Made by a program: the position numbers and the translations under genes
Part shown: piece after piece, positions 1-51,076 of the stretch
Numbering within the stretch: position 1 is the stretch's first letter
Layout: every line of letters begins with the position of its first letter
The notes under the pieces: generated by a model
What the model was told of the DNA's origin: nothing
What the model saw: the letters and a program-made list of their open reading frames with translations, nothing else
Database searches by the model: none
Assembly: GCA_903929765.1 (NCBI GenBank)
Contig: CAIYVX010000093.1
Coordinates: forward strand, 1 to 51,076
Length of the DNA: 51,076 bases
Reading direction: 5' to 3'
Origin: an uncultured Planctomycetia bacterium
Lineage (GTDB): Bacteria; Planctomycetota; Phycisphaerae; FEN-1346; JAACEH01

Positions 1-1
1 G

Positions 2-976
2 CGGGTCCGCGGCATCTTCGAACTCTACCTCGAACACGAATCGCTCCTCGAAACGGCCAAGGAACTGGCCAACCGCGGCTGGACCACCAAGCACTGGACC
101 ACCGGCAAGGGGCATGAACGCGGCGGTAACCAATTCGCCAAAAACAGCCTCTTCAAGTTGCTGACGAACCGCATCTACCTGGGCCAGACCGTTTATAAGG
201 ACGAAGTCCACAAGGGCGAACATCAGGCCATCGTGACAGGCGATGTTTTCGAGCACGTGGCCCGGATGCTCAAGTGCAACGGCCGGAGCGGCGGCATACA
301 CGTCCGCAACCGCCTCGGCGCCACCCTGAAGGGCCTGGTCCGCTGCAAATCGTGTGGCTGCGGCATGATACCGTCCTACACCATGAAGAAAGCCAAGCGG
401 TATCGTTACTACGTTTGCGCCAACGCCCAGGCCCGCGGCTGGCACGTCTGTCCCTCGCCCTCGGTGCCCGCCCCGGAACTGGAACGGTTCGTCGTCGAGC
501 AGATCAAGACCATGGGCCGCGACACTGAACTGGTCGCCGATGTGCTCAACGAGAGCCGCCGCCAACGCGAGGAGTCCCTGGGCAAGCTGGAAATCGAACG
601 GCGAACGCTGGAGCGAGAGATTGGCCGCTACGCCGCCGACATTCGGAAGCTGGCCGGACAGGACGGCGTGGCTACGGATCGCCTAGCCGACATCCAGGAC
701 CGCCTTGGCGTGGCGGAACGACGCATCACCGAGATCGACGACCAGATGGTGGCCCTGTCACGCGGCCTGGTCGGCGTCGAGGAAGTAACCGACGCCTGCA
801 CGCAATTCGACCCGCTGTGGGAAACCCTGACGGCGAAAGAACAGGGCCGACTCTTGAACCTGCTCGTCCAGCGAGTGGAGTTCGATGGCCAGGGTGGAAC
901 GGTCTCGATAACCTTCCATCCGTCGGGGATCAAGACGCTGGCCCAAGAACAGAAAAAACAGGAGGCAACGGTATGA
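2..976 (+). CDS. Large serine recombinase, C-terminal part (5' end outside window)
   Basis: The reading frame is open from the left edge, so the catalytic serine domain lies upstream. The visible part begins in the 'Recombinase' domain (FELYLEHESLLETAKELANRG, then LLTNRIYLGQ) that follows the resolvase domain in large serine integrases. A zinc ribbon follows (CKSCGCG ... YYVCANAQARGWHVC), then a long charged coiled coil (about codons 180-250 of the visible part), as in phage integrases and transposon recombinases of this family. The stop TGA at 974-976 overlaps the ATG of the next gene (ATGA). The family recombines two short att sites and often needs a directionality factor. Its position at one end of a phage gene cluster makes it the candidate integrase, but a separate mobile element is possible. 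Confidence 0.88.
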   Translation, partial: RVRGIFELYLEHESLLETAKELANRGWTTKHWTTGKGHERGGNQFAKNSLFKLLTNRIYLGQTVYKDEVHKGEHQAIVTGDVFEHVARMLKCNGRSGGIHVRNRLGATLKGLVRCKSCGCGMIPSYTMKKAKRYRYYVCANAQARGWHVCPSPSVPAPELERFVVEQIKTMGRDTELVADVLNESRRQREESLGKLEIERRTLEREIGRYAADIRKLAGQDGVATDRLADIQDRLGVAERRITEIDDQMVALSRGLVGVEEVTDACTQFDPLWETLTAKEQGRLLNLLVQRVEFDGQGGTVSITFHPSGIKTLAQEQKKQEATV

Positions 977-1392
977 ACGAGGGACTGACGATCACACGCG
1001 AGGTTCACTTCGGGAGCGGACGGCGCAGCCGCAAGACCATTGAGGAAGGCCCGGCGCCCGAGGTCATGCCCGTGCCGCCAGGCCGGGTTCCGCGTCTCTC
1101 GCGGCTGATGGCCCTGGCCATCCGTTTTGACAGACTCATCGCGTCGGGTGAGATCCGCCACCAATCCGAGGTCGCCCAACTGGGCCAGGTCACTCGCGCC
1201 CGGGTGACGCAGATCATGAACCTGCTGAGCCTTGCCCCGGACATTCAGGAACAACTTCTGTTCCTGCCGGTCACCGAACGTGGCCGCGACCCCATCCGCG
1301 AGATCATGGTCCGCAGCATCGCGGCCATTCCGGACTGGCGGAAGCAGCGGCGATTCTGGAGAGAACTGCTTGCGGAGCGTCAGGCGGCCTAA
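973..1392 (+). CDS. Small helix-turn-helix protein coupled to the recombinase (ParB/KorB-like HTH)
   Basis: This 139-aa protein starts at the ATG overlapping the recombinase stop. An open frame reaches upstream to 817, but the overlap makes 973 the natural start. The N-terminal third is basic and disordered-looking. The middle (about residues 40-95) reads RLMALAIRFDRLIASGEIRHQ then SEVAQLGQVTRARVTQIMNL, a helix-turn-helix of the ParB/KorB type. Translational coupling suggests it acts with the recombinase, for example as a regulator, accessory DNA-binding factor or directionality factor; that role is inference. Its stop overlaps the stop of the convergent DUF262 gene by 3 bp, so there is no room for a separate terminator. 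Confidence 0.75.
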   Translation: MNEGLTITREVHFGSGRRSRKTIEEGPAPEVMPVPPGRVPRLSRLMALAIRFDRLIASGEIRHQSEVAQLGQVTRARVTQIMNLLSLAPDIQEQLLFLPVTERGRDPIREIMVRSIAAIPDWRKQRRFWRELLAERQAA

Positions 1393-3056
1393 CCGAGCTT
1401 TAGAAAAGCGTTCAATCTTTCAGCAAGAGCCGAAGCTCGCTTCTGTAAAAACGCATCGTAAGACTCAATCCAGTCTCGCGTCTCAGTCAGAATGAAGAAC
1501 AACTGCTCGTCGGCGTAGTCTTTAGCTTTTCCCTTAAGATCGTCGTACACGGTCTTCGGGTCTGTGTCGCCAATCTGTGCGTTGTCACCCTGCGAAAGAA
1601 TTGCGTAGTTCGCCATGCAATTGATGCGCTCCGCTTCCACATCGTGCTCGCGAAGGAGGTTCTTAGGAAATATGTGGTGGACCGCAAGTGGGTCGTTAAT
1701 TGCCCGTTTTGCAACTTCGAGAAGCGGTGATTCCTCGAACCACGTTCTCGCGTCTTTGGAAACAAGATACGCAAGGTACACCTGCATGAGTGGTGAGTAC
1801 ATGCCCCGCTCTCTCAAAATGTCCTCCGCCTTAATAGTTCGCCTGCGATCTTTCGGGATTCTTTTGACGATCAGAGACATACGACGCTGGGCCTTCGACT
1901 CGGCCTTACGAATAGGATTGATATAGCTGTTGATTGTTGTCTCTACGGAGCTCCGGAACAGTCCTCGCACTCCCGTTATGCAGAGATACCGCCGCGCGTC
2001 GATCAGCTCGCCGGCCGCAAAGCCACCGCCACGGTTGCGCAGGAGATATGCGAGCGGAATCAGCGCGTTAGCAGAAGGGAGCCAGCGACGAGTTGTCCAT
2101 CCCAACTCATCCCTCACGAATCCAATAACCTCAGTTAAGCCGTGTTCTGCGCCTTTCCAACTTTCGTTGATGTCCTTGGCACCCATCGCCCAGTTCTTCG
2201 GCATCTTCGAAAAACTGGAACTGTCGCGGTGGGCGGTAATGAGCGCTCTGGTCGCGAATACAAAATTAAGCCCCAACCGCTGCTGAAAGTTGCTCTGCAC
2301 AAATTCGCGCATCTTAGGCACGATGTGAGCCGTGGCCCGGTGTGTCAGCGTTGCTGCTTCAGCGTCGCCACGGCTCAGTGGTTTGCCACCCTTGTTCAGG
2401 CGTTTAAACAACTCAATCGCATTGTCTAAATCCTCGTCGGTGTCACCGGTTTGAAACTCTTCACAGGGGGACGTCGCTTCGAGCATGCTGGAAACTTGCG
2501 TCAGCCGTTGCCTGTACTCGGCGACATCATCTGGTTTGGCTTTAATGAACCCCTGGTGGATTAGCCTATCAATGATATCCTGAAAAACTTTTTCGCGCTC
2601 TAAGTGAGACGGGGGCGACTTAGGAATCAAACGGAATAGCTCTATGAGGGAAGGATCGTCTCTAGCAATCCTCTTCTCGATAGTTCGGGTGCGCGTGCCC
2701 ATTACGAAGTCGCACTTACGAACGTCGAAGAACGCACGGGTAGCAAGATTGTCCGCACCCTTGTCATCCAGGGCCAGTGACAAACTCGTGAGCCGCTGTT
2801 GTCCGTCGAGGAGATATCCCCAGAAGGGCTCTGTAATTTTGGCTCCAATATGCCGGCGGACTGCCGTTCCTCGCCTGGCCTGTAGATTCGGGGTTTTCCA
2901 GATATAGAAAACTCCGATGGGCCATCCCTTGTAAAGAGAGTCGAGGAGGTTGACCACTTTAGACGCGGGCCAGACGTAGTCGCGTTGCATGAGTGGCAAC
3001 TCAATAACCCCCGAATCGAACTTGCGAACGAGATCAATCAGTTTGATGTAAGCCAT
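1389..3056 (-). CDS. DUF262 + HNH (DUF1524-like) protein, GmrSD-like restriction family
   Basis: This is a 555-aa protein. The N-terminal DUF262 (ParB/Srx-like) region reads ELPLMQRDYVWPASKVVNLL followed by a DGQQR motif near residue 85, the set associated with NTP binding or hydrolysis in GmrS-type proteins. The C-terminal HNH-type region has HHIFPKNLL with downstream N residues (about residues 435-480), as in DUF1524. GmrSD-family enzymes cut modified phage DNA, and DUF262 proteins also occur in phosphorothioate-dependent defence. The start has a clear GGAGG about 5 bp upstream. It is the last gene of the hsd operon, 100 bp after hsdR. Base composition is lower in GC than the phage genes. 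DUF262/DUF1524 identity is firm; the exact target is unknown. Confidence 0.85.
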   Translation of the reverse strand: MAYIKLIDLVRKFDSGVIELPLMQRDYVWPASKVVNLLDSLYKGWPIGVFYIWKTPNLQARRGTAVRRHIGAKITEPFWGYLLDGQQRLTSLSLALDDKGADNLATRAFFDVRKCDFVMGTRTRTIEKRIARDDPSLIELFRLIPKSPPSHLEREKVFQDIIDRLIHQGFIKAKPDDVAEYRQRLTQVSSMLEATSPCEEFQTGDTDEDLDNAIELFKRLNKGGKPLSRGDAEAATLTHRATAHIVPKMREFVQSNFQQRLGLNFVFATRALITAHRDSSSFSKMPKNWAMGAKDINESWKGAEHGLTEVIGFVRDELGWTTRRWLPSANALIPLAYLLRNRGGGFAAGELIDARRYLCITGVRGLFRSSVETTINSYINPIRKAESKAQRRMSLIVKRIPKDRRRTIKAEDILRERGMYSPLMQVYLAYLVSKDARTWFEESPLLEVAKRAINDPLAVHHIFPKNLLREHDVEAERINCMANYAILSQGDNAQIGDTDPKTVYDDLKGKAKDYADEQLFFILTETRDWIESYDAFLQKRASALAERLNAFLKLG

Positions 3057-3156
3057 GGGACCTCCGAAGCCTGGGTGTCTAAGTTATTGTTCTCTGCTCC
3101 AAATCTCCTGCGTTAGATGTTTGCAACGTGGTTGAGATCGGTTATGGCAACAACGA

Positions 3157-6100
3157 TTACGCGGCTGCCCAATCCTTGCACAATACTGCGGCCTGCTCTA
3201 GCACCAGATCAGTCGCGCGCTGCTGCATGTCTGGCGGATACCCGTACTTCCGTAGAATCCTTTTAACGAGCACCCGTATCTGGGCGCGGGCATTCTCACG
3301 GACCTGCCAGTCAATGGTGACGCTCTGGCGAACCCTGTTCACGAGTTCCTGGGCCAGGAATCGCAGTTGGTCGTCACCCATTACCTTCCGGGCACTCTCG
3401 TTCTCAGCCAAGGCGTCATAGAAAGCCACTTCGTCATCGTTCAGGCCCAGTTCCTCACCGCGAGTCTCGGCATTCTTGATGCTCTTGGCCAGTTGAATCA
3501 GTTCCTCGATAACCTGTGCTGCCTCGATAGCGCGGTTCTGGTACTTTCGGACCGTCTGCTCAAGCATCTCGGCGAATGACCTGGCCTGCACGACGTTCTT
3601 TCGCATCCGGGTCTTGATTTCGTCGCTGATCAGCTTCTTCAGGAGTTCCAGGGCTAGGTTCCGTTGCGGCAGTTGCTTCACCTCAGCAAGGAACTCGTCT
3701 GAGAGAATCGAGATGTCTGGTTTCTCTAGGCCAGCAGCAGCAAAAATATCCACGACCTCGGTCGAGTAGACGGCGCGGGACACGAGTTGCCGAATGGCCG
3801 ATTCCATCTCGTCGGCGGTCTTATCGGACTCCGATACTGTGGCTTTTACCAGGGCCGAGCGGACCTCTTGGAATAAGGCCACCTCGTCCCGAACGGCCAT
3901 CGCCTTCTCATGCGGCACCGCCAGAGCAAAGGCTTTCGAGAGGGCAGCAACGGCGTCCAGATATCGCTTCTTGCCGTCGGGAAGACTGAGAATGAACTCC
4001 ATCGCCTGGGCAACTCCGCTCATTCTTTTCGCTGCCGCGGCGTTAAGGATGGCCTCGTAGTCAAAGCCGTGGAACATGGCGCAGACGACCTCGTACTTCT
4101 CTATGAAAACTGACGCGGCCTGCTCGAGATCGATGGTCGCTTCGCCCTTGCCGCCACTGGCGACATAGGTATGCAGTGCTCGCTTCAAGGCGTCGGCTAG
4201 GCCTAAGTAGTCAACCACACGGCCACCTGGTTTGTCCCTGAAAACCCGGTTCACGCGGGCAATGGCTTGCATCAAGTTGTGACCGTTCATCGGCTTGTCG
4301 ACGTACATCGTGTGCAGGCTCGGGCAGTCGAACCCGGTGAGCCACATGTCCCGCACGATCACCAGCTTCATCGCGTCGTCGGGATCCTTAAACCGTTTGG
4401 CGATGGCAACCCGGGCGCTCTTGGTGCGAATATGAGGCTGCCATTCCTGCTCGTCTGAGGCGGAACCGCTCATCACGATCTTGACCGCCCCCTTGTCATC
4501 CGCAGCGTTGTGCCAGTCGGGGCGGAGCTTTACGATGGCGTTATACATTTCCACGCAGATGCGGCGCGACATGCATACCACCATACCCTTACCCTGAAGG
4601 GCGCCGAGCCGCTTCTCGAAGTGGTCCACCAGATCCTTGGCGACCAGGCCGATTCGCTTCTCGGTTCCGACCATCGCCTCCATCGCGGCCCACGTGGTCT
4701 TTAGCTTCTGCTTCTCGGTTTCTTCCTCGCCCTCGGTAATCTCCTCAAACTCCGGGTCGATCTTCGGTTTCTCATCCTCGCTCAATTCCAGCTTGGCCAG
4801 CCGCGACTCGTAGTAGATGGGGACGGTATTTTCGTCCTCCACCGCCCGGAGCACGTCGTACTTGTCGATGTAGTCGCCGAATACCGCCGGCGTGCTCTTG
4901 TCGTCGAGTTCCAGTGGCGTGCCGGTGAACCCGATAAACGAGGCGTGCGGCAAGGCGTCCCGCAGGTACTTGGCCATACCGTACTTGATCTCGCCGCTCT
5001 TCTTATTGATCCGGGCGCTGAAGCCGTAATGGCTGCGATGGGCCTCATCGGCGATCACGACGATGTTTCGCCGCGTGCTTAAGGCATCCCCGCCTTCGAA
5101 TTTTTGGAGCGTGGTGAAGATGACGCCGCCCGAAGCCACATGCAGCAACTCCTTGAGGTGCTCGCGGCTTTCCGCCTGGACGGGCTTCTGACGCAGCACG
5201 TCGCTGTTGAAAATGAACGTATCGGACAATTGCTCGTCAAGATCGTTGCGGTCGGTGATAACCACCAGCGTGGGATTCTCCATCGCCTGGTGTTTGATAA
5301 TTTTGCCGGCGTAGAAAACCATAGAGAGGCTTTTGCCGGAGCCCTGAGTGTGCCAGACCACGCCAATCTTACGGTTACCCTCGGGCCGGCTGGCCTCTAC
5401 GGTGCACTCCACGGCCTTCTGGACGGCCCAGTACTGATGGTACGCCGCCGCCTTCTTGGCGATCTCCTTGCCGTCGTCCTCGAAGGTGATGAAGTTCAGA
5501 ACATAGTCCAGGAACCGCTGCTTCTCAAAAATTCCCTTGATCAGAACCTCAAGCTGCACGGCACCCTTCGGCGCCAGGCTCAGGCCGTCCATCGTCCGCC
5601 ACGGCATGAACCGGTCCCACCCCGCCGTCAGCGTTCCCGCCTTGGCATAGAAGCCGTCGGACACGATCAATAGCTCATTAAAGACGAACAGGCTGGGAAT
5701 CTCTGCCTTGTAGGTCTGGAACTGCTTGTAGGCGTGCTGAATTGTGGTCTTCTCTTCCGCCGGGTTCTTCAGTTCCAGGGCAGCCAAAGGCAGCCCGTTG
5801 ATGAAGATGACCACGTCCGGCCGACGGTTCTTCTTCTCCTCGATGACGGTGAACTGGTTTACCACCAGGAACTCGTTGTCGTCGACCTTGTCGGGGTTCC
5901 GTTCGAACAGCCACACCTTGCCGAACCGCTCTCCGTCCTCGGCACGCCACGAAACATCGATGCCGTCCGTCAGCATGCGGTGAAACGCCCGGTTGTTGAT
6001 CACCAGCGAGGGGCTTTCCGGCAGAACAACCTTGCGAATGGCCTCCTCGATGGCCGACGCCGGCACATCCGGGTTGATACGCAGCAACGCACTCCGCAGG

Positions 6101-6249
6101 CGTCCTGCCAAGACAACCTGGCCGTAGTCCTGCCGTTCCGGCGCCTCGCCGTCCGGGGCAATCGTAGGCCCGTGGACATACTCGTAGCCAAGCTCCCGCA
6201 GGTAGCCGACCGTGGCGATCTCAACTTGGGCTTCGTCCAAATAGGCCAT
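3157..6249 (-). CDS. hsdR: Type I restriction enzyme, R (endonuclease/translocase) subunit
   Basis: The 1030-aa length is normal for HsdR. It shows the N-terminal nuclease motif ([19 protein letters not shown], residues 143-161: PD...ExK), Walker A (TQGSGKS, 301-307), Walker B/DEAH (401-404), and the C-terminal superfamily II motifs ([17 protein letters not shown] and QAIARVNRV). The subunit translocates DNA using ATP and cuts it at a distance when the M2S complex finds an unmethylated site. It starts 6 bp downstream of the AlbA_2 gene stop, so it belongs to the same operon. No motif is missing and the frame is intact, so the nuclease/motor subunit should be functional, in contrast to HsdS. 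Confidence 0.97.
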
Positions 6250-6255
6250 TTTCTA

Positions 6256-7458
6256 CTACCTCGGCTTCCAGTTTCCGTCCTTGTCATAGTTAAAGCTGCG
6301 AGCAAAGCCACACGCATTCCACAGCGCGTCAAAAATTGGCCTCATAATCTGCGCCGCGTCAGTATTTAAGTTGTCGATAACCGTATCAGGAAGAATGGCA
6401 GGATCCCGGTCTAATGAGGTCATGCGAGCCGAACGCCGGATCTGGTCGACATACATAACCGCTCCCTTGCATCCAACCACTGCCAGCGAAACCACCACTG
6501 GAGGTGTCAAACCGAACCTACGAAATCCCTCCAAGTATGACTCGACTGCGCGGATGATTTCCTGCTCATAAGCAACACTCGCAATATAGGTTGAATCGCC
6601 CTCGCGCCCAGTGAATTCCGACCATACCGCTTCAACGGTCCCGGTGAAGAATAGCTGACAGTAGCTGGCGTGACTTTGTCCCTTCGAATACCCCCCTTCG
6701 AAGCTCACGAGCCCGTCCAAGTTATACCGCTGATCCCACCCAGACGACTCGATAGGTCTAAAAGCCGCCGTCGGCGCTGACCTATCAGCAATTTCTAACC
6801 GTTCGTTATTCAGGAACGATGGTATGGGAATCAGATGGAGCACCAGCCGTCGGGGCGACGACAGCACGACCGGCGTTTCATCCGCCACGATTTTTCCAAG
6901 CCGATCCTGGCGGAACCGTTGGATACGCTCTCCTTGTGACTCTGTCGCCAGGAATGCCGTTCGAAGCTCACCCACGTCGAGAGGGTACTTGCCGGCCGAA
7001 TGGCGAGAGAAGAACCGGGTAGAGCCCTTGTAGGTGACCATATGCGGCGAAGCGAAGCTCTTAGGAATCCGCAGCAGAATCACGAAACCCTGTCCGTCTG
7101 CTCCCCACCCCGTAATCTCTTTGATTTGCACGCGGAGGCGCGGATCAATGCTGTTCCGGATAGTTTCCTCCAGCCGTAGTTTCGCGTCGTCGGCGGTTGC
7201 GCTTACGATAGGCCGGACGGCCTTGGGTGCCCCAGTCTTTTTGCCTTCAGCATCCACGGCCGCCTTAATCCCATAAATGATGTCGCCGCCAGAGGCGTTG
7301 CCAAACGACGACACGTCGGCCAAGAACTCCTTCTTGTCGGCATCCGAGTTGCCCGGCAACTCCTGTTTATACTCCAACGTCTTCGACTCGACGACACCGC
7401 TCGTGATCAGCGCGTCGATGTCCGCCTTGGTGATGGCATCAGAGTTTTTCTGAATCAT
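6256..7458 (-). CDS. AlbA_2 (Schlafen-type) putative nucleic-acid-binding protein
   Basis: This is a 400-aa protein. The chosen start, ATG at 7458, overlaps the stop of the upstream gene (ATGA); the longer open frame to 7755 is a reading of the other gene in the wrong frame. Residues about 12-60 (ITSGVVESKTLEYKQELP, then FGNASGGDIIYGI) match the N-terminal AlbA_2 domain, in which E and K residues lie in the predicted nucleotide/RNA-binding pocket. The C-terminal half is unassigned. AlbA_2 proteins appear as regulators and as effectors in bacterial defence loci. Here it lies inside a type I RM operon between hsdS and hsdR, which suggests a role tied to restriction, but nothing in the sequence states which. 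Confidence 0.8.
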   Translation of the reverse strand: MIQKNSDAITKADIDALITSGVVESKTLEYKQELPGNSDADKKEFLADVSSFGNASGGDIIYGIKAAVDAEGKKTGAPKAVRPIVSATADDAKLRLEETIRNSIDPRLRVQIKEITGWGADGQGFVILLRIPKSFASPHMVTYKGSTRFFSRHSAGKYPLDVGELRTAFLATESQGERIQRFRQDRLGKIVADETPVVLSSPRRLVLHLIPIPSFLNNERLEIADRSAPTAAFRPIESSGWDQRYNLDGLVSFEGGYSKGQSHASYCQLFFTGTVEAVWSEFTGREGDSTYIASVAYEQEIIRAVESYLEGFRRFGLTPPVVVSLAVVGCKGAVMYVDQIRRSARMTSLDRDPAILPDTVIDNLNTDAAQIMRPIFDALWNACGFARSFNYDKDGNWKPR

Positions 7459-9407
7459 TTGCCTGCCTCCGGTGTCTCCTCCAGTTGCAAACCGGTTGCT
7501 GCCGCTTCCCGCTTTACCAACCACGCCAGCAGCCGCTTCTCCAACTTTTCTCGCATATCCCGCACGGAGAACCCACACAGCAAGTCGATGCCCACGGCAA
7601 CGGCTAACAGCGCCGACAGTATCGTCAGTACCCATCCGCCTACTGGGTTTTTCGACGTTATTCCAAGCCCTGCTACAATGCCAGCAATGATGATGAGGCC
7701 TACCACGGCCGCAACCGCCCAGGAATACCGCCTCGCTTTCCGGACGCACCGCCAATACAAATGCTCCTGGACTTGCCTGCCCCTTTCGCGTTCAGCCATG
7801 AGCTCGGACTGGGTCTGTGCGTGGTCAGCCTGTGTCTTCGCATGCGCAGCCAGCTCGGTAGCAAGCTTCTCGCTCTCCTCCTTCCTAATCTCGGCTTCCA
7901 CGCGTGAGAGTGTTTCAGTAACAGTCAGTGCGGTCAGCGCCTCCTCGTCTCCCAGAGTGAGGCGCATGAGTTCCTCCTGCGCCAGAGCGCTACTCCGCAA
8001 GAGCTGGTGGTCTCTCGGCGTAATCTTTCCTTGCCCCTCAAGCTTATCGATTTCGTTTAGATATTTATCCAAAAGGGCCTTCGAGGGCTGCATAGCCGCA
8101 TACGAGAACGCAAGAAGCTCAGTCATTGGGAGTGATGGCGATCCTAGAGGAGCCTTTAGCCACGCCATATTAGCCAGGCTGAAATCTGTAACGACACTGG
8201 ATACTTCACGTGATTCCTCGTGCTTCTTGCCGTACTCGAACGCGGCCCGCGCAAAACCGCTATTACTACTTACGAGGACAGCTTGTGCCTTCTCAACACT
8301 CAACGGTGCAATGCCGGACCTAAGCACATAGATACTGCGCACCGAATTGATATCATCTTCCCTTGCGCGGGGATTGAAATAGGACACCTCGTCGTCAAGG
8401 ACCATCTCGAAGGCCTTCTCGTCGATCTGAAACTCCTCAATATAACGTGGCGTCTTTACTACATCGATCTGCGCCTCCTTCAATTTTTCTTCAAGCTGCC
8501 CAGCGAGTAATAAGAGGTCGGACTTGGTCGTCCCCTGTCGGCGGACTTCCATGACGATAGTCCCCCGACTGCTTGGGTCTTCTACATGGTTTGCAGCACC
8601 TTTGACCACACGCCCGAGTTCCTCTCGCGAATGGGAGAAAACGGCGACTGTTGCGCCCAGCTTGCGTAGTAATTCGATCAGTTTCGTGGTGGCTGCTTTC
8701 TTAGCGTCCCCTTCAAGCCCAAGGCGGCGCACGACCACAGGGGTATCAAGGTAAAACGTCACGCCCTTGTATGTCTTTGACGCGAATTGCAGATCCGGAC
8801 AGAGCAAAGCGTTGGCAAGCATATGCCCTTGAACCACGACAAGAAAGCTCTCAAATCGCTCGGGATTCGACTTCTGCAGTTCCAGAACGTACTCGCTGAC
8901 CAACACGATATGAGCATCCTGGTTCCCCTTGATGGTCGGTATTGCGGTGCCACGTAGGTACGCCCGCAAACAGGGAATGTTGAACTGCGTCAGGAATGCG
9001 CAGATAGCCGTTACGGCCTCGTCGTGGCTTGTAATTGGTCTTGCTGTGTTTTTGGAGAATTCGATCAGCCCGGAAACCACCGCCTCGATGTGACGGCTCG
9101 CTCGAGCCTTCTCGGTCGCAATGCCGGGGTCGGCGAGTTTACCCGTAATGTGGTAAACACCGAGCTCCTTCTTAAGCGGATGTTTTCGTGCAAGGCGAGT
9201 TAGGACGATCTGCACCGCACGTTCTGGAATTTCAAGGCCAAACTGCTTTCGGAGGTAATCCCGCACCACAGCGTCTGTCACGGGGTCTGGTGTGTGGTCG
9301 ACCAGGACTTGGAGGATAAATGGCCGGAGATAGTCGAGATAATCCTGCCCTTGGTCAACATGGACCTTTAGCATCGCCAAACTTGTAAGCGTAGCCGATG
9401 ACATCAC
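7455..9407 (-). CDS. Unknown membrane protein with PIN-like region, coiled coil and two C-terminal TM helices
   Basis: This is a 650-aa protein. The N-terminal ~90 residues resemble a small winged-helix region (ERAVQIVLTRLARKH). Residues around 225-290 contain TFYLDTPVVVRRLG and a following acidic SREELGRVV. About 100 residues later comes VLVSSNSGFARAAFEYGK. This D...E...N/D spacing is the shape of a PIN-type nuclease fold, which is inference. A long coiled coil (about residues 480-555) precedes two hydrophobic helices (about 565-615) and a basic tail. It overlaps hsdS (stop) and the AlbA_2 gene (start) by 4 bp each. A membrane-anchored, nuclease-like protein inside an RM operon suggests an effector or abortive-infection add-on. 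Confidence 0.7.
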   Translation of the reverse strand: MMSSATLTSLAMLKVHVDQGQDYLDYLRPFILQVLVDHTPDPVTDAVVRDYLRKQFGLEIPERAVQIVLTRLARKHPLKKELGVYHITGKLADPGIATEKARASRHIEAVVSGLIEFSKNTARPITSHDEAVTAICAFLTQFNIPCLRAYLRGTAIPTIKGNQDAHIVLVSEYVLELQKSNPERFESFLVVVQGHMLANALLCPDLQFASKTYKGVTFYLDTPVVVRRLGLEGDAKKAATTKLIELLRKLGATVAVFSHSREELGRVVKGAANHVEDPSSRGTIVMEVRRQGTTKSDLLLLAGQLEEKLKEAQIDVVKTPRYIEEFQIDEKAFEMVLDDEVSYFNPRAREDDINSVRSIYVLRSGIAPLSVEKAQAVLVSSNSGFARAAFEYGKKHEESREVSSVVTDFSLANMAWLKAPLGSPSLPMTELLAFSYAAMQPSKALLDKYLNEIDKLEGQGKITPRDHQLLRSSALAQEELMRLTLGDEEALTALTVTETLSRVEAEIRKEESEKLATELAAHAKTQADHAQTQSELMAERERGRQVQEHLYWRCVRKARRYSWAVAAVVGLIIIAGIVAGLGITSKNPVGGWVLTILSALLAVAVGIDLLCGFSVRDMREKLEKRLLAWLVKREAAATGLQLEETPEAGK

Positions 9408-10664
9408 TCAGCCTCCCTAGCGAACAACTTGGTGGACGGCAGATCAATCTCTCCGCTGAGAAGTTTGGGCAGCAACGTGTCGCGCAGACCGGCGAGGCGG
9501 CGGTTTTGGCGGACACCTACGCCGATGCGCTGGTGCAGTGAGGCTATCTGTCTCTGGAAGGCCCTGGCGACTTCCACGGGCGGCAAGGCGAGCGGGTAAC
9601 GACCCATGTCGTCCCAGTTTGTCCGGGGCATCTTGGTGCCGGCCGAGTGAGAATCGGTGTAGTCCACGAAGGCCTTGCTGGATACGAGCGATAGGACATA
9701 GCTGTGCCAATCTTCCGTCTTCGGGACAATCACTACAATGTCCGTTGAGCAGACGCCGTCGACGGGAGCAATGCCCACTTTGTGGAAGTACGGGCGAAGC
9801 TTGCCAAACAGGATTTCCCCTGCCTTGAACCGTGATTTCTGGCTACTGACCTCCTCGGCGCGGCCCCAGGCGTCAAGGGCAATACGTCCACGCGGCATAT
9901 CATCTAGGCCAATGTATGGAGTGGCCGGCGGCACCTCATCCGGCTTAATCCCACGCCGAGGGTTTTCGGCTATGTCTCCGAGCTTTCCGGGCTTCCATCC
10001 GACTGGAACTAGGCCAGGTTTGGCGTCTTCTAAGGTGTCAGGGAAGAGGTCGGCGATTTCGACGGAGAGGTTGGGAGTGCGGCCGTCAGCTTTGGCCCGG
10101 ACAGGGTCAAAGTCGATAAACCAACTCTTGAAGATCGCCGCCGCCATCTTCTCCAGCGTTCGATTTATCCGCCGGTTCAAGTCGATCCTGCTATCCAGCG
10201 CGCCAAGAATCTCAACAGCGCTTGCCCGGAACTTTTCGTCTGGCCAAGGAATCTCGAAGCGGTTGAGGTCACCAGTTGATAGATTTGGGAAGACTGAACC
10301 GGCCGTGTATGAAAGTAGTCGTTCAAGCTTGTTGACAATGCAGCAATAGATGAAGTACGTGTCCTCCGCATTCGTCCTAGCCCTTATTGCCGCGATGCCG
10401 CAGCCCTATGGCATACCGCCGATCCGCCCAATTCATTCGACCGGTCGTCGAACCGCGCACACAGAAAAGGATGTCACCCGGCTCGGCAAAGCGAGTCGGG
10501 GCCGTCGTATAAAGGACAGGTTCGGGATGCTTCGGGCCAAACTCAGTGGGACCATTCAGCAACGGCACACCCTCTCCGTCATGATTATAGGTGTCGCCTT
10601 TCGGCGACTGCCCCATGATCACATCGGCGACGTCGCCGAGAGGCTTGGAACCATCACTCACCAT
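9404..10664 (-). pseudogene. hsdS: Type I restriction specificity subunit, interrupted by a single frameshift
   Basis: The gene starts at ATG 10664 with a GGAGG site just upstream. The first 87 codons are a normal HsdS start (target domain 1, ending ...NWADRRYAIG). Near 10403 the frame changes: the starting frame runs to a stop at 10377, while the next frame continues as GIAAIR...TYFIY, then LDSRIDLNRRINRTLEK, the conserved central helix, target domain 2 and the C-terminal helix (GLRDTLLPKLLSGEI). One extra base in the run at about 10402-10406 explains it. Repairing it gives about 420 aa, a normal length. Either the specificity subunit is off (which also disables restriction), a truncated product starting at TTG 10180 is made, or the base is a sequencing error. 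Confidence 0.88.
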
Positions 10665-10746
10665 TACCCAACTCCTCCAGGTTGCGGCGAATGGTGGTGT
10701 CCAAGTCCTTTACCTCGCCCATCTGCTTATAAAGTCTGGCGGTCAT
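10654..10746 (-). other. Second, diverged copy of the hsdM 3' end (30 codons) serving as a lead-in to hsdS
   Basis: An ATG at 10746 overlaps the stop of the upstream 244-aa gene (ATGA) and opens a 30-codon frame ending in LEELGNGE. Aligned with the true HsdM C-terminus (…[10 protein letters not shown]), 18 of 27 residues are identical. The hsdS ATG at 10664 lies inside it, overlapping by 11 bp. The 244-aa gene overlaps the true hsdM end by the same 11 bp, at the homologous position. So the stretch is a relic hsdM tail that keeps the ribosome running into hsdS. Confidence 0.8.
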
Positions 10747-11477
10747 ATGTCCCCGCCTTTCGTCTTCTGGGCTTTTGCTTTCTTAGCCTCAGCTTGACGT
10801 AGTTTGTAGCCCGACAGTCGTCCCTTGGATTCCTCTGCGGAGAAGATGGGCCGAAGTACGACGCAAGGCTCCGAAAGTAGGCCGACATCCGTCGACAAGC
10901 CCGCGTAGAGAATTGCTGCACCGGCGAGCGAAAAAGACCTTGCACACTTAACTCGCGTCGGATTGGCTTCGTTTCGCATCACCTGCTTGAAGGCATCTAT
11001 TGCCAGGCTGGCGTCTCCCGCGTGCGACGGTGGGTAGGCTTTCTCGGACCCGCTGACAAACGCCTCCCACACAAACAGTCGATATTGGCCGCTCTGGAAA
11101 TCTCGCCAACGTGTCGTCGCCGTAGCAGCAGGGTGCGACTGCTTAATTTGGCGCAACACCCACGCAAGTGATTGAATGCCGGTTGCAAAAACAGAAGCGC
11201 CGGCCCCAGCAGTGAAAGGCCGATTTCCAGTTGCCTCCACGCATTCGCCTTCTCGCGCACAACCTAACGTCTTTGGGGTTTCATTGCAGGGAACAAAGAG
11301 CGGGCATTCGTACCCCAATGCTACGCAACGACCTTCCCCGAGGTCGGCTGAGATTGCGCTGGCTAGCTTCGCCGGATCATCTGATGGCGTGGCGTTGCCT
11401 TGCGAGGACACCCAATGGAAATTGCCTTTCGCCATCGACCCCGCGTCTGCCACATAAATGATGGGGTCATTCGCCAT
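10743..11477 (-). CDS. Unknown 244-aa protein inserted between hsdM and hsdS
   Basis: The chosen start, ATG at 11477, overlaps the hsdM stop by 11 bp; the open frame extends to 11513 but this position mirrors the hsdS start relative to an hsdM tail. The protein begins [20 protein letters not shown] and has [13 protein letters not shown] (about residues 47-59), then [27 protein letters not shown] (about 82-110) with paired cysteines between. An acidic residue on strand 1 and a later ECP motif suggest an RNase H-like (DUF429-type) fold, but this is a guess. A basic, lysine-rich tail ends the protein. No function is recognised; its location inside the RM operon implies an accessory to restriction or specificity. 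Confidence 0.75.
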
Positions 11478-13128
11478 AGCCCAATCCCTCCAGGTTGCGG
11501 CGAATCGCGCCATCCAGTTCCTGGGCCTCGCCCATCTGCTCGTAGAGTTCGGCGGAAAGCTCGGACATCTTCTCTTCGAAAGGCACGCCGTCGTCCTCGA
11601 TTTCTTCCGCGCCGACGTAGCGGCCGGGCGTCAGGACGTGGCTGTGGGCCTCGATCTGTTTGAGCGTGGCGGCCATGCAGAAGCCGGCCTGGTCGGCGTA
11701 CTTGCCGGAGTCCTTTTCGCCACGCCAGGCGTGGTAGGTGCGGCCGATCTCGGCAATCTCATCGTCAGACAACTCGCGATGAGTGCGGTCGATCAGGTGT
11801 CCCATCTTGCGGGCGTCGATGAACAGGGTTTCGCCGGGCCTGGCGCGGTAGCCGCGCTCTTTGTCGGCTTTCTTGCTACGAGTAAGGAACCAGAGAGAGG
11901 CGGAAATCGGTGTGGTGTAGAAAAGCTGGCCGGGCAGGCCGATGATGCAGTCTACCATATCGGCCTCGGTGATCGCCTTGCGAATCTCGCCTTCGCCGCT
12001 GGTGTTGCTGGATAGGGAGCCATTGGCCAGGACGAAGCCGGCGGTGCCGTGCGGCGCGAGGTGGTGAAGAAAGTGGAGAATCCAGGCATAGTTGGCGTTG
12101 CCGCCGTCCACGTGGATGACCGACCCGTCCTTCTGCTTCCGCTCACCGCCGGCAGGTAGAGAGAACTGGGCATTGCCACTGGGCTGATCGAAGCGGCGCC
12201 AGCGGACATCGTTCTTGACCTTGCTGTAACCCCAGTCCTCCATGTTGAACGGCGGGTTGGCCAGGATAAAGTCAGCCCGCAGATCCTTGTGCTCGTCCTG
12301 GATAAACGACCCCTTTTCGTTCCAGCGGATGTCGCCGTCGATGCCCCGAATGGCCAGGTTCATCTGGCAGAGCCGCCAGGTGGTGTAGTTGAGTTCCTGG
12401 CCGTAGATGGAGATAGCCCGCTGGCGCTGAACGGCGGACATGCCGCCATTGCCGTTGCTGGACATGTGAGCCTTGACGAACTTGATGGCCTGGACGAACA
12501 TTCCGCCGGAGCCGCAGCATGGGTCGAAGACTCGGCCCTTGTAGGGTTCGATCATCTCGACGAGCAACTTTACGACGCACTGCGGCGTGTAAAACTCGCC
12601 GCCGCCCTTGCCTTCCTTCTCGGCGAACCGGCCGAGGAAGTACTCGTAGACCCGGCCGAGGATGTCCTGCTCACGGCTCTCCTTGTCACCAAGACCGATA
12701 GTGCCGATCAGGTCGATGAGCTCGCCGAGGCGGGTCTTGTCGAGGGAGGGCCGGCCATAGTCTTTGGGCAGAACGCCCTTGAAGGCTTTGTTGTCCCGCT
12801 CAATGGAGGCCAGCGCATCGTCAATAAGTTTGCCGATCTCGGGCTTTTTGGCATTCTTCTGGAGATAGTCCCAGCGTGCTCCCGGCGGCACCCAGACGAC
12901 GTTGTCGGCCAGGTATTCATCCTTTTCCTCTGGGTCGGCCAGCTTTTCGGCTTCGAGGGTCTTGTGCTTTTCCAGGAAGGCGTCAGAAATGTACTTTAGG
13001 AAGATGAGGCCGAGGACGACGTGCTTGTATTCCGCCGAGTCCATGCTGCCACGGAGTTTGTCGGCGGCCGCCCAGAGCTTATCCTCGAATCCCAGGTTGG
13101 CCCCGGTGCCATTCTTGCTCTTTGCCAT
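11467..13128 (-). CDS. hsdM: Type I restriction-modification, DNA methyltransferase (M) subunit
   Basis: This is a 553-aa protein with the HsdM N-terminal domain (residues 10-150, [12 protein letters not shown]…), the S-adenosylmethionine motif [11 protein letters not shown] (201-211), and the catalytic NPPF motif (291-294) for N6-adenine methylation. Two HsdM with one HsdS form the methyltransferase core that protects host DNA. The C-terminal helix ([16 protein letters not shown]) contacts HsdS, and a diverged second copy of this segment lies before hsdS. The stop overlaps the 244-aa gene by 11 bp. The start follows a GGAAG site and lies 26 bp after the DUF5655 gene. Confidence 0.96.
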
Positions 13129-13154
13129 GCGTCATCTTCCTTCCGGTGTGACGG

Positions 13155-14084
13155 TCAGCTCTCGTCGAAGCTCCGTTGAATCAGCGGCTTGGCTTTTTCC
13201 AAATCGTCGATGTTGCGGATGGTCAGTTCCAAGTCACCCGTGCCGTGATGACCAACGCCCCGCATGTCGCGGGAGAAGCCATCTTCCAGCTTGACGCTAT
13301 CCGGGTCGAGAGGCAACCACATCAAAAGACTATTGCTCTGCGTCTTGACCTCGAAGGTAACGATGTTCTTAAGCCGTTTGAAGGCGATGTACCACTTGAG
13401 GATGTTCTCCTGGACGTCGTCGCCGAGGTCAAGAAGGTAGTCTTTAACGGCCTCATACAACTCCTTCAATTGCGGCGACGCCTTGTCAAGGTAGTCCTGC
13501 TGCGTTGCATACGGTTTTGGAGAAGTGCCGCCATCATTTCCCTTGTCGTCGCGAGTCGGGATCTCATCATCAGGCCGGGCAGTAGCAACGTTCACCAAGT
13601 CGAGCAGCAGGAGGTCGCTTCCAAAGCAGACATAGCGAATGAGTCCGATGTTGCGGTTGTTCTGCTCGACGGCAAACTTATCATAGCGGGTAAAATCCTC
13701 AGCGAGACACAAGAGTCGTGGGGCGCTCCAGTCAATCTTATCCGCCGTCTCCTGACCAAACTTCTTGAGAACCAGCAACTGGAACTCAGCTTTGTGGTCC
13801 ATCAACCAGGCCAGGTAGAACAGGCCTTGATTGATCACATTGGCGTTGGAATTCCGCTTATACTCAATGATCGTCGGGCAGTAATTTTCGTCGAGACCGA
13901 GCGTGTCGATGCGACCTGCATAGGTTTTGCCGGTTGAATACTCAGAAGCCACAAAACGGACGTGCAGAAAAACCTCAAGGTGCCTTTCGACGAGAGTCTG
14001 AAGCTGTTTTTCGAGCTTGACGGCACCGCCGACGAGTTCCTCGGCCGCACCATTGGTAATCTTGAACAGTTTAACGTCGCTCAT
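13155..14084 (-). CDS. DUF5655-type protein with a PD-(D/E)XK-like N-terminal domain
   Basis: This 309-aa protein is read from ATG 14084 (MSDVKLFKITNG); the longer open frame to 14156 lacks support. The N-terminal half contains GRIDTLGLDENYCPTIIEYK (about residues 60-80), the D...ExK spacing of a restriction-like nuclease fold, as in NucS-like and other PD-(D/E)XK proteins. The C-terminal ~130 residues (LKELYEAVKDYLLDLGDDVQ, then ILKWYIAFKRLKNIVTFEV) resemble DUF5655. Such proteins are common next to type I RM genes. It is the first gene of the operon here, upstream of hsdM. It may assist restriction or act as an independent nuclease; no experiment-level role is known to me. Confidence 0.75.
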   Translation of the reverse strand: MSDVKLFKITNGAAEELVGGAVKLEKQLQTLVERHLEVFLHVRFVASEYSTGKTYAGRIDTLGLDENYCPTIIEYKRNSNANVINQGLFYLAWLMDHKAEFQLLVLKKFGQETADKIDWSAPRLLCLAEDFTRYDKFAVEQNNRNIGLIRYVCFGSDLLLLDLVNVATARPDDEIPTRDDKGNDGGTSPKPYATQQDYLDKASPQLKELYEAVKDYLLDLGDDVQENILKWYIAFKRLKNIVTFEVKTQSNSLLMWLPLDPDSVKLEDGFSRDMRGVGHHGTGDLELTIRNIDDLEKAKPLIQRSFDES

Positions 14085-14348
14085 GGGCTGTTGTCCCCCA
14101 ATCGCTGAAATGGGTCCATCTGGGGCTTGCCGCCGGCAAGACGCCCCCGAACCCACCGTATCGGCGAGCGTGTATTTAACAGGTATGCAACCTTCCTGTC
14201 AATGGAGGCTTTTGCCGGAAAATTAGGGAACAGACCAGCGGGGAGTTGGTGCGGCCTGCTGAGCGGCAGGCTCGTAGTCAGTCGGGGACCACGATTGTGG
14301 AGAGAATCGTGGTTGAGCAGGCAGGAACATCGACTATCACCGAGCGGT
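14085..14348. other. 264-bp gap between the RM operon and the tail-gene end; promoter region for the hsd operon plus hairpins
   Basis: No supported gene is present. The hsd operon must be promoted from here, reading leftwards, while the late phage operon ends at its right side. The 14165-14230 stretch is the most AT-rich part and could hold the promoter, though no clear -35/-10 pair is visible. Two perfect hairpins (14288-14313 and 14340-14363) lie at the right. This is also the natural boundary between phage structural genes and cargo. Confidence 0.5.
14288..14313 (-). terminator. Hairpin after the late operon (second of a pair)
   Basis: Perfect 9-bp arms (ACCACGATT / AATCGTGGT) enclose an 8-nt loop. 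It sits 36 bp beyond the stop of the last tail-tip gene. No T-run follows, so intrinsic termination is likely only if factor-assisted. It could instead be part of a recombination or protein-binding site. Confidence 0.4.
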
Positions 14349-14363
14349 TCATGATCCGCTCGG
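14340..14363 (-). terminator. Hairpin overlapping the stop of the last late gene
   Basis: Perfect 8-bp arms (CCGAGCGG / CCGCTCGG) enclose an 8-nt loop that includes the stop codon at 14349-14351. Its location at the end of a 22-kb single-direction operon supports a terminator role, although there is no T-run. Confidence 0.45.
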
Positions 14364-14534
14364 AGGCGCCGCCGGCACCGGGGCCAACTTGGCAATCTGG
14401 TCGTTCAAGTTGGCGATCTGCTGAGCAAACTTGGCCTGCTGCAAGGCGTTCTGGGAGTTGGCCAGCGCCGCCTGGTTCTGGACCACCACAACCTGGGCCT
14501 GCAATACTGCGATCTGAGAAGCGTTTCCGGCCAT
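14349..14534 (-). CDS. Small coiled-coil phage protein, 61 aa
   Basis: The start is the ATG at 14534, two bases after the preceding gene's stop; the open frame to 14603 is not supported. The sequence is almost entirely a heptad-like, glutamine- and alanine-rich helix (QIAVLQAQVVVVQNQAALAN) followed by a proline-rich end. It is the last gene of the late operon, where tail-tip accessory or assembly proteins are common. No family is recognised. The coiled coil and the operon position support it as real. Confidence 0.6.
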   Translation of the reverse strand: MAGNASQIAVLQAQVVVVQNQAALANSQNALQQAKFAQQIANLNDQIAKLAPVPAAPPSGS

Positions 14535-14536
14535 CG

Positions 14537-14866
14537 TCAGTCTCCATTTTGTTTGTAGGGCACCAGCCCATTCAGAAAGTCCCGCCGCTTGGCGCACCCG
14601 CACGGGCGGCCGGTCACGGCGGTTATCAGTCGTTTCGCCACCGGCCCGATGCCCGTAGCGTCCAAAGCTCGTTCAACCGTGTCACCCAGCCCTCGCGCCG
14701 CCGGGCGATATTTCCTCAGCGCCGCCCGCCACGCCGGGTGCTGATCGTCGTACTCCTGCACGCCGTCAGGCCGCACGCGAACCAGGGCCGGGGTGATCTC
14801 CTGTAGGTACTCCGGCGGACGTTCGGCGGCGCGGGCCTGAAGTTGGGCAGTCGAGACGCGGATCAT
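14537..14866 (-). CDS. Unknown phage protein, 109 aa, with a C-terminal CGC motif
   Basis: The start ATG 14866 overlaps the stop of the upstream gene (ATGA). The first ~35 residues are followed by a conserved-looking segment AWRAALRKYRPAARGLGDTVER and a C-terminal GRPCGCAKRRDFLNGLVPY. This ending, with CGCAKR followed by an aromatic/Leu-rich stretch, resembles short proteins found after tail-tip genes in related prophages, but I cannot name the family. The cysteine pair could bind metal. The function is unknown; the operon position makes a virion or tail-tip role likely. Confidence 0.65.
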   Translation of the reverse strand: MIRVSTAQLQARAAERPPEYLQEITPALVRVRPDGVQEYDDQHPAWRAALRKYRPAARGLGDTVERALDATGIGPVAKRLITAVTGRPCGCAKRRDFLNGLVPYKQNGD

Positions 14867-15417
14867 GGCAGCGGGTTCCAATCGAACGTGCCGTCGAACA
14901 TCACGCACGGCAAAGGACCGTTGAGACCGACATAGGCTCCGCTCGTCAGCGGGTAGCAGAGCAATTTGTTCTTCGCATCGACCGCCCACGCGGATACGGT
15001 GCCCCAATCTCCGCACCACTCGTCGCTCGTCGCCGTCACAATCAACTCATTGCTTGCCGCCAGCCAGGCAGCGCTCAGGGTGCCCGGCGTCCACACCGCG
15101 TCTGCCAGGCAGGAGGAACAGTTGGCGGAGAGCGCGTCTTCGTTCGTCAGGACGCCGGGCACGATGGAGGCGTCCGTACAGGCCCACAGGCCGGTGCCGG
15201 GGCTACCGCAACCCGTACTCCAGTCGCCGACATGGGCAACGGTCCCGACGACGTGGCCGTTCAACTTGACCGTGTAATCGTCATCGGTGATCCGGTTCTG
15301 ATTGCACGTCACCACCAGAATGTCCGTCGCGTTGCAACAGTCGGTCGCCAACTCCCGATTCTCGGCCGTCGCCGTCATCGTCATCAGAATCTTGTCGGTG
15401 TCGGCCATGATCGGCAT
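14863..15417 (-). CDS. Cysteine-rich phage protein, 184 aa, likely tail-tip/virion
   Basis: Two ATGs are possible (15417 and 15408). The first overlaps the previous stop by one base (TAATG), so it is preferred. The protein has about ten cysteines, including CC, CSSC and single Cys near tryptophans, and is rich in Thr, Ala, Trp and Gly, which looks like an extracellular beta-rich fold with disulfides. Two internal segments each contain W-T/S-G-T/C-G patterns. It follows two other unknown tail genes. A role as a tail-tip or receptor-contact protein is inference from position and composition. Confidence 0.65.
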   Translation of the reverse strand: MPIMADTDKILMTMTATAENRELATDCCNATDILVVTCNQNRITDDDYTVKLNGHVVGTVAHVGDWSTGCGSPGTGLWACTDASIVPGVLTNEDALSANCSSCLADAVWTPGTLSAAWLAASNELIVTATSDEWCGDWGTVSAWAVDAKNKLLCYPLTSGAYVGLNGPLPCVMFDGTFDWNPLP

Positions 15418-16439
15418 TAGTCGTCCCCGCTGTCACCGCACGGGCCGGTGGCGAAGGCGTCGCTCTGTTCCTCCGCCGCCACCTTGACCAGCCGCCCCTG
15501 CGAATCGAACGTCATCTTCCGCGTGTACTGATGCACCGGATCACCAGGCGTGCCGCTCCACGCCAGACGGATCGGGGTGAAGATGACGCCGGGCGCGCCG
15601 GAGGTCTGATCGGTGATATCCCAATCGTCGGTGTTCGCGCTGTCGTCAGTGCCGCTGTCGAGTTCGGTCGCGTTGTCGGATGTGCCGAAGACAGGCACGG
15701 CCAACCGCGTCCCGTCCGCCGCCTCGACCGTGCTGACCAGATCGTCGGCGTAAATTTTCGTGCCGCACACGTCCGTGCTCAGCACCTTGACCGTCGAATT
15801 CGTGTCGCCCACGGTGTTGCCGTCGGTGTCGATAGGCAACACGTCAACCGTGTCGCCATCGGAATCAGACTGCGCCTGAAAGAGCGGTGGCACGCGGACG
15901 CCCAATTGGACGATGGCCCACTGCTCGCCGGTTCCGCTGTCCGAAAGCCAGAGGATATAAGCCGAGCCGGACGCGCCCGACTTCAGGGCGTTCGAGTCGC
16001 CGTCGTTAATCTCAGCGTAGTTGTCATTGGTGTCCTGCACGTCAATCCAGGCCGGGACGACGCCGCTGATAAACCCCCGACCGACCTTCCCGTCGGGAAT
16101 CGGCTCAGCGGTGATGATGAACATGCCCAGGTGGTCGGGGTCGGCGGGCGTGATCCCGCTGTACGCCGGAAGATGCACGAACTGGACCGTTTGCGGATCG
16201 CCTTGCGTCGGGTCGATCAGCGCCTTGTCGATACCGAGCACGTCGCCTTCCTGGCAGTCGTCGCCGCTGTCGTTCTGGACCATGACCAAAACGGGCAGAA
16301 TGTTCCGCTCGTCCGCGCTGCCGCTGCCGCTCATGCGGCGCTGCTGGAGGTCCATCGCCGCGTCAATAAAGGCGTTGTAGGCCCGCGCGGGAATCCGCAT
16401 CGGCTGGCCGCTCGACACTTTGCGGAAGGGGTCGCTCAT
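15417..16439 (-). CDS. Phage virion-like protein, 340 aa, Asp/Gly/Ser-rich
   Basis: It opens with MSDPFRKVSSGQPMRIPARA and AYNAFIDAAMDLQQRR, a short helical segment, followed by a long beta-rich body (GDVLGIDKALIDPTQG, then GFISGVVPAWIDV) and an acidic, repetitive C-terminal half with many D-T/S-D motifs. The start overlaps the previous stop (ATGA). The ordered head plus a low-complexity acidic tail resembles tail-fibre-adjacent or capsid-decorating proteins. No family is recognised. The conserved-looking N-terminus and tight packing make it a real gene; its exact place in the tail is not determined. Confidence 0.7.
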   Translation of the reverse strand: MSDPFRKVSSGQPMRIPARAYNAFIDAAMDLQQRRMSGSGSADERNILPVLVMVQNDSGDDCQEGDVLGIDKALIDPTQGDPQTVQFVHLPAYSGITPADPDHLGMFIITAEPIPDGKVGRGFISGVVPAWIDVQDTNDNYAEINDGDSNALKSGASGSAYILWLSDSGTGEQWAIVQLGVRVPPLFQAQSDSDGDTVDVLPIDTDGNTVGDTNSTVKVLSTDVCGTKIYADDLVSTVEAADGTRLAVPVFGTSDNATELDSGTDDSANTDDWDITDQTSGAPGVIFTPIRLAWSGTPGDPVHQYTRKMTFDSQGRLVKVAAEEQSDAFATGPCGDSGDD

Positions 16440-17320
16440 GTGCCGATCCCCAAACTGGCAAAATCCGTGGCCAGGTAAACCCGCTCGACATAGGCGGCAT
16501 AGGGCTTCTTCAGCATCAGCTTCGAGGCGTCGTTGTCGAACACATCATGGTAACGCACCCACAGATACTCCCAGCCGTTCTTGCAGATGCCATCGCTGAC
16601 GCCGGGAATGCTGAGGTTGGTTTTATTGGGCGAGGACGCGAACTTGAAGCGGATTTCCCAATCATTGTTGCCGCGCTGCGAGCCGCTGGCGCCGAGGAAC
16701 AGCGTTTCCAGCGCTGCCGTGCCTTTGAACGGGTTGACGTTTACGCAGCCGGTGGCGTTGTAGAGAATGCCCTTGTAGGCGTCAGTGACCGTCTCACTCG
16801 GAAGGTAGTGGGTCTCGCCCCACTGGTAGACGGGGATCGTGATGTCACAGCCGTCCACCGAGTCGCGCGTCACGTTGATGGCCTGATTGAAGTTGGGCGG
16901 CGTGTCGCCGTTCTGACCGTAGCTCTGGACGGTGGCGATGCTCTGGGTGATGTGCTGCGTGCCGCCGGTGGTGTCGAAATCGAAAATGGCTTCGCCGGTC
17001 GCGGGCGGGTCTTTCTTTTTCTGCTGCTCGCCCCAGGTCGAATAGGTGACGATGCCGTCCCAGATGCCCGGCGCGACCTGCTCGACCGTCACGTCGCTGG
17101 CCACCAGAAACGGCCAAGCCGCCAGGACGACCGGGCCGGTCGGCGTCGTCATCGTGACCACTGCTTCGCCGCCTATCGACGCCGGCGCCGCCGCACATAG
17201 CGCCGCCTTCGCGGCGTTTTCGTCGCCTGTCCCGGTGATCCACCAGCGCCCTTCGGCCGACGATTTACGACCGCTCGTCAGCCGGGGGGAGTTGACTTTT
17301 TCGCCGATCTGAATCGCCAC
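16436..17320 (-). CDS. Putative tail protein downstream of the tape measure, 294 aa
   Basis: The protein starts MAIQIGEKVNSPRLTSGRKS, with an ATG 2 bp from the tape-measure stop. It shows alternating beta-rich segments (GGEAVVTMTTPTGPVVLAAW, then VEQVAPGIWDGIVTYSTWGE). In siphoviruses the gene directly after the tape measure usually encodes the distal tail protein or a baseplate hub component, so that is the best positional guess. I see no conserved distal-tail motif by eye, so the assignment rests on gene order. Confidence 0.6.
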   Translation of the reverse strand: MAIQIGEKVNSPRLTSGRKSSAEGRWWITGTGDENAAKAALCAAAPASIGGEAVVTMTTPTGPVVLAAWPFLVASDVTVEQVAPGIWDGIVTYSTWGEQQKKKDPPATGEAIFDFDTTGGTQHITQSIATVQSYGQNGDTPPNFNQAINVTRDSVDGCDITIPVYQWGETHYLPSETVTDAYKGILYNATGCVNVNPFKGTAALETLFLGASGSQRGNNDWEIRFKFASSPNKTNLSIPGVSDGICKNGWEYLWVRYHDVFDNDASKLMLKKPYAAYVERVYLATDFASLGIGT

Positions 17321-17322
17321 GC

Positions 17323-19275
17323 CTACACTCCAAATTCCAGCCCGTCGGCCTGTTCCAGTTCTTGCTTAATCTTTTCCAGGTGCTTTTCCGACTTCTCAGA
17401 CGACTTGGCCACCCGCTCCATCGTCTCGCCGCCGTTCATGCGCAGGCCGAGCATGGCCCCGGACGAGGCGTTGAACGTGCCCCTGGCCGAGGCGTCGTTA
17501 ATGGCCTTCGACACATCATCCTTGTCAGGGAGCTTCCGGTTCCGCACCGCACCGGCGGCGGCGTCCGCCGTGGCCTTCGCCGCGTCCTCTTTGTCCTTCC
17601 GTTCCTGTTTCGCTTTGGCCCGCGCGTCGTCCCACGCTTTTCGCGCGGCGTCCACTTCGGCCTGCGTCGATTTCAGGGCCTCGTCCTTGGCGTCCTTGAT
17701 CGCCTTCAGTTTGGCCTCGCGCTCGGCGTCGATCTGGTGTTGCACCTTTTCATGAATGGTCGCTTCATGAGCCAATTCGTCGTCGCGCTCCTTCTCCCGC
17801 TTCGCCACGTCGGAATTCGCCGCCTGGTCCACCAGCTTGTTCGCGGCCTGAGAATCGAAACTCTCGTCGAACAGGCCCTTGACCCAATTCCAACCCTTGG
17901 TGACACCCTGCACGAATCGCGTCCAGCAATTCGAGAGGAGGTTGGTCGTCTCGATCCAGCCCTCGGCCAGGCCGTGCCAGACCGATTCCGCCACCTGGAG
18001 CGTGCCATACCACGCTTCGGCCCCGACGGTCTTGAACCAACTGCTCGTCTTCGTCCAGATTTCCGAAAGGGCGGCGCAACCCTTGATCCACTCCATCTTG
18101 AGTGTGAGCCAGAGGATTCGCGCGGCCAGGGCGATGTCGCCGGCCGCCAGGGCGTCGGAGATACCGTCGAAGGCCAGGCAGGCGTCTTTCCACAGGCCCT
18201 TGAACATATCGCCGAGCCACTTCAGCGCCTTGGCCCCGGCCCCCGTCACCTTCAGAATAATCACGCCGAGGGCGATAATCGCGGCAACGACCAGGCCCAC
18301 AGGCGAACAGATAGCCGCGATCACCGAGCCAAGAGCCCCCATAATGCCGCCCACGACCGAGCAGATTGTCCCGAGCGCCCCGACGGCCGCCGAAACGTAG
18401 GTGACGACGACGCCGAAGGCCACCAGCCCTAGCCCGAGCACCGTTATCGCCGCGCCGACGCCGAGAATGGCGACGACAAGTTGTTTGTGCTGACCAATCC
18501 ACTTCGTCACGCCAATTACAACCGCCGTGACCCACTGAGCCAGGCCCTTGAGGACCGGCGCCAGCGCCGAACCGATGGTGAACCAGCACTTCTGGAGGAC
18601 CGCCCACAATTCCGTCATGGCCTCGTGGAACTGGGTCGCCGCCTGGGCGTCCTCCCCGGAAATCGTCAGCCCCAGTTCACGGGCCTTGTCCATCAGGCCA
18701 GTGATCCCCGCCGCGCCCTTGTTCAACAGGGGCAACAGGGCCGCGCCGCCGCGGCCGAAAACCTGCATGGCCATTGCCGCCCGCTCGGCGGGATCCTCAA
18801 ACTCGCTGATACGCTGGGCGATCAGGGCGAACTGAGCTTCCGGGCTTTTGCCCTTCAGGTCGGCCAGGGTCAGCCCCAAATCATTCAGCGCTTCGACGGC
18901 CTTCTTGTTGCCCTTCTCGGCCTGGACCAGAACCCGGTCCATCCGGACGAAGGCCATCGTTAAGGTCTCGGCCTCGACGCCGCACTCCTTGGCGGCGAAG
19001 CCCAACTGTGACAGCGTTTCGACGCTGATCCCCGTTTTTTCCGACATCATCTGGAGTTCGTGCCCCATGTCGGCGAACTCCTTGGCCGTCGCCAGGAGCG
19101 GACCGGTAATGGCGGCGCCCATGGCCGAAAGCTTGAGGCCCAGTTCCTTGACGCTCCGGCCGAAGGCTTCGAGCTTCCGCTTCGCCGCGTTGAGGCCGGC
19201 GGCGAGCTTGGAGTCGTCGGTGAACAACTCGACGAAAGCCCGGCCCGCTCGAATGGCTCCGCTACTTCCCGCCAC
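17323..19275 (-). CDS. Tail tape measure protein (TP901-like), 650 aa
   Basis: The N-terminus has the TP901 tape-measure pattern: a helical start, LGLKLSAMGAAITGPLLATA, then FADMGHELQMMSEKTGISVETL and later FGRGGAALLPLLNKGAAGI (about residues 165-185). A hydrophobic block follows (about 255-345: LVVAILGVGAAITVLGLGLV and beyond) with several membrane-type helices. The C-terminal third is a long charged coiled coil. The length sets the tail length; 650 residues implies a short tail of roughly 100 nm at about 0.15 nm per residue, which is an estimate. The ATG at 19275 overlaps the previous gene by 14 bp, typical of chaperone-to-tape-measure junctions. Confidence 0.93.
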   Translation of the reverse strand: MAGSSGAIRAGRAFVELFTDDSKLAAGLNAAKRKLEAFGRSVKELGLKLSAMGAAITGPLLATAKEFADMGHELQMMSEKTGISVETLSQLGFAAKECGVEAETLTMAFVRMDRVLVQAEKGNKKAVEALNDLGLTLADLKGKSPEAQFALIAQRISEFEDPAERAAMAMQVFGRGGAALLPLLNKGAAGITGLMDKARELGLTISGEDAQAATQFHEAMTELWAVLQKCWFTIGSALAPVLKGLAQWVTAVVIGVTKWIGQHKQLVVAILGVGAAITVLGLGLVAFGVVVTYVSAAVGALGTICSVVGGIMGALGSVIAAICSPVGLVVAAIIALGVIILKVTGAGAKALKWLGDMFKGLWKDACLAFDGISDALAAGDIALAARILWLTLKMEWIKGCAALSEIWTKTSSWFKTVGAEAWYGTLQVAESVWHGLAEGWIETTNLLSNCWTRFVQGVTKGWNWVKGLFDESFDSQAANKLVDQAANSDVAKREKERDDELAHEATIHEKVQHQIDAEREAKLKAIKDAKDEALKSTQAEVDAARKAWDDARAKAKQERKDKEDAAKATADAAAGAVRNRKLPDKDDVSKAINDASARGTFNASSGAMLGLRMNGGETMERVAKSSEKSEKHLEKIKQELEQADGLEFGV

Positions 19276-19486
19276 GGTTCACCCACGCTTTCAACAGGTG
19301 CACGTTTTCAGCCGTAATCGGCGTGCCCGACGACGGCTGCTTGTCGACATAAGGATTGAAGTCGTCAGGAGACACCGCCCGTTTCTTCGGATCGCGGTTG
19401 ACGTTGGCGATGGTCGCCAGCAAGGCGCTGAGCCGGCCCCATGCTTCTCGCTGCCGGGCGTCGGCCATCAGCACCAGTTCCCGCAA
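19262..19486 (-). CDS. Tail assembly chaperone, downstream frame (T-like), probably made by frameshift
   Basis: The open frame is 74 aa from a TTG at 19486, with no good ribosome site, and continues open upstream through the end of the preceding gene, reading GSLTLRELVLMADARQREAW. The LTLREL segment is typical of the second part of tail assembly chaperones (lambda G/T). It lies directly before the tape measure, in the -1 frame relative to the upstream chaperone. A fused G-GT protein, with this part binding the tape measure, is the standard arrangement in siphoviruses; here it is inferred from position and frame. Confidence 0.6.
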   Translation of the reverse strand: MRELVLMADARQREAWGRLSALLATIANVNRDPKKRAVSPDDFNPYVDKQPSSGTPITAENVHLLKAWVNRGGK

Positions 19487-19488
19487 CG

Positions 19489-19968
19489 TTAAGGAGCCGG
19501 GGGTGACGCCGACGACGCCGGCGAGTTGCCAGACGGCTCGCCACCAGTATTCAGCAGCCGGTTCATCGCCGCGTCGTCCAGCGCGTCCAGCTTCGCGTTG
19601 GCGTGCTTCATCGCCTTCTCCTCGAAGGTCTTGAACTTCGCCAGAGCGCGGCCCAGCAACTTCCGCCTCTGGCTCGGGAAAAAATCCACCAGATCGTCCA
19701 GCAGCGCCGCCGTCGCCGCCTCGATGGCATCCCCGCCCATGGCCCGGCCGAACTGCTCGTCGGTGATGCCCTTGGCATCGGCTTCCGGCTTGACCACCGC
19801 GAACAGCACGTCACACAAGAGCACCGGGTCTTCCGACAGCTTCTCCAGGAGCGTCCCCTCGATCACGTCCATGAGGTTGACGCTGAGCAGCGAGCGGACC
19901 CGCTTCACGGCGTCAACCGTGATGGACAGAGACCAGGTGTTTCCCGCGTTATCCGTAAAGGTTTTCAT
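19489..19968 (-). CDS. Tail assembly chaperone (G-like), 159 aa
   Basis: The protein begins MKTFTDNAGNTWSLSITVDA and contains VKRVRSLLSVNLMDVIEG (about residues 22-39), then DVLFAVVKPEADAKGITDEQ, followed by helical segments and a Ser/Pro/Ala-rich end. The pattern of a short beta N-terminus and 'GITDEQFGRAM' helices is common to chaperones that come just before tape-measure genes. The run of five C in the last codons (positions 19499-19503 on the plus strand as G) is a plausible slippery region for a -1 shift into the next frame. Confidence 0.75.
   Translation of the reverse strand: MKTFTDNAGNTWSLSITVDAVKRVRSLLSVNLMDVIEGTLLEKLSEDPVLLCDVLFAVVKPEADAKGITDEQFGRAMGGDAIEAATAALLDDLVDFFPSQRRKLLGRALAKFKTFEEKAMKHANAKLDALDDAAMNRLLNTGGEPSGNSPASSASPPAP
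19492..19506 (-). promoter_or_regulatory. Possible -1 frameshift site between tail chaperone frames
   Basis: The zero frame reads TCA CCC CCG GCT CCT TAA. Slipping back one base within the five-C run gives CCC GGC TCC TTA ACG TTG, which enters the LTLREL frame of the downstream ORF with no stop. The site fits by position but is not a standard heptamer (the first base is A, not C). Confidence 0.4.
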
Positions 19969-19983
19969 CTTCGCTCTCCCGCG

Positions 19984-20256
19984 TTAAGTGATAGTCACAA
20001 TGCCCGTCGCGCCCGCGCCCGGATTGTAGGTGCCCAGCATGCCGGTCTGGTTGTCCCCGCCGCGCGGCCCAACCCACGTGGCCGCAGACACCACGGTCCC
20101 CATGGTGGGAGCTTGCTGAACAATCATCCAGCACCCCCAGTCCGACCACAGGTAATACCCCGCCGCCGCGTTATGCCAGTAGGGATGCGGGCCGGTTCCG
20201 TCGCCGGAGTCGAAAGAGCCGCCATAAGCAAAGGTGCCCGTCACATCAGGCGTCAC
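19984..20256 (-). CDS. Trp/Gly-rich domain, likely a frameshift extension of the tail tube protein
   Basis: Read alone it is a 90-aa protein from GTG 20256 with no clear ribosome site. The same frame is open back to the tail tube stop and joins it through a -1 shift at 20274-20280. The sequence (TPDVTGTFAYGGSFDSGDGT, YYLWSDWGCWMIV, then MLGTYNPGAGATGIVTIT) looks like a small beta-sandwich of the kind repeated in phage and bacterial surface proteins. Frameshift extensions that add an Ig-like or sugar-binding domain to tail tube proteins are known in siphoviruses. If so, a minority of tube subunits would carry this domain on the tail surface. Confidence 0.65.
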   Translation of the reverse strand: MTPDVTGTFAYGGSFDSGDGTGPHPYWHNAAAGYYLWSDWGCWMIVQQAPTMGTVVSAATWVGPRGGDNQTGMLGTYNPGAGATGIVTIT

Positions 20257-20270
20257 GGAGCCGGACGCGA

Positions 20271-20735
20271 CTAAGGGTTTGCAACCACCTTCCAGAACGG
20301 GGGCGTCGGCGAGAGCGTCGGTTTCAGCGTGACCTTGGCCGTCATCGCCGCTTCCAGCGGTTCCTCGCGTTCGAAGGCAAAGACGGCCATGTCCGCCACC
20401 AGGCCCTCGGAACCGTTGACGGTGATGTCGCCGTCCATGATGGCCACGCCGATGTAGCCGCCCGCCTGATACGCGGCCTTGAAGGCCTGAAGGGCCGCGT
20501 CGAGCGTATTCCAGATCATGTCAAACTCGACCGACACAGTTTCCAAGGTCGGCAGTTCCAGTTTCATCCGGCCGCTGCCGCGCGTGGTCACGTCGGCCCC
20601 GCCCATCTGGTCGCTGGACTTCAGGTTCTGGACGTTCGTCACCTCGGTCCACGTCGGCGTGGCCGCGATGCCCGCCGCGCAGAAATACAACTTGGCGTTT
20701 TTCCCGATCTTGGCCGGGATGACAGGGACAGTCAT
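20271..20735 (-). CDS. Major tail tube protein, 154 aa
   Basis: The start ATG 20735 (MTVPVIPAKIGKNAKLYF) is preferred over the in-frame TTG at 20741 because of the AAAGGA site. The protein has the tube features of an N-terminal beta region (PTWTEVTNVQNLK), a central helix (DAALQAFKAAYQAG), and beta strands after it, ending in VTLKPTLS. It is placed after the head-tail genes and before the chaperones, the standard location. Its last codons include AAACCCT just before TAG, a possible -1 slippery site that would append the next ORF. Confidence 0.8.
   Translation of the reverse strand: MTVPVIPAKIGKNAKLYFCAAGIAATPTWTEVTNVQNLKSSDQMGGADVTTRGSGRMKLELPTLETVSVEFDMIWNTLDAALQAFKAAYQAGGYIGVAIMDGDITVNGSEGLVADMAVFAFEREEPLEAAMTAKVTLKPTLSPTPPFWKVVANP
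20274..20280 (-). promoter_or_regulatory. Candidate -1 slippery heptamer (A AAC CCT) at the tail tube stop
   Basis: The zero frame is GCA AAC CCT TAG. The heptamer matches X XXY YYZ with X=A, Y=C, Z=T. After slipping, the tRNAs pair AAA and CCC and translation continues TTA GTC GCG into the 90-aa domain with no stop. CCC is a less common Y triplet than AAA or TTT, so efficiency may be low. Confidence 0.55.
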
Positions 20736-20754
20736 GGTCAAATCCTTTCCTTAA

Positions 20755-21402
20755 CTATGCCGACCGCACCGACGAGGCCCAGAGCCGCGGCAGTTCCGGT
20801 TGCACCTGGCGCAGGGCCGGCCCCATGAAAGGGCGTGCCCCCATGTAAACGACCTTGAACATCGGGCCGTAAAGTTCCTCGTTGATCCGGTTGGCCCGCT
20901 CGACCTGGGCGGAGGTGTTGAGCCGGGTGTAAATCACCTGGCCGCCGCGAATGTCGATCTCTCCGCCACCACCGACCCGCCGCCGGCGCCGTTGCTTATT
21001 CCGGATGCGCACCCGGCCGCCGAACTCCAGATTCTCCGGCGCGCCGGAACCGCGTGAAAACCCCACCGGCCCGATCACCACCGACTGCGCCGCCGGCTCA
21101 TAGGCGTAGAACAGGTTCTCTCTGATCCACGGGTGTGGCCTGATAGCCTTCGGCGGCTCGCCGGGCCGCGAGACGTTCGGGTCCGTCGCCTCTCTCTTCC
21201 GCAGGCCGGCGGCGATCTTACGTTCCTGCTCCTTGCGGCTGGTGACATACCGCATCGAGGTCTGGGCGATCCGCCGAATCCGCCGCCCGGCTTCCTGCAG
21301 CGCCCGCCGGGTCTGGCCGTCCATGAACTTTGTTACCCGGTCACGGTCGAAGAAGAGCTTCTTCACGTCGAACGAGAGTGAGATTGACGGCAAGACGGCC
21401 AC
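20755..21402 (-). CDS. HK97 gp10-like / minor head-tail protein, 215 aa
   Basis: It starts at GTG 21402, preceded by GAGGTG. The N-terminal helix (FDRDRVTKFMDGQTRRALQEAGRRIRR) matches the HK97 gp10 type, followed by a basic region and a conserved-looking VIGPVGFSRGSGAPENLEFG and a C-terminal ARPFMGPALRQVQPELPRLW. The APxNLEFG and 'RPFMxPAL' pair is characteristic of this family. Proteins of this kind complete the head-tail joint in siphoviruses. The gene lies between the tail terminator and tail tube genes, as expected. Confidence 0.85.
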   Translation of the reverse strand: MAVLPSISLSFDVKKLFFDRDRVTKFMDGQTRRALQEAGRRIRRIAQTSMRYVTSRKEQERKIAAGLRKREATDPNVSRPGEPPKAIRPHPWIRENLFYAYEPAAQSVVIGPVGFSRGSGAPENLEFGGRVRIRNKQRRRRRVGGGGEIDIRGGQVIYTRLNTSAQVERANRINEELYGPMFKVVYMGARPFMGPALRQVQPELPRLWASSVRSA

Positions 21403-21405
21403 AGG

Positions 21406-21834
21406 TCACCTCACCACCAGGAACGTGAGCATCAACACACTCGTGAACTGCCGGAACTCCTCCAGGTGCTGTGGCGAATAGACCGGATGGTTTTCCGTCT
21501 TGACCCACGAAACGTTCGGGCACGCCGAGAGCGGATTCAACCTGAAGAAATCAGCAATCTCCTCCACCAGGTCCATGAGCGGGTCGATGGCCGCGGCGTC
21601 CTCGCTTTCGAGGTGCTGTTGGACCGCCACATCGACCGACACGTCGTACTGCACGCCTGACCGGGTCACCGCGGCGATGACAACGGCCTTGGGCACCACG
21701 GTCACGTGCAGCGTGGACATTTCCGCGAGGTCGTACTGCGGCCGGTAACTGCGCACGGCCGTGAATTCCTTACTGAATGAGGCGTCATTCAGTTCGGCCA
21801 CGACCGCGTCGGCGATGTCTACGGTGATTGCCAT
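21406..21834 (-). CDS. Tail terminator-like protein, 142 aa
   Basis: The protein (MAITVDIADAVVAELNDASF) has a short N-terminal helix, a beta strand region (LHVTVVPKAVVIAAVTR), a helix (IDPLMDLVEEIADFFRL), and a C-terminal strand (SVLMLTFLVV). This alpha/beta layout, its length, and the position before the gp10-like and tube genes match tail terminator or gpU-like proteins. Homology is not obvious by eye, so the name rests on gene order and fold pattern. Its stop lies 4 bp from the GTG of the next gene. Confidence 0.65.
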   Translation of the reverse strand: MAITVDIADAVVAELNDASFSKEFTAVRSYRPQYDLAEMSTLHVTVVPKAVVIAAVTRSGVQYDVSVDVAVQQHLESEDAAAIDPLMDLVEEIADFFRLNPLSACPNVSWVKTENHPVYSPQHLEEFRQFTSVLMLTFLVVR

Positions 21835-21855
21835 CAGTTCCTCACTCGATACGGG

Positions 21856-22857
21856 TCACACCGTCGGCCGTTCGCCGCCGCCCAGAGACGAATCATCCTC
21901 GCTACGCGAGGCGAAATACTGCCGGATGGCGTCGCGCAGCCCGGGCTTCTCCGGTGTCAGCTGATAAATGCCCTGCCAATCGCGAAACAGGTCCGTGCGC
22001 GGGTCGAACTTGAATTGCCGCAGGATCTGCCAGCGGGTCGAATAGCCGCGCCGGGCTTTGCTCCCATGCCAGTAATGAATGGCGTGGTTGTTGAGGTAGG
22101 AGAAGTTCTTACGGATTACGGACGCCCGCTGTTGCCAGTGCAGAATGGCGTCGGCATAGCCTTCTCCGGGGTCTTTCGTCTCGGGGTGATTATTAGGCTG
22201 GCCCGACAGACCGTAGGCCATCCACGAGTCGCCGCTGCCCAGGATGCAGACGTCGAGCAAGCCGCCGACGGCATTGAAGGCGCTGCGGCGGAAGGCCCAC
22301 CCGCCGCCAGGGGCGCCGGCCCGGTAACTTCGCGGTGCCACGCCCGTCCGGGCAAAGTTGTAAGCGAAGCCGGGCCGCACGCCCAGGGGCTCGTTGGCGG
22401 GGCCGAGGTCCTGATAGGTGGAAAAGAGTTGCACGAAGTCAAAGTGCTGGAGCAGGTGAATCGTCTCCAGCGCCCAGTCGGGCCGCGTCATGCAGAAATC
22501 CCCGTCCAGGTAGGCCCCGTACTGCCAGTCCGCCGGGAAGCGGCTGATCACCTGGTTAAGGATGTTTTCCTTGTGCCACAGTTCCTGGGACGTCCGCCAC
22601 TGGCAGTCGAGCGGATGGCTGGCGTCGGTCACTTCGAACGGCCGGTCACCATAGGCCAACTCGCCGACGTGAAGCTGAACGTTGCCCGCCCCCGCCATGT
22701 ACCGGCGGAAGTCGTTAAACGTCCGGCGGCGCGTGGCCCAGCGCTTGGGGTTGGAGTAGGCCGCCGCGACGTGCAGCGTCTGGGCTTCCGACCACGGCCC
22801 CGAGGCATAGAAGGTGTCGGGGTGACGCAGAGCATGGTCTACGGTGACTGGTGTCAT
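21856..22857 (-). CDS. Glycosyltransferase (GT-A-like), 333 aa, inside the late operon
   Basis: The protein contains AAAYSNPKRWATRRRTFNDF (about residues 31-50), then EVTDASHPLDCQWR, ILNQVISRFPADWQYGAYLD followed by GDF (about 97-120). The 'YLDGDF' segment is the DxD-type metal/nucleotide-sugar site of GT-A enzymes. Downstream GAPGGGWAFRRSAFNAVGGL, then GSGDSWM, match the acceptor-side Gly-rich and 'GGxDxxM' regions of these enzymes. A glycosyltransferase between lysis-like and tail genes may modify virion proteins or alter host surface sugars during lysogeny (seroconversion); both are inference. The ATG at 22857 follows a GAGG site. Confidence 0.85.
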   Translation of the reverse strand: MTPVTVDHALRHPDTFYASGPWSEAQTLHVAAAYSNPKRWATRRRTFNDFRRYMAGAGNVQLHVGELAYGDRPFEVTDASHPLDCQWRTSQELWHKENILNQVISRFPADWQYGAYLDGDFCMTRPDWALETIHLLQHFDFVQLFSTYQDLGPANEPLGVRPGFAYNFARTGVAPRSYRAGAPGGGWAFRRSAFNAVGGLLDVCILGSGDSWMAYGLSGQPNNHPETKDPGEGYADAILHWQQRASVIRKNFSYLNNHAIHYWHGSKARRGYSTRWQILRQFKFDPRTDLFRDWQGIYQLTPEKPGLRDAIRQYFASRSEDDSSLGGGERPTV

Positions 22858-22889
22858 TGGACCCTCACGGGATAACGTTCGTCCGACCT

Positions 22890-23132
22890 TCAGCGCCCAC
22901 GGCGATGCGACTTTTTCTCTCCACCTTCATGCTTCGCTTCGCGCCTTGCTTTGCGCTCCCGCCGGTGGCGGTGATGCTCGTGCAGAATGCCGGCCAGGAT
23001 CGGCAGCAGAGCGGCCACCCATTCCGACGCGGGGCCGTTGGTGGCCAGGGCATTAGCGCCCAGGGCCGCTCCGCCGCCGAACGTCACCAGCCCGGCGAGA
23101 CTACGCAAGAGGATGGTTAACCAGGTCGGCAT
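22890..23132 (-). CDS. Small two-helix membrane protein, holin-like, 80 aa
   Basis: A strong AAGGAG precedes the ATG at 23132. The protein has two hydrophobic helices (WLTILLRSLAGLVTFGGGAA and WVAALLPILAGILHE) joined by a short turn, then a strongly basic, His/Arg/Lys-rich tail. This layout (small size, two TM helices, charged tail) is that of class II/III holins, which open the inner membrane at lysis. No endolysin is recognised next to it, and the following lipoprotein could be part of the same lysis set. The holin call is by structure only. Confidence 0.6.
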   Translation of the reverse strand: MPTWLTILLRSLAGLVTFGGGAALGANALATNGPASEWVAALLPILAGILHEHHRHRRERKARREAKHEGGEKKSHRRGR

Positions 23133-23141
23133 AGCTTCTCC

Positions 23142-23966
23142 TTAGGCCGCAGCCGCTGTGGGCGCTGCAGTAGTTACGGGGGTCACAGTCGCCGCCGTCG
23201 CCGCAGGCGTGGTCACGGTGGTAGCGGTCGGCACCGGCGGAGGCGTCTTGCCCTCCACGTCGTCCACGATCACAGTGCCCGTGGTCTTAATGGCGGCGCC
23301 GACCGCCTTGAAATCCGCCTCCACCGTGGCCAGTCCACCGCTGAAAATCTTCGGGAGGGCGCAGATCGCCTTCCAGAGCAGGCCGAACACGTACTTGACC
23401 CAGGCACCCACCGTGCCGCGGAACACGAGGCAGAGCACGAGCAGGATCAGGCCGCCGACGAGCAGAAGAATGCCAATCGCATCGAGCGTGTCCTCCGCGG
23501 CGATCTTCACGTCTGTCACGGCACCGTCCAACTTCTGGCCGAGCGTTTTCTTGTCCGGCACGGGCGGCGCGACTGGATGCTCCTTCTGCTGCACGACGGC
23601 CCCGCTGACGGTCCCGCTGGCGGTGTAGGTATAGGTCGTCGTGGCGTCGCGCCGCACCACCATGCTCCGCACGGCATTGGTGATTATGCCCTGCAACTGC
23701 GGCGTCAATTCCTGCGAGCCGATCGGTTTCCAGCCGCCGATGAGATCAAAGTAGCTCACGTCGATATCGACGGTCGGCCCGTTGGCGGTCACCGCCGGGG
23801 GCGTCGTCGTCCCGCCCGAAGGCGTGGCGGCCACCACCCCGGCCGGCACGGCGTTGGGGTTGTCGGGGTCCAGGGCCACCACCGGAATCTTCATGTGCAT
23901 CGCCGCCGTGTGGCACCCCGCCAGCACCACTGCCGCCACGATGAGAACCAGGAACATGCTTCGCAT
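23142..23966 (-). CDS. Lipoprotein with internal TM segment, 274 aa (spanin/lysis or surface candidate)
   Basis: The ATG at 23966 begins a lipoprotein signal MRSMFLVLIVAAVVLAGC with lipobox LAGC (Cys about residue 18). After a Pro/Thr-rich linker, a globular part (DIDVSYFDLIGGWKPIGSQE, then LQGIITNAVRSMVVRRDATT) is followed by a hydrophobic helix (IGILLLVGGLILLVLCLVF, about residues 165-183) and a long Thr/Ala/Pro-rich C-terminus. A lipoprotein plus a second TM helix in the same protein, next to a holin-like gene, resembles two-membrane-bridging proteins (spanins), but could equally be a superinfection-exclusion surface protein. Confidence 0.65.
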   Translation of the reverse strand: MRSMFLVLIVAAVVLAGCHTAAMHMKIPVVALDPDNPNAVPAGVVAATPSGGTTTPPAVTANGPTVDIDVSYFDLIGGWKPIGSQELTPQLQGIITNAVRSMVVRRDATTTYTYTASGTVSGAVVQQKEHPVAPPVPDKKTLGQKLDGAVTDVKIAAEDTLDAIGILLLVGGLILLVLCLVFRGTVGAWVKYVFGLLWKAICALPKIFSGGLATVEADFKAVGAAIKTTGTVIVDDVEGKTPPPVPTATTVTTPAATAATVTPVTTAAPTAAAA

Positions 23967-24046
23967 AATCTTTCCCTTTCCGTTAGACCAGCCGATAAAG
24001 TTCCGCACCATTACCTACACCGACGCCACCAGACTTTTCCGTCGTC

Positions 24047-24232
24047 TCAACTCCCGATGTTGATGACCAACTTGTTCGGCAGGGGCGGCAGATAGTTGTT
24101 GTTGGCGTCGAGGATGCCCGCCGTCTTGAGGGCCGCGATGTCGTCGGTGGACACCGTGGCGATTTTGGCGGCCAGCGCCGCCTGGGCCATGTACCAGTTG
24201 CGAGCTTGAAGCTGCGTTTGAGTCAGGATCAC
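24047..24232 (-). CDS. Unknown phage protein, 61 aa
   Basis: The true start is GTG 24232, placed 6 bp after AAGGAG; the longer open frame to 24331 reads through the upstream gene. The sequence VILTQTQLQARNWYMAQAAL then AAKIATVSTDDIAALKTAGI is a short helical protein ending in NLPPLPNKLVINIGS-like residues. No family is recognised. The ribosome site, tight packing and phage-like composition support it as real. It lies after the Cys-rich 421-aa gene in the late operon. Confidence 0.6.
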   Translation of the reverse strand: MILTQTQLQARNWYMAQAALAAKIATVSTDDIAALKTAGILDANNNYLPPLPNKLVINIGS

Positions 24233-24249
24233 GGGTTTCTCCTTTTTTC

Positions 24250-25515
24250 TCAGCCGTTGGAACCGATGAACTGCACGTTGACGCTGCCGCCGTAGGTCGG
24301 CGGAGCGTCGGACGTTACGGACGATATCCACTGCACCTTCAGGCCAATCGGAGTACGGCCGCCGGTGACGGCGATGGTCACGTCAGCCACGTCGCCGCTG
24401 CAGCCAAAGGGCGGATTGGCGAAGTCAACGGCGTTGGCCGTGTCGGGGCCGTCGGCGTAAACCCAGGTGGCCCGCAACCAGCCATAGCCAATGGCCATCC
24501 ACTGTCCGGTGTAGTCCATGTTGGTAATACCGCCGTTGCCGCCGTCGGACCAGATCACGGCTCCGGCGATAACATCGGGAACCGCGGTGTAGGCGTCAGC
24601 CAGATTGAACGTCAGGCTCGGCGGCTGGTCGGCGGGGTTGCCGCCCCCGACCGCCTGCATGGTGCAAATGCAGACTTCCTGGCCGACCAGGCCGTTGACG
24701 AAGTTCGTGGCGAAACCGGCGTTGTCACAGGGCTGCAAGATGCAGAACATCTGGGTGTGCCCGTTGCCGTCGGTCTGCGCCCACTGCACCCAGGAGATCA
24801 CGGCCGGACAGGGCTGCCCGCCCTGCGTCCCGGTCCAGAGGCCCGCCGTGCCGCAGACGGAAAAGCTGTTGTTGCCGAAGCCCAAGGGCATATCGCCAAT
24901 GTTGAACGTGCCGGGCTGGAGCGAGGTTATTTGATTCCAGAAGACCCAGCCGCCATTCTGCATGGCCGCAAGGACGGCGCCGTCCGTATCGTCGAAGGTG
25001 AGCACGACGTCGTAACCGGAACAGGCGTCCTGCGTGACGCTCTGGATCGAAGCCACATGCGCCTTGGCGACCACCACGTCCGTCGATGGCGTCGGGTTGC
25101 CGTCCCAGCCGGGCAGCCATTGGTTCTGGGTGGCGCTCAGTACCGTCGATAATCCGCCGGGGCAAATCGACATGGCCTTCTGCCCCGCAATTCCGGCGCT
25201 CTGCCCGGCGACATAGCCATCGTCGAAGTCCACCACTTTGCACAGCACCGCGCCCGTCGCGGCGTCCTGGGCCAGGTCTGCAGCACAGGCCGGTCGGCGA
25301 ACCGCCGGCACGCCCGGAGCCGTCGCGGCAACATCGGCGTCAACGACCGAGGTCTGGACCGTGCCGGTCACGGCATCGACCAGCAGGTCCACCCCGCTGA
25401 TATTGCGGTGGACCAGGTTGGTCGTGGCGCCCGCCTGCTTGGCGATCAGGAGCGCACCGGTGGCGGAGTCCTGAGCCACGTCCACCGAGCCGATAAACCT
25501 GCGCACAATACCCAC
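24250..25515 (-). CDS. Cysteine-rich virion-like protein with N-terminal repeats, 421 aa
   Basis: The N-terminal ~100 residues carry two imperfect copies of DVAQDSATGALLxxK/DLAQDAATGAVLCKV, roughly 85 residues apart. The body is beta-rich, with paired tryptophans and about 11 cysteines (for example FSVCGTAGLW, GQPCPAVISW, VCICTMQAVG). This resembles receptor-contact or head-decorating proteins. It lies just downstream of the RIT-interrupted gene in the late operon. No family is recognised. The cysteine count is unusual for a cytoplasmically assembled virion protein and may reflect disulfides or metal binding. Confidence 0.65.
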   Translation of the reverse strand: MGIVRRFIGSVDVAQDSATGALLIAKQAGATTNLVHRNISGVDLLVDAVTGTVQTSVVDADVAATAPGVPAVRRPACAADLAQDAATGAVLCKVVDFDDGYVAGQSAGIAGQKAMSICPGGLSTVLSATQNQWLPGWDGNPTPSTDVVVAKAHVASIQSVTQDACSGYDVVLTFDDTDGAVLAAMQNGGWVFWNQITSLQPGTFNIGDMPLGFGNNSFSVCGTAGLWTGTQGGQPCPAVISWVQWAQTDGNGHTQMFCILQPCDNAGFATNFVNGLVGQEVCICTMQAVGGGNPADQPPSLTFNLADAYTAVPDVIAGAVIWSDGGNGGITNMDYTGQWMAIGYGWLRATWVYADGPDTANAVDFANPPFGCSGDVADVTIAVTGGRTPIGLKVQWISSVTSDAPPTYGGSVNVQFIGSNG

Positions 25516-25538
25516 CGTGTTCGTCTCCCGTTACTGCG

Positions 25539-25720
25539 TCACCGACCTGCGCCCCAGATCGCCCGCCAGGCGGCGCTGGCCGCCAGGGTGATGGCCGCGC
25601 CGATAATCAGCCAGACGATGCGGCTCCGCAGCCGTTGCGCCCCTTCCAGCCGGTCCAGCCGCAGTTGAATGCCGGGCTTGCCGTTGCCGCGAATGGCCGT
25701 ATCGAGGGCGTCGAGCTTCT
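25539..25720 (-). pseudogene. Downstream half of a phage membrane-protein gene split by the RIT element
   Basis: Codons KKLDALDTAIRGNGKPGIQL and LRLDRLEGAQRLRSRIVWLI followed by a TM helix and AWRAIWGAGR form the C-terminal 60 residues of a short phage protein. The upstream 20 residues lie at 29233-29292, on the far side of the element. After the insertion, an ATG inside the element (25826) opens a hybrid 95-aa frame that fuses 35 element-encoded residues to these 60, so some protein could still be made. The NGKPG...LDRLE pattern is common in small phage membrane proteins between head and tail genes. Confidence 0.8.
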
Positions 25721-25751
25721 TGTGTAATGCGGAGTCCCGGATTATGCAGAG
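25719..25751. repeat. RIT left inverted repeat, 33 bp
   Basis: It matches the reverse complement of 29177-29209 at 32 of 33 positions. It begins in host sequence shared with the target (CTTGTG), then TAATGCGGAGTC and GGATTATGCAGAG. Confidence 0.92.
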
Positions 25752-25833
25752 CTGTTGCAGGTTGCATTGTGCAGGCCCTATTGGTGCTGGCTGTATTGGC
25801 ATGGACGTTGTCATTGTGCTCTGCATAATCCGG
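25737..25833. repeat. Subterminal inverted pair inside the RIT left end
   Basis: CCGGATTATGCAGAG (25737-25751) is repeated as its exact reverse complement at 25819-25833, with 67 bp between. The arms are perfect over 15 bp. Such paired motifs are typical of recombinase binding sites and could fold or be bridged by the three recombinases. Confidence 0.8.
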
Positions 25834-25854
25834 TGGCTCCTTATGAGTGTTTCT

Positions 25855-26856
25855 TTACAGCAATTGCAGGAACTTCAGCAGTTCGTCGTCAGGCCGGAAG
25901 CGGAAAGCGCCGCCGGACGGTGGCTGAAGCGTTTTTAGGGCCTTTTCTTTCAGTTCGAGGTCGGCGGTCACATAACGGTGCGTCGTTTCAATGCTTTCAT
26001 GGCCCAGCCACATAGCGATGACGGTGACATCCACGCCCGCCTGGAGAAGATGCATGGCATTCGTGTGGCGCAAGGTGTGCGGCGAGACTCGCTTGGCGCG
26101 GATCGACGGGCAGGTCTTTCCGGCCTTTCGAACCGCCTCACGCAGCCGTTTTTCGACTCCCGAACGCGTCATGGCCTGGCCACGGGCGTTGGCGAAGAGT
26201 GGCTGTTCCTGTCGGAGGTGGTTTGCTGCGATCCATTTGCGGAGCATTGTCACCGTGCGCTTCCACAGCGGCAGGGCGCGTTCCTTTCGCCCCTTGCCTC
26301 TAAAATGGAACACGCCGCTCGGCGTCAGTGTCACGTCCGACACGAGCGAGCCCGTGATCTCCGAGACGCGAACACCTGTGTTGTACATGATGGCAAAAAG
26401 AGCCCTGTCTCGCTTGCCGCTCCAAGTGTCGGCGTCCGGTGCTTCCAGGACAGCTTCCATCTCGTCGCGTGTGAGGAAGCCGAGCACTTTGCTGGTTGTC
26501 CGTTTGGAAGGTATTGCCAGCAGGCTGGTGAGGTCTCCAGCCAGCGTTGGCTCTTTCCTCTGCAGGTACATCGCGAACGCCCGAATCGCCGCCAGACGCA
26601 AGTTGCGCGTCGCGTTGCCGTTCTTGTGGGAGCGTTGCAGTTCGTTGAGGAAGCCCATGATGTTCTCCGCCGAGAAGTCACCGACGGTAACGCGGTTGGG
26701 AGCGATCCCATGCTTCTCTTGAAGGTGCCGCAACAGCAAGCACAAGGCGTCACGGTAGGAACGCACCGTGTGGAGGCTGCGTCCTTGCACCTGCGGCAAG
26801 TACTCCGTCAGGAAGTGCTTGAGATGACGTGCGATGTCGCATTGAGAGGTCGTCAT
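25855..26856 (-). CDS. ritC: Tyrosine recombinase, third gene of the RIT trio
   Basis: This 333-aa protein starts at ATG 26856, overlapping the previous stop (ATGA). The N-terminal SAM-like core-binding domain (HFLTEYLPQVQGRSLHTVRS) precedes the catalytic domain with R in NTGVRVSEI, K in FRGKGRKERALPL, HxxR in SPHTLRHTNAMHLL, H in MWLGHESIETT, and the nucleophile Y in THRYV. All six catalytic positions are visible. It resembles XerC/D-like recombinases. In RIT elements the three proteins are always encoded together in this order, suggesting a joint complex. It is the last gene before the left inverted repeat. Confidence 0.93.
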   Translation of the reverse strand: MTTSQCDIARHLKHFLTEYLPQVQGRSLHTVRSYRDALCLLLRHLQEKHGIAPNRVTVGDFSAENIMGFLNELQRSHKNGNATRNLRLAAIRAFAMYLQRKEPTLAGDLTSLLAIPSKRTTSKVLGFLTRDEMEAVLEAPDADTWSGKRDRALFAIMYNTGVRVSEITGSLVSDVTLTPSGVFHFRGKGRKERALPLWKRTVTMLRKWIAANHLRQEQPLFANARGQAMTRSGVEKRLREAVRKAGKTCPSIRAKRVSPHTLRHTNAMHLLQAGVDVTVIAMWLGHESIETTHRYVTADLELKEKALKTLQPPSGGAFRFRPDDELLKFLQLL

Positions 26857-27821
26857 GACAGGCCTCCCTTCCGAAGTCGAAGTCCCAGTGCATCGCAACG
26901 TTTGGAGCACAGTGTCAATAAGGCCGGCACGGCGCTGAGATACCAATACGTCGCAGCCAGATCCACGTGGCCGAGATAGATCGACAGGTCATGGACCGCG
27001 TTGTCAATATTGCGATTCTCTCGATAGGCACGAAGCAGATGGTTACAGGCAAACGTATGACGAAGATCATGCAGGCGAGGTTTGCGTCGTGTGGCGTTCC
27101 CAAGCCCGAGACGCTTGCGCGACCTTCTAAAAGCACACCATATCGATCTGTGCAGGACATGGCCTCCGCGAAGAGAGCGGATAAACGCCCGCGAATCATC
27201 GGAGTTGCCGAATCGCTGGTCGCGGACCTTTCGGTATTGCTGGAGGTGGCGGGAAGCGGAATCGGAGATCGGAACCAGACGCGTCGGAAGGTTCTTGCTT
27301 TGATGTACCGTGAGCACGTTCTGGTTCAGATCAACATCGCCGTCCTTCAGAGCCAGCACCTCGCCGATTCGCATCCCCGTGCAAGCGAGCAGTCCGACGA
27401 TGGTCGCGTTCCGCGGGCCAATATAGGGATCGCATCTCAACGACGGCTGATGGGTAAGGACGTCGCGGATCAACGCCGCGATCTCTCGCCGCGTATAAAT
27501 GTACGGCGGAACACGCATGCCGGTGGGACCGAGCAGATGTTGTGGAGGGATCTCCGTTCGCGGCTTAAACACCACCAGATACCGCGCGAAGTTCCTCACG
27601 ATGCCCAGCCGCAGCGTGTGATAAGTACGTTGTGTTCCTTTCGGGGAGGTGGCCCAGCGCAAGGCCAGGTCCACCGTCAACGGCCCGGCGGGCGCGTGGA
27701 GGTCGGCATACCGCGCAAACGACCGGAGTTGAATGGCCCCCGTTTTCATTTTGTATCCCAGAGAACGTTTGTGCCCCAAATACTGCTCAACCTTCTTCAT
27801 CATGGCGGAGGATGTTGTCAT
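26853..27821 (-). CDS. ritB: Tyrosine recombinase, second gene of the RIT trio
   Basis: The start is ATG 27821 (MTTSSAMMKKVEQYLGHKRS), overlapping the first gene's stop by 4 bp; the open frame to 28298 is not used. The protein has 322 aa. Catalytic residues: R in CTGMRIGEVL, K in VHQSKNLPTR, HxxR in LHDLRHTFAC, H in YLGHVDLAAT, and Y in the following TYWYL. The N-terminal half (YKMKTGAIQLRSFARYADLH) is the core-binding domain. It differs from the other two enough that the three probably have different jobs, though that is inference. Confidence 0.92.
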   Translation of the reverse strand: MTTSSAMMKKVEQYLGHKRSLGYKMKTGAIQLRSFARYADLHAPAGPLTVDLALRWATSPKGTQRTYHTLRLGIVRNFARYLVVFKPRTEIPPQHLLGPTGMRVPPYIYTRREIAALIRDVLTHQPSLRCDPYIGPRNATIVGLLACTGMRIGEVLALKDGDVDLNQNVLTVHQSKNLPTRLVPISDSASRHLQQYRKVRDQRFGNSDDSRAFIRSLRGGHVLHRSIWCAFRRSRKRLGLGNATRRKPRLHDLRHTFACNHLLRAYRENRNIDNAVHDLSIYLGHVDLAATYWYLSAVPALLTLCSKRCDALGLRLRKGGLS

Positions 27822-29059
27822 GGCCGCACCTCCAGCCAGGGCTGCGCCACGGCGCGAAGAGCGGGCAGATCGACCTGGGCGTACAACGTGGTGGTCTGCA
27901 TGGATTGGTGCCCCAGCACGTCGGCAATGCTCTTCAGGCCGACGCCTTTTTGCCTCATTCGCGTGGCAATGCTGTGCCTCAGAATATGGGTGCCGCTGAA
28001 CTTTTCGCCAAGCCCCGCGCGTTGCCAGACATATCGCATCACGCCTTGTAACGCCTTCACCGTAACAGGAGTCCCACGAGGATGGGTATGACACAGGAAT
28101 ATCTCGCGCCGCTGCGAAGGGAGACGCCCCTTCACCAGATAGTCCGCGAGCGCTTTCCCCAATCGCCGTGGCAAGGGCATCTGGTAAGGCCGGCCCGTCT
28201 TGTGGTTGGCAACCTGCACCGTTCCTTCGCGCCAGTCGATGTCGTCCAGCGAAAGCCGGGGAACGTCGCCGACGCGAACCCCAAGATGGATCATGCACAA
28301 AATGGCGGCGTAGTCGCGTTTTCCACTGGCCGTGGAACGGTCAATCGAACGCAGCAGTTGTTCGGTGTCCGCCGATGTCAACCATCGTGGCGACAGGGCG
28401 GCGCGAGGGACGCGGACGGCCGGAACGGCCACCAGAAGGTTGCCGATCGCGACGCCCAACATCCGCAGGAACCGGAAGTAGCCACGCAACGCGGTACAGG
28501 TCTGCCGCCGTCTACAATTGGCACGCCCGTGCGGCAACGCGTCCACGTATGCGTGAACGCGCCTCGCGGTGATGGCCGAAGGTTCGACGGGCCGCTGCCG
28601 GAAGCTGAATGTCAGGAACTGCTCCAAGTTACGCCGATGCCCCTCCACCGTGCCCTCGGCCAAGCCGCGGTTGCGACGCAGATGATCGGCGTAACGATCC
28701 GCCTCCACCCGCGAGGGACTGCGCGTGATGACAGGAGGATGCTCCGCCCAAATCTGACGCAATACGCTGTGAGCCGCCGAATAAGCGAGTTTTCTCTTCC
28801 TTTGGAACTTTTCAGGCGGCTTGGGCACATACCATTGCAAGAACTTGTCCACGTGTTTCGCGGTAATTTGACCGGGCAGCACGTGGGCGGCTTCAAGCCA
28901 CTCGACGAACCGGAATGCGAAGCCCAGCCTGCGCCGAGAGTGCTTGAAGTGGTACCCGTCCGCACAATAGCGTTCGGCGATCTTCTCCAAATAGGGCGCC
29001 AGATAGTTCCGTTTCATCGCGACAAGCCTCTTCCGATTCCGGATGTAATGCTCCAACAT
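27818..29059 (-). CDS. ritA: Tyrosine recombinase, first gene of the RIT trio
   Basis: The preferred start is ATG 29059 (MLEHYIRNRKRLVAMKRNYL), preceded by GGAG; the frame is open to 29098. The 413-aa protein has an N-terminal extension (1-110) ahead of the SAM-like domain. Catalytic residues are R262 (HLGVRVGDVP), K288 in NHKTGR, H358/R361 (HILRHSIATR), H384 (LGHQSMQTT) and Y393. Being longer than the other two at its N-terminus is typical of the first RIT protein. It is transcribed from near the right inverted repeat, so its promoter is probably within the element end. Confidence 0.92.
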   Translation of the reverse strand: MLEHYIRNRKRLVAMKRNYLAPYLEKIAERYCADGYHFKHSRRRLGFAFRFVEWLEAAHVLPGQITAKHVDKFLQWYVPKPPEKFQRKRKLAYSAAHSVLRQIWAEHPPVITRSPSRVEADRYADHLRRNRGLAEGTVEGHRRNLEQFLTFSFRQRPVEPSAITARRVHAYVDALPHGRANCRRRQTCTALRGYFRFLRMLGVAIGNLLVAVPAVRVPRAALSPRWLTSADTEQLLRSIDRSTASGKRDYAAILCMIHLGVRVGDVPRLSLDDIDWREGTVQVANHKTGRPYQMPLPRRLGKALADYLVKGRLPSQRREIFLCHTHPRGTPVTVKALQGVMRYVWQRAGLGEKFSGTHILRHSIATRMRQKGVGLKSIADVLGHQSMQTTTLYAQVDLPALRAVAQPWLEVRP

Positions 29060-29232
29060 GCGTGTTTCTCCACTACGAGGGGTCTCATGACGGGTCACGT
29101 TGACCCGCCTTCAGACCCACAATTATGCGGAGTAACTCGTTCGCATGCCCTGCTGTTGCAGGGGAATCTTCATTTACTCTGCATAATCCAGGACTCCGCA
29201 TTACACAAGTTATGCGGAACTCCACATAACGT
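29060..29232. repeat. RIT right end: 33-bp inverted repeat, subterminal motif and outer palindrome
   Basis: It holds IR-R (29177-29209), a TTATGCGGAGT at 29123-29133 that pairs with ACTCCGCATTA at 29193-29203 (one mismatch), and a 22-bp palindrome at 29209-29230 (GTTATGCGGAA / CTCCACATAAC, arms matching except one C/T). A short hairpin (CCCTGCTGTTGCAGGG) is at 29148-29163. A promoter for ritA must lie here, but no clear -35/-10 is seen. Confidence 0.8.
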
Positions 29233-29292
29233 GTGGATGGACCCGAACTCGCCTTTGCAGACCATTTCGTACCGGTCTCCGTCCTCGCTCAT
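29233..29292 (-). pseudogene. Upstream half of the phage gene split by the RIT element
   Basis: The ATG at 29292 overlaps the stop of the upstream head-tail gene (ATGA). The first 20 codons (MSEDGDRYEMVCKGEFGSIH) belong to the phage gene; the frame then reads 20 further codons into the element and stops at 29170. Joined with 25539-25720 the intact protein would have 80 residues with one TM helix near the C-terminus. Confidence 0.82.
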
Positions 29293-29666
29293 TGTGTCCC
29301 CACCTGTTTGGTGTGAATCCGCATGCTCGTCCGGTACGGGTTGCTCCACCGCCAGCACGGTTCACGACCCGGCCCCGTGACTTCGTAGACCAACGTCTGC
29401 CCGCCTTGCACGTCGGTGAACGTGTCGCCGCGCTGCGGCGTCAGCGGCGTGCCGTTGATCGCCAGGTCTGCGGCCAGGACGATGTAGTCGCGGGACTCGA
29501 AGGTCTCCGTCAGTCCGCCCGTCGTGTCGATCTCGAAGGTCGTCTTCCCGACCGCGGCCAGGACCACAACCGCAGCGCTGCCCCGGTTGTAGGTCACTGA
29601 CCGCGACAGGAACTGCTTCCGCTGCCCGTCCAGCCACGCCGAGGATTGCTCCAGCAGATCGACCAC
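29289..29666 (-). CDS. Head-tail connector-like protein, 125 aa
   Basis: It reads MVDLLEQSSAWLDGQRKQFL followed by SVTYNRGSAAVVVLAAVGKT and a beta-rich region ending QTLVYEVTGPGREPCWRWSN. The N-terminal helix and 'VTYRRG' pattern followed by DxRDYIV-like segments are typical of short head-completion or connector proteins in siphovirus head-tail modules. It lies between the DUF2190 gene and the split membrane-protein gene. The call is by pattern and position. Confidence 0.7.
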   Translation of the reverse strand: MVDLLEQSSAWLDGQRKQFLSRSVTYNRGSAAVVVLAAVGKTTFEIDTTGGLTETFESRDYIVLAADLAINGTPLTPQRGDTFTDVQGGQTLVYEVTGPGREPCWRWSNPYRTSMRIHTKQVGTQ

Positions 29667-29785
29667 GCCGGTTCCTTGACTTCCCGTCGACTATGGGGCA
29701 TAATAAAACCGGCTCGATGCTGAAGGATCCCACTGGAGACCTGACCCCAACCAGGAATCCGGTCCCTTCGGACGTCGGGCCTTTT

Positions 29786-30145
29786 TTACTGGTGGAGCCG
29801 CACGCGAACCGTGGCGTCGCCGTCGGCGCAGGCCTGCACGGTCTTCCCCAAGGACGGATAGGCGACGGGCGGCGTGGCGCCGTTGTTGGCGCTGGCCGTG
29901 GCCACGCTGTCCGTGGCGTCCCAGTAGACCTGGGTGCCGGCCGCGATACCGCTGCCCGCGCCTGCGGCCTTCGGGAAGTCGAAGACACCTTCGACCGCCA
30001 GCCCCCCGAGCGTGTTGGCCGGAATCGGCTCCTTAGTCACGCCGACGAGGTTCCCCTGGACCACCACCGCTCCGGCGGCCACCGCCGTGGTCGGCGTGTA
30101 GTCAACCGCCTTGCCGCTTTGAACAAAAGTCGCCGTGAAGCTCAT
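29786..30145 (-). CDS. DUF2190 family capsid protein (cement/decoration-like), 119 aa
   Basis: The sequence MSFTATFVQSGKAVDYTPTT, then AAGAVVVQGNLVGVTKEPI and GTQVYWDATDSVATASA follows the DUF2190 pattern: a short strand-rich protein with 'G..vd.t...a...G.vv..g.l.gv....i..g..g.l...GvF'. DUF2190 genes lie next to major capsid genes and are thought to stabilise capsids. The 119-bp spacer between it and the next gene on the minus strand (29667-29785) holds no recognisable gene. Confidence 0.88.
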   Translation of the reverse strand: MSFTATFVQSGKAVDYTPTTAVAAGAVVVQGNLVGVTKEPIPANTLGGLAVEGVFDFPKAAGAGSGIAAGTQVYWDATDSVATASANNGATPPVAYPSLGKTVQACADGDATVRVRLHQ

Positions 30146-30241
30146 CTTTCGTATCTCCGAAAAGAAGTTCCGTTATGGTCTGTTTTGGGCGGGCGGCAAC
30201 CCAGACACCCATCGCCGCCCGCCCCGTCACGACGCGGCAGC

Positions 30242-32281
30242 TTACGCGCTGCCCTTCGACCGGACGCCACCTCGCGGATCTTGAAGAGCACAGCCGAAGT
30301 CATGGTATCCACGCATCTGTATACCGAGCACGTCGAAGTTGGCGACGGCTGTTTCGATGGTCGGGGCTTCCTGGCCGTTGAGGAACGCCACTTCGATCAC
30401 CGGCAGGTCGGCCGGGTCGGCCAGCAGATACCAGGCCGCGGCGCTGTTGCCGGTGTACTTGGCGTTGGCCAGGTAGCGGCTGGACTGGACCTGGTACTTG
30501 CCCTGGTGCGGGTTGTTCGTCGGGTAAGCGCCCTTGCCGGTCGTGTTGTCGCGCAGTTCGGCCGCCTTGAACAGTTGCGTGCCGATGGCGTTCAGGGCCG
30601 TGGGCACCAGCACGATGGACGGGACGATGCCGATCGGCTTGCCGTCGGAATCGACCTGGTTGTTGAAGGTCGTTTCCGCGCCGGTCAGACCGTCGATGCT
30701 TAGCGCCGTGTTGGCCCCGGCCAGGTAATTGTTGTTCCCGGCGGCGAAGAACGTGGCGTTGTTCAGGAAGATGGTCCAGAACACGTCGTTGATCGCCAGG
30801 CCCGACCCGCGGCCGAGCTTACGGGGCACCGTGGTAATGGCGCCCAGGTCGTCGTTGATGATGTCCCGGCGGTCGACGGACAGGATGATGGCGTAGGTGT
30901 CAGCCTTGTTGCTGTACGTCTCGTTGCCGAGCGTCCCGCTCTTGATTTCGCCCCCGCGACCGACGGGCTGGTACTGGTCGGCTCCAATCAAGCGGTACGA
31001 AGTGGAGGTCTTAAAATCACGCACATTTCTAACAGCGCAGATATTTCGCCAGACCCGTTCGACCGAGAAGAAACCCTGCAGCAGGAACTTGTTGGCCACG
31101 TTGGAGAGGATGCCGTCGATGTCCACGGTGGAGAAGCCGGCCTGGACGTCGCGGCCGAAGGCAGCGCGGAGGACGGCCCGGCTTTCGCGGAACGACCGGC
31201 CGGTATAGCCGTTAGCCCAGGCGCATTCCAACAAGAGTTCCTGCAAGCCGAGGTCGCTGCCGAAACGCTTGTCGGCCGCTTCGAGAGTCTTCTCGTCATA
31301 CAGCTTTTCGACGCCCCCGAACTTGCCGGAGAGCATGCAGGCAGCTTCCAGCACCCGGCCACTCAGGGTGGTGTCGGGGATGTGTGCCGCCGGGGCCTTG
31401 GGCCGTTCGGCCCGCAGCACTTCCAGTTCGGTGCGGGTTCCGTCCCAGCCGTCGCGGATGGCCTGGGCGGCGATGTCGGGGTGCTTGTCGCCGCAGGCCT
31501 TGCGCACGGCGGCGATGCGTTCCTGCTCGGCCGCGGCCTGGACGCGCATGTCCGCCACCGTCTGCCCGGGCGCACCCGCCGTCACCGTCTCCGGCTGCGT
31601 TTCGACCGTCTCCACTTCAGCCCCCTCCTGCCCCGCCACCACCTCGGTCGCTTCCTTCGTCACCGTATCCATGTTCTTCCTTTCCTTGGCGGCATTTTTT
31701 CCACCCTTGCCGCTGGCCGCGATGCTGGCCGACGTTTGATCGTCCGCGCCATTGCCCACGAAACTCACTTCCGCCAGGCTCGACCGCCGAGCCACGTTGA
31801 TCGGCCCGGCAAACTCGCGCCCGTTGACGGTCACGGTTTTGCCCTCACCGACGAACTCCACCTGCTGGACGCCGGCCCCGATGCTGGCCTGCCACGGATA
31901 GCCGTTGTCGGCATCGGCCATGACCTCTTTGGCCGTCGGGCTGGTCGAAGAGACCACACCCGTCACGCGGAGCTTGCCGCCCACCGCGACAACGCCGTCG
32001 AGGTGACCCACGCGGGAGGTGCGGTCGTGCTCCAGGTAGGCCTTGGCCCCGTTGCGAATCGACAGGCCATCGAGGTCGACCACGACCGGAAACCGCCAGC
32101 CGGAGAGCTGCAGCGGCCCGCCCCCGTAGGCCTCCATGTTGAACTTCCGCGGCGTCCGCGGCACCTGACCGTCCTGGCCGGCAGGAGCCGCGGCCTCGAT
32201 GATGATGTCCGACGTGAACGTCAGTTCACGCGGCGCGTTGGCGTCCGGCCCGCTGGCCGGCTGGTTGCGAATCACCTTCAT
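30242..32281 (-). CDS. Prohead protease fused to major capsid protein, 679 aa
   Basis: The start ATG 32281 is preferred (GGGAG 9 bp upstream; overlaps the portal end by 56 bp). The N-terminal ~190 residues hold a prohead-protease-like part: VVVDLDGLSI, KAYLEHDRTSRVGHLDGVV (H at the catalytic position) and WQASIGAGVQQVEFVGEG (a Ser following I/A). A charged linker (about 200-290, coiled-coil) acts like a scaffold. The C-terminal ~390 residues are a major capsid protein with GRSFRESRAVLRAAFGRDVQ and VANKFLLQGFFSVERVWR. Fused protease-capsid proteins occur in some siphoviruses; self-cleavage at the linker releases the mature capsid. Confidence 0.85.
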   Translation of the reverse strand: MKVIRNQPASGPDANAPRELTFTSDIIIEAAAPAGQDGQVPRTPRKFNMEAYGGGPLQLSGWRFPVVVDLDGLSIRNGAKAYLEHDRTSRVGHLDGVVAVGGKLRVTGVVSSTSPTAKEVMADADNGYPWQASIGAGVQQVEFVGEGKTVTVNGREFAGPINVARRSSLAEVSFVGNGADDQTSASIAASGKGGKNAAKERKNMDTVTKEATEVVAGQEGAEVETVETQPETVTAGAPGQTVADMRVQAAAEQERIAAVRKACGDKHPDIAAQAIRDGWDGTRTELEVLRAERPKAPAAHIPDTTLSGRVLEAACMLSGKFGGVEKLYDEKTLEAADKRFGSDLGLQELLLECAWANGYTGRSFRESRAVLRAAFGRDVQAGFSTVDIDGILSNVANKFLLQGFFSVERVWRNICAVRNVRDFKTSTSYRLIGADQYQPVGRGGEIKSGTLGNETYSNKADTYAIILSVDRRDIINDDLGAITTVPRKLGRGSGLAINDVFWTIFLNNATFFAAGNNNYLAGANTALSIDGLTGAETTFNNQVDSDGKPIGIVPSIVLVPTALNAIGTQLFKAAELRDNTTGKGAYPTNNPHQGKYQVQSSRYLANAKYTGNSAAAWYLLADPADLPVIEVAFLNGQEAPTIETAVANFDVLGIQMRGYHDFGCALQDPRGGVRSKGSA

Positions 32282-33833
32282 CTTGCTCGTCTCCCTCATC
32301 TCCATTAGGAACCTGCGGGGCTTCACCCGGCTTCGGCTCCGGTTCGATTACCGCGCCCTTTGGCGCCACGAGCGGCAGCCCCAGTTCCTTCATCAGGGCT
32401 ACTTCCTTCGCCCGCTGCCGCACTTCCGTTTCCCAGTCCTTGCCCTGACGGGCGTATTCCGTGGCCAGGGTGGTCGTATTGTTAGCCAGCCGCTCAGCCT
32501 GGGCCGAAGACTCTTTCAGTGGATCGACGTGCTCATGGCCGTCCCAGAACCATTGGTGGGAAAAGTCGACCACATCCGCCCCGCCGAGGGCCTTCCGTTT
32601 CGCCCGGGCCAGAGCCGCATCCGAATAGCGGCCCGCCGGGTCGAGGTGCTCCTGGAGACCGAAAGCCAGCGTGGCCTCGGCGAGCCACGCGGTCAGAATC
32701 CGGTCCAGGATGGTCGCCTCAAGGTGGGACTGTTCGACGCGGATCGCCTTGTAATAGGTCTGGTGGTCCAGCCGCCCGCTGGAATAGTTGTAACCGGCGC
32801 TGTTGCACGCCGCGATGTTGAAGGGCATGTTCAGGCAGCGGGCGATCTCGTTCAAAATCTCGTGCTTGAACTCGCCGTAGGTCGTGGTGGGCTGCTTGGC
32901 GTCGACCTGGCCCATCTTCCAGCCGCCGGGCAGCGTGAGCATGGAGCGTTTTTCCAAGTCGATGATGTCCATCGGCTCCACGGCCTCCGCCTCGCCATTC
33001 GCCGGGGCGTCGGTGTAGAGGACGCCGGCCCAGTCGGCGGCGGTTTCGGCCGCGGCGATCACCGCCAGCGTGTAGCGGCGCAGTTGGGCGAAGAGCGGCA
33101 GCGCCGGCAGGATGTCCGGCAGCCCGCGATTCTGGCCCGGCCGGTCGGGCCGGAACCAGTGCAACACCCAGAAGGCGGCAAACTCATGGAAGCCGAGGGG
33201 CTCCAGAATCACCATATCGCCGGGGTGACGGTCGAGGATGTGGTAGCTCTCGGGGTTGCCATAAAGGTCGAGGACGATACCATCGACGAAGGTCGGCGTC
33301 GGCAACTGCATCAGCGGTGTGGCCACCTGGTCGGCCTCGATCAGCTTGAGATCGAGCTTCACCGCGTGGTTCAGCCGCAGATTCGTGTGCATCAAGGCGA
33401 AGGCCTCGCCGTCCTGGGCCTTGGCCATCCGCATGGTCCGCAGCTTGCCGGCCAGATCAACCTCTTTGGCCCAGGCGGCGAACTCGCGTTCGATGAGACC
33501 GTTTAGGTTCTCTCCGTCGTCGTTTTCCCCGTTGCCCAGGAGCATCTGGAGCCGCGGCCCGGAGCCGATGACGTCGTTGGCCAGCGTGAGGACGATGCCC
33601 CGCGCGTAACTATTGTTGGCGACCTCGTACCGCGCCCGGGCCCGCAGCACCCGGCGAATCTCCGGCCGGTTGGAGGCGTTGGCCGAGAGGTAATCGGCCC
33701 ACTGCCAGTGGCGGGCGTTGTCGGGGGTGGTCTGGGCCGAGTCGTACCTGGCCCGCACCACGCGCCCGCCCATCTCGGCCTGTCCGCCGGAGGGTTGCGG
33801 CTTCTGGAAAATGGCTTTGAGCCAATTCAACAT
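32226..33833 (-). CDS. Portal protein, lambda type, 535 aa
   Basis: The preferred start is ATG 33833 (MLNWLKAIFQKPQ); the frame is open to a TTG at 33860. Typical lambda-family portal features: RHWQWADYLSANASNRPEIR (about residues 40-60), NDVIGSGPRLQ (about 93-103), IEADQV (about 162-167), and the stretch NAACNSAGYNYSSGRLDHQT variant around residue 330. The C-terminal 80 residues are acidic and disordered. The portal forms the ring through which DNA enters the head. The gene follows the terminase and a short joining-type gene and overlaps the capsid fusion. Confidence 0.93.
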   Translation of the reverse strand: MLNWLKAIFQKPQPSGGQAEMGGRVVRARYDSAQTTPDNARHWQWADYLSANASNRPEIRRVLRARARYEVANNSYARGIVLTLANDVIGSGPRLQMLLGNGENDDGENLNGLIEREFAAWAKEVDLAGKLRTMRMAKAQDGEAFALMHTNLRLNHAVKLDLKLIEADQVATPLMQLPTPTFVDGIVLDLYGNPESYHILDRHPGDMVILEPLGFHEFAAFWVLHWFRPDRPGQNRGLPDILPALPLFAQLRRYTLAVIAAAETAADWAGVLYTDAPANGEAEAVEPMDIIDLEKRSMLTLPGGWKMGQVDAKQPTTTYGEFKHEILNEIARCLNMPFNIAACNSAGYNYSSGRLDHQTYYKAIRVEQSHLEATILDRILTAWLAEATLAFGLQEHLDPAGRYSDAALARAKRKALGGADVVDFSHQWFWDGHEHVDPLKESSAQAERLANNTTTLATEYARQGKDWETEVRQRAKEVALMKELGLPLVAPKGAVIEPEPKPGEAPQVPNGDEGDEQDEGDSQPAGQRAGRQRAA

Positions 33834-33837
33834 GCGT

Positions 33838-34032
33838 TCAGACGGCTCCCGAAGGGACAACTTTAGTGACGCGAAAACCGCGGCCGCGTTTCATGGCCTT
33901 CTTCGATTCCAGATAACGGTCGACGGCCAGCTGGTGAGGCAGCAGGTGTTGCTCCATACTGCCGGCATCGCCACTGGCCGATTTCGGCCCGATGGCATTC
34001 TGTCGGATGGCCTCGTCCAGTTGGTCCGGCAT
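33838..34032 (-). CDS. Small protein between terminase and portal (gpW/joining-like), 64 aa
   Basis: It reads MPDQLDEAIRQNAIGPKSAS with SMEQHLLPHQLAVDRYLESK and ends FRVTKVVPSGAV. A clear GGAG lies 8 bp upstream of ATG 34032. Small proteins with this 'LDEAIRxNAxGPxxASGDAGSVxQH' pattern are regularly found between terminase and portal genes in head modules. The family is of gpW-type size (head-tail joining), but equivalence is inference. Confidence 0.75.
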   Translation of the reverse strand: MPDQLDEAIRQNAIGPKSASGDAGSMEQHLLPHQLAVDRYLESKKAMKRGRGFRVTKVVPSGAV

Positions 34033-34129
34033 AGCCTCTCCAGGGGAGGGACGATGCGATGTCCCCCTATTAGTTACTTACCCCGTTTGGGCAAAACGTC
34101 TCGGAACTTTGGCCGGATTTTTCAACTTC

Positions 34130-34145
34130 GTACCATATGTGGTAC
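34130..34145. promoter_or_regulatory. Perfect palindrome (GTACCA TATG TGGTAC) just after a gene stop
   Basis: The 16-bp palindrome with 6-bp perfect arms lies one base beyond the stop of the zinc-ribbon gene on the minus strand. It may be an operator or a short hairpin. No T-run follows. Confidence 0.35.
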
Positions 34146-34146
34146 T

Positions 34147-34326
34147 TCAGGCGATTTTTTCGCGGGTGGAGATGGCCCGGTCACAATTACGGCAACGTTT
34201 GCGGCGGACGATGGAATCGCCGCGCGGGCGGGTGTAAATGGTCCGAAAATCCCGGCAGCCGCACGCGCGGCAGACCAGGCCGGGGTGGCGGACCTGGGGC
34301 GTTGGCATGGCATTCGTTTCGGTCAT
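34147..34326 (-). CDS. Small zinc-ribbon protein, 59 aa
   Basis: The ATG 34326 overlaps the terminase stop (ATGA). The protein reads MTETNAMPTPQVRHPGLVCR, with VCRACGCRDF then KRCRNCDR: a CxxC-x(n)-CxxC zinc ribbon. Short zinc-ribbon proteins of this kind appear beside phage terminase genes and in Ogr/NrdR-type transcription regulators. A DNA- or RNA-polymerase-binding role is possible; the function is not known. Confidence 0.75.
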   Translation of the reverse strand: MTETNAMPTPQVRHPGLVCRACGCRDFRTIYTRPRGDSIVRRKRCRNCDRAISTREKIA

Positions 34327-36590
34327 CGTTTTCGTGTCCCCTGTAGTTCGGACAGCCGCAGCCGGCGGCTCGGCCCCGGCGCTCTCGTTTCGACGCCGGC
34401 CAGAACGGCGCCTTGAATGCTGGCGGCCACGGCGCAGCCCGCCAGGCAGTCCAGCCAGTGATTGTCCGGCCGTGAAGCCCGCAGTTTCCACTCATCCACG
34501 GTCCGCTCGTTGGCCAGCGTGCGGACCCGGTATTCGGCGGTCAGGTGATCGGCCAGCAGCCGGTGGGCCTCTTCATCCCGGCCGAAGAGGGAGAGGCAAC
34601 CCGGATCGCCCATGGCCACGCCGAGCCGGGCGTGAACAAAGGTCTTCCAGTAGTTGCTGTCGATCAGAGCGTGACGGACCTGCCGCTTGCCGATGGTGTT
34701 CGGGATGCGCCAGTGCAGCCCGACCCGGTCGCCACGCTTCCGCTTGTATTCGCTGAACGGGACGCTGGAGGCCCCCACGTACTTGCCGTGGCTCGGAAAG
34801 AGCACCGCCGCGAACGGACTTTGCCGGCAGAACTGGTAGACCACGTCGGTCGATTGGCCCCAGTTGGCGTCGATCAGGCAGCGGTCGATACGCATCTCGG
34901 CCCCGTCCTCCCGCCGCCAGGTCGCCGACAGCCGCTCGGCGGTCAGTTTCTCCAGGGCGGCGAAGATCTGCCCCTCCAACCCGGCCCCCGGCACCGCCCG
35001 CGAAATCGTGGCCCGCAGATCCGTGAGCGTAAAGTAGGGCCGCTTCTGGTCCGGCCAGGTGCCGCAATCGACCACATAACCCGAAAAATTCTCTTCCCAG
35101 GCACAGACCATCCAGTACAGGGCCTTTTGCTGCACGTCGATGAACATGGTGAGGTGGCTCGCCCCGATGGGAATTTCGCCCCGTTGGTAGCCGTTAAGTT
35201 TGCCGGCGATCTCGTCGGCCGTGAGCATCTCCTCGCCCTGGACCGCGACCACCGGCTCGTTCTGGTACTCGGCGAAGAACGCGGACTCGCCGCGGTCGCG
35301 CCTCAGGTTCATGGCGTGCTGAATGGCCGACAACTCATCCTCGTTGTAGCGCTCGGGCCAGGCTACCGCCGACCCCACGTCCATCGCCTCACGGTTATCC
35401 CGGTAGAACTCGGTCGCTTCGTGGCCGTCACCGTCGTTCCGCTGCGAATCCGAACGCAACTCATAGTACCTGGCCCAAAGCTTCTCATTGGTGGGGAAGG
35501 CGTAAACCATCTTCGTCCGTTCGCCCTGCCACTCGGGGTGCTTGTCCCGGTCGAGCATACGGTCGGCCATGTCGTCCGGCCGGATCACGGTGCAGGCCAT
35601 CAGGCCTGCGATCTTTTTGCCAGGCCCGGCCATGCCCAGGACGTCGCCGGCCAGGATCGCCTCACGCCGCTCACTCTGGCTCGGCGACCAAGCCGACTCC
35701 GTCGTCTGCGGATCGTCCACCAGCACCAGTTGCGGCCGCACCACCCGGCCGTCGGCGCGGGCCTGATTCTGACCGCGAATGTCGGACCCCTTCATGCCGG
35801 AGCACGAGACGACGACACCCGAGGCCCGGCTGCCGGCGATGGTCGGCAGGACGATCTTGTCGCTGGTCCACTCAATGCGGGTTGGTTCGCCGTGGTGCTT
35901 CTGGCCCTTCTGCCGGTTGGTGATCCGCTCCAGGCAGCGAATGGGGTAGCAGACCTCGGGGAAATCCTCACCGAGGAGCGGGTTCGTTTCCAGCCAGACC
36001 ATGATATTTTCGAGCAGGTCGCGCGACCGTTCGGCGCTGGCGGCGATCAGGCAGACGAAGGGCGTCGCCCCGGTGAGCGCCGCCCAGAGCACCGCCGTCT
36101 GACACAAAACAGTCTTTCCGCTGCCGCGCGGCATGGCCATAGCGAAGAGGCCCCCCGTCCGCACCGCCCGCTCGATCTTGTCCACCACCCGCAAATGGTC
36201 GGGCGACCAGGCGAAATAGAAGACGTCCGGAAAGTAGGTCTCGCAGAAAACCCGGAACGACGCTTCCGCCGCGGCACGCCGCTCAGGATTGACCACGGCC
36301 GGCAGTTCGCCGATGTCCTGGGCGGTGCGCACCAGGTCGGCGTTCCGCTCCGACTGGCGGCGCTTGACCTCGTCGTAACTGAGCGGCTCCTCCTTCGGCT
36401 TGAAATACTCCAACGTCAGCCAGGCGGCATAGCGGAACAGGTCCACCGTCCGCCCGTCGCCGATGGTGTAGCCGGCGCGGTTGCGGTGCCGGCGGAGCTG
36501 GCGCTCGTTGATAACCTCCCCCTGCCCGACCGAGTTGAGCAACTGGGTCAGCGCGCCGGGTTGCAGGTGTCGTGGGTTAATCGCTTCCAC
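34323..36590 (-). CDS. Terminase large subunit, 755 aa
   Basis: Residues 153-160 hold the Walker A (PRGSGKT after the 'FAMAMP' strand). The ATPase domain continues with LVLVDDPQTTESAW (Walker B-like) and a C-terminal nuclease region beginning LTMFIDVQQKALYWMV and containing LIDANWGQSTDV (metal-binding D residues). The subunit packages phage DNA into proheads and cuts it. It is longer than the common ~550 aa; the first ~110 residues form an extra DNA-binding-like N-terminus (GALTQLLNSVGQGEVINERQ, then GYTIGDGRTVDLFRYAAWLT). It overlaps the small subunit-like gene by 14 bp. Confidence 0.93.
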   Translation of the reverse strand: MEAINPRHLQPGALTQLLNSVGQGEVINERQLRRHRNRAGYTIGDGRTVDLFRYAAWLTLEYFKPKEEPLSYDEVKRRQSERNADLVRTAQDIGELPAVVNPERRAAAEASFRVFCETYFPDVFYFAWSPDHLRVVDKIERAVRTGGLFAMAMPRGSGKTVLCQTAVLWAALTGATPFVCLIAASAERSRDLLENIMVWLETNPLLGEDFPEVCYPIRCLERITNRQKGQKHHGEPTRIEWTSDKIVLPTIAGSRASGVVVSCSGMKGSDIRGQNQARADGRVVRPQLVLVDDPQTTESAWSPSQSERREAILAGDVLGMAGPGKKIAGLMACTVIRPDDMADRMLDRDKHPEWQGERTKMVYAFPTNEKLWARYYELRSDSQRNDGDGHEATEFYRDNREAMDVGSAVAWPERYNEDELSAIQHAMNLRRDRGESAFFAEYQNEPVVAVQGEEMLTADEIAGKLNGYQRGEIPIGASHLTMFIDVQQKALYWMVCAWEENFSGYVVDCGTWPDQKRPYFTLTDLRATISRAVPGAGLEGQIFAALEKLTAERLSATWRREDGAEMRIDRCLIDANWGQSTDVVYQFCRQSPFAAVLFPSHGKYVGASSVPFSEYKRKRGDRVGLHWRIPNTIGKRQVRHALIDSNYWKTFVHARLGVAMGDPGCLSLFGRDEEAHRLLADHLTAEYRVRTLANERTVDEWKLRASRPDNHWLDCLAGCAVAASIQGAVLAGVETRAPGPSRRLRLSELQGTRKR

Positions 36591-36801
36591 CGGCCATCTC
36601 CTTCACCAGGTACGCCGAATACGCCAGCAGGCTGATCGTCCCGTCAGCCCGCAACAGACCCCCGCGCTCGGCCACCTCGCGGACCTGCTCCTCGGTCACC
36701 CGGCGGCCGCTGGCGGCGCTCAAGACCCGCGCCGCGTCGGCCACGGCCAGAGCGGTGATGCGCAGGGTTTCCGGCGACACATCCTTTTGTTCCGTCGCCA
36801 T
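36577..36801 (-). CDS. Small terminase-like / packaging protein, 74 aa
   Basis: The protein (MATEQKDVSPETLRITALAV) contains AARVLSAASGRRVTEEQVRE, a helix-turn-helix-like segment, followed by LLRADGTISLLAYSAYLVKE. Its position directly before the large terminase and the HTH fit a DNA-recognition partner of the terminase, though it is shorter than common small subunits (~150 aa). The identification is by position. It is the first late gene on the minus strand, so late transcription starts at the divergent region just upstream. Confidence 0.6.
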   Translation of the reverse strand: MATEQKDVSPETLRITALAVADAARVLSAASGRRVTEEQVREVAERGGLLRADGTISLLAYSAYLVKEMAGGSD

Positions 36802-36909
36802 TTATGACGACCTCCACAATTCTCCGGAATCTTTCCGGATTCCCCTTGCCGGTTAAAACGATTCATTGCTTAATGTGCATGTCAGGTAGGCCAGAACAAG
36901 GAGATGAAC
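36802..36909. promoter_or_regulatory. Divergent promoter region with an inverted-repeat operator
   Basis: This 108-bp spacer separates the leftward late operon from the rightward three-gene cassette. It contains TCCGGAATCTTTCCGGA (36823-36839; 7-bp perfect arms, 3-nt centre), a good repressor-type operator, and a possible weak promoter TTGCCG (36846-36851) with TAATGT at 36871-36876 (19-bp spacing). AAGGAG (36897-36902) serves the plus-strand gene. Confidence 0.5.
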
Positions 36910-37179
36910 ATGCGAATCACGCGAATCGAGATCGAAGGACGCCGAGGCCGCTACGCCACGATCACCAGGCAGCGCGGCAACCCGAACATCGAGGTCACCG
37001 TTCTGATACCGGAACGCCCCGAAGGCATGACGCTGGAGGTGGCCGCCCGCGGCGACGAGACGGGCGAAAAGGTCCGCCGGGCCTTCGCCGGTTACCTGCA
37101 CCGGCAACTCGAAGAATACGAAGGCACCAACTGCGACATCGAGGTCTATTGCCGCGAGATCGAACGGTTCGCGGACTGA
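36910..37179 (+). CDS. Unknown phage protein, plus-strand cassette, 89 aa
   Basis: AAGGAG sits 7 bp before ATG 36910, so this is the start rather than the ATG at 36904, which touches the ribosome site. The protein (MRITRIEIEGRRGRYATITR) is beta-rich in the first half (NPNIEVTVLIPERPEGMTLE) and helical in the second, ending EIERFAD. No family is recognised. It is the first gene transcribed rightwards, opposite to both large phage operons. Confidence 0.65.
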   Translation: MRITRIEIEGRRGRYATITRQRGNPNIEVTVLIPERPEGMTLEVAARGDETGEKVRRAFAGYLHRQLEEYEGTNCDIEVYCREIERFAD

Positions 37180-37194
37180 AAGGAGCAGCAGACC

Positions 37195-37479
37195 ATGACA
37201 CGCCGCAAACTGAAAACCCACGAGGTGGAATTCAAGGGCCGCAAGGTCCGGGTCACCGTCCCCGAGAATGACGACGCCAACGCCCTGGGCGCGGCCCTCA
37301 AGGACCACCTCAGCCCCGAGGCGGTCGCGACCCTGGCCAACGCCGTCCGGGTGCAGGTCAACGGCCGGCGCACGAACCCTGAAGTGCGGCGCCAGCTCGA
37401 CTGGCTGGCCAACCGCCTGGTCACGATGTTGGGTGGTGAAAACGCATACCACGACCTCTTGAAAGAGGCGGGTCTCTAA
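37195..37479 (+). CDS. Unknown phage protein, plus-strand cassette, 94 aa
   Basis: A GGAG 10 bp before the ATG supports the start. The protein begins MTRRKLKTHEVEFKGRKVRV (strand-rich), then DDANALGAALKDHLSPEAVA (helical), ending LGGENAYHDLLKEAGL. The pairing of a short 'HEVEFKGRKVRVTVPE' strand region with a helical tail is similar in shape to the preceding gene, suggesting related folds. The function is unknown. Confidence 0.65.
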   Translation: MTRRKLKTHEVEFKGRKVRVTVPENDDANALGAALKDHLSPEAVATLANAVRVQVNGRRTNPEVRRQLDWLANRLVTMLGGENAYHDLLKEAGL

Positions 37480-37524
37480 CAGGTTGCCCGGCACAACGCC
37501 GGGCCAAACGCAAAGGAGATGCAA

Positions 37525-38058
37525 ATGAAGAAGGAAAGTGTGAAGCTCGGTGCGGTGTATGCTTGCAAGGTTTCGGGCGAAATTCAGCCGGTCAGACTCA
37601 CCAAGGCCAATTCGCAAGGCGGCTGGGACGGAACTAATGTTCGCACGCACAAGGCTGTACGCGTGAAGTCGTCGCAGCGCCTGCGGGGCCTCTGGCCCAA
37701 GAAGACCTTGCCCATCGTCGCCGAGAAGGACGACGGCAAAGCCGATGACCAGGGCGTGGCCGAGACGGTCGCCGCCGTCGAAAAGGGCAACCTGGCCGAG
37801 GGCGTTACGGTGCCCGAAGCGAAGAAGGAACGCCACAGCCTCTTGAACCTCGCCGCCAAGGCCCTGGCCGAAGCCGCCACGCCGCTCAACTGCAAAGAAA
37901 TGGTCGAAAAGGTTCTGGCCACCGGCCTGTGGCAGACCGACGGCAAGACGCCGAGCGCGACGTTGTACAGCGCCATCCTGAGGGAGATTACCACCAAGGG
38001 CGACGCCGCCCGCTTCCGTAAAACCGAACGCGGCAAGTTCGAGATTGTCACGAAGTAG
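37525..38058 (+). CDS. HARE-HTH domain protein, 177 aa
   Basis: AAAGGAG lies 6 bp before ATG 37525, preferred over ATG 37519. The first ~85 residues form an SH3-like/charged region (VYACKVSGEIQPVRLTKANS). The C-terminal ~70 residues (SLLNLAAKALAEAATPLNCK, EMVEKVLATGLWQTDGKTPS, YSAILREITTKGDAARFRKT) fit the HARE-HTH winged-helix domain, also found in RNA polymerase delta subunit. These proteins bind DNA, sometimes modified DNA. As the last gene of an oppositely oriented cassette it is a candidate regulator of early or late phage transcription. Confidence 0.85.
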   Translation: MKKESVKLGAVYACKVSGEIQPVRLTKANSQGGWDGTNVRTHKAVRVKSSQRLRGLWPKKTLPIVAEKDDGKADDQGVAETVAAVEKGNLAEGVTVPEAKKERHSLLNLAAKALAEAATPLNCKEMVEKVLATGLWQTDGKTPSATLYSAILREITTKGDAARFRKTERGKFEIVTK

Positions 38059-38066
38059 CCTGGCCA

Positions 38067-38960
38067 TCACCGCACCTCGCCTTCCGACGCCCCGGCCCCG
38101 ACCAAGGCCGGGGCGCTCTCCGGGTGGAGATCGCCGCGCAGGTAATCGGCGTGCGTCGAAAAAATGAGCGCCGGCCGGTTCCAGCGCCGCACGAACCGGC
38201 TCCAGTCCTGCGGGATGCGCGTCCGCCGATCCTCGGCCGGCCGGTAATACATAGCGAACGGCGTGCCGCCCGTCCGGAAGACCCACTCCAGCCGCTCCTC
38301 GGCCGCCGCCAACGTGTCGCCCTCACTGCCCACCAGAACGTAACAGCCAACCTGCCGCTGTGTCAGGCCCGCGCTGCGGAGCATGGCCACGGTCCGCTCG
38401 ACGTGCGGCCGGGCCGAGGGGTGATCGAACGCGGTGTAAAGAATCTGCACCCGCATGCCGCCCAACCGCGCGGCGAACCATTCCTGGCAGAGCCGAGAAT
38501 CAATGCCGCCGGTGAACCGCGCCGGCTTGGGCTGCGCCTCCAGCATGTCGAGCACCGCCTCGACGTGCTCGCGCGGGCAGGCCAACAGGTTGTTGTCCAT
38601 GATGTCCCAACCCGGTTGAATTGGCAGCAACCGCAACCGGCCCTCGCGCTGGGGCACGAAGCAGAACGGGCACCGGCGAATGCAGCCGCGGCTGGTCATG
38701 GTCAATCCCTGCTTCAGATACAGCCCAGGCGTGAACTCCCCGGCCGGCGAGCCGAAGGCCGGCCCGCCGATCCGCACCTTGTAGCCCTGGGCCTGCCAGG
38801 CCCGATAGAGCCGGTTGGCCTCGTTCACCTCCCACGTGAACGTGCATGAGACATGAACCTCGTCCACGTCCGGCAGGAAGAGCGGCGGGTCGCCAATGAA
38901 GGCCAACTCGTCGTCGGGCGTGGCGCTGGTGCGGCGCGGGAAGACGCGGGCGATTTTCAC
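38067..38960 (-). CDS. Radical SAM protein, 297 aa
   Basis: The start GTG 38960 overlaps the ParB-methyltransferase stop (GTGA). The cluster motif is C93-x3-C97-x2-C100 (RGCIRRCPFCFVP), preceded by GEFTPGLYLKQGLTMTSRG. Downstream elements (IMDNNLLACPREHVEAVLDM and RFTGGIDSRLCQEW, then GCYVLVGSEGDTL) follow a radical SAM barrel. Members of this family are widespread in prophages with unknown substrate. Coupling to a DNA methyltransferase raises the possibility of DNA-base modification, but no product is known. Confidence 0.9.
   Translation of the reverse strand: MKIARVFPRRTSATPDDELAFIGDPPLFLPDVDEVHVSCTFTWEVNEANRLYRAWQAQGYKVRIGGPAFGSPAGEFTPGLYLKQGLTMTSRGCIRRCPFCFVPQREGRLRLLPIQPGWDIMDNNLLACPREHVEAVLDMLEAQPKPARFTGGIDSRLCQEWFAARLGGMRVQILYTAFDHPSARPHVERTVAMLRSAGLTQRQVGCYVLVGSEGDTLAAAEERLEWVFRTGGTPFAMYYRPAEDRRTRIPQDWSRFVRRWNRPALIFSTHADYLRGDLHPESAPALVGAGASEGEVR
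38088..38115. terminator. GC-rich hairpin at the junction of convergent genes
   Basis: Perfect 10-bp arms (CGCCCCGGCC / GGCCGGGGCG) with an 8-nt loop lie 30 bp past the stop of the HARE-HTH gene, within the 3' end of the radical SAM gene. It may stop plus-strand transcription. No T-run follows. Confidence 0.4.
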
Positions 38961-40408
38961 GCCGTCACCTCCTCGGCGACGGCCGTCTCCACGGGGGCTG
39001 GTGCCTCGACCGGGGCTTCCGCCGCGGCAGCCGGAATCCGCTCGGCCTTGCGGCCCGTGAACTCTTCCCAACGCTTGACGATCACGTCACAATACGGAGG
39101 GTCAAGTTCCATGAGGAAGGCGTGCCGCCCGGTCTGCTCGCAGGCGATGAGCGTGCTGCCCGATCCCCCGAACAGGTCCAGAACGTTCTCGTCCGGCGCC
39201 GAAGAATAATTAATGGCCCGCACGGCCAACTCGACCGGTTTCTCGGTAAGATGCACCATAGACTGCGGATTGACTTTCTTCACCGACCAGACGTCCGTGG
39301 CGTTGTTCGGTCCGAACCACTTATGGCCGGCGTCGTGCTTCCAACAATAGAAGCACCACTCGTGATTGCCCATAAAATCTTTACGTGTCAATACAGGATG
39401 CTCTTTCACCCATATAATTGTTTGGGAGAAATATAAGTTGCAAGCTTTCAGCGCCGGCGGGTAGTTGGCCACGTTGGCGTAACCGCCCCAGATGTACAGC
39501 GACCGGCCAGGCTCCAGGACGCGGGCCATGTTGCCGAACCAGGCCAGGAGCATCTTTTCGAAGGCCTCGTCCGAAACAAAATCGTTCTCGAGCGGGCGGT
39601 CCTTGGCCCGCATCTTGCCCGTGGCCTTCTTCTTGCCCTGGCGGGCCACGTCGAACGACTGGTGATGCAGCAGACCCTTGTGGGCATCGCCCTCTTCCAT
39701 GCGACAGGTCTTGTTGAGGAGCTTCCTCTGCTGAAGGTTATCGTTGGTAAACGACGACAGACCGGCGGCAATGGCGTTGTTGGAACGCGGCTCGACCTTC
39801 ACGTTGTAGGGCGGGTCGGTGTTCACCAGGTGAATCTTCGCCCCGTCGAGCAGCCGGTCGAGGTCGGCGGGCGAACTACTGTCCCCACACATCAGCCGGT
39901 GGTTCCCGAGGATGATAATTTCGCCGCGTTGCGTGATCGCTGCGTCCGGCGGCTCCGGCACCATGTCGGCGTCGGTCAGCCCGTCCTGGACGCCCATGCC
40001 CTGGGTGACGAGCTGGGCGAGTTCCTCTTCGTCGAAAGCCAGCAGGTCCATGTCGAAACCGCCAGCCCGGAGTTCAGCCAGTTCGATGGGCAGGATGGTC
40101 AGATCCCACTCGGCCAGTTCGCCGGTTTTGTTGTCGGCGATGCGATAGGCCCGGACCTGCTCGGGCGTCAGGTCGGTGGCCACATGCACCGGCACTTTGT
40201 CCAGGCCGAGCTTCTTCGCCGCCTTCCACCGCGTGTGGCCGGCGATGATCACGCCGTCGGCATCGACGACGATGGCCGAGCGGAAGCCGAACTCCTTCAG
40301 GCTGGCCGCCACGGCGTCCACCGCCTGGTCGTTCAGCCGGGGATTCCGGTCGTAAGGCCGAATCTCGTCGATGCTCCGAAGTACCACGTCAAACGTCTGG
40401 GTCACCAT
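38957..40408 (-). CDS. ParB-like domain + DNA adenine/cytosine N-methyltransferase, 483 aa
   Basis: An AAGGAG 8 bp upstream supports ATG 40408. Residues 1-110 are a ParB/Srx-like domain (DEIRPYDRNPRLNDQAVDAV, IIAGHTRWKAAKKLGL). The C-terminal ~300 residues are a beta-class amino-methyltransferase: catalytic DPPY followed by N (about 199-203) precedes the AdoMet site DLFGGSGST. This fusion is common in prophages and may methylate phage DNA against host restriction. The C-terminal tail is an Ala/Glu/Pro-rich extension. The radical SAM gene is translationally coupled at its 3' end. Confidence 0.95.
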   Translation of the reverse strand: MVTQTFDVVLRSIDEIRPYDRNPRLNDQAVDAVAASLKEFGFRSAIVVDADGVIIAGHTRWKAAKKLGLDKVPVHVATDLTPEQVRAYRIADNKTGELAEWDLTILPIELAELRAGGFDMDLLAFDEEELAQLVTQGMGVQDGLTDADMVPEPPDAAITQRGEIIILGNHRLMCGDSSSPADLDRLLDGAKIHLVNTDPPYNVKVEPRSNNAIAAGLSSFTNDNLQQRKLLNKTCRMEEGDAHKGLLHHQSFDVARQGKKKATGKMRAKDRPLENDFVSDEAFEKMLLAWFGNMARVLEPGRSLYIWGGYANVANYPPALKACNLYFSQTIIWVKEHPVLTRKDFMGNHEWCFYCWKHDAGHKWFGPNNATDVWSVKKVNPQSMVHLTEKPVELAVRAINYSSAPDENVLDLFGGSGSTLIACEQTGRHAFLMELDPPYCDVIVKRWEEFTGRKAERIPAAAAEAPVEAPAPVETAVAEEVTA

Positions 40409-40432
40409 GCCTGAATCTCCTTGTTTGCTGGG

Positions 40433-40486
40433 TTAAAACCTCGTTTTCAGAAAAACCGGACAGGCGCAACAAACTGTGCCTAACAT
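40433..40486 (-). CDS. Candidate leader ORF, 17 aa, before the ParB-methyltransferase
   Basis: GGAAGGAG lies 5 bp before an ATG (40486); the frame is MLGTVCCACPVFLKTRF then stop, 24 bp before the methyltransferase start. A CCxC motif is notable in so short a peptide. It could be a leader peptide or a chance frame. Confidence 0.25.
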   Translation of the reverse strand: MLGTVCCACPVFLKTRF

Positions 40487-40547
40487 CTCGGCTCCTTCCC
40501 GTGGCCTCTTCCGGCGTTTGGGCTAGGAAGGAACCATAAAAATCTGC

Positions 40548-40634
40548 CCCACGTTAGCCCACGTGGCGACGTGGTACGCCGGGCGGCCACGGGTACGACG
40601 GACGGTGCGGGGCGCGACCGTGGGCCAACGTGGG
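40548..40634. repeat. Inverted repeat, 16-bp arms, 55-bp spacer
   Basis: CCCACGTTAGCCCACG (40548-40563) pairs with CGTGGGCCAACGTGGG (40619-40634) with one mismatch. An internal CCACGT pattern recurs (CCCACGTGGCGACGTGG). It may be an operator pair or an extended RNA hairpin on the minus-strand transcript ahead of the ParB-methyltransferase. Confidence 0.6.
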
Positions 40635-40676
40635 CGCGAGGGTAGGCGACACTGACGAGGCCGTGAACCGTTCCAT
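40554..40676 (-). CDS. Candidate small ORF, 40 aa, in the replication-methylation gap
   Basis: AAAGGAG sits 7 bp before ATG 40676. The peptide (MERFTASSVSPTLAPTLAHG, then proline/arginine-rich) is low-complexity, and its ends coincide with the arms of an inverted repeat. The ribosome site is strong but the composition is poor, so the chance of it being real is modest. Confidence 0.3.
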   Translation of the reverse strand: MERFTASSVSPTLAPTLAHGRAPHRPSYPWPPGVPRRHVG

Positions 40677-40733
40677 TCTCAAACTCCTTTCGTGATTGAT
40701 TTCTGTTCTTGATCCCCTACCTCTTCGGGGTGT

Positions 40734-40777
40734 GAACGGGGGCGTTTCAGACGCCCCGTTCTCCCCCCGTAGGGGGG
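40734..40777 (-). terminator. Tandem strong hairpins ending the replication operon
   Basis: Hairpin 1 (40734-40761): GAACGGGGGCGT / ACGCCCCGTTC with one bulged base and a TTCAG loop. Hairpin 2 (40763-40777): six C, GTA, six G. They lie 230-270 bp past the primase-polymerase stop on the minus strand. They have no long T-run but are the most stable structures in the region, so they probably separate replication genes from the methyltransferase genes. Confidence 0.5.
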
Positions 40778-40786
40778 TGAGTGCGC

Positions 40787-41009
40787 AGTTTCAGGCATAG
40801 TTTCCACGCGTAATTGCTATAAGTCCTTTGCTGGCAGACACTTGATGCCGCTCACGGTTTGGAAACTGGGACGGCCGGTGCGACATGTCCAGTTTCAACG
40901 CGGCAGTTTCCAGTTTCAAATCTCTTAACCCCTTTCCGCAACAATAGTTACAGCGGCCACGTTTGAAACTAGAAGCCTGTTTTCGTGAAACTCAGTTTCA
41001 ACCAGTTTC
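40787..41009. repeat. Cluster of ten AGTTTC/GAAACT hexamers (iteron-like)
   Basis: Seven forward copies (starts 40787, 40799, 40891, 40905, 40912, 40994, 41004) and three reverse copies (40862, 40965, 40987) lie within 223 bp, next to an AT-rich stretch (40921-40950), directly behind the primase-polymerase gene; the last copy overlaps its stop codon. About 0.1 copy is expected by chance on both strands. This layout fits replication-origin iterons or repressor sites. Confidence 0.65.
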
Positions 41010-43182
41010 ACGCATTTTGCTCCATATGACGGCGAACCTGAGTGACGTACTGCCGGGTCGCGCCGACCGTTTCTGCGACCGTCTGAGGATCGGCCTCCGG
41101 GTCGTGCGTCAGGAGCGCTGCCGTCCACTGCCCCTTGTCGCCGCTGACGCCGGGACGATTTTTTACATAGGAGATGTAGGCCCCGGTTCTGATCTTGGCG
41201 ACCAAGCCGCGCTCGATTGCCAGGTCGAGCGTTTCCTCCGCCTTGCGTTCCGACAGGCCGAACCGCTGGCGGGCTTCGTACTTCACCGACCGTTGCGAGC
41301 ACGGATCGTTGACCGCGACGCATTGAGCGACGAAATCATCCAGCGGCGCGTCGGGAACCTTGGGCGCTTTGGGCTTCATGGCTCCCAGCAGGGCCGACGT
41401 GTCCACCTCGGTCGTGGGCACAAAGAGCGGCCACTGAAAACGCAGGGCCAGCGGCTGGATGGGCGGCCAACTGCGCACGGCGGCCTCCACGACAAACGTG
41501 CCGTTCTCCTCGTGCTGCCGCAGGACGAGGTGCGTGTCAGCGGCCCGCGACTGACTGCCGGCCCCAGCGCCGACGTCGGTCACCGATTTACCGGCCTGGT
41601 TGCCCTTGCTGGAATGGTGAATCAGGACGAAGGCGCAGCCCAGTTGGGCAGCGTAACGGTCGATCAGATTGTAAAGGCCGGCGATGGCGCCGTTGTCGTT
41701 CTCGTCGATGCCCGTCGGCAGCGTGCGGTAAAAGGCGTCGATGATGATCAGCTTGTAGTAGCCCGGTTCGATGCCCGCGAAATGCCGGCCCAGGGCTTCG
41801 AGGTCGCGCAACTGGCCGCGCAGGCTGATCACGTCGATGTTGTCGTCGTAAAGCTCGGGCGCGACCCCCATGGCCTCGCTGATGACTCGGTAGCGATAGG
41901 TGGCGGTGCTGGTGTGGAGCTCGTTGTCGATGTGCAGCACCCTGCCCTGCTCGACGGGAAAGCCGAGCCAGTCGAGGCCGGAAGCGATAGCGATGGCCAG
42001 ACTGGAGACGAGCCAGGACTTGCCGACCTTCGGCGGGGCGATGACGTTCATGGTCTCGCCCTCGCGCAGCAGGCCCCGGATCACCGGCGGGTGCAGGCCG
42101 GTGAAATCTTTGATCAGGTTACGCAGCCGCCGGACGACCAGGGGCGACTCCACGGGCGCGGGCCCGCCGGCGCTGCGCACCGCAGACGCGGCCTGGCCGA
42201 CCAGGCCGGAAATGTCCACGCTGGGGTCCGGCGGGGAATCGCTGCCGAAGCCAGCGAGGCGCAGGGCGCGGGCAGCCTTTTCGTAGCTGCCGCCGTGCTC
42301 CAGAATGGCGTAGACCGCGAACGGCGAATAGCCCTGGTTCGCTTCGAACGGCGCGGCGTTGCTGCTGAAGACATAAAAAACCTGGCCGTTGAAGGTGGCG
42401 GAGTTGCCGCCGACGGTCTTATCGGGTCGGCGCCAGTGCTCGTTATCACCGCCACGGGTGCGCTGCCAGCCGTGCTGCTCCAGGTAAGGCCGGATATCGC
42501 CGCGCTTGCTGAAATCGTCGCCCGGCCGCAAGCCGCCGGTTGGCCCCGTTTGGCCAGACGTTGGCCCCGGTTGGGCGGCGGCCGCCGGTGTGGCCCCAGT
42601 GGGAGTTCCGGTCGGCCCGTCGATGACGGGCGGCACGTATTCGTTCAGTTCGTACGCGCACCGCAGCAGGATGTCCCGCTCCTCGGCGGTGAGGACCGGC
42701 AGGTTGCACAGGTCGCCCTGAATGACTTCATAGCCGGGCGTCGGGGCGCACAAGTAAAGACCGCCCTCGCCGCGGGTTTCGATCAGGGTGACGACTTTGC
42801 CGTCTTCACCGCGCCGCTGGGCCAACTTCATGTTGCCGCAGACGTCGCCGCGGAAACAGTAGTTGACATGCCGACCGTCCCGCTGCGTCCGAGAGATAAC
42901 CAGCCGTTCGAGCAGGCCGGGCTTGGCGGCGCGGACTTTGTCGCACCAGGGGGCGAAGCGGTCCGCGCGCAGGTCGAAATCGATGAGTTCGTCGTTGCCT
43001 GAGACGGAACCGGTCAGGATGCAGAGGGCCGTCTGCTCGTTCGAGAACCAAGCGTCGACCTCGGCCGGCGTCGGCAACCGCTTCTGGAATTGTTTCCAGG
43101 GCACGGTCGGCCGCTTCAGGTCGCGCCGGGCCGGCAAGACGCACAGCCCGGCCTCAAGATATTGTCGCGCTGCGTTTTTCAT
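41008..43182 (-). CDS. Primase-polymerase + RepA/AAA_25 helicase, 724 aa
   Basis: The N-terminal AEP-type primase-polymerase domain spans about residues 5-160: VLPARRDLKRPTVPWKQFQK, DFD catalytic acids at 68-70, and the NYCFRGD and GLYLCAPTPGY motifs. After a Pro/Gly/Thr linker (190-225), a RecA-like AAA_25 domain has Walker A at 382-389 (APPKVGKS), an acidic HIDNE around 418-421, and a Walker B ending at D482 (KLIIIDAFYR). The C-terminal ~90 residues look like a winged-helix (YVTQVRRHMEQNA). It should prime and unwind phage DNA. The stop overlaps an AGTTTC repeat. Confidence 0.92.
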   Translation of the reverse strand: MKNAARQYLEAGLCVLPARRDLKRPTVPWKQFQKRLPTPAEVDAWFSNEQTALCILTGSVSGNDELIDFDLRADRFAPWCDKVRAAKPGLLERLVISRTQRDGRHVNYCFRGDVCGNMKLAQRRGEDGKVVTLIETRGEGGLYLCAPTPGYEVIQGDLCNLPVLTAEERDILLRCAYELNEYVPPVIDGPTGTPTGATPAAAAQPGPTSGQTGPTGGLRPGDDFSKRGDIRPYLEQHGWQRTRGGDNEHWRRPDKTVGGNSATFNGQVFYVFSSNAAPFEANQGYSPFAVYAILEHGGSYEKAARALRLAGFGSDSPPDPSVDISGLVGQAASAVRSAGGPAPVESPLVVRRLRNLIKDFTGLHPPVIRGLLREGETMNVIAPPKVGKSWLVSSLAIAIASGLDWLGFPVEQGRVLHIDNELHTSTATYRYRVISEAMGVAPELYDDNIDVISLRGQLRDLEALGRHFAGIEPGYYKLIIIDAFYRTLPTGIDENDNGAIAGLYNLIDRYAAQLGCAFVLIHHSSKGNQAGKSVTDVGAGAGSQSRAADTHLVLRQHEENGTFVVEAAVRSWPPIQPLALRFQWPLFVPTTEVDTSALLGAMKPKAPKVPDAPLDDFVAQCVAVNDPCSQRSVKYEARQRFGLSERKAEETLDLAIERGLVAKIRTGAYISYVKNRPGVSGDKGQWTAALLTHDPEADPQTVAETVGATRQYVTQVRRHMEQNA

Positions 43183-43386
43183 TCAGGCCCCTTGGCCGGA
43201 GGACGGAACCACATCGGAGATTTCCACCGCGTGGCAGGTCGGGAAGCAGAGTGACCGTTTATGCCAAACCGACCCCTGCTCATTGGCGACGCAGCGCCTC
43301 CGCATGGACTCGCTGCAATAATGCAGCGAATCGCCGTTGTCCATCTGCCCCCACTCCGCTTCCGCCACGTATGTGTAGGCGATCAT
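43183..43386 (-). CDS. Unknown small phage protein, Cys-rich, 67 aa
   Basis: It ends directly before the primase ATG (stop 43183-43185). The sequence (MIAYTYVAEAEWGQMDNGDS, then LHYCSESMRRRCVANEQGSV with CFPTCHAVEISDVVP) has four cysteines and a histidine, a possible zinc site. No family is recognised. Support comes from adjacency and the ordinary phage-gene look of the sequence. Confidence 0.55.
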   Translation of the reverse strand: MIAYTYVAEAEWGQMDNGDSLHYCSESMRRRCVANEQGSVWHKRSLCFPTCHAVEISDVVPSSGQGA

Positions 43387-43459
43387 GCTTTGCCTCCTTC
43401 ATCGTTGACCGGTCCAGATCGTCGCTCCCCCCGAAAGAGGAGCGGCAATGCGGGCCCGC

Positions 43460-43903
43460 CTATCTCGGCGACTGGTCGACTGCGGGAATCGGCGGGTTGG
43501 TTCTCAGGCGGTTGGCCTCCAGGATCGGCAGCCCGGCCTCGGTCGGGATGTAGATGACCTGGTGCTCCTTGCTGTTCTCCAGATTCTGAATCCAGAGGTA
43601 GCGCAGATAGGCTTCGTTACCTTTCAGGCTGTCGCCGATGATCTTGTTGGCCTTGGCGGCGCCCTCGGCGCGGAGCACGTCGGCGTCCGCCAGCAACTTC
43701 GCCGACTCCATCTTGGCCTTGGCCTCGGCGACGGCCACTTCCTTGCCGGCCTGGGCGTGCGCCAACAACGACTCGCCCGCGAGCCGCTGTTCGTAAACGC
43801 CGTACTGCGGCAAGCCCCACATGCCCAACACGATGATCGCGGCGACAATCAGCACGAGGCCCGCGATGACCCCTACAAACAGCCCATCTCCCTTAGCAGC
43901 CAT
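43460..43903 (-). CDS. SPFH/band-7-like small membrane protein, 147 aa
   Basis: The start is taken as ATG 43903, with AAAGGGG upstream (an in-frame GTG at 43909 is possible). An N-terminal TM helix (LFVGVIAGLVLIVAAIIVLG) is followed by a coiled coil: YEQRLAGESLLAHAQAGKEV, then AKAKMESAKLLADADVLRAE and GAAKANKIIGDSLKGNEAYL, the pattern at the end of SPFH (stomatin/HflK/C) proteins, without the whole SPFH core. In phages such proteins are reported as membrane-associated factors; a role in protecting from HflB/FtsH-like proteolysis or membrane organisation is speculation. Confidence 0.7.
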   Translation of the reverse strand: MAAKGDGLFVGVIAGLVLIVAAIIVLGMWGLPQYGVYEQRLAGESLLAHAQAGKEVAVAEAKAKMESAKLLADADVLRAEGAAKANKIIGDSLKGNEAYLRYLWIQNLENSKEHQVIYIPTEAGLPILEANRLRTNPPIPAVDQSPR

Positions 43904-43940
43904 AGGCACAGCCCCTTTCTTGCCACCTTCGTGGCGTTGG

Positions 43941-46673
43941 TTAAAATGGAATCAGGTCATCATCCGCCGGCACATACTCCGGTTCGGCCGCGCGCACTGG
44001 CTGCGGACCGAGGCGATAGTTGACGATCCGGTCGTATTTCTCGCCGGACACATGCCGCACGGTGACCGCCAGCGTGGGGGCCAGACCGCCGGACTGGGCC
44101 ACGCCAACCGCCTCTTCAGCCGACTCCGGCGCCGGCTCGCCCGACCGCGCCCGCCACCACCCCTCGGCCTTGCCACGAGCGTAGCCCTCGTGCTCGAAAC
44201 AGACCCACTCGCTGACGAACTCGTTCAGGCTGAAGTAATAGTCGACCCGCATGGTGCGGGGATGAGCTTCGTCGGTGCCGCGTTTCTGGTGAACACGGTA
44301 GACGACGTCGAGCACCTCGCGCTCCGTCGTCGTGACCTGGCCCGACAGGATGCCTTCGGTCGTGGCCTGCTGATCGTGTTTCTCCCGCTCCGGCGGCGGG
44401 AACTCATGTCCGCACTCGGGGCAGACGGCATAGGCGGCGTGAATCAGGGCCTGGCACTTCGGGCACTCCTTAGCCGGCGCTTCGCCGGAACCCCCGTCGC
44501 GATCTTTGAACTTCAGGGCATCAACCGGACCATGACGCAGAATGTTGCCGCCGAAATCGAGGACGAGACAGTCGGTCTTGCCGGGATGCAGCCGAAAACC
44601 GCGGCCGACCATCTGGTAATAGAGGCCCGGCGAATTCGTCGGGCGCAGCAGCGCCACGCAGTCGATGTTCGGGGCGTCGAAGCCGGTCGTCAGCACGTTG
44701 ACGTTGACCAGGTACTTGAGGCCCCCGTCGCGGAACCGCTGCAGCGTTTCGGCCCGTTCGAACGGCAAGGTCTCCCCGCAGACGAACCCGCACTCACGGC
44801 TCATGCCCCTCAGCACTCGCTGCACGTGCTGGGCATGCTGTACGCCGGCGGCAAAGATCAATGTCGAATGGCGGTCGGCGGTCTGGTCCACAATCTCGCG
44901 GCAGGCCGAGTAGACCAACTTGTCGTCGTCCATCAGGGCTTCGACCTCGCCGGCGACAAACTCGCCGCCGCGCAGGTGCAGCCCCGAGGTGTCGGCCTTC
45001 AGGCTCCCGGCCTTGCTCCGCAGCGGGCAGAGAAAGCCCTGGACGATCAGCTCACGCACCCCCACTTCGTAGCAGACCTCATTCAGCAGATTCTCCGGGC
45101 CGCAGATCAGGCCGGAGCTCATGCGATACGGTGTCGCCGTCAGACCTATCAGCCGCACGTTGGGGTTGAGCGCCTTGGCCTCAGCCAGAAACGTCCGGTA
45201 CATCCCCTCCCCGTCGGGCGGCACCATGTGAACTTCGTCGATCAGAACGATGTCGAAGCGGTCGAGTTCCGCGGCGCGGCGATAGACGCTCTGAATGCCG
45301 GCCACGATGATCGGGTGGTCGCGGTCGCGGCTCTTCAATCCGGCGGAATAGACGCCGATCTTCATCCACAGGTCCGGCGCCATCGTGTGCAACTTGTCCA
45401 CCGCCTGCTCGAGGAGTTCCTTCACGTGAGCGAGGATCAGGACCCGGCCGTCCCACTTCTCGACCACGTCGCGGCAGATCGTGGCCATGACCGGGGTCTT
45501 TCCGCTATTGTGGTGGACCATGAAGTAGCCATCGAGGTATAGGTGGTCGCCTTCCAGAAGGAAGCCGTAGTATGGCCCGACTCCCACAGGCTCAATTTTG
45601 AACCCGGTTCGCAGGACGGACTTTTTTTGCTTGCGAGCGGCGGGCTGCCGTCTGGCCAGGCGACACGGTACCTCGGTGAAATCACCCCAGATCGACACCC
45701 TAAAATACCAACCGCCCGCGCCGGTCTGGCACGAGCAGTATTTTTCTGTGCAATGCGCGGCGAACCCCAGGCTGCGCACCAGGAACATGAGGTCCGTCGC
45801 CAATTCACGCGACTGGGTGATATAGTCGCCGCCGCTCTTGTTGGCGGAACCGTCGCTGTCCATGAGGCCCGCCAAGAGTGACAGACGGTCGGACCGAGGG
45901 GCCGCCAGGTAGGCGTGGGGAATGAATTTGGTCGCCGAGCACCGGCCGGCCAGGTCCAGAGCAGCCAGGGCCTCGGTGACGACGTTGTACTTACCGACGC
46001 TACGGACCAGCGTGTACGTGGGACACCGGTCACCGTTGGCATTGACGCTGGTTTCACAGCCGAGGAAACGAGCATATTCATCCCAGGCATCGGCTACGGC
46101 GTCGTCCGCCGTAGTCAAATCCACCGTTCCTTCAGTGAATCCCCCGTCGCCAAGCAACAGGCCAAGGATGTACGGTGGAACTGGCAAGTTGGGCCGCAGG
46201 TCGAAGTTTACAGGCACATGGTAGAGCTTGCGCAGGTGCCGCCATGATTTCGACTTGGCGAGATAGTCCGTGACCGAGACGTTGTCAACCTCGCCGCCAC
46301 GTTTCTGGCACGGGAACTCGTCTTTGCCTTCGCTCGTGCAGACCAACGACAGGACGTGGTCCGCATTGACCACAAAAGGTTCTCCGCGATGAGGCGTGAT
46401 CTTGTAGAGTTGGCCTTCGCCGCGACAGAGATTCAGCACCCGGCGCGACTGGCTGTCCGGCCCCATGAGCAGGTCGCCAACCATGACGCTCTCGACCGGC
46501 TTGACCGTCCCGTCAAACATCAGAATCGGGTGCCCCGGCGCATGGCATGCCGTTGGAAGCACCACGCACGGGTGGTTATCCCGACGGCGCAGGTGATCGT
46601 AAACGGCGGCGACCGCCTCCTCTTGATAGGGCCGCAGCGTGATGGCGGCGGATGGCAAGACTGGACTGGTCAT
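43941..46673 (-). CDS. Superfamily II DEAD/DEAH helicase interrupted by an intein
   Basis: ATG 46673 overlaps the previous stop (ATGA). The 910-aa precursor has extein N-part residues 1-42 (ITLRPYQEEAVAAVYDHLRR, then VVLPTA), an intein at 43-389 and the extein C-part from 390 (SGKTPVMATI...). After splicing the helicase has 563 aa, with the P-loop PTASGKT rejoined, a DEVH box (LIDEVHMVPP), GLTATP, and TGFDAPNIDCVALLRPT plus QMVGRGFRLHPGKTDC. A zinc ribbon (CPKCQALIHAAYAVCPECG) and a C-terminal DNA-binding tail follow. Likely a replication or recombination helicase. The first P-loop residue is A where many SF2 enzymes have G. Confidence 0.95.
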   Translation of the reverse strand: MTSPVLPSAAITLRPYQEEAVAAVYDHLRRRDNHPCVVLPTACHAPGHPILMFDGTVKPVESVMVGDLLMGPDSQSRRVLNLCRGEGQLYKITPHRGEPFVVNADHVLSLVCTSEGKDEFPCQKRGGEVDNVSVTDYLAKSKSWRHLRKLYHVPVNFDLRPNLPVPPYILGLLLGDGGFTEGTVDLTTADDAVADAWDEYARFLGCETSVNANGDRCPTYTLVRSVGKYNVVTEALAALDLAGRCSATKFIPHAYLAAPRSDRLSLLAGLMDSDGSANKSGGDYITQSRELATDLMFLVRSLGFAAHCTEKYCSCQTGAGGWYFRVSIWGDFTEVPCRLARRQPAARKQKKSVLRTGFKIEPVGVGPYYGFLLEGDHLYLDGYFMVHHNSGKTPVMATICRDVVEKWDGRVLILAHVKELLEQAVDKLHTMAPDLWMKIGVYSAGLKSRDRDHPIIVAGIQSVYRRAAELDRFDIVLIDEVHMVPPDGEGMYRTFLAEAKALNPNVRLIGLTATPYRMSSGLICGPENLLNEVCYEVGVRELIVQGFLCPLRSKAGSLKADTSGLHLRGGEFVAGEVEALMDDDKLVYSACREIVDQTADRHSTLIFAAGVQHAQHVQRVLRGMSRECGFVCGETLPFERAETLQRFRDGGLKYLVNVNVLTTGFDAPNIDCVALLRPTNSPGLYYQMVGRGFRLHPGKTDCLVLDFGGNILRHGPVDALKFKDRDGGSGEAPAKECPKCQALIHAAYAVCPECGHEFPPPEREKHDQQATTEGILSGQVTTTEREVLDVVYRVHQKRGTDEAHPRTMRVDYYFSLNEFVSEWVCFEHEGYARGKAEGWWRARSGEPAPESAEEAVGVAQSGGLAPTLAVTVRHVSGEKYDRIVNYRLGPQPVRAAEPEYVPADDDLIPF
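45507..46547 (-). mobile_element. Intein with LAGLIDADG homing-endonuclease motifs (347 aa), within the helicase P-loop
   Basis: It begins with C1 (CHAPGHPILMFDGTVKPVES) and ends with GYFMVHHN followed by extein S, as required for splicing (C1, penultimate H, N-terminal splice residue N, +1 S). Block B is GEPFVVNADHVLSLV (H at 64). Two LAGLIDADG-type motifs are visible: YILGLLLGDGGF (about 126-137) and SLLAGLMDSDGS (223-234). Block F, YYGFLLEGDHLYLDGYFMV, is normal. It is inserted exactly between TA and SGKT. A frame-intact endonuclease suggests a recent arrival or active homing. Confidence 0.96.
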
Positions 46674-46876
46674 CCCAACACCTCGTCGTTTTCCAGGTCG
46701 GGAATGTGGTCGCCGTTCTCGCGCACGGTGAAACACTCCTCGCAGAGCCAGACCATCTCGGTCTCGTCGAAGTTGTAGTACAGGAACGGGTCGGGTCCGT
46801 GCTTACAGTCCCGCTCCTGTTTACAGAACTGACATTTCCGGCGCACCGTTCTCTTCTTGTTCCACATTGCAATCAC
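46670..46876 (-). CDS. Small zinc-binding protein, 68 aa
   Basis: GTG 46876 overlaps the phosphoesterase stop (GTGA); ATG 46867 is the alternative. It encodes NKKRTVRRKCQFCKQERDCK, then HGPDPFLYYNF and VWLCEECFTVRENGDH, so CxxC and CxxC pairs spaced ~30 residues apart with an added Cys-His. It likely binds a metal. No family is named. Small zinc proteins next to phage helicases are common and of unknown role. Confidence 0.7.
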   Translation of the reverse strand: MIAMWNKKRTVRRKCQFCKQERDCKHGPDPFLYYNFDETEMVWLCEECFTVRENGDHIPDLENDEVLG

Positions 46877-47643
46877 GCCGCCACCTCCGTTCCATCCGGC
46901 AGAATGCACCGGTTGTCCATGATCGGAATCGTGTAGAGTGTGTCGCTGCGCCGCCCCAGGTAGCCGAGGATGAAGGCGTTGATCCACTCCACTGGCCGGC
47001 CCGTGCCATAGAGCGGAATCGGGTTGCAGAGACAGCCGCACGACCGGGCCTGGATCACTCGGCCGGGCAACCAGATGTTCTGAATGATGCTGGCGTCGGC
47101 CCGATGCGTGTGGCCGTGGATGACGCTCTTGCCTTGGCTGATCTGGAGGTGATTCTTCGTCGCGTGCCGGGCATACGACCAACCATGAACGGCGATGATC
47201 CGCGAGTTGATCGCATAATGCGGATACCGCCCGTCAACGGAGCCGTAACGCACATAGCTGAACCTGGTGCGCCCCTTGGCCAGTTGCATCCGGGGCGCGA
47301 GCATCGAGTAGGCCCCCCGCCCTTCAGCCGTGGCGGCTGCCCAGCGGTCGAGGCGATACTCGTGGTTGCCCTCGACCAGCACCAGGCGGCCGCAAGCGGC
47401 CTGCAGACGGTCCAGCAAGACGTTGGCTTGGCGCAGATCCTCGTGATAATTCGTCTCCGGCATGCCGTGCGTCGGCGGATGCACGGAGAACTGGCCGCAG
47501 TCCAAGAGGTCGCCCAGACAGACGATCAGTTCAGGCCGGACGCGTTCGGCCACCCGGCAGAAAATCTCGACCGTCCGCCGGTTCTGGTGCGGGATGTGGA
47601 CGTCGCCGAAGGCCAGCATGGTTTTGCTGTGGGCCTTCGCCAT
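46873..47643 (-). CDS. Calcineurin-like metallophosphoesterase, 256 aa
   Basis: The start ATG 47643 overlaps the stop of the DUF4406 gene by one base (TAATG). Metal motifs are visible in order: GDVHIP (about 13-18), GDLLD (about 44-48), GNHE (about 95-98), and HGWSYA with IHGHTHRAD (about 150-185). The family cleaves phosphodiesters or phosphomonoesters; phage members may act on DNA ends, cyclic nucleotides or nucleotides. The C-terminal half carries a Cys-rich CGCLCNP stretch. It lies in the nucleotide/recombination part of the early operon. Confidence 0.9.
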   Translation of the reverse strand: MAKAHSKTMLAFGDVHIPHQNRRTVEIFCRVAERVRPELIVCLGDLLDCGQFSVHPPTHGMPETNYHEDLRQANVLLDRLQAACGRLVLVEGNHEYRLDRWAAATAEGRGAYSMLAPRMQLAKGRTRFSYVRYGSVDGRYPHYAINSRIIAVHGWSYARHATKNHLQISQGKSVIHGHTHRADASIIQNIWLPGRVIQARSCGCLCNPIPLYGTGRPVEWINAFILGYLGRRSDTLYTIPIMDNRCILPDGTEVAA

Positions 47644-48302
47644 TACTCGTCCCCCGCCACCATCGCCGCCGTGCGCGCGTAACCCGCGATGTCCACCAGG
47701 TTGTCCCGTTTGTACCGGTGGCTCTGGCGGGCCAGTTTGACTGCGATCATGCACAACGGCACGTCGGCGGCGGTGACCTCCACATCCTCGCGCAGCTTGC
47801 CGGACAGAATGCCCGTCCACATCAGCGCCGTCCGGGCGAAATCATCACTGGGATGGCCATAGTCGGCGTGCCGCGCCCCGTCGGTGATGCGCGTGGCCTC
47901 CGCCAACACCGACTCGGGGGCCGCTTCCTGCGATTCCGTAACGAGCCGGAGTTGATGCAGGCTGACCGAGGGCACGGGCGGGTTTTCCAGAGGCTGGAAC
48001 GTTTCGGCGTCGAACACCAGCAGGCCGATCTCGCGGGCCATCAGGTACTCCAGTTTCGCCCCGTGCGAGTTTTCCCAGCCGGGCAACATGACGACGGCCT
48101 GGCACTGCGCCAGCAGAATCATGTCGGCGCGGAGGTAGCTCGCGCGGGGCAGGTCGGTACGGCCGCCGAAACTTTCGGCCGGGTTGATCGCCTCCGCCCC
48201 GGCCTGCCGCAGCCGCGCCGCGACCGCGTGGAACGCGGGGAAGTTGAACGCCGGCCGGCCCGTCATCGGGCCGGCGATATAGACTCTCAGTCTGGTCTGC
48301 AT
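47643..48302 (-). CDS. DUF4406 + DUF6378-like fusion protein, 219 aa
   Basis: The N-terminal ~105 residues match DUF4406 (nucleoside 2-deoxyribosyltransferase-like): VYIAGPMTGRPAFNFPAFHA, then INPAESFGG and ADMILLAQCQAVVMLPGWEN followed by SHGAKLEYLMA. The C-terminal ~90 residues (AEATRITDGARHADYGHPSD, then MIAVKLARQSHRYKRDNLVD) match DUF6378, common in phages. The fusion suggests nucleotide metabolism. The E in HGAKLEY is at the enzyme's nucleophile position. A ribosyl-transferring activity on deoxynucleotides is possible but unproven. Confidence 0.85.
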   Translation of the reverse strand: MQTRLRVYIAGPMTGRPAFNFPAFHAVAARLRQAGAEAINPAESFGGRTDLPRASYLRADMILLAQCQAVVMLPGWENSHGAKLEYLMAREIGLLVFDAETFQPLENPPVPSVSLHQLRLVTESQEAAPESVLAEATRITDGARHADYGHPSDDFARTALMWTGILSGKLREDVEVTAADVPLCMIAVKLARQSHRYKRDNLVDIAGYARTAAMVAGDE

Positions 48303-48695
48303 TCAGTTGTTCTCCCAAGGTCCTCCGCACAGCGGGCAGCGGTGCAGAGGAAGGTCTGTGATTTCGATTTCCAGTTTTCCGTTTTCCATTCGCTCACGCC
48401 GTCGCGTGATCAGCAGGTCGATCTGGCTGTCGTCGAGATAGACGCCACCATGCTCCAAGGCGTCGAGCACCGGCTTCTGGATGTTGTCCAGATCACGCCG
48501 CCGCCGGTCGGGCGGAAAGGCGTCCATCGCCAGGGCGATCCGGCCGCCGGCCGGGGGCTTTCGGGGGCCGCCCCCGGCCAGCAGGGCGCAGACGTTCGCC
48601 CGGAACGTCCGCCCCGCCTGACTGATCACCGTCCTCCCCCGAAAATTCCGCCAGTAGTGATTCACACTCGGGGGATAGGGAAGCTCGATGGTCAT
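48303..48695 (-). CDS. rusA: RusA-type Holliday-junction resolvase with a C-terminal zinc motif, 130 aa
   Basis: The protein starts MTIELPYPPSVNHYWRNFRG and has the RusA catalytic set: PPDRRRRDLDNIQKPVLDAL (D residues of the metal site), followed by YLDDSQIDLL. It should cut four-way junctions arising in phage recombination and replication. The C-terminal LHRCPLCGGPWENN adds a CxxC that is not part of typical RusA. Its 5' 203 bp overlap an upstream frame. Confidence 0.92.
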   Translation of the reverse strand: MTIELPYPPSVNHYWRNFRGRTVISQAGRTFRANVCALLAGGGPRKPPAGGRIALAMDAFPPDRRRRDLDNIQKPVLDALEHGGVYLDDSQIDLLITRRRERMENGKLEIEITDLPLHRCPLCGGPWENN

Positions 48696-48978
48696 GCGGC
48701 GTTTCCTCCAAGGGGATCTCGTCCATCAGGTCGCCGCTCTCCCGTTCCTCACGCCACTCCTGGAGACGGTCGAGTTCCATTTCGGCCTCCTCGCGGCTTT
48801 CAAACTCCTGACGGCCGTCGAAATCTTTCGTCCAGAGCAGGCCCTCGAACGGCTCATCGCTCATCCAATGGCCGAACTCCGGATCGTAGATGCAGTAAAA
48901 GGTGCGACCGACTTTTCCGTCCCACGTCTCGACAATCTCGACAATACGCTCGCCACTCTCCTCGACTATGGTGATCAT
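48493..48978 (-). CDS. Unknown protein, 161 aa, with a 203-bp overlap into rusA
   Basis: The ATG at 48978 (MITIVEESGERIVEIVETWD) is well spaced after the DUF669 gene's stop. The first ~105 residues are acidic and normal-looking (YCIYDPEFGHWMSDEPFEGL, then FDGRQEFESREEAEMELDRL). The last ~65 residues read in a second frame over rusA and are Gly/Arg/Pro-rich, as expected of non-selected overlap. Either a long natural overlap or a lost stop near the rusA start. No family is recognised. Confidence 0.55.
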   Translation of the reverse strand: MITIVEESGERIVEIVETWDGKVGRTFYCIYDPEFGHWMSDEPFEGLLWTKDFDGRQEFESREEAEMELDRLQEWREERESGDLMDEIPLEETPHDHRASLSPECESLLAEFSGEDGDQSGGADVPGERLRPAGRGRPPKAPGRRPDRPGDGRLSARPAAA

Positions 48979-48992
48979 TGCGTTGGGCTCCT

Positions 48993-49451
48993 CTACCGCC
49001 GCCACGGCGGCGTGTTGTCCGTCGGCGCCGCCTGCTGCGGCTTCCCGACGGCGGTTTCTTTCTTGGCGTAGCCCTTGACCTCGTTGGCCAGGTCGCCGTT
49101 GTCCTCGCGCTTCTTCAGCTTCACCGTGATCACCAGCGGAATGTTGTGCAGCTCGACCGACTCGTGGAGCACCATGACGCCGACGGCGCGGCAGATGGCC
49201 GAAAGGTTGGCCTCGGCGATCTCCACCGCCTTTTTGCTCGGGATGTTCAGGCACAGCCGGTCCCAGACCTTGCGGTCCTTGAACTTGCCCTCAAGGACGG
49301 TGAACTCGATTTCCAGGTAGCTGCCGGCGCCGTCCTTGGTCGGCTTCATCTCGGTGCCGGTGATGGCGGCCAGGTATTTCCCCGCCGGCAGCGGGTCAAA
49401 GGTGCTGCGGGGTTCTACTTTGTTCGCGTCAAAGCCGTTCATGTTAGCCAT
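48993..49451 (-). CDS. DUF669 family phage protein, 152 aa
   Basis: Start ATG 49451 (MANMNGFDANKVEPRSTFDP). DUF669 pattern: FDPLPAGKYLAAITGTEMKP then SYLEIEFTVLEGKFKDRKVW with LNIPSKKAVEIAEANLSAIC. The C-terminal KPQQAAPTDNTPPW resembles the acidic/aromatic tail of single-stranded DNA-binding proteins. DUF669 genes sit in phage recombination operons beside a RecA-like ATPase and exonuclease, as here; a ssDNA-binding role is the usual guess. It overlaps the upstream stop by 8 bp. Confidence 0.88.
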   Translation of the reverse strand: MANMNGFDANKVEPRSTFDPLPAGKYLAAITGTEMKPTKDGAGSYLEIEFTVLEGKFKDRKVWDRLCLNIPSKKAVEIAEANLSAICRAVGVMVLHESVELHNIPLVITVKLKKREDNGDLANEVKGYAKKETAVGKPQQAAPTDNTPPWRR

Positions 49452-49707
49452 TGCTTTTGTCTCCTTGGTTTGCGCCGATAAGTTTCTGAAGACGCTGCTC
49501 CGCATCGTGCGTCTGGACCGGAGCGGAAATCAGCGCCGCCAGGGCGCGGGCGGTCTCGATAGACATCTCGACTCTGCAACTTCCACCAAACTCGCGTAAC
49601 ATCACCTGTTCATCTTCCGGGGCCGAAGGGTCGTATTGGACCTCCCACTCGGTGCTGTCGTCGGTCTCGTAGCACCGCCAGACGGACGTAAGGATCAGTT
49701 CAGGCAT
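49444..49707 (-). CDS. Unknown phage protein, 87 aa
   Basis: It reads MPELILTSVWRCYETDDSTE with QYDPSAPEDEQVMLREFGGS and VEMSIETARALAALISAPVQ. Its start overlaps the stop of the ATPase gene by 8 bp. No family is recognised. Tight packing between two recognised recombination genes supports it. Confidence 0.7.
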   Translation of the reverse strand: MPELILTSVWRCYETDDSTEWEVQYDPSAPEDEQVMLREFGGSCRVEMSIETARALAALISAPVQTHDAEQRLQKLIGANQGDKSNG

Positions 49708-50422
49708 GGGCGGGCCCGCCAGACATCGACTGCATGAGGGCGTCCCACGACAGGGGCAACTCGGACGGCAGGCTGTAGCGGTTCTTGGCCAGTATCACGT
49801 TGGTGCCTTCGGTCCGCAGTTTGCGTCCGTCACAGTCGCGGAAGGCGTAGAGCACGCAGTCGGCCCACTCGATGAACGGCGGGGCGATCCACTGCGGCAG
49901 GTCGGGCGAGGCCAGCCGCTGGTCGAAACCTTCGGGCGTGGTGATCTTCGTGTTGGCGGCGTGAGCCAGCAGAATGACGGCCACGCCCTGGTCGGCCACG
50001 GCGTTGAGCATCGGCAGCAGTTCGCGGTAGACGATGTTCTGCACGATCTCGCGGGCCTTGAAATAGCCGCCGTGGGCGGTGCCGAGTGTGTTGGTGACGT
50101 CGCCCTTGTTCTTGCCGTCGAGGTCCAGCACGACGTGCTCGACGATCCGCTGCACCATCCAGTCGATGGTGTCCACGGCCAGGGCCTGGAGGCCCTGCGG
50201 CGAGGAGGCCAGTTCGACCAGCCACTGGCGCATCTGCGGCCAACTCTGGAGATACGGGGTCCGTATCAGCCCCGGCACCGCGCCCGCCCCGTTTTCGCAG
50301 TCCAGCAGGACCGCCCCGGCCGAGGCGGCGAACGAGGTTTTGCCGACGCCGGGCTGGCCGTAAACGATCATCTTCGGCGGGGCCGGCGTCGTGGTTTTGA
50401 TCAGCGTGTTCATCAGGGTCAT
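49700..50422 (-). CDS. RecA-like phage ATPase (AAA_24/Sak4-like), 240 aa
   Basis: The protein has Walker A GQPGVGKTSFA (residues 22-32), LLDCENGAG (about 39-47), a Walker B-like LQALAVDTIDWMV and a later VILLAHA sensor-like strand. Start ATG 50422 (or 50413). AAA_24-type proteins act as single-strand annealing or recombination ATPases (Sak4 family) in phages. Flanked by DUF669 and a RecE-like nuclease it forms the usual recombination set. Confidence 0.9.
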   Translation of the reverse strand: MTLMNTLIKTTTPAPPKMIVYGQPGVGKTSFAASAGAVLLDCENGAGAVPGLIRTPYLQSWPQMRQWLVELASSPQGLQALAVDTIDWMVQRIVEHVVLDLDGKNKGDVTNTLGTAHGGYFKAREIVQNIVYRELLPMLNAVADQGVAVILLAHAANTKITTPEGFDQRLASPDLPQWIAPPFIEWADCVLYAFRDCDGRKLRTEGTNVILAKNRYSLPSELPLSWDALMQSMSGGPAHA

Positions 50423-50499
50423 CTCTTCAGTCTCCTTCGTGAGTTAAGGTTGGGTGTTTCGCTCTGCTTTGGAAAATGCGCCCGGGCGCGCCGGAGAGA

Positions 50500-51076
50500 C
50501 TACGGGACATCGAGCAGGCGGACTTCCTCGTAACCGGTGGGCCACATCTCCTTCTGCCGGCACAGCAGGAGCCGCCGAATCGCGGCTTCGTTTTCCTGGC
50601 GGGCAATGCTGAGGGCGTTGTCACTGGCCCGCCATACGCCGCAACGGTAAGGCTCGCGTTTCTCGACGGCCACGACGTGCACGGGGACAAGCTGGGCGAC
50701 GACCTCGGCCAGGACCGCCTGGTAGAAGGCCAGTTGGGTCATGTAGCGATAGCGGCGGGCATCGGCTTCGAACCAGTCCAGTTCGTCACAGGTCTTCAGG
50801 TCGACGATTCCGCGAAATGGATGGGTCCAATCGACGCGAATCTGGCACGGCGTGCCGCAATAGTTGGCTCGGACCACACCCTCGGCCCGACCGTAGAGCA
50901 GCAGATCGACGGCCGCGTCGTTCATGGCCACGCCAGCGGCCATCTGCTCGACCAGAGCGACCTGGTCGTGGCTCAGAACGGGCTTGCCTTGGGCGTCGGC
51001 CCACTCGGCGAAGGCCTTGGTGGCGGCCCCGAACGGCTGGCCGGTTTTGGGGTTGATCGGGCCGCCCAGGGCGAAC
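50500..51076 (-). CDS. RecE-like PD-(D/E)XK exonuclease, partial (5' end outside window)
   Basis: The frame is open to the right edge (codon phase at 51075). Visible pieces: ALGGPINPKTGQPFGAATKA, then QVRIDW-like VDWTHPFRGIVDLKTCDELD, which carries the D...DxK nuclease signature, and a C-terminal YRYMTQLAFYQAVLAEVVAQ. This matches the PDDEXK nuclease of exodeoxyribonuclease VIII-like phage proteins (DUF3799). It should make 3' single strands for the RecA-like ATPase and DUF669 protein. Confidence 0.85.
   Translation of the reverse strand, partial: FALGGPINPKTGQPFGAATKAFAEWADAQGKPVLSHDQVALVEQMAAGVAMNDAAVDLLLYGRAEGVVRANYCGTPCQIRVDWTHPFRGIVDLKTCDELDWFEADARRYRYMTQLAFYQAVLAEVVAQLVPVHVVAVEKREPYRCGVWRASDNALSIARQENEAAIRRLLLCRQKEMWPTGYEEVRLLDVP

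Follow-up and report, generated by a model that had tools for sequence, protein, structure and literature searches.

Positions 25719-29235 of the window, the whole 51,076-nucleotide stretch of DNA that was analysed, are an intact RIT (recombinase in trio) element by every defining feature tested. The best explanation of its present position, and probably the correct one, is that an intact element, moving as a circle with two core sites, entered a small, conserved phage gene at codons 20-21. RIT elements are widespread. The empty site of the window copy occurs elsewhere in the same genome, and from this copy a layout of the ends was derived that recurs in 73 independent RITs. Judged from the comparison of filled and empty sites, the inserted unit consists of the element proper (E), an inner hexamer (I) and a 20-bp imperfect palindrome (P20), with one copy of a 6-bp target hexamer on either side (F on the left and O on the right).

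Genes and identity of the element

The element encodes three tyrosine recombinases:

27818-29059, minus strand: ritA, tyrosine recombinase of 413 aa, two core-binding domains followed by the catalytic domain (Pfam Phage_integrase, 4e-28)
26853-27821, minus strand: ritB, tyrosine recombinase of 322 aa (Pfam Phage_integrase, 2e-19; RitB clade, support 1.0)
25855-26856, minus strand: ritC, tyrosine recombinase of 333 aa (Pfam Phage_integrase, 3.3e-37; RitC clade, support 1.0)

The genes are codirectional, are ordered A-B-C and overlap their neighbours through ATGA. Among the clades, which were built from the RIT trios gathered in the present analysis, the RitA protein falls in the RitA clade with a support of 0.91. 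The catalytic set R, K, HxxRH, H, Y is complete in RitA, RitB and RitC. In the predicted structure of RitA (mean pLDDT 86.8), the helices of residues 21-106 and 115-200 form two successive four-helix domains in front of the catalytic domain, a call taken from the secondary structure of the model. A double sequential core-binding domain is a RitA feature (PMC8138268). Size and ends agree with what is expected of a RIT (a length near 3.5 kb, 28-34-bp inverted repeats and a palindrome), the values here being 3479 bp, a 33-bp repeat and a 20-bp palindrome.

A sequence-only reading of this DNA had proposed a RIT with three overlapping tyrosine recombinases and 33-bp inverted repeats. The coordinates, the overlaps and the repeat were found again, and the identification is borne out by the ordered trio, the ATGA overlaps, the clades, the double core-binding domain of RitA, the length of about 3.5 kb, the inverted repeats and the palindrome. 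The element is present once in its 3.83-Mb, 116-contig genome, and its past insertion is evidenced by empty sites. It is a diverged and previously undescribed member of the RIT family. The same genome has a second, strongly diverged recombinase trio close to a contig end (L025, G000:C47:32227-35464); a search for an inverted repeat at the ends of this trio gave none, and its ends were not located.

Structure of the ends

On the plus strand, the ends of the window RIT are arranged as CTTGTG - TAATGCGGAG ... CTCCGCATTA - CACAAG - TTATGCGGAACTCCACATAA - CGTGTG, with the following parts:

25719-25724: F, the outer hexamer on the left, CTTGTG; its minus-strand reading, CAC AAG, gives codons 20-21 of the split gene (gapless empty-site alignment)
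25725-29203: E, the element proper, 3479 bp long and bounded by 27-bp inverted ends TAATGCGGAG...CTCCGCATTA; it has an inverted repeat whose register is shared by 73 independent RITs
25742-25751: second recombinase-site-like repeat TTATGCAGAG, 17 bp inside the left end, with a mirror copy at 29177-29186; the 17-bp offset is found in 69 of 73 RITs
29204-29209: inner hexamer I, CACAAG, the reverse complement of F
29210-29229: 20-bp imperfect palindrome P20, TTATGCGGAACTCCACATAA, conserved in position in 73 RITs and not found in empty sites
29230-29235: O, the outer hexamer on the right, CGTGTG; its minus-strand reading, CAC ACG, gives codons 20-21 (empty-site alignment)

The 33-bp inverted repeat (25719-25751 and 29177-29209) is 97% complementary, and the true right end is 26 bp past it, since it comprises CACAAG and the 20-bp palindrome (29204-29229). 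The inner sites are of the TTATG type, one lying 17 bp inward at each end. The 4-bp TGTG that had been taken as the sequence shared by both ends is actually part of a 6-bp hexamer, CTTGTG (25719-25724) on one side versus CGTGTG (29230-29235) on the other. These two outer hexamers agree at 5/6 bases, and the one-base difference may reflect a mismatch in the target or a later mutation.

The split phage gene and its empty site

The gene that the element interrupts has 80 codons and lies in two parts:

29236-29292, minus strand: 5' part, codons 1-19, with codons 20-21 in the hexamer (uninterrupted homologues)
25539-25718, minus strand: 3' part, codons 22-80 and the stop codon (uninterrupted homologues)

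In-silico removal of 25725-29235 gives an 80-codon open reading frame, as had been predicted for this junction, and the uninterrupted gene occurs in relatives. One copy is found on contig C94 of the same genome, in a sister prophage, where the alignment is gapless through CAC CGC AAG versus CAC ACG AAG or CAC AAG AAG. Seventeen IMG/VR contigs, located via the terminase or the neighbouring 125-aa gene, also carry it, again gapless across the junction (IH-x-KLD). Since the empty-site alignments are gapless, the insertion is precise to the codon. The search among related phages that had been suggested did recover the 80-aa gene, in the C94 prophage and 17 viral contigs, aligned gaplessly across the junction; none of these relatives has the 3.5-kb segment as an ancestral part of the gene, and none has an empty site with different junctions.

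The empty site had been described as exactly recoverable, which holds to the codon but leaves one base ambiguous (T at 25720 or G at 29231). The ambiguity falls in codon 21, where the outer hexamers F and O disagree at a single position; the candidates are AAG (Lys, left copy) and ACG (Thr, right copy). The relatives do not settle the choice between Lys and Thr, the residue being Arg in C94 and K, R, E, S, N, G, D or A in others, with CAC ACG (Thr) in L346. The split gene has no Pfam match, and its C-terminal part looks like a membrane segment. No near relative of the window region was found in an annotated phage collection.

The end layout in 73 independent RITs

RIT loci were gathered from plasmids, GTDB genomes and viral contigs. 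Searches of genome contigs and viral contigs with a single RitA protein gave no matches, and a RitB alignment used as the query did recover RIT loci where those queries had failed. Ends were located by a script that scores the register of the inverted repeat, the palindrome and site similarity, and that never compares F with O. The two outer hexamers are identical in 45/73 RITs, a count that, like those below, omits a large minority of RitB loci in which an inverted repeat was missing or the register was poor (truncated contigs, and copies that were composite or decayed). F, O and the reverse complement of I, rc(I), all coincide in 30/73; only F and O are equal in 15/73, only O and rc(I) in 10/73, and only F and rc(I) in 6/73, the window RIT being one of these six. 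The remaining 12/73 have no exact hexamer pair, which counts against the circle model. F and O match on average at 5.15 of 6 positions; the hexamers immediately outside them match at 1.70 and shuffled pairs at 1.71, and unequal F/O pairs still agree at about 3.8/6. Target flanks outside the hexamer carry little information.

Of the 73 RITs, 38 have P20 on the side of ritA and 35 on the side of ritC. A rule telling which outer hexamer is that of the target was sought, and none held consistently: where a cluster had a single matching pair and the inner hexamer belonged to it, its partner was the P20-side copy in 10 clusters and the far copy in 6. Six RITs of about 3180 bp with a short RitA (about 320 aa where measured), L210, L227, L207, L217, L052 and L243, have the hexamer GGCCGA in common in differing contexts, which may mean that target choice is guided by homology.

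Empty sites of other RITs

Two other RITs could be compared with their empty sites at the nucleotide level. L073 lies in a Rhodococcus IS21 transposase gene, and its empty relative, 97.8% identical, has a single GAGGCC; in the filled site, GAGGCC stands on both sides, and P20 and an inner hexamer of another sequence are present as well. The same pattern, with ACCTGC, is seen for L079, a RIT in a Bradyrhizobium IS66 gene; its empty relative is 98.8% identical. On this comparison, the outer hexamer pair is a target duplication in both RITs, one target hexamer being present in the empty sites versus two in the filled ones. P20 and I are present only when the site is filled and so belong to the insertion. 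A palindrome that is part of the target is ruled out by the empty sites. For L053, in an IS66 gene, no empty site was found in PLSDB.

Permuted copies and inherited hexamers

Copies of the same element at different loci have circularly permuted ends and inherited hexamers. In genome G228, three copies read, in gene orientation:

L331: TGTGAT-P20-ATCGCA-E-TGTGAT
L065: CCAGCA-E-TGTGAT-P20-ATCGCA
L064: TGTGAT-P20-CCAGCA-E-TGCCAG

A second set of near-identical elements reads:

L283: CGCCCG-E-CGACCG-P20-CTGCCG
L284: CGGGCG-P20-CTGCCG-E-CGGGCG
L282: CGGAAG-E-CGGGCG-P20-CGGAAG

As read from these strings, both sets can be explained by opening a circle E-s1-P20-s2-E at either hexamer and swapping the one that is used. 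The switch of P20 from one side to the other could instead arise through inversion of E in place.

RIT inactivation of IS66 tnpA and radC genes is already known (PMC2864759). In the IS66 insertions L187 (TAGGAA/CAGAAA) and L244 (CCGCAA/AAGAAA), at a Gly-Arg-Lys-Asn-Trp motif, the unequal outer hexamers, translated by eye, all encode Arg-Lys, which suggests that one hexamer was brought along from an earlier IS66 target. Seven RITs in all (L053, L076, L187, L192, L232, L237 and L244) lie at seemingly the same Arg-Lys-Asn codons of IS66-type transposase genes.

Proposed mechanism of movement

We infer a circle with two usable cores, targeting through partial hexamer homology and homogenisation of the hexamer pair. 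RitA, RitB and RitC would act on 10-bp TTATGnnGAG-like sites, two of which, in inverted orientation, would enclose each 6-bp crossover hexamer. Excision would release E together with P20 as a circle E-s1-P20-s2-E with two equivalent core sites, either of which could recombine with a target whose sequence agrees in part with its hexamer. After integration, one outer side or both would carry the hexamer of the target, and the hexamer that was not used would stay inside and record an earlier target. If the two cores exchanged strands within the circle, P20 would be inverted, and replication would then make unlike hexamers a reverse-complementary pair; inversion and replication of this kind would explain why the inner hexamer is often the reverse complement of the outer one. 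The fuller proposal, that two interchangeable cores surround the 20-bp palindrome, that one hexamer is exchanged per integration and the other retained, and that palindrome inversion resets the pair, is a tentative one with a realistic chance of being correct. If true, it would be a two-core mode of transposition by tyrosine recombinases, and could explain the need for three of them.

The resetting step has a competitor in hairpin or cruciform repair, which would correct the inner hexamer to the reverse complement with no recombinase-driven inversion of P20. The segment E-X-P20-rc(X)-E of the circle would be a near-perfect palindrome of about 52 bp; nothing speaks directly against repair and the sequence data fail to tell it from P20 inversion, yet we consider it somewhat unlikely.

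Another alternative, which we regard as unlikely, is movement of the SE (strand-biased circularizing element)/Tn554 type, in which a one-strand copy-out circle would carry one flank hexamer and a single core, P20 being a mere structural accessory. SEs and GInts (genomic islands with three integrases) do resemble RITs in having several tyrosine recombinases and a 6-bp spacer between inverted motifs, and in bringing the donor 6 bp to a new site (PMC10214605). However, P20 is about equally frequent on both sides, the permuted copies fit two usable cores, and the target hexamer is duplicated in L073 and L079. SE and GInt also have four core genes, including a small Srap/GinD gene, whereas RITs are without a Srap/TnpC-like gene and only three recombinase genes are evident between the ends of the window RIT, whose gene content is thus not that of an SE or GInt; a 20-bp palindrome with a second core is not reported for SE or GInt in the literature compared.

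An assembly artefact, by which a RIT contig was joined into a phage contig, is conceivable in a 116-contig assembly but very improbable, since both junctions follow the 6-bp layout of other RITs and the element, being single copy in the genome, offers no repeat to mis-join. Still more negligible is a palindrome that pre-existed in the phage gene as a repeat or target feature, with the element ending at the 33-bp inverted repeat: P20 does lie outside that repeat, but it is absent from the sister prophage, the 17 relatives and the L073 and L079 empty sites, and it recurs next to RITs in unrelated targets, on either side.

Comparison with known systems

The window RIT has a sister in another phage-like contig, the L252 RIT (IMG/VR 3300010167_001311), 77% identical at the nucleotide level over 3 kb and with the same palindrome. 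It adjoins a tape-measure gene matching that of the window, but since its insertion point differs and its ritC is truncated, it is a separate insertion. Close to it, at 1455-3158 of L252, is an ORF that resembles a group II intron reverse transcriptase/HNH protein, the family being assigned by eye.

In Tn916-type excision, the spacer is of donor-flank origin (PMC10214605), which resembles what is proposed for RITs, but the Tn916 type has one recombinase and Xis, is conjugative and is without a palindrome mini-unit.

Known RITs include ritA1B1C1 and ritA2B2C2 of Cupriavidus metallidurans CH34 (PMC3414803, PMC2864759). They have in common with the window RIT an adjacent trio, ATGA overlaps, separate RitA, RitB and RitC families, a length of about 3.5 kb, an inverted repeat with a palindrome, and intragenic insertion (PMC3414803; PMC2864759). 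The window RIT differs in being diverged, its best plasmid matches being about 39% (RitB) and 50% (RitC), and in lying in a phage structural gene; the 6-bp hexamer layout is absent from the literature compared. RIT ends have been described as variable, with no convincing sites beyond the inverted repeat and palindrome (PMC3414803), and target specificity, the empty site and movement are given as not tested (PMC10214605). The end rules therefore appear new relative to PMC3414803 and PMC10214605, with a partial earlier account possible (Ricker et al. 2013, Plasmid 70:226).

From the layout, candidate core sites, crossover hexamers and copies of the target can be placed at single-nucleotide resolution. 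Because these positions are now available, the RIT mechanism can be tested directly by junction PCR, and annotators can call RIT boundaries to a single base. The inner hexamer is suggested to be a record of the previous location of the RIT.

Prophage context

The phage late region around the RIT has genes for terminase, portal, capsid/protease, head decoration and tape-measure proteins, and the RIT genes are oriented as the late operon. Synteny between the window and the sister prophage (G000 contig C94:83000-100000, L351) extends for about 16 kb, with nucleotide identities of roughly 72-89%. Identity is 79-89% for most of the shared region but just 50% for the terminase protein, which indicates a mosaic. 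Since the split gene is conserved among relatives, its loss may impair the phage; the sister prophage still carries an intact copy.

Adjoining the phage tail region is a Type I restriction enzyme R subunit (HsdR) at 3157-6249 on the minus strand, and the large, overlapping ORFs at 6256-7755 and 7455-9407 beside it may be other subunits; this region is phage-borne or a prophage boundary. At 43941-46736 on the minus strand, a helicase-like protein with Hint and LAGLIDADG matches probably contains an intein with a homing endonuclease.
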